Below are positions 1 to 55,483 of a DNA stretch of 55,483 bases, piece after piece. The first letter of the stretch is position 1. Every line of letters starts with the position of its first letter. This DNA comes from Syncephalis plumigaleata (taxonomy: Eukaryota > Zoopagomycota > Zoopagomycetes > Zoopagales > Piptocephalidaceae), in contig JAIXMF010000047.1 in NCBI GenBank assembly GCA_025201365.1, positions 1 to 55,483 of the forward strand, written 5' to 3'. The position numbers and the translations under genes were made by a program. The notes beneath the pieces are model-generated. The model did not search any database, was not told the DNA's origin, and saw nothing but the letters and a program-made list of their open reading frames with translations.

Positions 1-13
1 CTCATTGTTAAAC

Positions 14-583
14 ATGGCTACCGTGTCAACCTCACAACTATTGCCGTTAGGTATGTTTGCAACGAGGAATAATTATGCGATACTGGTGCATTCAAGTAGC
101 AATCCCGTCGATCAATACCGCTACTAACGTTTATCTATAGAACTGATCGATAAGTGCATCGGTTCAAGAATCTGGGTTGTAATGAAGGATGAGAAAGAGT
201 TTGTTGGCGTGTTGGAAGGTTTCGACGACTATGTCAGTATCCTTTATACGGTGGCAAGTGGCCACATTGATGCCTTGAAAGCAATACTACTATATAATGC
301 CTTGACATACTTTGCTAATAGATATGCTGCTACGTGACGTGACTGAATTGTAAGCGTTTACTTAGGTATGATGCAATGATAACGGATGATTAATATACAA
401 TATAGTGATATAGCAGTTGATGGAGAACGACGCACGCAAAAACTTGAAAGACTATTGTTGAATGGCAATAACATTTGCATGGTAAGTAATCGTTGATATG
501 ATGAAGTATTGCTTTGTATTGTTTTGCTTTATTAATCACGTTATCTATAGTTGATTCCTGGCGGCAGTGGACCTCAGAGTTAG
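14..583 (+). CDS. LSM5: U6 snRNA-associated Sm-like protein LSm5
   Basis: LSm5 is a subunit of the Lsm1-7 (mRNA decay) and Lsm2-8 (U6 snRNP) rings. Five exons are seen: 14-50, 141-236, 322-349, 406-481 and 551-583, giving 89 residues, the usual length. The Sm1 motif shows as [14 protein letters not shown], then [14 protein letters not shown]. The Sm2 motif contains [15 protein letters not shown], and the tail is GPQS. All junctions are GT/AG; the donor after the Y-V-N codons is GTATCC, which is slightly weak, but it is the only one that restores the conserved V-N-M. The start ATG lies only 13 bases into the window, so the promoter is outside. The family assignment is firm. Confidence 0.95.
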
Positions 584-698
584 GCTATATCCACATATAA
601 TATGAGTAATAATAAAGCGTTATTAGCAAGGTTATTGCCATATAATTGGGATGATTATGATATAGAATAATAGCGATAGTAATATTGGTTGTATATAG

Positions 699-1064
699 TT
701 TATTAAGCAATATGCATTAGCATCACAACTACTTGAACTATTCTTGTGTGCATCAGTTAATGTTGCTACACCGTCGACATTAACCACGAGAAATGACACT
801 GTCCTTATTAGTGAAACGATATCATTACCAAGTAAGTATGAAGTGTGCAGTATGCCATGATAATGACTATTGATTGACAACGTAATAGACACTATGAATG
901 GTGCATCTGGTCAAATGATTCTACGCTTATCACCGCGGCATAAATGTCCTAGATGTTGGAGCTATCGATCTGCTCAACCGGAATGTCTATGCAATCGATG
1001 CCAGCTTGTTGTGAACAATAACAAGGGACACATCATTACTACTGCTATGCATCCATATAACTAA
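699..1064 (+). pseudogene. Relic of mitochondrial-type isoleucyl-tRNA synthetase C-terminus
   Basis: Two exon-like blocks (699-831 and 889-1064, joined by a clean 57-base GTAAGT...TAG intron, in phase) encode about 102 residues and end at TAA. The end reads HKCPRCWSYRSAQPECLCNRC, the C-x2-C...C-x2-C zinc finger closing bacterial and mitochondrial IleRS. The upstream helix (LASQLLELFLCASVNV) also fits the C-terminal region of that enzyme. Only about 115 bases separate it from the LSM5 stop, so the catalytic and anticodon domains of a ~1000-residue enzyme cannot be present. A short open stretch at 602-670 precedes it but does not splice on in frame. Best read as a truncated duplicate; a short functional tail protein is less likely. 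Confidence 0.6.
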
Positions 1065-1400
1065 ATATATTCTGCATGCAATCCAATAATAAATGCTGTA
1101 CCATTCATCCATTCCTTAATATTATCATGTATAGATCTTAGTGCATGTGCTAATGGTGTCATACAAACATAATGTATATTATAACAGTCTAATAGAGTAA
1201 TATCGGTGAAACATAACTGAGAAATAAATATTGAAACAGCGTACGTGTATTTTTCTGAGTAACAACAAATATTAATTTAATAATAAATAAAATGAACTTA
1301 CTAGCCAGAATAAGTGACTACATATTATCTAGTTAGTTATGATTAGAGTGTCGCATCTAGTTAATCATCATGTGTATATAGGGAAAGATGCTAAAGCAAT

Positions 1401-1598
1401 ATGCGTAGATATACCCAAACACTAATACGGGAGTTAGTACACCAATCAATAGATGGACTTACTGAGGCAGAATAAATAGTTATACACTATTTACTTGTAG
1501 AGAGAATAGCCGATCCAGCTAGTGATTATCTGTTGTGGATAAAAGAGACGAGGGTAATTTACGCAAGGGTATTGATAGACTCCAGTGCGCTGATCTAG
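1401..1598 (+). CDS. Possible small two-exon gene or gene fragment, unknown
   Basis: Two coding-looking stretches lie upstream of MAD3. The first starts at ATG 1401 (MRRYTQTLIREL). The second, from about 1500, contains RIADPASDYLLWIKETRVIY and reaches TAG at 1596-1598. A phase-0 intron from GTACAC near 1437 to an AG just before the second block would join them. I do not recognise the product. Amino-acid composition looks protein-like (amphipathic, with W, Y and R), but the model is short and the intron ends are weak. It may be another relic like the IleRS tail just upstream. No promoter is evident. Confidence 0.25.
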
Positions 1599-1787
1599 AT
1601 GAGCTTATTTGTGGATATGAATGATGAGATGGAGCTATTTAATGGACTATTAACAACACTCGCGGCTTTCACTGCTTCTTTTACCCGTATGCATTTCTTC
1701 TTGGTTTTCTTACTTATGTTCTCACCACTTCCTGCATTCACATACTTCCTTGTGTTCTTGCACCTATACCTGTGCTTAGTAGCAACC

Positions 1788-3853
1788 ATGACAGACTTAC
1801 ATATTTCTTACGGTGCCGATGGCACTCCCGCGCGCAATTCTAACCTACCCAAATATGTCACCTCTCAAGCGATATCCATTGCTCCCGAGTACAAGCCTGG
1901 CGACGACCCTGTACGAGGAGAAGAGGAAGTCTACGGCCCCGAACCAAAGCGATTTCGCATTACTTCAACCAAGACCCGTATACCTGCACCGACTACGCTG
2001 GACAATTGCGAACGTGGACCTGTACCACGTGTAGTTGAGCAGGAGACTATTGAAAGACATAAAGAGAATACCGCGCCGCTGAAGAGTAATCGAGTTGCCG
2101 CAGCCCTAATCGACCTGTTTTCCACACCGGAGAAGAAACGTGCAGCTGTGCTTGAAGAGCAGCGTGCTAGATTTGAAGAGGAGATCAGCAATGCCGACAA
2201 ACTCGATGATCCCTTGGAGGTCTACCAACGATACGTGGAGTGGACACTGCATAGTTGTCTCGAAAGCGATAGCTACGCAGGCATGCTGCCTGTACTGCTT
2301 GAACGATGCACACGCAAGTTCCGTAATTATAGTCGTTATACGAATGATCCACGCTACGTACGTCTCTCGCTAATGCACGCCGAGCTTGTCAGCGATCCTC
2401 TTGCTGTGTACGAGTTTCTAGAGACAAACAACATCGGACAGAAGCAAGTACCGGCCTACCAGGAATATGCCGAATATTTAGAGAAGAAAAAGATGTAGGC
2501 GCTAGTAAAAATGTCGATACATTCTAGTTATACTAACGCATGCTAACCACGCTCTATTTATAGGTGGCGTGAGGCCGAGCTCTGCTACAAACTAGGGATT
2601 AATCGATTTGCTCAACAGCTCACACGAATTGAGAGAGAGTTCTGCCTTTTCCAAGCACGTATGCTTTCAGCCGGAGTTACACCATCCGAATCCAAATCAG
2701 TCAAGGGCGTGTCACACATGTTCGAGAAGAACGCCATAACGAAGACACCATTGGTGGAACAACAGCCAGTCGTTCGCCATATTAGTAAAGGCGTGCTAAG
2801 CAAGCAGACTACTTCACTTAATCAACGACCAGCTTCAGCAGTTCATCATGAACCAGCTAATGCTAAGAACGAAAACGGCAAACGTCGACTCCAAGCCTAT
2901 GTGGATCAAGAGAATATACCACCATCTGGTTCTATTGCTACAACAACAACTGCTGCTGCTGTCGATGGTGAAACTCAAGCGCCATGGAATGTTTTGGGCA
3001 CAAAAGCTGGTCGAATCAAAAAGAATGAAGCAGCGGTCGACAGCTGGCGAAAACCGCTTAAGCTGCGTCCAGTTGCGCCTAAGGAACTCATAAAGTCCAA
3101 AGTTTATAAATATGAGGTAAGTAATGATTAGATGGCCAATAGTCGGCTTTAGACTAACACAATTTGGCAGCAGAATACTTTGGATGAAGCACCGAAGACA
3201 CCAAGTCGTGATGCTCCAACACGATCGAAAGAATATGATTCGTCATCGCGATCGACATCGCTTAAGCGTGATCCATTGCATTATATACACACTGAAGATG
3301 CAGCCGATAAAGAAGCTAAAGCGGCAGCCAAACCGCTTACTAAACGTAAAGCAAAAGTAGCACCAAATGCAGAGATTATGGTGGCCAACGTGAAGCTTTT
3401 GCATCATAATGGCGTTAAGAGTTCGTTTGAAGAAGTACGCGCTGCTGCGTTACGTTCAACGAAAAGACTAATGTCATCACGCTTAACAGAGGAGGAGGAG
3501 GAAGAAGGTGAGTAACAACCGTACGTTTATTTAATATACACTAACAATCCATATTAGAATTGAAGGTCTTGCCTCCTGCCAAAAAGCAACGTTCGAATCA
3601 TTATATTGCTGCTTCATTTGACATTGGCACCACGAATATCTACGAGAAAGTGCGGGAGAGACTCAATCAGCGATTACGCCATAAGAGAGATTGTGCAGAA
3701 GCTATTTATAGCAAGAATGGTAGAAAGGTCGCTCAACGGTCAGCTGAACTAATAAAGCGTCGCATGAAGAGAATATGCAAGGTACGACGACCTATAATGC
3801 GTCCTCCTACTCTGAATACCATAGAGGAAGAAGAAGAGATACTCGAGTCATGA
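1788..3853 (+). CDS. MAD3: Mad3/BubR1-like spindle checkpoint protein (no kinase domain)
   Basis: Spindle assembly checkpoint component that, with Mad2 and Bub3, blocks Cdc20-APC/C. Exons 1788-2494, 2564-3116, 3171-3507 and 3558-3853 give 630 residues; intron 1 has a perfect TACTAAC branch site. A KEN box lies at residues 92-94. The Mad3/Bub1 TPR domain follows (DPLEVYQRYVEWTLHSCLE ... LGINRFAQQL). Later there is a Bub3-binding GLEBS-like element (NVKLLHHNGVKSSFEEVRA) and an acidic and basic tail. No kinase domain follows, so this is Mad3 rather than Bub1. The start chosen is ATG 1788; an upstream in-frame ATG at 1599 would add a hydrophobic non-conserved stretch that looks like leader sequence. 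The frame stays open after the TGA at 3851-3853 (see next entry). Confidence 0.85.
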
Positions 3854-4359
3854 ACAACATCACAACAACCTCACCCGGATCCTTCATTAAATTATCTTGA
3901 TGTAAGCGGCCATTTAAACGGTAAATTCAACGAAGAAATAGATGAGGACACCTCGCTCTATTTAAATCAATTGCGAGAACAAGTAGCATCTGACCAAATA
4001 TTGGAACTACCTCAAGGTGATGATTTCACTACTATCTTCTCACCTCATAACGCTATCTGTGCAACTCCATATCGATCACATGTAACCAATGCAAACATAC
4101 CAGCAAACCAAGCACCATCTAATTCATACTCGACATCAAAGCAACAAATGGTCATTAAATATTAGTAGCGCACTTGCCGGTATTAGCGCCAATTATCAAA
4201 GTAAGTGCAGGATCCATTTATCATACAAATAGCTCCTATCCTTCCGAACTAATGCCTATTGCTCAACTAGCAAGTTTACGTGAACAGCCGGAGAATTCAT
4301 CATTACTAGACGACATGCTAGATGATGATTTGTTCACACCGCCATTCTTATCAGATTAG
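3854..4359 (+). other. Open, coding-like extension downstream of the MAD3 stop
   Basis: The reading frame of MAD3 exon 4 continues for 104 codons after its TGA, to TAG at 4163-4165. A second open stretch in another frame runs to TAG at 4357-4359 and ends LLDDMLDDDLFTPPFLSD. Both are rich in acidic and polar residues like the rest of the protein. A GTGATG...TTAG intron (about 4017-4165) would join the two blocks in phase, so a longer C-terminus interrupted only by the TGA is possible. A 3' UTR reading is equally possible. Past 4360 there is AT-rich sequence with an AATAAA-like signal near 4430. Confidence 0.35.
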
Positions 4360-4930
4360 TACAGCATCTGTACACCACCCAAACAACCTTCTACACTTTA
4401 GTATTAGTGTATATATTCATTTAGTTTAATAAAGTAGTATAGAATCCAAACAAAAGTGTACTAGTATAGTTTGATATTGCCATGTCATGTACTTACAAGC
4501 AGTAATAAACTAATATGAAAATATGAATGATTACTAGTTATACATAATACAAATAAATAGAGGAGTTGGATAAATATTTATAAACTTTAACGAACAAGCA
4601 AGCATGTAAAAAAAACAAAACAAAAAAGGGAGCGATGATGTACGCGTAAAAATAACAGTCAAGGATAGAAATAAATAAATATTGGTTGCATAAAAGTATA
4701 AAAGAAACTATAGCAGCCCTAGTGATAATAATCACTTATTGTATAATACAACATAACTAGACAGTTCATCAGCTAATCGGCTGACTACCTGTCTACAACA
4801 TACTATTCTAACTAATCATGATGACCATGATTGCGTAAGAATAAAAAGATAAACAAAATGCGGGCTATTTCCCTAATTTCAAGCGGGATCTACTGCAACA
4901 CAGAAAGAAGACAAGAAGGAGAAGAAGCGA

Positions 4931-6308
4931 TTACTGTAAAGATATCCAGCTGGTCAGACATCGTGCACGCTCTGCCACTTGGGCGGCTGTAGGTCGTTGC
5001 ACTGGATTAACATCGAGCATTTGCTTGAGTAGCAATCCAGCCTCGGGTGTCAGATTGAATTCACGGCAAAGGTTGACCTTTCCTGCTAGAAAGGCAAGGA
5101 ATACCGGATCGCTGGATAGACTGGCTCGTCGCCATGGTAAACGACCCGAAAGCATAAATAGAATGGTTATGGCTAGTGACCATACGTCCGCTTTAGCGGT
5201 ATCCACCAAACGCCATGGATCATGTTCGCTGGTACGTTCGCCATTGGCACAGATTTCCGGTGCCATATAACCATCGGTGCCGATAAATCGCTGACAATGT
5301 AACGCGGCTTTATCGGCAAATCCGAAATCCGTAAATAATGGCAGCCCATTAGCATTAAGTAGTAGGTTATCGGGTTTAATATCTCGATGATAGATGCCTT
5401 TAGCGTGGCATTTGGCCAGTGTATCGGCTAGACTTGAAATCCACAGTGCGATGGTATGGTCGCGTTGTTGCTGATTGGCAAACAATCGTGTTGACTCGTT
5501 GCTGAAAATACGCTGTGTACAATGACGTAGATCGCCATCGAGATAGTAGGGAAGAACGAGACAGGCACCCTGTGCCACCTGTCCATAATCGATGATTGGC
5601 ACGATACCGGCATTGTCGACACTCGCCTGAAGGTGTATTTCAATTTCTCGGTAGGCATCTCCCACATTTGGTATGTATTTGATGATGACGAACTGATCGT
5701 CGTTATAAGCGGGATCGTTATACGATTCGTAAAAGGGCGTTAGCGTGTACTCTTCCGTTACTTCATCTAGGGATAATGTGCCGACGGATTTAGCCACGAA
5801 TATCCACGAGTTATGCGTGTGCTTGAGTAGGCTGTCCATACAATACGCATACATATTAATCGGCAATAGCTTGGAGTGTCGTAGTGCCTCCATGGGATCA
5901 GTTGTAAATTCGATGCAACAAGACTGTGGAACGTATTCGTAGTAGCAAGCGGTGGGTTCCATTGGATGAGCTAATACGTGCAGATAAGGCTAGGTTAGCT
6001 AATGTGTTCTCATATTATGGCGTATGTTTGTATCATTCCTTACCTGATTGGCTATCGTACGAATGACATGATACCGAGGTGCTGGATTCTATTATAGCGT
6101 AATATCAAGAGTTGTACATTATAGCACGATTAGCATTACTGATACTGATACTGATTGATATATGTACATGTAGTATACAATACTTACCACAAGGAGGAGA
6201 AGGTGGATACGTAAAATGACGAGTATCCTTCTCATTCGTTACGGTAGTCGATACCGAATGACACGTATCAGTGTCAATGGGAGAGGGAAGATATGGATAT
6301 TGAGGCAT
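4931..6308 (-). CDS. Serine/threonine protein kinase with short proline-rich N-terminus
   Basis: Three exons (6308-6188, 6081-6044, 5989-4931) encode 405 residues. The kinase core shows an ATP-lysine candidate in FVIIKYI, the catalytic loop HRDIKPDNLL, the metal-binding DFGFAD, the P+1 region GTDGYMAPEI and the subdomain IX motif DVWSLAI, so it should be active. The glycine-rich loop is not recognisable. The first 60 residues include PPSPPC and are joined by two small introns whose phases fit only with the boundaries given. I cannot place it in a kinase subfamily; general layout resembles fungal nutrient-response kinases. It is convergent with MAD3. Confidence 0.8.
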
Positions 6309-7667
6309 GATGTTGAAATTCTAATGACGTGTAGCGTGCACAATGGCCAAGTCAGAAATAAAGGAAAAGGTGAATGGATGATCTATTAATTTGAAATTGT
6401 AGTGCGTGTGGTGTGTATAGCAAATTGAATTGAATAAACGAAGAATGAGATGACAGATACGCGCAAATGGATGATGATGTAGAAGAAGAAGAAGAATAGA
6501 AATGGAGAGTAGTAGTAGTAGTAGTGGTAATAGAAGAATGATATGTGGCTTAATAATGGCTTTCTTTCTTTCTCTCTTGGTATAATAGCCAAGAGCGACT
6601 ATGTAATAATGATGGACGATGATATAATAGGGTATAGCCAAGTAATCATCACCTATCCATATCGTTTATTTTATAGTATTTTGCAAAGAAAACGACGTGT
6701 TTCATGAACCAAACAAATATGCGACCCACGGGGCTGGATTTTTCATCAATAAGCATCACTGATTTCACCGCAGAATACACACTTTCTTTTGTGGCGTGTT
6801 TAGGAAAAGATTACAGTCCCGTATACTGGACAAGGCCAGGTATACGTTTGACACAGTTACTTCATCAGGCCTAGACATGTAACATCATACCATGCGTCAT
6901 TAAAACTAACTCTATATCGGCATCATTCCGAATGAATCGTTATAGTGATGATGATGATGATGATGATGATGATAATGACAATGATGATGATGATGATATG
7001 AACAAGTTCTACTAATTAGATCTATTACTATATTGATTCAATTGAACCGGGAACATTATCGATGCAGATCCAATGAAGTGTGTACATCAGGTGCATGACG
7101 CAGTACTAGACCGATCTAGTTCTTTTGTCAAAGGAGGCACACACACGCACATAGGAGCAATGCAGGCACAATTACAAATGTATGAATGAATGGCGAGCCT
7201 ATCGTTGACTAGACTTACTCCTTCTTCCACTCTAGTAAAATGCAAACACACACACAACATGTGCACATCGTAACAAGAATTCAAGGTCAAGTGGAAAATT
7301 CGACGAAAGGTCAACAACACAACTGATGGGCCAGTCGCCTTGCACAGCTCGATATTTGTTTGAATTAGTCCAGATTGATTCAAGAGTATCTCGTGGTAGG
7401 ACGATACTTCAGCCAAGGTAGGGAGCAACCATCAGGGAGAAACAAGAATGATTGCGTCTATGAGTCGAGCTGTCCTATGTTTTGTGTGTGTGTGTTAATA
7501 ATACAGGATGTGTTTGAAGAATGACCATGAAGGGGAGAGTGAGCGAGTGTGTGTGTATGAGGATTAATCATGATGTGAGGAAAATCGGCATATAATTGGT
7601 GCCCCTCATTTTATCATACAATAGACGTTTTATTGTTTTTTCTTGTTTTTCCATAAGTGCGTGCATT
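6309..7667. other. Intergenic region between divergent kinase and POP1 genes
   Basis: Shared upstream region of two divergent genes. It contains a GAT/ATG trinucleotide run near 6945-7000, CA/GT-rich patches (7135-7150, 7240-7260, 7480-7500, 7540-7560) and a less AT-rich block around 6715-6890. Open frames here (for example minus 7428-7087) lack any recognisable domain and I do not call them. No tRNA or snRNA signature was seen. Confidence 0.4.
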
Positions 7668-10600
7668 ATGGAGAGCGGTACAGATCGACGTGGCGGCACT
7701 AATCACAATGCGATTCGTGGTTATCAAACCAGTAAACGGACTACGGAAGGCAGTGGTAGCGGCGGTAGTAATACTAGTCAGGGTCAAATTACTGGTTTAA
7801 AGAAACAGAAAAAGAAACATGGTTAGATACTCTATGAACTCACGTTATCAATCAATGATACAATCGCTGATACTTTACTACAGCATATACCGCAATGCAG
7901 CGTATAGTACCACCCACTAGAGAAGAGTTAGGTATGCTGTTTGTATAGCCATGTTATAGCATATGCTAATTAATGTCATACATATTTATGCATCCGAATT
8001 ATAGGTAAAGGTGATAACTCGGAACGTGCTATGACAGTAGAGAATTTTACCGAAGTACGTTAACTATTCTTAAATAATAACAATAATCGTCATCGGATTA
8101 ATACTTTTTGTTTCACGGCGAAATAGGTGCGTGCCTTTGAAATCAATGCTATGCAAAATGCTATGCGAAATGCAATGTAAGTGAATGTAGTATCCGGTTT
8201 GTTGAAGTATCATGCTGAGACTAGGTTAATAATCGACCATTATCCCCGTACACACATGTACACATACAATAGGCTAAGCGGGAATAAGCGTGTGTTTCAA
8301 ACAATGCCGCGACACTTACGAAGACGAGCGGCCAGTCATCAACCAAAACGATTACCAGTAAGCGTGCGTACAAGGGCGTTACGCGAGGTAAGTAGCATCT
8401 CTATTGAAATGTTTAGCAATAATAATACAAACATGTACTAGATGGAGAATCCATCAATTGCCATTGGTATAGGCAAACATGAACATCGACGAAAACGTAG
8501 ACGTCCTGCAGCAATTATCAAAGAGTATGAGCGACGTCAAGGTAAATTGCACATATATCAATATAGCAATATAGCAATATATATATTAATATCTATATAT
8601 TGATGATGGAATTAGAAAAGAAACGCTGGCTAGAAACACATATATGGCATGCTAAACGTATGAAAATGACCGATCAATGGGGATATCGACTGGTAAATGT
8701 GAATGTATATACATGATACATCTATGTACTGATATGTACATTTATAATATGATCTATTAGGCGGTAACACCGAATGATAAGGGTCAACGCGCAGCCTATC
8801 GAGCAGGTGCTCATATGACAATGATGCACGATGCATCCTATACTGGATGTTTGGAATTGGAAGGACCACAATCATTGCTTAGAAAGATACTAGACGGCGT
8901 ATGTACATCATCGATGGCAGGCCCATCTAGTGCACGGTAATTAACAAGTGAATCACTACTACTATTAGTATTATTAGTATTAACATACATTCGATAGATT
9001 TATAGCAGGTTCACGTCAATGTACATGCACTATTCATGAATTCAATGCTTATCCACAACGAGTAATTGCACCTGTTATGGTAGTATGGCAACCAGTAGAG
9101 GATACACCAACAGATGCCGTAATACGACGTGTATGGTTGTGGATTCATCCAGCGGCATTTGATCAAGTAGAACAATTGTTTATAAAGCTAAAATCGGAAT
9201 CAGTCGATAGGAGCAGTACACTGCCTCAACTAGAATCGTTGATTATACGTGATCTTCGATCTGAATTATTAGTATTTGACTTTATAGGGCCACGTACCCA
9301 TCATTACCTATCAAAAGTTCTAGATGTTTGTCAAGATGATCAGACTAGCACATCATCTGCGACTACTCTTTGGCGTACACTTACTTCACTACGTACAACG
9401 CAATCATTGCCACCGGGTGTCATCATTGGCTTAACGGTGAATGATCCACGTTTAAGGTAAATAGACTTGTTTATTTATGTATATACTAGTAACTATACGA
9501 AATAATAATATATTCCATTAGATTTCCATATCAATCTACACTTACAGAAGGAGAGATAGATGATACGTCATTGTCTACGGTACTAGTACAATGGCCTGAA
9601 CATGTGGCAACTAGCACAATATGGAATGTAGAAACACGTCAAATGCTTATTGATACTATGTTACCTGAGAAAAATCTACATCAACGACGTTCAATGGTAA
9701 TTATTAGGATAATATCGGGCAATATTGATCTATGTGTCTAATCTATTTATCTAGAAACTTGTACCTGGTCAACCATTAACGCCAACACCCTCAGATGCTC
9801 GTATCCCCATTCTATTAGTACATCGTGGTGGAAGTCAGTCATCCAGACCGTCAACCCAGATAGGACGTGAACTAGTCAACGGATGGCGTATCATTCTACC
9901 AAAAGGTTGGGGTAATGCATTCTGGAAGTCATTTGTATTTGCTGGTATACGTGTTGGTGGTAAGTAATGAGCTACTCTAGTACGCTTTGATGTAATAAAC
10001 ATAATCATTGACTTTAATCATTCTAATAATAGGATTACAAGAGCAGCATACCATGCATCTAGAGGCAGGATTACCATGTTTCCCCTATGATTATCCGGGA
10101 ACACTGGCCTATCAACAATGGTCGCAAGAAGAAGCTGCTACGGCACGGGAACATTACGAGAAACGACCGCCTGCTAAACGACCCAACTATACGAAATTCC
10201 TAGTGGAACATCCATTTAATCCGCCATTCACCACGTTAACTACAAACGCCGTTACATCAGCAACGAATGTGACAAACCAACAAGTGCCTTTCTGTTTTAT
10301 GCTACCTCGAACTACGATGAAACAATGGCTGACCAAGGCCCCGACAATGCGATCTAGTCACGGCAATAAGGATACGCATAATGAATTAGATACAAATACT
10401 GAAACGAACATGAATCAGTTAGATCCACTTTATCATGATATCTCGACAATACCCCTTGCACGAGTGCAACTGCACATGTTGACACGAGGGGTAGTGCATA
10501 GAAATGCCATTATCTATGGATTTGATGTAGCGACACTTGTGCAACAATTACCCAACACTACCGCTGGATCATCTATTAACTGGCACAAGTTGAGTGCATC

Positions 10601-10976
10601 CCTTGATATCGATGGAGTAAGTGTGACAATATTTACTATTACTAGTAGTAATTGTAACTAATCTAATTGATATAGGAACGATTCTGTACAACCTATCAAG
10701 ATCGTGTACTTGGCTATGTAACGACGGGACAATTGGTATTCAGTCAGGGTAAAGGATCGGCCATTGGTAGTTGTTCAGCTCATCGATTACTATCGCATTG
10801 GATTCAATTACGCAAGTAAGTAGATGATAATGATGATGATGATGATTATCATTATACTATTCAAAATACGATATTAACCACGTTTATATAGGCAACAATC
10901 TAATATGATTGTAGTTTTAGTAAGGGAACCACATAGTTTTACATGTCGACTAGCACAATTAGAATTGATTGATTGA
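7668..10976 (+). CDS. POP1: RNase P/RNase MRP subunit Pop1
   Basis: Large protein subunit of nuclear RNase P (tRNA 5' maturation) and RNase MRP (pre-rRNA processing). Fourteen exons sum to 2418 bases, 805 residues: 7668-7821, 7884-7931, 8005-8054, 8127-8176, 8273-8387, 8442-8541, 8616-8692, 8761-8936, 8998-9456, 9522-9696, 9755-9959, 10033-10616, 10676-10815, 10892-10976. The N-terminal Pop1 signature is clear (FQTMPRHLRRRAASH), followed by KKRWLETHIWHAKRMKM...WGYRLA. The POPLD region lies near GWGNAFWKSFVFAGIRVGG, and the end has VLVREPHSFTCRLAQLELID. The stop is TGA. The very small 5' exons follow the genome's small-intron style. Confidence 0.93.
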
Positions 10977-11046
10977 TCATAGTAGTACTAGCTACATCCT
11001 TTATATATATAATATATATTTATTAAAATAATAATGATGATCCTAT

Positions 11047-11822
11047 TTATACGGACACTCTTTCCGATTCAATGTTTTGACGTATCTTTAAATGACTCAT
11101 TTCCGCTACGAGTGCTTGTTCCCAATCAGTTTCTGACATGTTTTGCGCTTTCATCACTCGTTGGCGTAGTTTCTCAGTACGTGCAATAGCATGTTCTTGT
11201 TTTACAGATTTCTTTGCTGTTGTTGCTGTTGCTGTGTCTTCAATCTTTTCACTTTCCGCTAGAATACGACGACCTGCCTCCGCTTTGAGTAGTGTACGAT
11301 AACGAAAGTCCGCGTTACCACACGCGCCCACCAACTCAATGTAAGCCATGGGTGCATGATCTCCTTGACGGAATCCTGCCTTTAATACGCGTGTATAACC
11401 ACCAGGTCGCTCTTTAAACAACGTGGCCAGTTTCTTTAGTTGCGGTATTGTAATATCATGTTCCTGTAAAAGAGAAAAAGAAAGAGGAATAATTAATATT
11501 TGAACACTAGCTCATTCTACTCATATGTGCGTACTACTTACTCGCAAATAAGCACGCGCTTGATTGAAGGCATGTGGCGTATCGCGTTTACCCAATGTTA
11601 CCATCTAATGGAATACGATAGGAAAAGACACGAGATTAGCGTTGAATCAGTATAGATAGGATTGTTTATTACATGATCCGCAATAGGTCGCAATTCCTTT
11701 GCCTTGGGCAATGTGGTCCTAATACGTCCATAACGAATCAGTGATGTCGTCAAATTACGCAGCATATGCTGTCGATGACTACTGGTTCGATTAAAACGAC
11801 GATAATGTTTGCCGTGATGCAT
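11047..11822 (-). CDS. MRPL17: Mitochondrial large-subunit ribosomal protein bL17m
   Basis: Component of the mitochondrial 54S/39S subunit near the peptide exit tunnel. Exons 11822-11673, 11604-11542 and 11463-11047 give 209 residues. The bL17 signature is complete: [40 protein letters not shown], then [20 protein letters not shown] and MAYIELVG. A lysine- and glutamate-rich C-terminal extension of about 70 residues, typical of fungal mitochondrial forms, follows. The conserved HG start argues against a long cleaved presequence. It is convergent with POP1, whose stop lies 70 bases away. Confidence 0.93.
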
Positions 11823-13689
11823 AATCGTAAGTAAAGTGAAAAAGTAAAGTGAAAAAAGTAAGGGAATCTACAGTTTACAACAACGTAGTCTACTTTATTT
11901 TGTTTATGCCTCTCTCTCGTTCTCTTTTCTTTCTTAGTTCTATCTGTTAAACTATCTCATGCTTTATACGTTATATCTAATGGCGATATAGCATTTATCG
12001 TCTATTGGTACTCTTCAACACACGACTCATCAGAGTGTGCCTTCATAAGCTAATATGGATTGATGCGTGTGGATGGTGTAAGTTCTGTATAAGAAGAAGA
12101 CGAATAAGGAGTAACCAAGTGATGATGCACCAATCACGACGCGTCTTTCCTCCTCTCTTTCCTCTCTCTTTCCTCTCTCGTTTACTTGCTCACTTGCTCA
12201 CTTGCTCACTTGTTTGTACATGGTGTGTGAGAGAGGGAGAGAACATAGAAAGTGGCAACAGGTATATAATAAAGACTATTACTACAATAATGACCGGTAT
12301 TAATATCGATAATAGTATATTGCTTTCTTTACTCTTTTATTCGTCATTCCTAGTATAAATATACGAATTACTCTTGTTTAAACCACGTAGTAGTACTCTA
12401 GTAAGAATAGAGCTAGAGTCATTCTATAGTGAATAATATATTCTTTCTCTCTTCCTTTCTTTCTTCCTCTGTGTGGTTGGTTAGTTGGTTATCACAGTCC
12501 TTTTCATAGTCGGTTGGATTCGTGTTATCTGCGCAACCTCGTCTTTTTCTTTCCTTCGTCCACATTATTACATTTTGCGTTTTTGCTTTCTATATATTTT
12601 GCTTTGGATATAATAGTAGTAGCAATAGTAGTATCAGTTGTTACTTGGTGTCTCTAGTAGTAGTATCAGTTGTTACTTGGTGTCTCTAGTAGTAGTAGTA
12701 GTAACAGCATTCGTATAGGTTTATTCTTCTACTTGCTAGCTGTGCAATACCTCGTTCTTGTTCCTACTATTCGCGCATTGTTGCTCTCTCTTGTGATTGC
12801 TTTACCGCGCTCGTCAACACTATCTATACTGTACTTCACTCACGCATAATAGAACCTACGCATAGCAGTACTGACACTAGCACGTATCAACCTATTTATT
12901 AACCGAGTTATAGGCAATACGTGTGGATAATCGTGGTTTCACGTCTCTCTTCTTGAACTGCATTGCAAGTGTGTGCGTTTGTTTGTGTGCGTTTGTGTGT
13001 GTGCGTTTGTGTGTGTGTAGGCAGTGGCCTTTTTTACTACCAACCTCTCTCTCTCACTTCTCTCTCACTTCACTTCTCTCTGCTTGCCACTTCTCTTTTC
13101 ACGGCAAAGCTTGTTCTTCTTTTCATGCTTTTCTACTGATTTTTTGCTTCAATCTCTTAGTCTTATACGTTACTCTTCTTTCAATACTATCATTATTACT
13201 ATTTTATTACTATCATATTACTATCATATTACTATTATTATCATTATCATTATTGCCACTACTATTTTATATAAGCCAGTTTCCTTGGTCGTGAATATCG
13301 TATAGAATATTATCTGACGAACTCATACTCTTCTACTGCTTGCCTGCTACTTGTTTGCTTGTTACATTTCTGTTTTTCAGTTATCTTTTCTTGTCTTTTG
13401 CCATATCTTCTCATTCCGTGTCTATCAAGCAGCTAAACACCATTACTGTGACTATTACGAGGTTCCTACTATCTCTCCTATACGTATTCTTCAAGGTAGG
13501 TCTATCACTATATATACGCAAGGGTGGTGGCCGTTATTCTTATAACACTTCCTATTTGCTCGATTATGTTTGTATGCCTATGCCTATTGTATTGATAGTG
13601 AAAGTCACAATCGACTGTATGCTAACCAGTTTGTTTGTTATTTGTAAACTTTATGTTTAGACGACCAATCCTTTGACATTCCAGTCACT
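11823..13689. other. Long intergenic region between bL17m and PHD gene
   Basis: About 1.9 kb, divergent 5' region of both neighbours. The plus strand is strongly CT-rich from 12420 to 13320. A direct tandem duplication of about 32 bases (TATCAGTTGTTACTTGGTG core) lies at about 12627-12692, flanked by AGT trinucleotides. A GT/TG-rich patch lies at 12968-13018. Open frames here are low-complexity pyrimidine artefacts. Confidence 0.4.
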
Positions 13690-15686
13690 ATGTGTAAGTT
13701 GTCCCACTGAGTATGTCAGACACGCGTTTTATTCGCTTACTAACGTGGAATATTGTGTTCAATTAGCATTAACAGCAACACGTAGACGCAACCGTAACAC
13801 TTCCGGTAGTGGTTCCAGTTCACGTCGATCAACGTCCAACCATAACAATGATACAAGTAAATCGACCGTAGAACCTGACCGACCCGAAGGCGACAGTGAC
13901 AGCGATGTGATTAATTGCGTTTGCGGAGATGATTGTAAGTGCCAAAGCAAAGCAACAAAATGATGATTTCCTTTTTTTCCCTATACTCGGTCGAGAAATC
14001 TACCTTACCATTTAGTTTGCAATTGTACTGCTTCCAATCCCTCCCTATTAACTCTTTTCTCTTCTTACTTTATTGTAATAGTATACGACGGCACATTGAT
14101 GATACAGTGTGATCGTTGTTATTGCTGGCAACACGGTATTTGTGTCGGTATCAAATCACAAGAAGCGTGTCCTGACTTTTATCTTTGTACGGAGTGTCAA
14201 GATCAAGAGCTTGTTACACTGGCCACTAGCATGCCACAGTCTCAACGATCGGGTACACGGTAAGTTGAATGTTAACACTATATCCTATTGTCGTATCTCT
14301 TACCATATAGTCTAATTACTCATTTATAGATCACGTCGACCAAGTGGTGGAAATCAGAATGAAGACGCTACATCGTCATCGTCATCTGTGTCACCATCAG
14401 TAAATGAGACCAGTCATACAAATGGCAGTCGAGGCAATAATGGCAACAATGCTACTACTGCTAATGGTGCCACTAGTAATTCTACATCAAATGGTACATC
14501 TAGCGGAAATGGACGTTCTCGTCGATCTCGTGAACCGGAATCTCAATCATCGAAGCGTAACAATTCCCACTCAACCAATGGAAGATCCCGACGTCAACGA
14601 TCCTCAGATGATGAACCGGCTAGTCGACGTGATGTAGAAACAGCATCTGCTGCTATCAGCACTAGTAGTACTAATGCTGCTACTACTACTACTGCTACCA
14701 AGTCAGATGAAATAACATCGACGACAACCAGTAGACGTAAGCGTAAAACTGACATTTCAGATGATGGTGACGATCTAGATGATACGAGCATGGATGAAAC
14801 GAGTAAGTGAAAGCAATAATTCATTAATATACACGTATTAATATATATTTATTTGATTACTACGAGTATAGATCAACAACGACCAAAGAAAAAAGTCAAT
14901 TCTGATCAATCGGGCGATGATGTCAAGGTTAAGCCATCATCAACTGGTTCGATAAACAACAAGAATGACTTTGACATGGATGTTGACACTTCTCCTGAAT
15001 ATACACCCGCACCAACTAATGACGCTAATGCCTCACAAGCAGATAGCTGCAATGACTCACCGGATACATCTGCCACAACAAGTAACGCTCATTTGTCCAC
15101 GCCTAAACGTGCTCGTCGCAATCAACGATCCGGTAATGTTAAGGCCGAGGGACATGGCTCTAGTACAAGTGGTTCGACAACTACGCAAAGTGGAATAAAC
15201 ACCACGATTACAAGTACAATAAGTGTACACTCCATACCAAGCTATCGTCCACGTGTCTGGACAGGAAGAACCTCGATTGAAGATTTACGTCGACGTGCAC
15301 AACAAATCGAGGGCTATATCCGGCGACTACAACAAGACATGGATCCGCATATGTCACAGGAATCATCTTACTTTAGTCAGACGCCATTATCAGGATCGGT
15401 GGCACAGTCTCCCTCGGACACACTATTACAAAATACGACAATGGTGGCTAGTCCGGAATCATCAATTCACGATGAGACAATGACCAGTAGAGCTGCCACA
15501 CCTGACGCTATAACGATGTCACTAGTAGATATGGAACTACTGGAAGGTATTGAAACATTGCTGACCCAACCATCTGCCGAAGCAGTAGATACGAAGTTCG
15601 AAAAGTTCCCCTACTCGTGTCTACTAGAGGGAGTACGTCGTACAGCGGTAGCGTTTCTCGATCGACATAATGTGCAACAATCATGA
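13690..15686 (+). CDS. PHD-finger chromatin protein (Cti6/PHF20-like finger)
   Basis: Likely reader of modified histone tails. Exons 13690-13693, 13767-13934, 14082-14259, 14330-14802 and 14872-15686 total 1638 bases, 545 residues. The start codon is in a 4-base exon (ATG plus T) ending in a perfect GTAAGT donor; the intron has a CTAAC branch site, and no other ATG opens the frame. The PHD finger near residues 52-105 has the C4-H-C3 set: INCVCGDD, MIQCDRCYCWQHGICVG, CPDFYLCTEC. The rest is Ser/Thr/Asn-rich and basic, with several RRxR patches. A short conserved-looking block (SYRPRVWTGRTSIEDLRRRA) suggests a protein-binding segment. It resembles Cti6 of the Rpd3L deacetylase complex, but only the finger supports that. 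Confidence 0.8.
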
Positions 15687-16109
15687 AAACAACAACGATG
15701 ATGATACTGCGAGTTATCATAATTATAATCAGACACAGGGCCTCACGCATAAGTCCAATGCTCATTTATTATTTCCCCCTTTCCTTCCCCCTATTCTTGC
15801 TCATTCTAATGCGGTCGTATAAACGTGTACAAATTAATTAACAATAAAGCTTATTATTTACTTTATCTTTGGATTATATTACTACGAATATAGATTGACA
15901 TATTTATTCAATAAATGATTGAATGCTCTTGTAGATATATTTCTTGGTCCAAGGAATAATGACTTGAATGACATGGACACTAAATGAGGGTCTTGCACCA
16001 ATCCATTCTTGACTTGAATACCTATAATATCTACTTGATGATGTCCTTGTCTTGTTCTTTAATCATGATGGATTAGTATGAGTATAATTATTGTGGATTA
16101 TTGCCTTAC
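15687..16109 (-). other. Terminal exon and last intron of micro-exon gene A, with 3' intergenic
   Basis: On the minus strand the last intron runs 16109-16057: donor GTAAGG, branch TACTAATC, acceptor AAAG. It opens onto a terminal exon starting at 16056. That exon has two overlapping long open frames (stops near 15912 and 15890), but the preceding micro-exon already supplies TAA at 16114-16112, so I read it as 3' UTR. Both the intron and at least 150 bases of the exon are nearly identical to 40639-40860 on the plus strand. The stretch 15687-15890 is the 3' end of the convergent PHD gene and intergenic sequence. Confidence 0.55.
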
Positions 16110-19100
16110 CATTACTCGAGATGCCTTAACGATTAACGCGTATTCCATTACAATTAATGCGGCATTTGTTATCGTCATACTGCCCACTTACAAGCTATCA
16201 TACAATCATACGCATATCGTATTTATATTGATTGTAATCAGTGTATAGTCTATGACAATCGAAAAGATAGCTTACAATCTGATGTATGTCAGCATAGGTG
16301 GAGAACATGTCACATTGCAATGAGTAATGCGTATACATTGATTGACATGTCCACTTACTTCCTATTATTATTATTATTACAATCCACATGGATCGAGTAG
16401 CACATTATCATTGAGTGATCATACACTGTCATCGGAAATACTAGCTTACTTGCTATTCGATATCATTGTACCGGATTGCATATCGCACATCGATTAGTCG
16501 TACATCATGCATTGTGGCTATGCTTTCTTTTGACTTACATCCTGTGTTGTGCCATTGTGAATGAGCCATGTTACATGTTGCAATCAATGAATCATTTATT
16601 GTAGTCGAGATGATAGCTTACTTTCTATTGCCCATGATCGTATATTAGTCAACTCGTATTGCATTTAGCATAGCATAGCTTGTCATCAATCCATTGACTT
16701 GCCTCCTGTTGTATGTGATTATGCATGGATTACATGTCGTATTGTCATTAGCACACGACATATCACGATCGAATCACTGGCTTGCCTTCTGTTAATCCGG
16801 TAATACGTGAATTGTATGCCACATATCATCATTAGCATGTCACCTATTGCAAGTAAAAGTGCTCACTCACATGCTATTATACATGAGTATACACGATCCA
16901 TATGGCGTACATTGCAATTAGCACGCCATAGATTGTCATTAGGAATGCCAACTTGCCTCCTGTCATTCACAATCATATGTGAATTGAATGTCGCAATGTA
17001 ATTAGCGTATTGCAAATTGCCATTGAAACGTCCACTTGCCCTTTATTCTACGTAATCAAATGTGAGTCGTATGTTGCCTCGTGATTAGTGCAATATAGAA
17101 TGCAACAGCACTATCGACTTACATCCTATCGTATAGAAGTGTACATGAATCGTGTCCACATTACAATGAGCACATCGTCTATACTGATCGGCATACTAGT
17201 TTACCTTCTGTTCAATAGTTATACATCAATCATATGACATGATGTTGTTGTTGTTAGCACGACATACACGGCAACAATAAATCAACTTACTTGCTATCAT
17301 ACGCAATCACATAGACATGGATCGTATTCCATACTGCAATTAGTGGAGAATACGAGCCACTAGAATGCTAGCCTACCTTCTTCTATCATACATGATCATG
17401 CATGGATCGTATGCCATACATTGCCATTAGTATGTCGTATACCGGGATAAGAATGCCTGCTTACCTCCTATCACGCATAATCATAGGTGAGTTGTATGTC
17501 ACATTTCAATCAATATGCCCACTTACAAACTATAGAATGTGGCCATACATGAAACATATACCATCATACTGCAATCAATCTACCATACGATAACATTCGA
17601 ATGTTCACTTACTGCCTATGACACGTAAACATATACGAATGGGATATCATACTGCAGTTAGCGACTATACTATTTCAATGAATAGGTTGACTTTCTTACT
17701 ATCTATCATCCATGATCATTTGTGAGTGTACACCACGTCATTACGATTATTAGTCCATCGTCAAATTGCCATTAGAATGCTAGCTTACGGCCTATTATCC
17801 ACACGTATATGAATGATATGCCAAATTACTATCAGCTACCAATATCGTATTACAACATGAATGCTGACTTACTCCCTGATGCGCATAATCATATGTGGAT
17901 TGTATGTCCCATTCCAGTTAATGTCTCGTATGTCGTAACAAGAATAATAAACTTACAAACTACCACATACGACCATACGTGAATCATGTGCCATAATGCA
18001 ATCAGTACACCGCATGTCGTGATTACAATGTCCACTTACAAGCTGTTATATGTAATCACACGCAAGTTGTTTACCACATTGCAATTAGATCGACGTATCA
18101 ATGCTAAGAAATGCTAGCTTACATCCTAGTATCCATGATCATATGGAAGTTGTATGTCACACTATGATTAATGCTTCATGTCTATAAGCTGACACGTTTA
18201 ACTCACAAGCTATCATGCAGTCATACGTTAATCATTTGTGATATTCCGATTAGTATACCGTAGATTGTAATCTTGACATCAACTTACATGTTGATTCGCT
18301 TCCTCCAACTAGGTCATACAATAGTGGATTGGCTTCACACGATGCTTGCCCGAATCAAACAATAAAACTTACTTCTTTCTGTACATGATTATATGTGGAT
18401 TACATATCCAATTGTAATGAGTGTATGATGCATCATCATTTGGATATCAACTTACTTTCTATAATAGCGATACAAGCACATATCGTATTTCGATTAGTAT
18501 ACCGTAGATTGTAATCGTGACATCAACTTACATGTTGATTCGCCTTCTCCAACTAGGGAATACAACAGTGGATTAGCTTCATAAGATGCTTGACCGAATC
18601 AAACGATGAAACTTACTTCTTCCTGTGCATGATTATATGTAGATTGTACATCCCATTGTAATGAGTGCATGATACTTCATCATTCGGGTATCAGCTTACA
18701 TGCTATAACAATAGCAATAATACAAGTATGTGTCACATTCCGATTAGCATACCGTAGATTGTAATCAAAATGATGACTTACTTCCTTTCATACATGATCA
18801 ACAGTCAATAGTATACCACAGTACAATTAATACGCTATGTAAATCGGCTGGAATGCTGATTTACCTCCTAACATTTGTAGTTTTATGTGGATCATTCAAT
18901 GACATTACCATTAGCGTATCACATCTTGTAATCAACATGTCAGCTTACAAACTATCAAATGTAAGCATATATGAATTATAGGACATCTTGCAATTAGTTC
19001 ATTCAGCGGTAACATTGAAAAATAACTTACATTCTATCATTTGTAATCACATATGGGTCGTATTCATTACGATTAACACATAGCATACTGGAATTATGAT

Positions 19101-21925
19101 ACAAACTTACTATCTGTCATTCATAATCATATAGAAGCCGTAGCATCACTATTAGTTCACGATAACTTGTAATCGATATGCTAACTTACTTTCTGTTATA
19201 TGTAATTATCAATGGTTTGTATGTCGTGTTACAATTAGTTCATCGTATGATGTAATTACTATTATGACTCACGAACTGATGCGCATAAGTGTAAGTGAAT
19301 TGCACACCGATTACGATTAGCTCATCGTATGGTGCAGCTGCTATTCTGACCTACCGCCTGGTTATGCATAAGCATAAGTGAGTTGCGTACCAATTACGAT
19401 TAGTCCATCGTATACGGTAGTCACTGTTTTGGCTTACTTCCTGTCACGTTCAAGCGTAAGTAATCGTAAACCAATTTACAATTAATTCATTGTGTGCTAT
19501 AATCACTATTCTGACCTACCGCCTGATGCGCATAGGCATAAGTGAATTATACACCAATTACGATTAGTTCACCGTATGTTGTAGTTACTATTATGACTCA
19601 CGATCTGATATGCATAAGCACAAGTAATTGTACACCAATTTACAATTAGCTCATTGTGTGCTATAATCACTATTCTGACCTACCGCCTGATATGCATAAG
19701 CGTAAGTAAATTGTACACCAGTTTACAATTAGTCCATGGTATGCTATAATTGCTATGCAAACTTACTTTCTGTTATATGTAGCCATAATTGAATTTACAC
19801 CAAGCTATAATTAGCTGATTGCATTCTGTAATTACTATTGACTTACATCCTGTTACATGTAATCATACGTGAATTGTATACCAATTTGCAGTTAGCCCAT
19901 CGTATGCTGTAGGTATTATTTCCACTTACCCACTGCCATTCATAATCATGCATGAATTTTACGATATAATTAGCTTATCGTATGCTGTAATCATTATGCT
20001 AACGTACATCCTATCATGTATAATCATACGTGAGTTTCACAATATAATTATCACATCACATGCTGAAATCTGTATGTTGACTTACACTCTATCATTCATA
20101 ACCATACGTGAATTGTATACCAATTTGCAGTTAGCCCATCGTATGCTGTAATCATTATGCTAACTTACCCACTGCCATTCATAATCATACATGAATTTTA
20201 AGATATAATTAGTACATCGCATGGTGAAATCTGTACGTTGACTTACAGGCTATCATTCATAATCATACGTGAATTTCACAATATAATTAGCACACCGTAT
20301 GCTGTAATCATTATGCTAACGTACATCCTATCATTCATAGTCATACGAAAATTGTATGCCACGTCACAATTAATACTTCATTCATTGTCATCATAATGCT
20401 AGCTTACTCTTTGCTGCACGTATTCATATACAAATCATGTGCCACACTCCTATTAGTACATTCTACGGTGATTATAATGTTGGCTTACTATCTGTTGTAC
20501 GTGATAGTACGTGGATTGAATTCCACACTCCAATTAATGTCTCGTATGCTGCAATCGGTATAATAACTTACGGCCTATTGTATTCCATAGTCATAGGTGA
20601 GCTACATTTTAGGATTGTAGTCCACGTGTTAACTTACCGTCTATGTCGTGTGATCATCATACACACACACGTATATGAATTGTATTTGCATTATGATTAT
20701 TGTGATTATTATTGGAGTGCTAGCTTACATCTTTCTGCATGTGTTGTTACAAGTCAATCATGTATCGTGCTACAATCAGCATACTGTATCCTATAATCAT
20801 CATAATGACTTGCCTCCTATTAATCGCAATAATAAATATATACTATGATTAGTATACCGTATACTGACACAAGAATGCCAACCTACAATCTATGTCGTGT
20901 AATCATCCATCATGATCCATGTTCCACATTTCGATTAACACATTACATATCACCATAGGAATGTCTAGTTACCCTCTGTTACATGGATGCATATGTGAAT
21001 CACCAATCAATTTGTAATTAACCGATCGCACATTGCAATGATGATCACTTACATACTATTACTCGTAATCATATGTGAATTGGATGCCATAGGGTAATGA
21101 GTACATCGACTAGTAAGACTGAAATGCTAACTTCTTACAATCTATTATGTATATATATATGTGTGTGATGCATTGTTATTAACATGTCATGCATTAGTAT
21201 GGAAATATCCACTTACATACTAGTGCAATCATATGCGAAGAGAATGATGATGATTGTTGTTGTTGTTAGTAGTACATTATACAGTAATGCTAGACTAGCA
21301 ACTTACATCCTGTTACAGGTCATCGTACACGTATCATGACATGTCAACTTGTAATGAGCACATCGTATGCTATGATCGAAATGATCACCTACATGCTGTC
21401 ATGTGTGTGTGTGTGTGGAATGACAAGTGAAGCAATTGTGCCATTGCAATTAGTATGACCTATACTGCAATCAGAATACCACCCACTTACAATCTATTAC
21501 ACGTCATCATCGGTGAATCGAATGCCACATTCCAACGAGTGCTCGCTTACCCACTAATGCATGCAATCATACGTGAATCAAATGGCACATTACAATGATA
21601 CTAGTAGCTTACGTGTTCCTATGCATGATAATCATACGGGAATCGATTGCCACATTCCAATGAGCGTATGGCATAGTATCATCATGATTCACAACTCACC
21701 TCCTATCATACGAGTATTGCAATTAGTACGTTGTACGTTTATTTAGACAGAATATCAACTTACGTCTGCTTCTATAATAGTGACATATGATTTCGATTTA
21801 CATTCCAGTCAACACGATAGATGTCATGCTCACTCGTTGTTTAACTCACCAGCTATGATTGACAGCATCATATGTGGCATCATCATCAGTATCGCAATCA
21901 ATGTCATACGATATAGACTTACCAT
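16110..21925 (-). repeat. Tandem array of ~82-base intron units separated by 3-base exons
   Basis: Each unit on the minus strand reads AG, a variable triplet, GTAAGT (or GTAAGC, GTGAGT, GTAGGT, GCAAGT), a mid-unit CTAAT, then the next AG. First base of each exon: 21925, 21852, 21771 (8 nt), 21702, 21618 (6), 21553, 21493, 21395, 21309, 21219, 21141, 21055, 20975, 20889, 20816, 20734 (6), 20640, 20574, 20491, 20413 (6), 20327, 20249, 20171, 20088, 20010, 19932, 19849, 19769, 19686, 19604, 19522, 19440, 19357, 19275, 19192, 19113, 19033, 18951, 18867, 18784, 18702, 18622 (6), 18552 (21), 18458, 18378 (6), 18308 (21), 18209, 18125, 18042, 17959, 17875, 17791, 17702, 17615, 17529, 17467, 17382 (6), 17293, 17207, 17125, 17042 (AA instead of AG), 16959, 16873, 16788, 16705, 16624, 16541, 16452, 16361, 16278, 16194, 16114 (5). 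Splice signals are conserved while triplets and spacers diverge. Confidence 0.8.
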
Positions 21926-22585
21926 CTATTGATTGTCATTAGAAAGACCATTAGATAGTAGTATTACGATTAGTATGTTGACTAGTATCGATGATAATGA
22001 TGATGATGATAGAAATACCAGTGGAATTTGATGATACGGATGTTGTAGCATTGACTATAAGCTGGCTATTGTTATTATTATTATCAGCAGATGATTCCAT
22101 GTTGATATTGTCCTAATGGAAGAGAAACAAACAAACAAACAAACAAACGAAATGGAGTAATGAGTATAGAATAGAATAAAAAGAGTAGACACACCTGATG
22201 ATGATGATGATAAGATGAATCGATTAGCATTGTTTATTTATAGGTGGAATAGTCGTAATACAACAATGCCATACAGAATAGACAAATCGATATCATCACA
22301 TATCCAATAATTGCTTCTGAATGATGCTGCCATGCATGAATGTCGCCTTTGTCCTAATGAACATCAAACAGACAGCAATTGTGCCATGTCAATCATATGG
22401 ATATTGAACAGTAGATACGCAATCGAATTGCTTACATCTAGACACATTTACCTAGTCTACAATGACTACTACTAGTATCTATCAGTATGATAGCACTATT
22501 CATTGATTGATTACAGATACTACATTTACTGATGCTAATCAAACAATAAAATATACACTGACTTGCCATTGTTAATGTCTGCCAT
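16112..22585 (-). CDS. Micro-exon gene A: charged protein encoded by ~70 single-codon-scale exons
   Basis: Unknown family. From exon 22112-22019 (31 codons plus 1 base; sequons NAT and NST) the gene proceeds through 72 tiny exons to TAA at 16114-16112. Phase is 1 after the 94-base exon; two 3-base exons and an 8-base exon at 21771-21764 bring it to 0, and the next 85 codons contain no stop. Part of the product reads EEHWIHDYIYRIEKDTAIQR, then RDPWSDWDKAIAEAF. It later has two copies of LE(K/E)ANQH and a Lys/Glu-rich end. A tentative 5' end (ATG 22585; exons 22585-22567, 22437-22436, 22353-22275, 22194-22193) adds a short hydrophobic stretch (AIIGYVMISICLFC) and keeps frame; a start at ATG 22100 is the alternative. 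Total is about 155 residues. The hydrophobic stretch followed by sequons suggests a signal-anchored or secreted product. Splicing is inferred, not observed. Confidence 0.65.
18282..18720 (-). repeat. Block duplication of three array units (244-base period)
   Basis: Two adjacent blocks, with 21-base exons at 18308-18288 and 18552-18532, share most of their sequence at a 244-base period. Each contains the 21-base exon, a 6-base exon and a 3-base exon. The encoded peptides differ slightly (LEEANQH against LEKANQH; GAA-GAA against AAA-GAA; CAT against AAA). Donors and acceptors are intact in both copies. This shows the array grows by multi-unit duplication that keeps the reading frame. Confidence 0.75.
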
Positions 22586-22698
22586 AGCGCGTAACCGTGT
22601 GTCCTATTAATTGTCTAAATTTATACATTTGTTTTTTGTTTTTAGACCCAGTGTCTATTTATTTTTCTTTTTTTTTGCATTCTAGTCGTATATGCTTA

Positions 22699-25600
22699 AT
22701 GATGGTGTCTATTACACCACCGTTACCCGATCTAACAACGACGGAGGCTGTAGTGCGTACACTCAAATCTACTCATTATACTTATGATGAACGACTTGCA
22801 GTCGCAGTATGGCTGTGGTCCAATGACACACTTGCATTTCCACAGCGACAGGAATTTGTACTTGATTGGTGTGTTCATAGTATGCTACGATTTGCTACAA
22901 AGAAAGGAGCTAGGTGAGTAGACGCTGAGTTAAGCTAGTCTTGATAATATTGAGTATTAAGTGTTCCATAAAGCGTGCTAGGTACACCGGCCAGTCAGTT
23001 GAATTTCTGGCAATTTCTTTTAACAGCATTCGATGGTACAAGCAGTTTAACCGCAGTTCATCGTACAGCACCTGCCGATACTACCACTCAACGCAATAAC
23101 AAGATAATTGCCTCTATCAATGCACCGCTACTACCATTATTTGTAGGAGCATTACGTGCTATCAAGGAGCAGATCGAACAATCATCTGCGGCAGAGGAGG
23201 ATATTCAATCGCTGAACAAAGTATTAGAAATAGCAACTACATGTTTAAGACGTCTAGTGTCTAGTCTAGGAGAGCAATTACAATTGACATCTGAACACTT
23301 GGTCGATGCTATCATATTGGCATTAACTGTGTGGAAGCAGACTATGAATCAATCGGATTTTACTGACAAAACAGCACGACTACACTCATTGCATAGTATG
23401 GCGTTGATACTCTTGAATGAGTTTAGCAAACTATGCAAACGACAAACTAATCAGAAAAAGGTACGTGACCATTGGAGTAGACAATGAATATACGAATAAC
23501 GCATAACATAATCACGATAGGTGTTTACATTGATGACCGATAAATTATTAACAACATTGCTGGAGGCACGCTACTTGTCCGCAACATCGAGTACATCAGA
23601 TACGAATCAATCCGCATTAGTGACAAGCATAGAATTATTACTACGCAGAAGTCTATTTCACGTTGATAATCTAGCGGATTTCTCTACTGTACTAGGAAGT
23701 AGAAATACGCAAAAATCATCACGTAACAACGATAGTAGAGACATTGCTAGTTATCAGAAATCATTATTTACACAACTCGAGACAATGATCAAGGAGACGA
23801 CAACTAGTCAACAAGGTAATATATATATATATGTATGAGTATAATTACTAATTGATCCCTATAATTGTTAGTGCATGCTATTCTCGCCACACTACTACGA
23901 CTATTCATTGATGAATCGCGAAAACGTCAAAAGACCATGACTGCACAGCATCATAATACTGACTCTAATGACATGCTAGTTAAGCAATTGGAATTCTCAT
24001 TCTTTGTCGAGTTATACCGTATCAATAGTATGACCGTATCATCATTGGTAGAGTCATTGAAAACAGGGAATGCACTATTACGCACACTAGCTGATATGCA
24101 AGTTTATCAGTCAAGTAATGAAAGTGTCTACGAACAACAACGCGTATTCTTCAATAATATTGCTATTAATAGTGCAAATGATCTAGACAATACTAGTAAG
24201 TAACATAAATCAATATTGACTATGAAGATCTACACATACTAACAACAATATTGATAATAGCTATTCTTATTGATCAATGGGTATTATTTGAACGATTTAC
24301 CGTGCTATTATCACTTGACTATTCCATTATAGAACCTGTTATTCAACGTGTCATTACTAAGGCAATAGTAGTATGTATTATATCATTCATGACTATGATC
24401 ATTATACGTGTATGTATACTAATTGCTCTGTTATATACAGCCATCCACTTATGACAATGATATGGCGAGTACATTTATCATTGAACTATTGCAATTACAA
24501 GTAAAATCACGTCAATTTGATGTGTACATTGAACAGTTACTTGCCGTATTGAATTCATGGTCACCAAAAGATGAATCAATATTAACTACTACACCATTGT
24601 TATCAACACAATTTACATCAGTGTATGTATCATGCTTAGTACTAATTAACCTGTTACCTTTACTAATTCATTATGGCATAATAGATTGGAACAACAAGTA
24701 CGTAAAGTACCAATGCCGCAGATTACTGGTGTAATAGCAGCAATACGTCAATTATTGATTGAACAATCACAACAACAATCATCCACGTCATCGAGTAATG
24801 AAGGAAAGAAGCGACAAAAGTTGGATAAGAAAACAGCTCGTGCACAAGTCAAGACAGCAAGTATTACATCACAACTATTGTTACTATTACTGGGACATAT
24901 TATACGTGCACTTCCAGCATCTGCTGCATTAAACGGCACAACAGACACGTATGGTATACAACAGGAAATTCAAGAACTAGGTCGATTATACGTGATACCC
25001 ACTCTTGAACAATGTCAACGACAAGGTGTCAATGATTCGACAATCACTTATGCCGTGATTAGTCTACACGCCGAATTAATGGCATCATGTCGAGTGTATT
25101 GGCAACAGTATGCATCGATTAATATGTTGAAATCACTACCTACCGGTAATAATGCTCGATTAGCATTGACATGGGTAATTACACTTTAATATGAATAATA
25201 TTATACATTACTATACTAACATGGTGATATACAATATAGACTAATGCGATATTAGTATGGATGAATGGTTGGATTATGGAGAATCCACAAGTAGTTGCTA
25301 GTAATGATACACTAGAACTTGATGGACTATTACAACAACTTATTATACAAGCCGTACCTAATAATAATAATAACAATGATGATATACACTTACAACTAGA
25401 TAGTATTGTCAGTTGGGATGAACGATTAGTTACTCTTGATGATAGAACAGGAGCAGCTGCACAATGGCTACTAATCTTTAGTGACTGGTTCTTACTCATC
25501 AGGTAAGTGATACTGCTTACCTATCATTGAATGTATCAACTAATGTGAATGATAGCACTTATGTCAATGATAAGCAATTAGATCAATTATTGACATTCTT

Positions 25601-28600
25601 ACTCGAACTAGTACATGTAGCCTCTAGTAATGAGCATAGTCATCAATTAGTACGATTCTCTAGTCTATTTGATCGATTATTAAATAAGCCATGGTTCTTT
25701 GAGTCAATTCGATTACAAAGTAATTATTATAACAAGCTGAAATACATATCAACCTATGATTAACTATTGAATATTGATATTTGTACTAGATATCATATTT
25801 CCCTTATTAATAGGGCGACTCGCTTCATGGATACAACAAGTGGACACGAGTAGTATGTGTAGAACGAATCCTGCCATTGATAAAGTACTTGGATTATTAT
25901 CGACACTCCCCAAGGATATGCATCAGTTGAACGAGAGTTTCGAACAATTATGGAATGACAATCATAGTTCATCTACACTTGTCACGATTACCTCTACTGA
26001 TAGTATGATGATAGAACATACAGAGGGATTACTACATAAACTATCACAATGGATTATGTTACTACGTCGTATGCCTATGGCCTGGTATCAATCAAAGAAG
26101 ACACGTAATACTATTATTCCAATTATATTACTACTAGATCGATTGCTAGTTGAATGGCATAACACTTGTAATGATACTAGGGCAAATTCATGCATAACTA
26201 GTGCATTACAAGGTCGTCATCTTCTTTATATGTTATTGCGAAACTATCCAGAAAGTCATGCATTATTGACAAAGTCGGCACATTTCGTGTTATGGATGAG
26301 TGAATCATGGTCATTGACAACAATGAATATCAACAATACTGATGATGCTATTAAGATGCAAATTGAATGGCGTAAGACTACTAGGAACATTATCTCGTCA
26401 ATCATCAGGTAGGCATTATTGATCATATGAAGTATTGGATAACTACTAACATATCATCATTGCTATTATTTGAATTGTATATTAGTTGGCAATTGCATAA
26501 TTTACGTAATGTAGATTCAGTATCTACAGTTGTGGTAGAATTCATACAACCACTATTAACTTGGATTGAACTACTAATGCGACCAACTATTGATTATTGG
26601 CAAATTGAATCAGATTGTAATAGTGACAAGAAACTAATAAGCATGACATGGCCATGGCATCAATCAGCTTGGTTGTTAGCTGAAGTTATCCTTAATGCTT
26701 TAGATGCATTGCCTAGTCTATCGAGCAATGATGGTGTACATTCAGTCGAGTAAGTCTATTCATATCAGTATAATTCATTACATTATATAACCATTGATGT
26801 TTGTTATTAGATATACACAATCTATTCAACAAATGCTTACTTCATTTGATGCACTACTACTTGTGAGCTATGATGTAACACGTCAAATAATGAAGCAAAC
26901 TAGTCAATTGATTCATTCAACTATTGATTATCAATGTGGAGAATCGACGTATGAATGGCTAGAACCATTGCAGATTACTATTAATCTATTGAATGCCGTA
27001 TTGATGGGATATCGCTCATTAGACAAACTAGGCAATGATCATAGGATGACAGGTAAGGAAAGCAATGCTAATTGTCTTGTTATTTATCATGTATGATATT
27101 GATGTACATCATTATAACAATAATAGATACAATAGATGTAGCATCCATTGCATTCGGTGATTATCTCCAATTCTACGTACAATTATTACGTAAATTGGAT
27201 ACACGTATGAATTCCAAGGAGTACATGATATTAATGACATCGGCACTACGTTTAGTGGAGATGCAACTTGTCTCGAGTGGCAACAACAATCATGTGGATC
27301 AATTTGGTATACTATTCACATCGATATGTCAAGTAATGGAATTAGTGCCTACTGGTGAATGGAATGAGATATCCTATAGTAAGTAGTGAAATGGTATAGT
27401 AGTAGTAATACATATACATAGAGGTCTAACATTATCGCGTGTTGTTGTAGCCTATTCTACCATACGTCATGCATTAGATTCATTATACGATACGATTATT
27501 GCCTTTAGCTCACAATTATCGCGTGATGCATTCTCAGCATGGATTACTCTTATACTACAGGAACTTGAATGTATTGGCACAAGCTGTACAACAAGTACAC
27601 CATCAGATGATGTCAATCGACGTTGCTGGTCTATCCTGACCATTATTAGTGTACTAGGTGATCATGATCATGATGGTAAGTGATATGTATGTGATAGCAA
27701 TTAACGAATGATTAATAATGTGAGAATAGCTACACGTCAACGATTACGTCGATTTACTAGTCAAATACTTGCGTGTATATCTAGTACACTATACGTGACA
27801 TCATCGAGTCGAGTGATCTTACGAGCATTACAAGTAGTCTATCAGCTATGCTCCTATAAGGTAATATACTATATACATAATCAATGGAATAATCATGTAA
27901 TTTATTAACATGTATACGTGTAGTCGATTGCAATGCGAGCAACAGATGTTACCGCATGTTTGCAAATACTAACAATGCTAATGTCGACAAGTATGGCCGG
28001 ACAAATTAGTAACACGGAGACACAACAGTCCATGTCAGCATGGGATGATCATCGTTGGTTAGGTTTACTATTTGCCGAGGACACTAATACGGCGGATACT
28101 GTCCTTGACGCAACGAGTGGTATGACAAACGATATTGTCAATCATACTGGTAACACGATAACATCGATGGCAGAAGCCATTTTCGCCGCAATCTATCGTA
28201 TTCTACTGGATATGGCACGACATCAACGGGCCACGCTACTTGATGTTGTACCATTGTTCAATGCACAAGTTAATGGATTGATGCATTGCTTGCGTGCACC
28301 ACGATTAAATGCTACCACTGAACAGATGGAAAAGTTCTACCATCAACTGGCATTCCCGCTCGTGTCACGACACGCACCACTTTCCGTATCGTGTGCTCAT
28401 TGGACTGCTCGCCTATTATCGGCACTGGTGGATCGAGGTGCAATTCAAGCGGGTAATCGTGATACAACAACAACAACGAGTAATACTACAACAAGTCATT
28501 ATCAGCGGGCCATTGGCAAACACGCGCCTTATTTACTCGCTAGTTGGTTAGCTATGGAATTGGATACTCATTCGGAATTGCCGACCTCAACGCGTACAGC

Positions 28601-28751
28601 ACTACAACCGGGCATATTCGCACTGTTCGATCTGTGTACGGAGCATGAACGTCATTATCTTCAAGCGTCCACCGATGCAGCAGGACGTGCTCGTCTCAAG
28701 GACGTGTACCGTGACTACATGTCTTACCATAAATATACAGGAAAGGCATAG
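22699..28751 (+). CDS. URB2: Nucleolar pre-ribosomal protein Urb2/Npa2
   Basis: Member of the Npa1 complex that compacts the early 60S pre-ribosome. Sixteen exons total 5091 bases, 1696 residues: 22699-22913, 22974-23460, 23521-23815, 23872-24195, 24261-24370, 24441-24622, 24685-25174, 25240-25502, 25556-25719, 25790-26408, 26486-26749, 26811-27052, 27127-27378, 27451-27675, 27730-27860, 27924-28751. The body is helical and poorly conserved, as expected for the family. The C-terminal Urb2 domain is diagnostic: PGIFALFDLCTEHERHYL, then TDAAGRARLKDVYRDY and KYTGKA. Two adjacent ATGs (22699, 22702) open the frame; the first is taken. It is divergent from micro-exon gene A, with about 110 bases between the proposed starts. 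Confidence 0.88.
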
Positions 28752-30505
28752 TAATATTAATAAAAATAATGCGTAGATGATTATCTATTGAAATACATGA
28801 ATCCATTTCGAGTCTTGTACAAATCAGAATGTCACAATAGGTTAATGATGATAATGATGCACTTTCCTGTTAAACAATGCCAAAACTTACCACTCTATCG
28901 TAGTACATAATCCACATTATTTACTAGTGAATACTTGAAACAATACTTAGGTTCTTGAAAGTGATATAGGCAAGCATCTATGAATAGAGAAGATCATTAG
29001 TGAATAACTACTACTACTACAACAGCAGTAACAAACTGGCCTATTCTCAATGAGACATAATAGTAATACGATAGGCTACTTTTATTAATAGTCGATATTT
29101 ATCTATTTTACTATTAGGTCATCAGTTAAAGTGAATACCTCACTATTACTATACGATATCATTTGTTAGTCCAATCGTGTGTCTCATCCATCTTATTTGG
29201 TATCTTTATCTTGTTCTATGACGATTCTGTATCATAAAGCAAGAGTAACATGAATAGTAAGTAAACCACGCATTAGCCTACCATTCTAGTTCACCTACTC
29301 TTCTTTCTCTTCCTTCTACCCTTCTACTATTTACGGATAAACCCGATTTCTAGAACTGATATGATTCCCTTTATCTCTTCTATAGGCATGAACTGATTTT
29401 CCTTTTCCAGGCCTTTATTTGTCACACTCATACCCACGTTCTTTGTGTTGCCGTCACACACACACACACACACCTCACATCCTCACACCCCATGCACTTT
29501 GACGGCAGAGAGAACAGCAACAGCAGCAATAACAGCAACAATAATGGATGCAGCACATCAATAACAGCATTGATTGGGCGGCACTCGTATGCAACCCTTA
29601 CTATCGTCCAATCGTCGACAGGAACGCTGTCTGATCCGCATCATCGGTATTCCCATCTCTATTCCCGAATGGCAACATCACCGTCTGGCTAGAAGAGAGC
29701 GAGACAGCGAGATCAATGTACGAGTGTACATGTGTGAGAAAGAAGCAACCTAATAGAAAGCCAATAGGCGAGTGATATGTACGGACTTGCACATTAGTTT
29801 GTCCGAGATTTAGTTATCAGCATCATCATATCATATCATATCGATTCATACAAAATATGTGTACATCTATGAGTATATCTATTAGATTCATAAGATAATG
29901 AGCTCATTTAGACGTCTATGTATTATGTAGATGTAGATGTGTAGGTAGATGTGGGGCAGTATTTTATCTACACTGTGATTCATTTCTCACCTTTTACGCG
30001 TACACTCATCCATCCATCCATCAATTCAATCATCGCATTCATTCATTCATTCATATTTATCCGATACCAGATATACTCACCCGCATTCACTCTTACATCT
30101 TTTCTTTCTCTTTCTGCTCTCTCTCTCTCTCTCTAAATCTGTTATATCGTCCTTGTTAGTAAGTGGACAACACGTCTTCTTTCTATCTCTTCTCTTTACT
30201 TTACTAGTCTACTTCTACTTCTACTACTACTACTGCAGTTGCTGTTGGTTCTCTTACTCGTCTATACTATTCCCACGTTCCATTGCTTCCTTCTATCCTA
30301 CCACTATCACTACCACTACCGCCGTATAAGCCAATTCTATTTGCTTTCACTTTTACAACTTGTATCGCTTGTCGTCGTCATTTCTTGTTTCTTTCTTTTC
30401 TTGTAGCCTTCATTTATTTTATGGTTTCTACGTCACTCTAGTGTCAGATCACTATTATTCGAGTCATTATTGGTCTAGCGCATGTACGTAGCGTGAGAGA
30501 GTGTA

Positions 30506-30516
30506 AGATAAGATAA
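30506..30516 (+). promoter_or_regulatory. Tandem GATA sites (AGATAAGATAA)
   Basis: Two overlapping GATAA cores lie about 1.1 kb upstream of a gene for a GATA factor. Fungal iron-responsive GATA repressors bind sites of the (A/T)GATAA type and some regulate their own genes. Autoregulation is an inference from position only. Confidence 0.3.
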
Positions 30517-31550
30517 CAAATAATAACATATAATAAGAGTAGTAGCGGTGTTTCTTATTATTATTGCTACCTTACTATGTATATATGCAATCTACATACA
30601 CGATAGATACGATATATGCTACTATTATATTAAATATCCCCATTAAATCATTGATATCATCCATGAAATAGCATCATATTTAGGATGTAGAACTCTACCA
30701 TTATATCGCGTATAGTGTTCTAGTGCTCACACTTGATTGTTACTATTGTTTTGTTATGATAACAATACATGTCATAACTATTAGCTTATCTCTCACTCTT
30801 TCTTTCTCTCTCTTTTGTTATCTTATAGGAGATGAATGAATCATCATCATCATCATTTATCTTTTAACGTATTTTGATCGGATCTATTTTATCTTTTTAT
30901 TTTTATCATTTTCTCTCTCTTTATCTATCTGTCTGTCTCTCTGTCTCTGTCTGTCTGTGTCTGTCTGTTTCTATCCTACCCCGTGAACACGTATTACCTT
31001 TTTATCTATCCATCAATCAATCAATTAGCTCATACATATTATGACGGAATGCATCTAACGCAGTCATGGGACACTGATGCTCTGCAGTTCATCTGTTCAC
31101 ATGATCCATTTCCTGTTTTCTTAACGATCTTTGAAGGGTTTTGGTTGTTTAGCAGTAGTAGCCTATATGTTCTCTTTATTTCTTTCTTTCCTCTCTTTCT
31201 CTCTTGATCATCTATGCAGTGATATTATTTTAACTTTGGCCTTTGTTCATCGTTGATATTATTAGTCGTAGTAGATATATACATACATACTTACGTGTTA
31301 TTTTGTATTGCTTTTTCTTCTCTACCTTGTAGGTATTGTTGCTTCCTTACGTTGTTTATAGGATATTACGATTGCAACTATCTTTCATCACACTAAATCA
31401 TTAGGTCTTCTAAATTGCAGATAATTACTACTGCAACAACAGCAGCAGCAACAGCAGCAGCAACAACATAACTATCTCGTATACACGCCTTTTCTCCTCT
31501 ACTATTCGTTTAATTATCTTTAGATAGTTTAGTGTTAGTAGTGCGAGAAA

Positions 31551-31578
31551 GTGTGTGTGTGTGTGTGTGTGTGTGTGT
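31551..31578 (+). repeat. (GT)14 microsatellite in GATA-factor 5' leader
   Basis: Fourteen uninterrupted GT dinucleotides end 62 bases before the start codon of the GATA gene. It lies within the probable 5' UTR and could be length-variable. Confidence 0.9.
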
Positions 31579-31640
31579 ATCTCTGCTTATTTGAACTCCT
31601 TACTCACTTTCTAGCAATAGTTGTTATTCTATACAACACC

Positions 31641-34600
31641 ATGAATTCTCCAACACAACATATTCCTCATTCGTCGTCGTCAACAACAACAACCAATTTA
31701 ATGGCCATCGATGAATCTACAACCAACACTCGTAATGCCGAGTACTTGAATAACTTTCCCGTACAAGCATTACGACCTATACAACCTCCCATGATGCCTT
31801 TGATAAAACCATTGCCATCATCGACATCGTCAGCCGTATCCGCTACTCGTTGTGCCAATTGCGGCACTACATCCACACCACTTTGGCGACGGGCACCAAC
31901 GGGAGAGACTATTTGCAATGCATGTGGTAAGTATTTATATCATAATAGCTATCATATATATCGATATCATCATTGGTCTTTACCAGTAAAGAAACACTGT
32001 ACACTATCCCATCCATTATATGTATATACATACATACACACACATTACACTATGCTTATGACACGTTTATTGACCTATCAAATGATCATAATCTAATTCT
32101 AAGCATAGGCTAGTAATAGTATCATTAGTGTTAGTGTTGATAATGATGGTAATGATATAACTATTGGTCTAGTCTAGTCTAATCTATACAGCATGATATC
32201 AGTTATCATTCGTATTTCATTTACTATAATGATCTAGTTACTAATGACATGCTACTTTCTCTTTCTCTTTCTTGTATAGGTTTATATCAAAAAGCACGTA
32301 ATGCCACACGTCCATTGCATCTTAAACGGTCACCACGTCGTATTACACCGGATCGTGATATAGTCATGGATCTTGATGCCACTTCCGCTAACTCTGCATT
32401 ATCATCGTCATCATCGTCATCATCGTCATCGTCATCAGCAGCATTAGTCGCTAATGCTAAAACAATCACTACTGGTTCGGAACTATCGGTTGTTGATCGT
32501 GTAATTCATCATGATGTCGAAGAGATTGGTGGCGGGTGTAATAAACGACCAGCCGAGGATCCCGGCACCTGTCCAGGAGATGGTCATTGTGATGGTACGG
32601 GAGGTGCTGAAAGTTGCGCCGGTTGTCCCGCCTTCAATCAGCATCAAGTCAAGGCTACCATGACGTGTTCCAATTGTGGTACTAGTACAACACCATTATG
32701 GCGACGTGATCTTGGTGGTAATGTCATTTGTAATGCCTGCGGTCTCTATTACAAACTGCACGGCGTACATCGTCCTATGACTATGCGTCGTTCGGTCATT
32801 AAACGTCGTAAGCGTACCGGTCTTATGAATCAATCGCATCAGCAAGCATTGAATGTAGCCACACCAGCATCTAGAGGAGGAAATAATAGCCATATACCTA
32901 CTAATACCGCTATTAATATTACTAATACTCATGTTACCTCATCAACACATCATTATCAGCACCAGCAACATCAACATCAACATTCGTACTCACATCCAAT
33001 TGCAGTTGCACCTTTGCATAGTGCACCTTCCTCGAGAGATTCACCCGTGCTTATCCCGGCTATTAAAGCAATTTCCCTATCGCCTATAATGAACAATAAT
33101 GATCGTGATAACCATAGTCATCATAACCATAGTAATAGTCATAATAATAATAGTGATAGTAATAATGAAATGTTACATCGTTCGAAACAAATACGTCGAG
33201 TAGAAGTGGCCTATGATGATCATTTGCCGACGACGACGACGACGACGACGACAAGTCTACCATCATCGTCATCGATTCATATGGCGTCTATTAGGCAGTC
33301 TACACCGTCCGTCTCCTCTCCACCGTCGTCATTCTCTCCACTTCGTGTACCGGCCATTGAAGATTACATTGTTCCTAAGCGTACATTACTTCCATTGAAT
33401 CGACCAAGTCATAACACGGCAGATCATTATATGCAATCGCCCTCTTCATCTCAAATACCACCAATGACATCGCCTACCTTGCCATTGATGGAGGAACAAC
33501 AACAACAACAACGACAACATCAACAACATAATCAGCATCATTATATTAGTCAGCGTAGTCATAGTAATTACGATATAATAGCTCATGAACGTTCATCATC
33601 TACATCAACATCAACATCACATGCTTATTCAGCGCCACAATCCTCTAGCTTACGTCTGCCTCCGTTGGCTGCTCATTTGTCACATATGGCTGCCATGCCT
33701 ACACCGCCATTGGGTCCTTCATCCTCACCTTTTACACCGCCCACTTGTTCTTACGAACATGACTCGGCCATTCAATCACCGGAGAGTTTGGAAGAAGGAT
33801 CGAGTGTAATGGCAAATACAACCACAACTAGTGCTAATAGTTCTAATAGCAATACTGCTGCACCAATGTCACCTTCACCACCTCGTGGTTATTCGTCACT
33901 TGCTTCATTAGCCGCTGTTGCCGAATCAATGTCGCGTAGAATGTCGCCTGAATCTTCAATAACGTCATCATTATCGCCATTGCCGCCTATACATTCATAT
34001 AATAATAATGACAATGACGATAATGATGATGCTACTACTGTCCATCATTCGATGACATCAATACGTCCGCGTGTCAACTCTATCGCTTCATTGCTCAATA
34101 ATGGTAATCATAGTAGTCCACATGATAAACCTGCCAATATTACTACGACTACTAAAAGTCATACTGCTGCCATTGCTGCGGCTACAGTAGCTGCTGCTGC
34201 TGCTTCGATTAAAGAGCCATTGTCATCATCAGTATCAGCATCATCATCGATGGCCATGACTAATATCTCCAAATCTACTGCAACTACTGTTGTATCATCT
34301 ACACCTAGTATGACATCTACTACTACAACAGCAATGGATAATTCATTGCAGCAAACAACAAATTGGTCTGCCTTGGCATCTCCTGCTTCATCACCACCCT
34401 CACCCAATGAACCACCCGTATCATCATCTGCATCTGCATCATCAAGGATCGAATCACTTACCGCTACTGAAGCATTGGCAGCACTACGTAAAGCCAATCA
34501 ATCAGGTGGTCCCGGTAGTTCTGTGGCAGAGATGGGTTTAACAGCGGCAGCAGCAGGTCTAACACCGGACATGCTACGACAACATCGAAATGCACTACGA

Positions 34601-34744
34601 GAGGAGGTGACTCGTTTACAATCATTATTAGAGAAAACTAGTACAATGCTATCGGGTTTGGATCGATTATGCGAGGATAACAATCCAACTGCTGCTACTG
34701 CTAATACTACATCTTCAGAATTATTACCGGATAAATCGCGTTAA
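31641..34744 (+). CDS. Two-finger GATA transcription factor of the SreA/Urbs1/Fep1 type
   Basis: Probable repressor of siderophore and iron-uptake genes. Exons 31641-31926 and 32280-34744 give 916 residues. Finger 1 (Cys 71, 74, 92, 95) and finger 2 (about residues 223-250) are both C-x2-C-x17-C-x2-C with the TPLWRR core. Between them is the cysteine-rich block [20 protein letters not shown], the iron-sensing hallmark of this subfamily. Finger 2 is followed by the usual basic tail ([18 protein letters not shown]). The long C-terminal part is low complexity (Ser, His, Asn, Gln), and the last 70 residues form a coiled coil ([19 protein letters not shown]), as in Fep1-like proteins. The single 353-base intron interrupts finger 1 and is far longer than others in the window. 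Confidence 0.88.
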
Positions 34745-35208
34745 ACATCACATCATAGTTCAACGTATTATCAATCAGTCTTCTTATATGAGATACCTTT
34801 TTCTTTTTAGTTAATCGTGTCTTTTCTGTATTCTTATTTTCATTCTCATTATTTCTTGATTTGTGTCTTTGGGATTTCTACAACTGCTTGTTGTGGCAGT
34901 TCACTTTCTTGTCGTATATTCTTCTTTCATCTCCTATATACATACCTTTTATTTCGTACAAATCTGTTTGAATCTCTATGCCTTTTCTTATTTTGATATT
35001 TTGTAGGACAAACATTAAATAGCTACAATATCCTATTCGTATTAACATCAGTACATCATCTTTATCGCCGTCTTTATCGTAATATATACACGAATTGTTA
35101 AAGAAATAAAGCGATATCATTTATACTAATATGAATAACCAAAGCAACAACTATTAGTAGTTCTTATGTTGCTATATACAACACCTAAAGGAGATGTCAA
35201 ATCATCGA
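34745..35208. other. Intergenic, convergent 3' ends
   Basis: AT-rich sequence between the GATA gene and the Erf4-like gene, which converge here. It has a T-rich stretch at 34795-34860 and AATAAA-like sequences near 35103 on the plus strand. No gene was seen. Confidence 0.5.
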
Positions 35209-36319
35209 TCAAATGGGATGTACCGTTAGAAATGGTTTAAGCGTTGAATTACCACCAGCATACTCGGCAACATTGCCATTACCGGAGTATCGTTTATCTA
35301 GACTAGGCGGCTCTCGTTGTTGATCCGTTAACATCGAGATATTCTGATCGGCATCACTGCTTGGTATCGATGCCCTCCTGATCTGTTCGTTACGAATGTT
35401 GTCCTCGAGTGATTGGCCTGATGTCACGTCGCAAACACTTTCCTCGCCGTCATTCTGCATGGACGAGGGTACATCATCCCGATGAAATCCAAGCGTGATC
35501 CAACAGCCTTTATGCTTGAAGTAGTCCTCGTTCCACCAGCGTAGCACCTTCTCCGCTCGATCTCGTCCGCTAGCACCGCTGATATCATCGGTCCACCATA
35601 CGAGACCGCCATCATGCGCGGATGAAGACATACTGGCGTCAAACGAGAAACGACGACGACGACGACTTGTGGCCAACTCGTGCGGATCCTTCCAGGCCGG
35701 GAATTCCGAGAGTGCCGCATTGACCGCGGCAACAAATCGTTGCCAAAATGCCGGCTCAATCTTGTACGGCGCGAGTAACTGTTCCGGATATGTTTTACTC
35801 AATCCAGCAACGACATAACGATGAACAGACTAGTGGTACAGCAATAGCACAAATGAATGATGCTAACTCGTCAATTCGTAATAATTGCACTTACTTGACG
35901 TCGACGAGATCGATTACCGATACTAGTCGAGCCAGCACGACTATCAGGGGCATCAGACATACTGACACGACGTCCTAATAGTGCTGTTAAACTATTACCA
36001 TAATCACGCTGTCTAGATGAGCGATATTGTCGTGTACCGCTGTTGTTACGCTGGCTATTGTCAGCGATGTCTTTGCCGTTGTCATTATCGTTGTCCTCGC
36101 CCATGGCACCACTCGTACTCCATAGGCGAATGGGTTCCGGTCCTTTCTGTGGCTCGGGAAAGGTGGATGACTACGTTGTTGTCATGCATAAGGAAAGATT
36201 AAGCTGTGCATGTTGTGACTTTTGTTTTTACCATCGCCATAACTTACCTGATCCTCCGAGCGACATAGGTCGTGTTGATAGAGTTGAGTCGAGTATCTAC
36301 GAGAATCAAGCCTGCTCAT
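35209..36319 (-). CDS. Erf4/GOLGA7-like protein, possible palmitoyltransferase accessory subunit
   Basis: Exons 36319-36248, 36170-35895 and 35829-35209 give 322 residues, all junctions in phase 0. After a low-complexity N-terminal half, residues from about 117 read RYVVAGLSKTYPEQL, then FWQRFVAAVNAALSEF, and further on VLRWWNEDYFKHKGCWITLG. This order (a YP-x-L motif, a helix around VN-x-x-L, then WN...G) resembles the Erf4 domain of Golgin-A7/Shr5 proteins, which pair with a DHHC enzyme to palmitoylate Ras. The match is from memory of the motif layout, and a different fungal family is possible. The C-terminal 90 residues are polar and unremarkable. Confidence 0.5.
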
Positions 36320-37046
36320 TGTTCGATAAGCTATCAGTAATCAATGACTATTCTAAATTGATTTATACAAAATTTTGGATGTTAACGGAATGGCTAAAGA
36401 GAGAGAGAGAGCAAAGAAACAAAAGAAAGAAGAGAAAGAAAAGAGCAACGTCATGAACTTATGAATGAATCCAAATGGTTTGATGTAAAGTTTAGTGGTT
36501 TCATTTCTCGCTTTTTTTGTTGGGGTTATTTCAAGGTTTCACTTGTGTGTCTAGGCACGCAAGTATTATTTATAGAATGAATGGTGCAATAGATACTGTA
36601 CACTATATTATTTGATTGTTCAATGATATCACAATAGCACTATAATTATGCATAAACTATTACGTAATAAAGTGATAAGCATGCGTCATACGTCAAGTAG
36701 TAATAACGAGGAATGTAAATCCCTTTTACGCATGCTGTATATTCAAGCTTAGGTTGAATAATGTTGATAATGAAATTTAAACTTTCATTAATGATTACCA
36801 TTTCAAGTGACACTTCATTTGACTATAGATTATATACAAGTGGTATTAGTATACAACGAGTAATGAAAAACTGATTACACGTTAATTGATAAATACACGC
36901 AAACAATAGCATCGAATGAATAACTGAATGTGTGTCCATTAGTTATTGTCACCACTTGTGCTTGATCTATCCGGTATAAATCATCCACCGTACGATTGAA
37001 TAAACGTAGACATCAGCTGCTAGGTACAATGATCCACATACAACTA
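36320..37046. other. Intergenic region between Erf4-like gene and FOL3
   Basis: Upstream of the Erf4-like gene and downstream of FOL3. Purine-rich near 36400-36455 (plus strand), then AT-rich. No gene or structured element was recognised. Confidence 0.45.
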
Positions 37047-38452
37047 TTAATGATCCTTGATGATTGAGCTTCCACTATAATAATCTAATGCCTCTTTTAG
37101 ACTAGGCATTGATATGGCAGTGATAGTAGGATGTTGCTGTTGCTGTTGTTGAGCTACTGCTACAATGTCATCCGGTGATTGACACTCAACCCATGGCATT
37201 GCTATAGGTCGAGTGAATGGTACTGCACACAAATGATCATTGGCTCGTAATAATTGTGCAAGTATGCCATCGACATTCTTCTCCTTACTTAGACCGACAA
37301 TCCACAAGACTTGTTGTATTGATGATGATGATGATGATGGTGACGATGACGATGTAGTAATTTGATCGTCAACATATTGACGTAAAAGTCGTGCTGCATC
37401 AGGATTATGAGCACCATCCAATAGTAATAAGCGTGATGTCACTCCTGGTGATGACCATAAATGACGTGGTATACTAAGCCATTCAAGTCGCCATGGCCAG
37501 CGTGTAATCTCGACACCTTTCACTATTACGTCATCAGTGATACTGTGTAGCTTCTCCCTTAATCGATCTGGTATACGCTCGTTGTAATGATAACTATCCG
37601 ATGATGCCAGCGATTTTAGAGTGTCAACCGTTGAAATAGCCGTGGACACGTTGACTAACTGTGAATCGCCCACCAATCCCATATGAACATGTAGTGTGTC
37701 ATTCCCGGTACGAACAATTTGCGCATTAGCCGCTGTTGGTGAACCCTGCCAAGTGGCCGTTGTTATGCCACGTACCAGCTATTATACCATGGTTAATTAC
37801 TACATCGATGCTATAGAATAAACACAATAGGAATACTTACGTGGCAATTCATGTCATGCGCGATATTGACCAGTGTACGCTCTGCGGTCGTGTCTGATTG
37901 CTCGGCCAATATTACCGGTAGATAGGGTAGGAATATCCCTGCCTTCTCCGTAGCGATAGATGCTGTAGTATCACCAAGCAATCGTTGATGATCGAGGCCA
38001 ATCGACGTGACAACACAAGCGAGTTTACTTGTTCCATCCGAATGACCGGCATTGGTAGCGTCAAGACGTCCGCCTAGACCACACTCAATAACGGCCAAAT
38101 CTACTGCGGTCTCGCGAAAGATCAACCAGGCTATCGTGGTTTCTCGTTCGAATTCCGTGGGAGGTGCTTCACTAAGTGAACGAGCCACCATAGCGTCGAC
38201 TTTATTCCGCCAATACGTCCACGCGTCCAATGAAATGGCCGCGCCATTAATACGAATAGCGTCGCGTGGATGTAGGAAATGCGGAGACGAGAAGACACCT
38301 ACTTGTAGACCGGCCTGTTTATAGATAGACGCTAGGAATGCTGAAGTAGATCCTTTGCCATTAGTGCCGGCCACATGAATAAACGGAACGCTACGTTGTG
38401 GCTGGTCGAATAGTGCCAAAAGAACGCTAACCCGTTCCAAACCTAGTTCCAT
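37047..38452 (-). CDS. FOL3: Dihydrofolate synthase / folylpolyglutamate synthase
   Basis: Mur-ligase-family enzyme that adds glutamate to dihydropteroate or folates using ATP. Exons 38452-37841 and 37778-37047 give 447 residues. The P-loop is IHVAGTNGKGSTSAFL; the folate and Omega-loop region is GVFSSPHFLHPRDAIRING; the metal site is in VIECGLGGRLDATNA; and TSIGLDHQRLLGDT plus IATEKAGIF complete the central domain. The C-terminal domain has LLLDGAHNPDAARLL. The ATG at 38452 gives the family's typical beginning (ELGLERVSVLLALF); an in-frame ATG at 38536 would add a Ser-rich hydrophobic extension that could be a targeting sequence. Length and lack of insertions favour the FOL3 type. Confidence 0.88.
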
Positions 38453-38708
38453 TTCGAAGTTTACTAAAAATATAAATAACGCGGATAGAAAAGAAATAGA
38501 ATAGCTTGATGATGATGATGATGATGATGTAACCATAATTTATTGTAATATTTATATTGATAACATTGTCCCATCAAGACAATGCTTAAAGTAATAATTA
38601 CGTATATTTTCAAGTATATTGTTTATTATTGAAAGAATACAAAAAGAGTTAATCGAATTTACAGAGTAATGAGATAAATCTAAACGGCTTATTGCTTTAT
38701 ATTGCTAT

Positions 38709-39224
38709 TCAAATTTTTGCTTGACCGCCATTTGATAGGGTCGTATTCGTCCACGTACGACCGTAGTCGATAGTATGCCAAACGATGCCATTACTATCAA
38801 TGGCGGTTATCTCCTCCGTCATGATGATCGATGGTTCATGATGATTGTTACCACCAGATGGACTGGTGTGCGTTGTTTCCCTAACAACCTCCACCGCTTG
38901 ATCATTGAAGTAGATCGGTGTGTCGCGTGCTCGCTTACACAATCCTAATGATTGACCTGGTTTAATATCGCACACGAGTGACTCGATACAACGATGAAGA
39001 TCCTGGGCTAGACCGCATCGTTCACCCACTGACACCGTGTAAACATGACCGATTGATTTGGATGACGTATTACTGCTAGTCGTCCTACGATACAACTCGG
39101 TTATTACACTAGCGTCAACACATAAAGAACATAGCAATACTAGAACAGTGATAAGTTTAATCGATATATAATGCCTATGTAAACAATAGTAGTAATCATA
39201 GACTAGATAATAATTGTACGGCAT
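38709..39224 (-). CDS. Putative small secreted cysteine-containing protein
   Basis: Single-exon open frame of 171 residues. A hydrophobic segment (ISIKLITVLVLLCSLCVDAS) near residues 21-40 looks like a signal sequence, though the Tyr-rich 20 residues before it are unusual and the true start could be spliced from further upstream. The mature part has four spaced cysteines, in VGERCGLAQDLHRC and LVCDIKPGQSLGLCKR. This pattern recalls small disulfide-bonded domains of Dickkopf or IGF-binding-protein type. The tail has an N-x-T sequon (TNTT). Function unknown. Confidence 0.5.
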   Translation of the reverse strand: MPYNYYLVYDYYYCLHRHYISIKLITVLVLLCSLCVDASVITELYRRTTSSNTSSKSIGHVYTVSVGERCGLAQDLHRCIESLVCDIKPGQSLGLCKRARDTPIYFNDQAVEVVRETTHTSPSGGNNHHEPSIIMTEEITAIDSNGIVWHTIDYGRTWTNTTLSNGGQAKI

Positions 39225-39961
39225 GATTGTTCTATCCGTATGTCTACTCTCGTAAACAGAATATTAATCTTGAATTGATGGAATAAAAAGATGATAATGC
39301 TGGAACTATAGGAAGGAGGAGAATAAGAATAACGAGGGGTTCATTACGCATAGACAAATAGATAAATAGATGGAGATATTCGGACTGAATACGCACTATA
39401 ACGGTAATATTAGTCGTCATCGTCATTCTTTTTGGTAATTCATAGCGTGTACAACATGCTATCACTATCATCTATATTTGGTGTTCAGTCTGATAACTCT
39501 TTATCAATACTTTTGTGCCTTATCAGTAGCTTCAGCTGATATGTCAATTATCAGAGTAGCAATACAAGTCAAATCTAATGCAATAGTATTCATTTGGTAC
39601 CTTTTCTCGTAAACCATAACTTGTAATATTAACCATTGTAATTATTAATAATAAAGAATGATATGTGGATTCATACAATTGACAGCTCATGCGGTTACAC
39701 GACATGACAGATATTTATCATTCAGCTAACAGGTATTAACCTACTATGTGCATTACCTACAAGCAATGAATTGACAACGCCGCTATACCAATATCCACCA
39801 TCATCACCATCATCTCGGCTATAAATCGAGCACTTTTTGATACACTCAACTTGCCATTTTCATACTCGCTTTTCTACTCTACTCTACTCTACTTTCTCTA
39901 CTCTACTATCTACTCTCGTTCTAGTCAGCTGAGCTATCCATTCCACTGGGTCAACATCAAC
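39225..39961. other. Promoter-bearing intergenic region upstream of micro-exon gene B
   Basis: AT-rich sequence between the divergent secreted-protein gene and gene B. A TATA box is present in the last 150 bases, then a CTACT-rich leader at 39870-39915. An open frame on the minus strand at 39471-39244 is hydrophobic, has no domain and is not called. Confidence 0.5.
39820..39826 (+). promoter_or_regulatory. TATA box of micro-exon gene B
   Basis: TATAAAT lies 136 bases upstream of the start codon, in the sequence GGCTATAAATCGAGCAC. A clear TATA box was not seen in front of the other genes here, so gene B may be strongly or conditionally expressed. Confidence 0.5.
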
Positions 39962-40635
39962 ATGAAATTCTTTGCCATTATCGCTATTGCCGTCGCCGTT
40001 GTCGCTGTCGCCAGTCTGGTCGCCGTTGATGCTAGTCCCGCCTTGGTCCGTCGTGGTATGTCTGGCCGTGATCCTATCAATTGATATACTAATCGTAGCC
40101 TATTGTTTCATTGTCCACCGATGATTACCGATAGATCGTAAGTTCATGTATATCAAATGATTGTTTTGACGTACTACTCACACTATATATTTATTTTACA
40201 TATTGATATGTCAATAATAGCCGGTAAGCTAGTTTATTGACCATAACAAGTTCTATACTAACTGTAATACAAATCAAAACCACGTGTGATTACCGTTTTA
40301 AGTGGGCGTAAGTTACCAATGTGACCCCAACAAATATAAATATTTATTAATTACAATTTGGTGCATGACCCACGCATGCCTGTGAATGACAGTGTGTAAG
40401 TTAGCATTACTGTTGCAATGCTAATCGCTAATTTCGCTATGATACACGATCCACGTATGTTCCCGTATGATAAAAAGTAAGTTACCCTTATGAATATGCA
40501 ATGAATGAATGCGCTAATCACAATGTTACTTATGGTTTATGTGTGGCTGTTCATTACAGTGCGTAAGTAAACATTCCAACCGTCATCTATGTGACACTAA
40601 TCACACTACAATCCACATTAATTGAATGATAGTAA
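39962..40635 (+). CDS. Micro-exon gene B: short secreted peptide built from single-codon exons
   Basis: Exon 1 (39962-40055, 94 bases) encodes a signal peptide, MKFFAIIAIAVAVVAVASLV, then AVDASPALVRR, ending in phase 1. The following exons are ATC 40135-40137, CCG 40221-40223, TGGGC 40303-40307, TGT 40393-40395, TGC 40560-40562 and TAAGCA 40633-40638, each placed AG-exon-GTAAG(T/C). Joined, the mature end reads D-P-V-G-C-C followed by TAA. A further unit at 40474-40476 (AAA before GTAAGT) has AA where the acceptor AG should be; if used it adds Lys between the two Cys. The 5-base exon moves phase 1 to 0, as the 8-base exon does in gene A. The Arg-Arg is a possible Kex2 site releasing a tiny Cys-pair peptide; that is inference. 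Length is 37-38 residues. Confidence 0.6.
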
Positions 40636-40638
40636 GCA

Positions 40639-40860
40639 GTAAGTCATAATCCACAATAATCATAGCCATACTAATCCATTATGATTACAGGACAAGACAA
40701 GGACATCATCAAGTAGATATTATAGGTATTCAAGTCAAGAATGTATTGGTGCAAGACCCTCATTTAGTGCCCATGCCATTCAAGTCATTATTCCTTGGAC
40801 CAAGAAATATATCTACAAGATCATTTAATGATTTATTGAATAAATATGTGCTATTTTGAC
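40639..40860 (+). other. Last intron and terminal exon of micro-exon gene B
   Basis: An intron from 40639 (GTAAGT, branch ATACTAATC, acceptor TACAG) leads to a terminal exon at 40691. The exon matches the gene A terminal exon (16056 downwards, minus strand) with about seven differences in 155 bases, and the intron is also clearly homologous. It follows the TAA codon, so it is probably 3' UTR, although two long open frames run through it. Confidence 0.6.
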
Positions 40861-41028
40861 CATTACATATTTTGTTCCATGTATTTCCGGTAACAATCAA
40901 ATTTAATAGAAGAAAAACAAGTAAAATAGTTAAGAAGCAATAATGATACATACAAATAATAAAATAAACCCTCATCATTTATGATGTAGAATACTAGTGT
41001 GTAATGCAGTGATAGTAGCAGTGTCATA

Positions 41029-42653
41029 CTAAGCGTTAAGAGAATCAGTGGTGGGTGAATGTTGTCGTTGTTGTTGCTCGTCATCATCCTGAATGATATC
41101 ATCTGTACGTGGATAAGTGACACCATCACCTAGACTATTGGAGATGGGCACAAGCCATAACCATGGATTGTCACCCATAATCGACATCCAATTACGTAGG
41201 AGACCTTGATGCCACGGATTACGTAGATCTTCCTCGTCACGTCGAGCAGCCTCAGTCATATCGGGATCCTCTTCTAACACGGCATTGGAACTACTCGCCA
41301 TACGTCGTCGTAACACACGTTCACGTAGTTTCAAACGTCGTTGTGCCGTCTGCCGTTTCATGTACTCTAACGTCGTTTGATTCGTGAACAATTGAAACGC
41401 GTGCATACCCGTAAATGGTACAAGCATTAGTGACCATATACCGGCCAATACGGCAAGGGCAACCCACAAACCATTGATCTCACTTGATTCCTATTCATTA
41501 CACAAAGACAAATCATGGTTACATCATCTGAATCGACTGTATTGTCTCACTGATAGAGTGACTCACCTTGGGATCATCCATGTAGAGTGCCAACATAATA
41601 GCAATGGTAATCGACACGTAAAGGGTAAGCATCGATACGTAGAATAGGAATAGGAAGAATAGCTTATGATTACCATAGCCTACACAACCCACAACCCATG
41701 GACAATGATGATCCATGCGTAGAACACATTCATTACATTGTGAGCAATGATGTGCTCGATCCGGTTTAACACGCTGACAAATGTGACAGTAGCGTATACG
41801 TTTGTTACCCGTGTGATTAGTACTAGTCACAGCATGATCATTCAAAGAAGAAGGTGTATTCGATGACTGATACAATTCATTATTATGATTATGCTGTTGA
41901 TGTTGATGTTGTTGCTGTTGCTGTTGTTGTTGAATATTATCTGTAGTCAATGCTGGTTCATTCATATGAGGTGTCGTCTTCACAGTATGTTCATCATGCT
42001 CATTCAAATGACTAGTAGATGCATCATTGACAATGGAAGCAGTTGGCATACCCAATGATGATGGTGTCAACAATGAATGAGGGTTTGTCGAATAGGTCAG
42101 TGTTTGTTCACTGCCTGTTCTACTAGAACCATCATTGTTAATCATATTTGGTAAATGTTCAGCAGTAGTGATTATACCCGTTTCATGCGGTGTTGCCAAT
42201 GCTGAGTCTGACGGTGTTGTTTCTGGAGCAGTGGTGTAAGGCGTGGTGGCGGTAGTGGATACAAGTGGATAGCCCGCTGCTTCATTAGTGTCACCAGATA
42301 CCAATGGCACCTCCTCCGAAACAGACGGCAATGAAGTCATCTATCCATCATCAATATCGAGGTATAGCATAATAGTCACGTTACTTATAGCTTACCTCGC
42401 AATGAATATCACTCGAAAATCCCGGTTGACGTAATATTAATCGTGTATACGTGTAGACTACCAACAATAGTAGAATGTGATAGACTACCAGTAATAGGAT
42501 AGCACCCACTCTATTCCGATGAATGTAGTAGCCCAGCTGTACTTGAACAACAAACACATAATAACTCAATGCCAATAAACCGTATATCATTAACAAAGGC
42601 GTATATGATACGGGTGTAAGCCAACGCTCTCGTGCTGGTCGTAATAATCGCAT
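41029..42653 (-). CDS. DHHC-type protein S-palmitoyltransferase (Pfa3/ZDHHC2-like)
   Basis: Transfers palmitate to cysteines of membrane-associated proteins. Exons 42653-42396, 42340-41567 and 41490-41029 give 497 residues. Topology: two N-terminal membrane segments (SYTPLLMIYGLLALSYYVFV; GAILLLVVYHILLLLVVYTY), the cytosolic zinc-binding DHHC domain, then two more membrane segments. The domain is complete (CHICQRVKPDRAHHCSQC, then CVLRMDHHCPWVVGCVGYGN), with the catalytic Cys in DHHC. The TTxE motif is present (NQTTLEYM). Unusually, about 150 residues of Ser/Thr/Gln-rich sequence, including a Gln/His run, are inserted between membrane segment 2 and the DHHC domain. An Erf4-like gene sits 5 kb away; partnership is only a suggestion. 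Confidence 0.88.
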
Positions 42654-43438
42654 ATTGACTAAGATGAGAGGAGGAAGAGGAAGAGAAAGTAAAAATGAAT
42701 ACCAGTCGCAAGTAAAAGTAGACAGCTTCTTTCACTTAATAAAAAGTCACGACTTGAATAAAGAGGAGGAGAGCAACAACAACAACAACAACAAAAGAAA
42801 ACAAGTTAGAGCAGAGACTAGCGTGTGACTATAAGCATACACATGCTAACTTCAACTAAGAATATGCTTAAAAGGAATGCAAATAGGATGTGGTCAAGAA
42901 TTCTAGCGTAAAGGAACAACAAAGGAATAATGGGCGAAAAGAAAAGAAGCTGAGCACTTTCCTTTTTATTACGAGTTTATTATGCTTCATCTTAAAATGG
43001 ATGTAATCATCAAAATGGAAAGAGAACATGGAAACACACATGCGCATACACACGCACACACACCACAATGAAGTAGAAAAAGGCATGTCAACAGCAGTCA
43101 GTGTAGGACAGATAAAGGAAAGAAAAAGGCCATCTATGCGTGATCATACTATTGATATAATGACAACCATTGGCATTCTAATCATACATCTAGTATTAAC
43201 TAGCTAGTTAGTTAGTTAGAAAGAAAGAAAGAAAAGAAAAGAAAAGGATAATCAAGTTGAAACAACAAAGCACGTGCCATGCTGATCTGCGAAAGTAGTA
43301 TTTCTAGTTGAATTGCATATATGCTTATATCTATGGCAGTATTTAATACTATGCATGCACTCTACATTGTAATCAAAATACCACAAATGATCAGTGTATT
43401 AAATAATAGTATAAATAATGAATAAGAAAATACATGAA
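42654..43438. other. Intergenic region between DHHC and HAUS6-like genes
   Basis: Upstream of the DHHC gene and downstream of the HAUS6-like gene. Contains purine-rich runs (42762-42810; an AAAG run at 43220-43250) and a CACACA patch near 43035-43065. No gene seen. Confidence 0.45.
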
Positions 43439-45338
43439 CTACATATGCTGTGAATGAGGATCGTCGATGAGATGAACGTGCATAGCTGTCAAGGCAGGTG
43501 ACTATCATGCATGAAGTATCATAAACGATTAGACATGTTGATGCACTATCATGTAATGCACTATTAAACACTTACTATAGATTCATTATCCTTGTTAAGT
43601 TGTGCATACTTCATCTGATTAGATGATGTTGGAAATAATGATATACGTGTTGTTGACCTGTATTCAGTATGTATTAGCAATCATCTGTTGATTATTCATT
43701 TACATTACCGTGTAGATGAATCACTAGTGGTGTCTTCATTAAATGCTTGTTCTAGCATTTGAATACGTTCTTGTAAACTTGTCTTCATTGTATCGAGTCT
43801 TGATTGATTATCTTGATGATGTTCAGTCAATTGCATTGCTCGTTGACAAGTATCCAATAGCTTATCTATAGATACATGATAGTGTATAATAATTAATATA
43901 GGTATATGTATATATATATATATATATTCCTACTTGTTAATGGATTAGGTGGTGCTTGTGCACCGACATAGGAAGCATGCCATAATTTAGTCAATGTCAT
44001 GATATCAACTGATTGTTGTGGATCTGTTAATGTGCGTAGTTCAGTCTAAATACAATGATTATGAATCTGTATTGATCTCCTATACTCAATGATTGCTTAC
44101 TGGTTGACATAAGGTACGCCATACACGTAGTGCTTCATTCGGTGTGTCAACTCGTAGATTATCACCATCAAGTCGATGTCGCTTCTTATCAACAAGTGCA
44201 GTCTTTAATGTATCTATTTACTAGTGAGTATATATATATATATATATATACTCGATGCACTATTACCGTAGTGTTCCATTTGTGCTAATGACCATTGATC
44301 GAATATACGCCATCTTGATCGAAGTGTATCCAGTTGATCTTGTTGTCGTTGTTGTTGCTCTAGACTGTTCGTTGATTGCAATTCACTAGGATCTGATATC
44401 ACTAATTTACGCTTTCTATCCTTTAATTGAATCTAATAATAACAACAGCAACATGTTGTTAGATAATCATTTCCAAGTGTTCTATCATGTCATTAATGTA
44501 ACTCACACTTTTCTCCTGCAACTCCATCAACTCCTTTTCAACTTGATGTGCCGCATTTAATAGTTGATCATTAACTTGCCGTCTAAATTGTGCCTCCTTA
44601 ATAAAATCCTCCATTTCACGTGATAATGTCTCCTAGTCGAGTGTTAGTATTGATATGCAATCTTACTAATGACATAGAACCTTACAGGCATCACTTGATC
44701 TATATCTATAACATGCATCGTTGTTATTATAAATGATTAATGCACACATATACACGTCATCTATTTACCATTAATACTTTTAGGATGATTACGTCGTGTT
44801 ACTTGTTCGAGTACATAACTCGAAAATGCACAAAGAATACGTTCTAGTCTATATTCATATATGAGCGTATATTACACTTGATACTCATATGAATTATGCT
44901 ATCATTATACACACACCGTTCTCCTTGACCATCCTCGAGGTAAGATTTACGTATAGCCACTGTTGGCCATAAATGTCCGTCTTTCTTTAACTGGTCGAGC
45001 CAGTGAAAGGCAGCCGCTATTAGTTCACGACTTTGTTTCCTGTCAAATGCCGGCCAACATTGTACGAATTTCTACGTAATCACAACAATATTACTATTAC
45101 TATTATTGCTAGGTATATATATCCTATGCTTGTTAGTTACCTGACGTGTAGTATTCGCATCTAGTTGTGTGAATAGAAACCATAACACAACTTCTAATCC
45201 CTTCGTGTTAGGTGCAGGACCATTGAACATAGTGGGTTCAAGTATTACATTCTGATAAGCAGTAGGAATAGAACTACATTCAAATAGTCCCAATAATGAT
45301 AGATTGGTAAATAGAATGGCACGATCAGTAAATGCCAT
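43439..45338 (-). CDS. HAUS6: HAUS6-like augmin complex subunit
   Basis: Augmin recruits gamma-tubulin to existing spindle microtubules. Eleven exons total 1272 bases, 423 residues: 45338-45141, 45071-44917, 44848-44769, 44705-44686, 44632-44507, 44432-44267, 44213-44101, 44045-43934, 43865-43709, 43657-43576, 43501-43439. The N-terminal HAUS6 domain is recognisable: NTKGLEVVLWFLFTQLDANT, FVQCWPAFDRKQSRELI, AFHWLDQLKKDG, then FSSYVLEQVTRR. The rest is predicted coiled coil (EMEDFIKEAQFRRQVNDQLL; LEQQQRQQDQLDTLRSRW; RLDTMKTSLQERIQMLEQAF). It is shorter than animal HAUS6, which carries a long disordered C-terminus. Confidence 0.78.
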
Positions 45339-45432
45339 GATAGATACAAGATATAAAAGTAATAATAATAATAAGCGTGATCAATGAAAGAAAAGGGAAA
45401 CGCGTCTTTATTTTTACTAAAACATTAATCAT

Positions 45433-48400
45433 TCATCCTGATCTTCTTCATTTGCTTCTTCAGTTTCACTCTCTTGCTGTTCTTCATCTACAATGATACG
45501 TTGAATTTGAATACGGAAATCACGAGCTGTACTTCGTCGTAATAGACAAACAAAATCAATCTATGTATATTTGATGATTAGTTATGAAATAATAGTAAAA
45601 TACTAACATAAAAGTGTTACCTTGGATTGTTTAGATAGTGCGATAACATGTTTCTCAAATTGCTCTACCGTAAATATCAATGTTGGGATAGTGCGTGACT
45701 CACGAGCAATACGTGCCTATTCGAGTGGATTGTAAGTTAGATGATGATCTACGTAATTCGTATCTCATCTGATATCATGCTACTTACCTTCTTAGCCAAT
45801 GGTTTGTGTTTATCCTTTTTACGTTTATCTCTCTCGTGTACGTCGTTGACTGCCATTTGTGCTCCATCATGCTGTTGTACATAAGTGATAAACTGATATA
45901 GATGTTGTGACAATGAACCGCCTGCTATCTTGATGAGTTCTCGCATTGCTTGATTAGGTCTAATTCCGAGTGTTTGTGTCTAATGGTCAAGTGGATATGT
46001 CAATACATCATGGTAAAGTGTACAATCACACTAATCATGCTAGCTAATTACTTTACGCGTTATACCGCCTAATAGTTTATACAAGCGTTGTAATGTTTGT
46101 ATTAGTCGTTCAGCCATAGATCCAACAATGTAGGTCTGTTGTGCAATAATGCACACCTCACAAATGGCATGTGCTCGTTGCAACACGTAGGTACGAGATT
46201 CAATTGGTGATATTTCTAACATTCAAGATAAGTGACAAATGGATATATATTGCTTATTAGTATGCACTACTATTGCCTTACCTTTGCCCAGTAAAGATGA
46301 GAATTGAGGTTTAGACCAGTGATTTAGACAATAGTTCAATTCTTCGATATTTGCATCAATTGATTCGAGAATAGTACGGAATACCGTCAATCCTGTACGA
46401 TCATTAACCACACTAAAGGTGATCTCCATTTGACTCTCGGGTTCCTCGTGTATAGTGCCGATATTGCCGTAAACTAGTTTGACATCGGATGCTATAGTGA
46501 CGTGTCTGGCGAGTGTGTCCTGCCCGGCTTCCGTTCGTAGTAAGGCATTTACTAATGATTTGGCCAGTTGCACGTCATCAATGCCGTAATTCGATATGAT
46601 CTTTTGTTTCCAGTCTAGTGCGTATGTCGAATCAACGGGATAAACTTGACATCGAATAAACTCATACAAATCCATTATGGTGGCAATTTCTTTTTGCATA
46701 CAAACACCTCGTTCGAATAGTGCATTAATTATGGTCTACTTCATTAGCATGTAGTTGTGTCACTTATTAGTTGGACATTAGCTTACCTGTAATCGAGTTA
46801 GTAAATTAACAATCACTTGTTCTGGTGTAAGTATCGCCGTTGTACTATCGATATCTTTGAACAAGTCGACCCATTGCGTGATCGTTTCCTGTCCCTTGTT
46901 CATTACACTTGCAAGTAGACCCTTGAGGCCATTGACACAAACAATAACATCGGGTGAACCCTAAGTAAAGTAATCATTTATTATTACTATTTGTTACTTG
47001 TTATTACTTGTTACTTACTGCACTGAAACGTCGTTCATTCTGCGCACATTCCTCTAATTCTCGTAGAAGCATTTGGGCAACACTCTTCATGATGATAATG
47101 TCGATATCTGCATGGTTGAATGTCTAACTACATGTTAGTCGTCATCATCAATAAACTATGAATGATGTACTGCCTACTTGTTGAGCATGATCCATAGCGG
47201 TGGCTACTAGCATTCTAAGTAAATGAACACGATAACTGAATGATAATGAAGTATCCGAGCGTTGAATCAATTGCTTGCATAGTTTATGGACTGATGTTGA
47301 TGTCAAACAAGTGCTATACAATGTGCATCCACATCCTATATAGGAGTGCAGATTTGTTTTAGTCATACTGCTTTCTAGCTATATTAATAGTGTCAGCATT
47401 ACCTTTACTTGACTTGTCCCTCAATAGTGTACACGCTTGACAATGTTTAGCGATAAGATTACGAATTAATTCAACGCTTTCCGCTTTTTTGAAATTATGA
47501 AGTGCAACCACTATGGCACTCTAATAGATACATATATATATATATATATAATTAGCAAATTGATATTAAGCATGAGCATTACAGCTTACTTCGTATAAAG
47601 CGAGCAATCGACGAATGTATATGACTCGTTGAGTCTCATCCAATGATGCCGTATAATCGAGATTCTTGGCTAAACGATAATCAGTTACCACGGTATTGGA
47701 GAGATAGTTAACCGTGGTCACTAATATCTCTTGACATCGTTCAGCATTTGCTAATTCATAACAATAGCATTAATACTATGTATATGTAATCATAGGTACT
47801 CACCATGTGATGATTCCTTAGTAGATAATACTTCAGATATACATGAAAGTAATAATAAAAGACATGGCAATGGATCACGAGTAGTACTAATAGTATCACT
47901 ATTATTGCCATTACTACCAGTATGATATCCATCATTATTAGTACTAGTATCCTGGTAAGTCTTGTCGAATTGCCATTTGCGTAGTATGGCACTTGGTTCC
48001 GTGTTGAACTCAAACACACTATCGGCCTATTCGAGGAGTGTTATTAAAGGAAACTATGATGAATGAGCGTGTTTATATTACCTGTTGCAACACACTATCC
48101 ACAAGTTTAAGCGTGCAGTCTACTTGTTTCTGTATGAGTTTGCTCATACTAGTAAATGCCTTTGCCTGCAATACTCCTCTTGACTGGATGCATCGACCAA
48201 TTAAGTCTGAATACATAATTAATTAATCCATGATTATCATATATGCATTATTACATACTCGTAAGATCACTTTGATAGATTTGAATGCTATCCGTACTCA
48301 TGAATGCCGGGGTTAGATCCAGACTGATGAGTACGGTGAGTGCATGAAGTGCATTCTCCCTTCCATTGGCATCTCTAATTGGGAAAGGATTAAAATCGTA

Positions 48401-50736
48401 TTTACGCGTACTATTTCCTATCCACTTACCGCGAGAATAGATATTTACGTAGGGTAATCACTAGGTCATCACGTAACGCATGACTAGAAACGAGTAATGG
48501 TGCTAGCGCATTAAATATACTATAGGCAGCAGATGATGATAGCATGGGCATTAGACTGGTGAGTTCCTTTAACTATCAAGCATAAGAGAGCATTAGCAGC
48601 GTATAATATCGACGACATGATCTATTTCAGCACTAGTACTCACTTTCTGCGTATGCTCTATTAAGGTGGCACCAGCCTGTTGAACAATCTGACCCAACAA
48701 TTCAACGTAAAAGTTTGCCGATGGTAGACGTGCCAGTAAATGTTCAATAATACTATCAAGTATCGTGTGTCGAGCAGCTTCGCATTTCTATGAGTATACA
48801 AAGTATTAACTAATGATGAATACACGTTATGATTGTGATTATTTGCAATGTAACATACCTTAAACAGTCGTACTAGCATATACGTCAATTGATAGGCTAG
48901 CGAGGATAGTGAATCGTTTGCATTAGTTGTGCGAGTGTTGCCTCCAGTGGAACAGCATTGGTCGAGTGTCTCGGTTAGGAATTGCACTAGTGGCATGATT
49001 GCTCTATCAATGCCACAAGCCACTTGTTCAATGGTCGTGACTAGAACGGTCTCCCAGGTATTAGGTCTTAATTCAACATAATCTACACAAAGTAATAAGT
49101 AAATGTGCATCATGGATAATACATTGACTCTTACCCTTTAACCATGGGGAATGCTCTAGACGATGTTGCATTTGAGCATCGTTCATGAGAGATGTCTTCA
49201 GTATATTCATGATCTAAATGGCGGTTATTCATCATTGAATGGTTATTGCTTTCATTCTCGTACAACTTACCTGTTCCTGATAATGATAATTCTTTGACAA
49301 TAAGAGTAAACATACAATCGTAAAGGAGGAGCATATCAATCCGTGATCTTTTTTGATGACCTTCATGAAGATATCCATTAATCTCTATGATGCTTGATTA
49401 GTACTTGCGTCTACTTCAATACTATGCAGATTCACTAACCGGATCTTGGTTAATGGAAAAACAAAAGTGAAATGCCACCGTGCCCTCGATCGAGTCATTT
49501 ATCTCCGTGTCGGATTCCATTGATGCTTGATGATCTGCCGCAAAGAATGTCAAAATATCGGATATTAGGGAAGTACGCGGTGCCTATGTGTATATACGTA
49601 GATTATAATTAGTTTACTTCTACTATATCATTATTATTATATAACCTTTGGTGCATAAAGCATTAACTGGTATATAAACGTGGGTAGTTCATCCGGTGTC
49701 ACTAATGGTAAATGACTAATAGCACTTAGTTGAAGTACAAATCTATCAAGCATGGTATTTACCGTTGAAAGCATTCTAGCAATAGTTCCAGCTGTTCTCC
49801 ACCCAATGGAATGGATTGAAATGCTGTAATCAATGGTATTAGGAAACGATCAGGTATATCCGCTTGACATAAATCCATAAGATGTTGCTGTCTTATTTTA
49901 TCGTTTCTCATCAGGATAGTCTTGGCACTATTACTATTGCTACTATTACTATTGCTGCTGCTGCTGCTAGATTCAATTGACAAAGCAAGCGAACTATTTG
50001 TAGTGGATAGCAATGCAGCGTAAAGTGTAGTGATACAGCTGATCGCACATGCAGCATCCGTGATGATATTTGATATAATCGACTCGAGTGTTTTAGTTAG
50101 GATGACATGAGATAGTGAATGAGTCTATCGCATCATAATGGTTAGTTATTAATCGGATGGAATGGTCCAGTATTCGCTACTTACATGTGGAATCCATAGA
50201 TTAACTATTTGTTCCGCAAATGTATAGTCATCCTTATCTTCAAGATCATTTTCATTCAACCTGTATAAATTCATTTTGTTGTTGTTCTATGTTAATGCAG
50301 TACTATCTAGTTATCACAATAATGTACCATTCAAAAGTCGTATGGAATAGCTTGTCTAAAAGCGTGTTCTCTCGATCTACCGATTCATTAATCCTAGCAA
50401 GTGCCGCTACATACATGCATACATACATGCATACATACATATGTATATTAGTATATATGAATGAGATAAACAATGGATGCTTACTATTAATCAATGCTCG
50501 CACGCAACTTGTACGCTTTTCCACACTTAGTTGCTCGCATTCTTCTGCTGCTATCAGTAACAGTCGCAATCCTTGCTCGAACTATATAAGCAAGCTAGCT
50601 ATTAGTTATAGTGGATATTCGCGTACTATTCACGTACTTGTACGTCACTGATACTAGACCATGGGTCTTGTGTTTGGCTGTATTCGCCAAGTGCAGAATC
50701 AAGGATAGTTAATGCTGTTTGAATTACGACGTTCAT
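45433..50736 (-). CDS. FANCI: Fanconi anemia group I protein homologue (FANCI)
   Basis: Partner of FANCD2 in the clamp loaded on DNA at interstrand crosslinks. The gene has about 20 short-intron exons; I did not fix every junction. Recognition rests on the C-terminal third: GNIGTIHEEPESQMEITFSV, then the helical repeat FRTILESIDANIEELNYCLN, LSQHLYQFITYVQQHDGAQM, PTLIFTVEQFEKHVIALSKQ and RRSTARDFRIQIQRI, ending in an acidic tail (EANEEDQDE, TGA). Upstream, LVITLRKYLFSRDANGRENA aligns with the region carrying the regulatory ubiquitinated lysine of animal FANCI, but Glu occupies the apparent Lys position. The start ATG 50736 begins MNVVIQTALTILDSALGEYS; the N-terminus seems shorter than the animal protein. 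It is divergent from AFI1, with 191 bases between the starts. Confidence 0.82.
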
Positions 50737-50927
50737 TCGCGAGAAAGAAAACAATAAGCAAAAAAGGACGCGTATATTTCCCCTCCTCATCATCGCACCA
50801 CCATTTATCATTATTGAAAGTCAGGTGATTAAAGGAATAAGTAAATGAGTGACCACGCGGAGTGACGAGAGAGCGAGAGACCTGCACGTTTACCTTTCCT
50901 CTCTCTATATATAATTTCTACCACACT

Positions 50928-53554
50928 ATGTCCTCGTCGTCGTCGTCGTCTTCATCTAACCATGTTCGTTATATTCTATTGGCGGAATTCGATATTGACC
51001 GCGGCTCCTCCCTAGCTCATCAGTATCCAGAGCCGACTGGAGCTGATGAAAAGTAGGTGGTGCTAATATAGTTAGCAATACGACGCTCGCCTTATCTTAC
51101 TACTATGGCTGTTATTTAGTTTTCTTGCAGAGCAAATGCTTCCAGACGGTGCTCATTTACGCGAAGAAGACTGGACAGTATTCTTTCTCAATCGTAAACA
51201 AAAGCAGCAACAGCAGCAACAACAGCAATCAGGAACGAGCGAAGGAACAAAAAACCGTGATAGCGTGTCGATGCCTGACCAACCGTTACTCTATGTGTTG
51301 AATCTAGTACGAACTAAGCATGACTCGCAGGCTAGACGGTAAGCTCACAGCATAATACTATAAAGAATATACGCTTATTGAACTATACATCAATTTAGAG
51401 GAGCAGTTGTTAAAGCAATGGCCATCTGTGTCACTTTTCCTGCTGTCGATATATTCAAGGTAGAATACTTGTGTTGATCTCTCTCTCTTCTCTCGACTTA
51501 CTCACTGATTATACACATGTCATGTATTAGGCCATATTACTATTAGCTATGGAAAAGTACTTTCTTGCACCATCCATTGAAGTGTTAGAATTACTATTCC
51601 GTACGGTGAACTCACTTGATCTTGGCAATATGCCACAATTCTCATTGGCAGAAAAACGAATTCTACGTGCTTGGGATATTCCCGATTTATTTGAGGAAAA
51701 GTTTATAGCGGCAGCATCGACGGATAAGAAAACACGCGCGGAAGGAGTGACGAATCCATCTACCGCCTCATCACTCGATCAAATAGACGAAGGCGTAGAA
51801 ACCAAGCGTAATACGGCGTATATTGATCTAGCAACGGGTAGAACTAGCGGATCTGCCGTTTCCGATACAGGACTAGCGATAACAGGAGCACGTAAAGATC
51901 GTTATTTCTATGAACAATAATCGCTTATGATGCTATTAATATTCCTATTCGTGTACCACTCACTAATTACACTGAAGAAGTGGGCGATGTACGTATATAC
52001 TAAGCATGAAAGTGAAAGATTGGTCCACCAACTAACTGTTTATTACTAGTTTTCATTGATTAAGCTCATTTCAACCTTCTCGCCAACATCACCATCACAA
52101 ACTATCTCGCCACCATTTCATGCTCATCTTACCACAGCTGGTGCTCATACACATCCGATTATCCTATTAATGAATGCACTTCTTACGCAGAAACGTATCT
52201 TATTCCTGGGTCACGAACGACCAGCGGGTGAGGTGGCCAATTTCGTATTAGCTGCTTGTGCCATGGGCAGTGGTGGTGGTGGTGTACTACGCGGGTTCAC
52301 CGATCGAGCATTTCCCTATGCCAATCTAGCACATTTGGATGATTTATTAGACTGGTACAGTAATAACATTATAAATACATACATGGATATATACTGATTC
52401 ATATTGCTATTATAGTCCAGGTTATATAGCCGGTGTTACTAATCCAGCATTCAAGGATCATCCAGAATGGTGGGATGTATTATGTGATGTCAAAACAGGT
52501 AAAATCACCATTAGTAGTAAAATAGCCGCACCGGATATCAGTGAAACAACAGGTCGCGATAATGAGAAAGGCAGCAGTAACAACAACAACAACGACGATG
52601 ATGGTGGTAGTGGCAATAGTGGTGGTGGCGGTGTTGCAGGTATCGGACGATCCACCGGACGAGATACATTCGATACGGAATTCATTCAAGAGGTGACATC
52701 AGCCATTCAATCACACTATAGCGAGATTGTTATTCGTACTAAATTCCACGATTACGTGCAACGATTCGTTCGATTGGCGGCACTCTATGAAATGAACTTG
52801 TTCAATCATAGTTCGATCGAGTATTCAGTGCAGAATACACCAGATATATCGGGTCTACTCGGGTATGGAATGTACTTTCCGGATGAAACAGTTAAGAAGC
52901 GTGAATTACGCTTAAACAAGGCACGCATCGAAGGATGGCGTCAAACGAATGCGTATCACTACTACGTCGAGGTAGGCTACTTTATCATTCATTTAATAGT
53001 ATTGATACGAAATGATTATCTAGGATTTTCAACAACATTTACATACGCGTAGTATTAGCGCATTGGACATTCAACGACAAACTGCCAAGTTACGATCATC
53101 ACGTCTATTGACGAATGATGAGATTGAAGCGATTATCGAGGCTATGCTACGTAGTACATGTGATGATATGCAAATTATTGAGGTATTGTACTTTCTATTC
53201 CTAGATCTATTCATCTATCCATAACATTGCTAGAGCTTTCTTACTTATTAACGACACTACTTATTAGTTACTGTCGTATTTCCCTCAAAATCAAGGTGGA
53301 CTACAACCGTTGGCCACTTGTCTATTCCACACATCGTCTATCATACGTGAGGGTATAGTAATGCTATTGCAACAAATATGTATGAATCCAGTAAGTGTTC
53401 ATTATAAAAGAGAATCACAATGACAGTCTATTAGATTAGCATGATTAACATTGATCATCATCATCATCATTAGAATGGATATCGTATGGTACAATGTTTA
53501 AATCGTTATCATCGTTTAGCATTTGATAGACTACAAACGATGGAGACAAAGTGA
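50928..53554 (+). CDS. AFI1: Afi1-like DENN/SPA-domain polarity protein, with apparent 1-base frameshift
   Basis: Afi1 binds the Arf3 GTPase and marks the polarity axis. Exons 50928-51052, 51120-51338, 51399-51459, 51531-51988, 52050-52354, 52416-52971, 53024-53182, 53268-53390 and 53474-53554 total 2087 bases, one short of a multiple of three. The N-terminal Afi1 domain is clear ([39 protein letters not shown]). The SPA domain follows ([40 protein letters not shown]). Within exon 4 the frame ends at TAA 51918-51920 after DRYFYEQ, while the conserved continuation ([12 protein letters not shown]) is in the next frame starting a few bases on. A missing base near 51912-51920 (mutation or sequence error) explains both. 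The 3' part ends ...[13 protein letters not shown]...TK, TGA. Confidence 0.82.
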
Positions 53555-53690
53555 TTATTATCTACATGTATACGATAGTACTACATTAATTGCATTGTAA
53601 TTGATTCGCTAATTAATATCTATTTCTATAATAAAATGGCTATACTAAACATGATAGTGTTGTATATATATATATATGTATATGTAATAG

Positions 53691-54954
53691 TTACTTGGTA
53701 GGAATGTAATCCTTAGTCAGATCAATGCCCTCCAAATGAGTATTGGTAATTTTACCCTTGCGTGTACGTTGCTTGGGTCGTTTTGTTTTTGGTTCTTTCT
53801 TTACACCTGTCTCGAATACCTCCATGGTTTTCAATCCTGCTTCAGCCATTCGTTTGGGTAGATCAGCTTCATCTGGCACTTTTAATGACCTCCACATAAC
53901 TTGAAACTCTATATATATCGTGTACATATCATGTACATGTATTTATTATGCAATCGTTCTAAATAGTTGAGTAATTACAATAGTATGTCGACTTACCCTC
54001 ATCCATCTCAGTATTAAGTGATGTGTCATTGTAGTATAGAATACGAGCAGTACCATCTCTATTACGTGCAATCAATATCTCACCAGCAGCTGATAATTCC
54101 TAATAAAACGATTACTCATTGTCCTAGCTAGTTGCTATCTCGTTTCTATCTACCTCAGCTAATTTGGCTACATTGGCGTTGGAATCCTTTAGTTCACAGA
54201 TCTCAATACCTCCTCGACTGCCTCGTTCGCGTAACAAGGCGAGTACTTCCTCTTTTGTGCGTACATTATAATCAGGCTACTCTCGATGCATTAGAGTAAT
54301 CATCTACGGGTAGCATCGCACTTTATATTCCTACCTTGTAGGCAAATGTGCCTTTATCCGCATCATAGATTATTTTACTATTCTGCGCTAGTGCCTTTAG
54401 TAATGCAGCATCTTTCATAATATCCACATTGGTGTCTCGTTTTAATTCTGCTGCTGTCAACGGTCCATCCTGTTTCTATTGTTGTTGTTCCCATACAAAA
54501 GCGTATATTATATACGATATTAATGATTTAGCATACATGATGACATCCATTAGTACTGCTATTACTACTACTACTATTACTACTACTTGCTTTAATATGG
54601 CTCATAATACGATAGAATCGCATACGTGTTTCGTCCGCATTACTACCAGCCATGGCGAGTGTAGCTATCGTTAAACAGCACATATATGATTAGTATTACT
54701 ATCCTCTTTCTATTACACATACTGCTGTATATGTGCGTATCTAGACAGCACAGTTGCCACTTTTCTCTCTTTTTCTATTACTCACTGTTACGTCCACGCT
54801 TTAGGCGATTAGCCGATCCTACTGCATCATTACTACCCGATGTACCACTGACTGGTGTATCAGAAGGTTTCGCCACCGGTGTTGCTCGTTGCAGCACTGG
54901 CTGAGCAGCCATTCGTTTACGAAAGCTTTCGCGTTGAGCAGACAAGGATGCCAT
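53691..54954 (-). CDS. TFA2: Transcription initiation factor IIE beta subunit
   Basis: Small subunit of TFIIE, which recruits TFIIH to the RNA polymerase II pre-initiation complex. Six exons (54954-54786, 54664-54591, 54475-54335, 54276-54154, 54099-53997, 53908-53691) sum to 828 bases, 275 residues. Two winged-helix modules are visible: TRMRFYRIMSHIK ... TAAELKRDTNVDI ... LLKALAQNSKIIYDADKGTF, and YNVRTKEEVLALLRERGSRG ... GEILIARNRDGTARILYYND. The basic C-terminus (KTKRPKQRTRKGKITNTHL) and LTKDYIP end match the family. Intron 2 uses a GC donor (GCAAGT). Its 3' end converges on AFI1, 136 bases away. Confidence 0.88.
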
Positions 54955-55483
54955 GATTGATGAGTAGTAATGGAAATGAAAGAAAGAAACACGTGATTTT
55001 CCCAAGTCTGCAGCAATTTACTCCTTTTATCATTCAAGTAACAATATGATCTCCTCTCCTCTCTCCTCTCTTTTCCTCATTCAACCTTTCTATCTATTTA
55101 TCTCTTTGTCTTGCTTCAACTTACTTTCACCTAGTATTACAGAATTATCCCTTTTTGCTTTATCTACTGTGCCCATATTATAACTGTTATCTATATACCT
55201 ATACATATATCTATCATCGTCTATTATAGTTATTATTTGTCGTTTCGTAACAAGGGCAACCTCATCTCGACACGTGAATTAGCGGTGTTTTCTTTATGGT
55301 CATTGCTTAAGGACGTATTTCTACAGGTTGTACATAGATATCTGCTATTGTATCTAAAACCTACTATCATCATCATTGTTGTTGTTGCATCAACTGAATC
55401 GTGACACTCTCCGCTCTTTATATTAATATAAGAAACCGGATAAATACGTGGTGATATCATAACAATAAGAAACGACGTTTCTT
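54955..55483. other. Upstream region of TFA2 and window edge
   Basis: CT-rich on the plus strand (55050-55100), then AT-rich. A 75-codon minus-strand open frame (55460-55233) has no recognisable domain. No gene is supported. Confidence 0.45.

Follow-up and report, generated by a model that had tools for sequence, protein, structure and literature searches.

The genome of the parasitic soil fungus Syncephalis plumigaleata carries genes with long arrays of what appear to be exons, mostly three bases in length. One of these genes, here termed W, lies in the window, by which we mean the whole stretch of 55,483 nucleotides that was analyzed (contig JAIXMF010000047.1 of assembly GCA_025201365.1, from a species of a mycoparasitic genus). 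Very probably W is a member of a large family of spliceosomal genes whose variable part has almost every codon in a 3-base exon of its own, a reading to which both the architecture of the array and the codon-like behavior of its triplets point.

Architecture of the array and predicted product of W

A dynamic-programming parse that ignored reading frame chained, on the minus strand from 22100 to 16031, about 72 introns of about 80 nt with 61 three-base exons. The same parse returned no three-base exon on the antisense strand, and at most two in each of 100 first-order Markov resamples of the array. The observation of a single-codon exon array in W, described in the sequence-only reading of this DNA as about 70 micro-exons and introns on the minus strand, is thereby confirmed. 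Donors in the array are GTAAGT-like or GCAAGT, branch sites are CTAAT-like and acceptors are mostly YAG; the tandem period of about 82 bases is real. An Rfam search of the window matched no family.

Sixty-one exons of the array measure 3 nt, six measure 6 nt, two 21 nt and two 8 nt (at 21771-21764 and 17047-17040). For two exons that the parser printed with lengths of 1 nt and 11 nt, we manually set the acceptor to the first AG, which gives 6 nt and 21 nt; without such manual shifts, the frame-blind parse of W contains an internal stop. After moving the two acceptors, we reproduced the exon counts reported earlier (61 of 3 nt, six of 6, two of 21, one of 8 and one of 5), but that list had missed the second 8-base exon, AATAAAGG. 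All coordinates are collected in Table 1.

Table 1. Positions of the predicted features of W and of a second family member in the window
Feature	Position	Strand	Remarks
W, first coding exon	22019..22100	-	82 nt, ATG at 22100, ends in phase 1
W, internal small-exon array	16192..21925	-	71 exons; frame-blind chain parse
W, 8-nt exon AAGCAGAC	21764..21771	-	also in threaded public protein P0125
W, 21-nt exon encoding LEKANQH	18532..18552	-	chain parse
W, 21-nt exon encoding LEEANQH	18288..18308	-	parser gave 11-nt version from inner AG
W, 8-nt exon AATAAAGG	17040..17047	-	AACAAGGG in L048
W, penultimate exon TAATG	16110..16114	-	TAA stop if the 17047-17040 exon is skipped
W, start of last exon (AACAAGACAAGG...)	16031..16056	-	AAAG acceptor in the W copy
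W, 3' untranslated sequence	15959..16021	-	common to other family members, 98% identity to 63-base query
Second short member, first exon	39962..40055	+	signal-peptide-like MKFFAIIAIAVAVVAVASLVAVDA plus SPALVRR
Second short member, micro-exons	40135..40638	+	ATC, CCG, TGGGC, TGT, TGC, TAAGCA

The first exon of W encodes an Asn-rich start, MESSADNNNNNSQ..., in which a signal peptide is not obvious by eye. Downstream of exon AAGCAGAC, which takes the frame out of phase 1 and into phase 0, the 3-nt exons correspond to whole codons. Seven W-type copies carry the exon at 17047-17040 with a length of 8 nt and the same TAG upstream, and its inclusion or skipping decides the C-terminal frame of W. The frame is open both ways, with a predicted product of 117 aa when this exon is skipped and 129 aa when it is kept, in place of the roughly 155 residues proposed earlier. 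The open frame to a TAA in the penultimate exon holds only with this exon skipped; with it included, translation would end at the TAG at 16033-16031 in the last exon, and the sequence downstream is 3' untranslated. The penultimate exon itself varies among the seven copies (GAATG in L039 and L010, AATG in L048). The predicted protein of W would consist of the Asn-rich start and a charged, coiled-coil-like chain, and would represent a subfamily that has no signal peptide. The second, short member in the window has a predicted product of 37 aa, which ends in ...RRDPVGCC.

A gene family across the S. plumigaleata genome

Beyond what could be seen in the single stretch, W is part of a genome-wide gene family. 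Strict units occurred 1,060 times in the genome, compared to 16 times for a control with the reversed pattern. The start of the first exon of W had 27 matches in the genome, its own included (control, 0), and the signal-peptide first exon of the wider family had 149. Predicted proteins of the main type start with MKFSAV.IAIAVAVVA..., which by eye resembles a signal peptide, and W is without such a start. Exactly 3 nt was the length of 638 of the 756 internal family exons, and the introns, alike in sequence, measure about 80 nt (median 80 nt, 5-95% range 70-84 nt).

Fifteen of 28 parsed genes were open from the ATG to the last exons, including two (L013 and L065) with a stop in a phase other than that of the family's TAA. 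A broken first exon was found in three (L009, L012 and L054), an internal stop in the frame-blind parse in six (L015, L018, L060, L069, L010 and W), no stop in three (L064, L067 and L071), and a stop three exons before the end in L056. No array was parsed in 3 of 12 loci fetched by first exon (L062, L063 and L066), nor did 7 of 30 loci fetched via the 3' sequence show one.

Protein searches gave matches only in S. plumigaleata, both for the signal-peptide type (4 hits among 7 candidates) and for the W type (4 among 13). A Pfam scan of the public family proteins P0121, P0122, P0124, P0125 and P0126 gave no match above the curated cut-off. An origin of the contig from a fungal host was rejected, as the folate-pathway protein encoded in the window has its closest counterparts in three species of Syncephalis (96, 65 and 58%).

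Coding behavior of the triplets and conservation of the splice sites

The array triplets act as codons, as supported by several comparisons. Across 35 loci in the frame-blind parse, none of 660 three-base exons was a stop triplet, compared to 19.4 expected and a minimum of 7 in 5,000 column shuffles. This held after removal of near copies (0 of 522, 29 loci; 13.3 expected, shuffle minimum 3) and of near copies together with W (0 of 461; 10.7 expected, shuffle minimum 1), as well as in another parse (0 of 638, 37 loci; 17.7 expected); in a unit set from a looser regular expression, 2 of 460 triplets were TAA. Avoidance of TAG is partly due to avoidance of YAG, and for TAA and TGA alone we counted 0 vs. 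about 7.9 expected with near copies removed. Intron 3-mers at fixed offsets were dropped as a null for the stop rate: because the introns share sequence, that rate ranged from 1% to 41%.

In paralogous unit pairs, Cys was kept in 29 of 30 cases (pairs drawn from 24 units in 11 genes), compared to 31 of 220 for other residues. An NYA codon in front of GT creates YAG, a competing acceptor. The ratio of NYA to NRA codons was 18:92 in the exons vs. 438:261 in the reference of ten ordinary, stop-free ORF stretches (P = 2e-20), and CAG occurred 0 times among the three-base exons vs. 46 for AAG and GAG together. Codon usage gave a Spearman correlation of 0.33 with ordinary genes (0.19 for intron 3-mers), a weakly informative figure, with 4 of 9 ordinary stretches in the wrong frame.

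Two GenBank predicted proteins could be threaded onto their own loci, P0121 through 42 exons (39 of 3 nt) and P0125 through 44 exons (29 of 3 nt). Controls with a shuffled variable part never threaded, neither for the first 72 residues of P0121 (0 of 60) nor for the first 60 of P0125 (0 of 60). Some units are passed over in both models. P0121 has six double-length introns of 147-165 nt, and P0125 has nine introns above 140 nt, up to 488 nt; its first 60 residues did not thread with introns held to 200 nt. The C-terminus of P0121 differs from the parse because the model reads through the last donor. P0125 lacks a CAT codon that is present in W, and it ends in EQDKDIIK, at a TAG in its locus that matches the one at 16033-16031 in W.

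The splice sites are better kept than the spacers, as had been noticed from the sequence alone: in the seven W-type copies, 7 of 130 donor and acceptor columns varied vs. 185 of 1,140 spacer columns (P = 4e-4), with 6 of 70 branch columns and 2 of 17 at acceptor position -3. Exon columns varied in 3 of 49 cases, a difference from the spacers that is suggestive only (P = 0.07). The accompanying claim that the triplets have diverged applies to distant paralogues and neighboring units, where exons differ far more than introns, but not to these close copies. Codon hypermutation as the sole cause of divergence was dropped, since the codons of close copies are nearly unchanged (1 of 33 differs at an intron divergence of 0.013).

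Proposed splicing model, alternatives and meaning

The lack of stops, the conservation of Cys, the avoidance of YAG and the threaded proteins support the earlier proposal that the spliceosome would remove about 70 introns from W and join single-codon exons. We propose intron definition as the mode of pre-mRNA processing. Every intron of about 80 nt would be recognized as a unit by its strong GTAAGT-like donor, CTAAT-like branch site and YAG acceptor, so that exon length would be irrelevant, and splicing would join the codons in their order, with an ordinary first exon before them and a shared 3' untranslated exon after them. Genes of the main type would begin with an exon that encodes a signal-peptide-like start plus a short pro-segment with a terminal RR, likely a Kex2-type site; about three phase 1 introns and usually a 5-nt exon would then set phase 0 for the single-codon exons, whose product would be a short mature peptide in which the cysteines often follow a C...CC...C pattern. 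We infer that splicing takes place in the cell and that the peptides are secreted and have a role at the host interface. More tentatively, and with some doubt on our part, the array might serve as a codon-level diversity machine for host-facing peptides of this fungus that feeds on fungi, in which residues are gained, lost or exchanged singly and alternative splicing could also leave out individual codons. Recombination between near-identical introns could, as each exon is a codon, edit the protein residue by residue, the frame never being lost, and the splicing constraint (no YAG at the junction) would limit the permitted codons.

The arrays could have originated by spreading of near-identical introns, inserted into or homogenized across pre-existing coding sequence, instead of by duplication of codon and intron together. 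We take this origin as a serious possibility, if a somewhat doubtful one. Within genes, 46 intron pairs are at least 90% identical, and the codons next to them differ in 69% of 42 cases upstream and 63% of 40 cases downstream, in favor of spreading, but rapid selection acting on the codons would look no different. Some arrays, moreover, look duplicated with their codons included, such as GCC AAG three times in L014. Introner elements are families of near-identical spliceosomal introns dispersed in unrelated genes, whereas nhmmer with a profile of 544 array introns gave 73 hits inside two arrays and 0 elsewhere in the window, hence no sign of a dispersed introner there.

A second alternative, which we consider possible but rather doubtful, is that the single-codon exons are spliced but commonly skipped or included, resulting in a cloud of in-frame peptides one or a few residues apart. 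Any 3-nt exon can be skipped without a frameshift, the exon at 17047-17040 gives W two alternative C-termini that are both open, and skipping would account for the six double-length introns of P0121 as well as the nine long introns and the missing CAT codon of P0125. However, these apparent skips may be annotation errors or threading faults, and the strong splice sites together with the avoidance of codons near competing AGs suggest selection for precise splicing.

Far less probable, in our estimation highly unlikely, is that the whole array is spliced out as a single long intron, at once or piecewise by recursive splicing, with unit splice sites that only aid removal of a large repeat and triplets that are absent from the mRNA. 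Long introns are known to be removed by ratcheting at internal sites, and this reading also predicts splice sites that are better kept than spacers. Yet it leaves unexplained the avoidance of stops (0 of 660), the Cys-specific conservation (29 of 30 vs. 31 of 220) and the threading of public proteins through the triplets. In recursive splice sites and stwintrons, adjacent acceptors and donors in a long intron abut or nest and no exon is added, whereas 3 codon-like nucleotides separate them in the S. plumigaleata arrays. A neutral tandem satellite with chance splice-like motifs would fit the real period of about 82 bases, but it is almost certainly wrong given donor and acceptor columns that vary three times less often than spacers, zero stop triplets, and units recurring in many genes whose first exons and 3' ends resemble each other.

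Literature searches in open-licence PubMed Central papers found no gene with runs of successive single-codon exons, and the array layout is far beyond any micro-exon gene found in the literature searched. Schistosoma MEGs, which encode variable secreted parasite proteins, have many very short exons, mostly multiples of three; they are reported to have 10-20 such exons per gene, of 6-81 bp (3-81 in the abstract) and in the majority 15 bp, and introns of 0.1 to 5 kbp (PMC10526429). The S. plumigaleata genes are alike in having very short exons, mostly multiples of three, in a multi-member family, but they differ in exon size (638 of 756 exons of 3 nt; 61 such exons in W) and in introns that are alike in sequence and have a median of 80 nt (70-84 nt). 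The aphid bicycle genes, a large group of putative effector genes rich in tiny exons, have a structure that is kept while the protein has diverged; they average about 17 exons, internal exons are nearly all in phase 2, and a megacycle gene has more than 100 microexons (PMC9168663). The S. plumigaleata genes resemble them in forming a large family with many tiny exons, but these are single codons, and in the genes that parse cleanly the first introns are in phase 1 and the following ones in phase 0. Aphid bicycle proteins have CYC motifs, whereas the predicted S. plumigaleata proteins show C...CC...C (by eye). No sequence relationship between the two families is suggested. For Drosophila homothorax, a 3-base exon is reported to be spliced (PMC7392893); it is one such exon in the gene, as against dozens of predicted 3-nt exons in series in S. 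plumigaleata.

If the arrays are real, a single transcript can have dozens of its exons joined by a spliceosome although exon definition could not act on pieces so small; how small an exon may be would become directly testable, and the array would be a natural system for splicing order and fidelity. The fungus would then be a third, apparently independent lineage linking micro-exons with fast-changing secreted parasite proteins. Our results also suggest that standard annotation is likely to miss or garble part of the secretome of S. plumigaleata.

The array in the window

The minus-strand array gene of the window was examined with a frame-blind chain parser, which works from scores for donor, branch and acceptor sites. 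Between 22110 and 16050 the parser found a chain of 72 introns, with 61 exons of three bases, bearing out the tandem intron array of about 70 exons for which the sequence-only reading had proposed a gene written with one codon in each exon. On the other strand of the array it found no three-base exon, in 100 first-order Markov resamples never more than two, and on both strands of 16 other 6-kb stretches none in 14, the remaining two overlapping this array or the second array of the window. The earlier exon-length counts were matched exactly once two exons, 1 and 11 nt long in the parser output, had been extended by hand to the first AG, giving 6 and 21 nt. The earlier exon list nevertheless missed a further 8-base exon at 17047-17040, for which an 8-nt reading, followed by a GC or GT donor, is possible in all seven aligned copies of the window-gene type (W-type copies). 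If this exon is skipped, the frame runs to a TAA in the penultimate exon, as had been described, and gives 117 residues; if it is kept, the frame ends at a TAG in the last exon and gives 129 residues. The suggested product of about 155 residues is too long in either case.

Conservation of splice sites relative to spacers, also noted earlier, was recovered in the last 17 units (a unit being one intron of about 80 nt and its small exon) of the seven W-type copies. Variable columns amounted to 7/130 at donors and acceptors versus 185/1140 in spacers, and to 3/49 in exons.

Array triplets as codons

Stop codons were absent from the triplets within chains. None of 660 triplets in 35 loci was TAA, TAG or TGA (19.4 expected from composition), and 5,000 column shuffles always gave at least seven stops. 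The same was found after removal of near copies (0/522 in 29 loci; 13.3 expected, shuffle minimum 3), after removal of near copies and the window gene (0/461; 10.7 expected, shuffle minimum 1) and in a separate parse (0/638 in 37 loci; 17.7 expected). A looser regular-expression set held two TAA in 460 triplets, against 14.3 stops expected. A codon ending in YA forms YAG with the donor G. Codons ending in YA were found 18 times in exons and those ending in RA 92 times, compared with 438 and 261 in ten stop-free stretches of ordinary ORFs from the window; CAG was found 0 times versus 46 for AAG and GAG together (39 versus 100 in the ORF stretches). Thus, exons avoid creating a second strong acceptor, a scarcity of YAG-forming codons that a requirement to use the acceptor lying 3 nt upstream would predict. 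This avoidance at the exon/donor junction explains part of the absence of TAG; TAA and TGA alone numbered 0 versus about 7.9 expected in the set without near copies.

Where paralogous units of signal-peptide genes are collinear, the encoded residue was identical in 29/30 pairs that include cysteine and in 31/220 other pairs. The pairs are not independent, those with cysteine being drawn from 24 units of 11 genes; the comparison left out the W type, the three leading units of each array, one copy of locus L009 and two pairs of near-identical genes. This contrast between cysteine and other pairs is the pattern of a putative disulfide scaffold with changing loops, and such cysteine-specific conservation is hard to explain without translation.

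Public predicted proteins were threaded onto the arrays. P0121 (BDF22DRAFT_685685) matches contig C362 letter for letter when threaded from 262196 downwards in 42 exons, 39 of them of 3 nt; at its six double-length introns units are skipped over, and its last exon runs through a donor that our parse would use. The threading of P0125 (BDF22DRAFT_655023), which is related to the window gene, falls on contig C340 and comprises 44 exons (29 of 3 nt), the first eleven internal exons being those of the window gene minus CAT; nine of its introns exceed 140 nt, the longest measuring 488. Shuffling the variable parts abolished threading in 60/60 cases for P0121 (first 72 residues) and in 60/60 for P0125 (first 60 residues). 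An intron limit of 200 nt still allows threading of the unshuffled P0121, but not of the unshuffled P0125. P0122 could be threaded with six exons of 3 nt, its tail being less convincing. The public models therefore reached the same kind of architecture. Judged from sequence, the anatomy and coding nature of the arrays are strongly supported.

As a separate observation on codon usage in the 660 three-base exons of the 35 loci, TAC (0), CAC (2) and TTC (1) are nearly missing, versus the common TAT (12), CAT (27) and TTT (16), for no apparent splicing reason.

A gene family across the genome

The 32.6-Mb assembly contains 1,060 occurrences of the pattern TAGNNNGTAAGT...CTAAT, some units being counted twice, versus 16 of the reversed pattern. 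In the parsed loci, 174/638 three-base exons fit the strict pattern, from which a total of three to four thousand exons of one codon each can be roughly extrapolated. The main-type first exon matched at 149 places (150 scored among 169 candidates, one being a C-terminal match), a count that includes haplotype copies and, at its weak end, possibly unrelated secreted proteins. Nine of 12 fetched places lead into a chain of at least four introns; the other three (L062, L063, L066) gave no array in the parse and are possible relatives without micro-exons. The W-type first exon had 27 matches (control, 0). The shared 3' untranslated sequence matched at 40/40 places scored among 180 candidates. Of 30 loci with this match, 23 have an array upstream, five have only one or two introns and two were not placed by the script.

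In a typical member the signal-peptide-like start MKFSAVIAIAVAVVALTSLVAVEA is followed by a short segment ending in RR. The first exon, some 94 nt long, leaves the frame in phase 1, and exons of, for example, 3, 9 and 5 nt then shift it to phase 0. Runs of single codons follow, then a last coding exon with TAAGCA or TAAGCG as its usual end. Among 28 parsed genes (a set without loci L017, L053 and L055), 15 are open to the last exons, including the close copies L061 and L070 as well as L013 and L065, whose stop lies in a phase other than that of the family TAA. One stops three exons early, three have a broken first exon, six an internal stop and three no stop. L009, L012 and L054 carry frame-breaking changes in the first exon and array triplets without stop codons; they are probably dead genes or assembly errors. 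The products of L019, L020, L021 and L058 contain C...CC...C with varying spacing and that of L013 C...CC; L061 and L070 are rich in His and Gly, L057 in Pro. The product of the window gene and the 3' end of L026 look like coiled coils. L026 (contig C329) and L051 (contig C327) have the last coding exon AATCAGCCCTAAGCA in common and quite different codon arrays, as if arrays had been swapped between fixed ends.

With 96% identity, a Syncephalis plumigaleata protein is the best match to the folate-pathway protein of the window; S. pseudoplumigaleata (65%) and S. fuscata (58%) come next. The array of the window gene and its flank recur on contig C318 around 746500-752545, with 95-96% identity in the 3' part and flank and 79-82% in the other aligned parts. 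The contig of the window, C326, may thus represent a diverged haplotype of C318 or else a segmental copy. Ordinary genes lie near the arrays (see table), and one unit of the second array, around 40470, apparently lacks an acceptor now.

Further features of the window
Feature	Position	Strand	Remark
Shared 3' untranslated sequence	15959-16021		among the 40 scored matches
Shared 3' untranslated sequence	40726-40788		among the 40 scored matches
GATA-type zinc-finger protein	31542-34744	+	low-complexity tail; by eye
Folate-pathway protein	37047-38539		
Second array gene, short	39962-40790	+	signal-peptide type; predicted 37-aa product
DHHC-type palmitoyltransferase	41029-42340	-	by eye

Divergence of codons and introns, and a possible role

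Introns within one gene show a mean identity of 72.5-74.3% at 1 to 12 units apart, and where intron pairs are at least 90% identical the neighbouring codons differ in 63-69% of cases. Between genes, codons of near copies are as stable as introns (1/33 differing at an intron divergence of 0.013, with haplotype-like copies making up many of the pairs); the differing share rises to 43% of 117 codons at divergence 0.085 and to 84% of 76 at 0.164. For signal-peptide genes at divergence 0.086, 53% of 85 codons differ, with five such changes synonymous. Either selection favours change in the codons, or the introns undergo homogenisation or spreading in which the codons take no part.

Short, strong and similar introns would be recognised by intron definition, making exon length irrelevant. 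Searches of open-licence papers turned up micro-exon families of schistosomes (micro-exon genes, MEGs) and aphids (bicycle genes) and no serial single-codon exons; in PMC10386755 and PMC6784888, which name Syncephalis, words that start with intron or exon are absent from the main text. The Syncephalis arrays work like MEG and bicycle genes in spirit, but differ in the defining features tested, and we therefore regard the architecture as new in kind. A Syncephalis species is among the mycoparasites listed in PMC6784888, and S. plumigaleata is named in PMC7865070. By eye, products of the signal-peptide type would be secreted and undergo Kex2-like processing, and the way of life of the genus, together with the likeness to MEG and bicycle genes, suggests that the family may have a role towards the fungal host.
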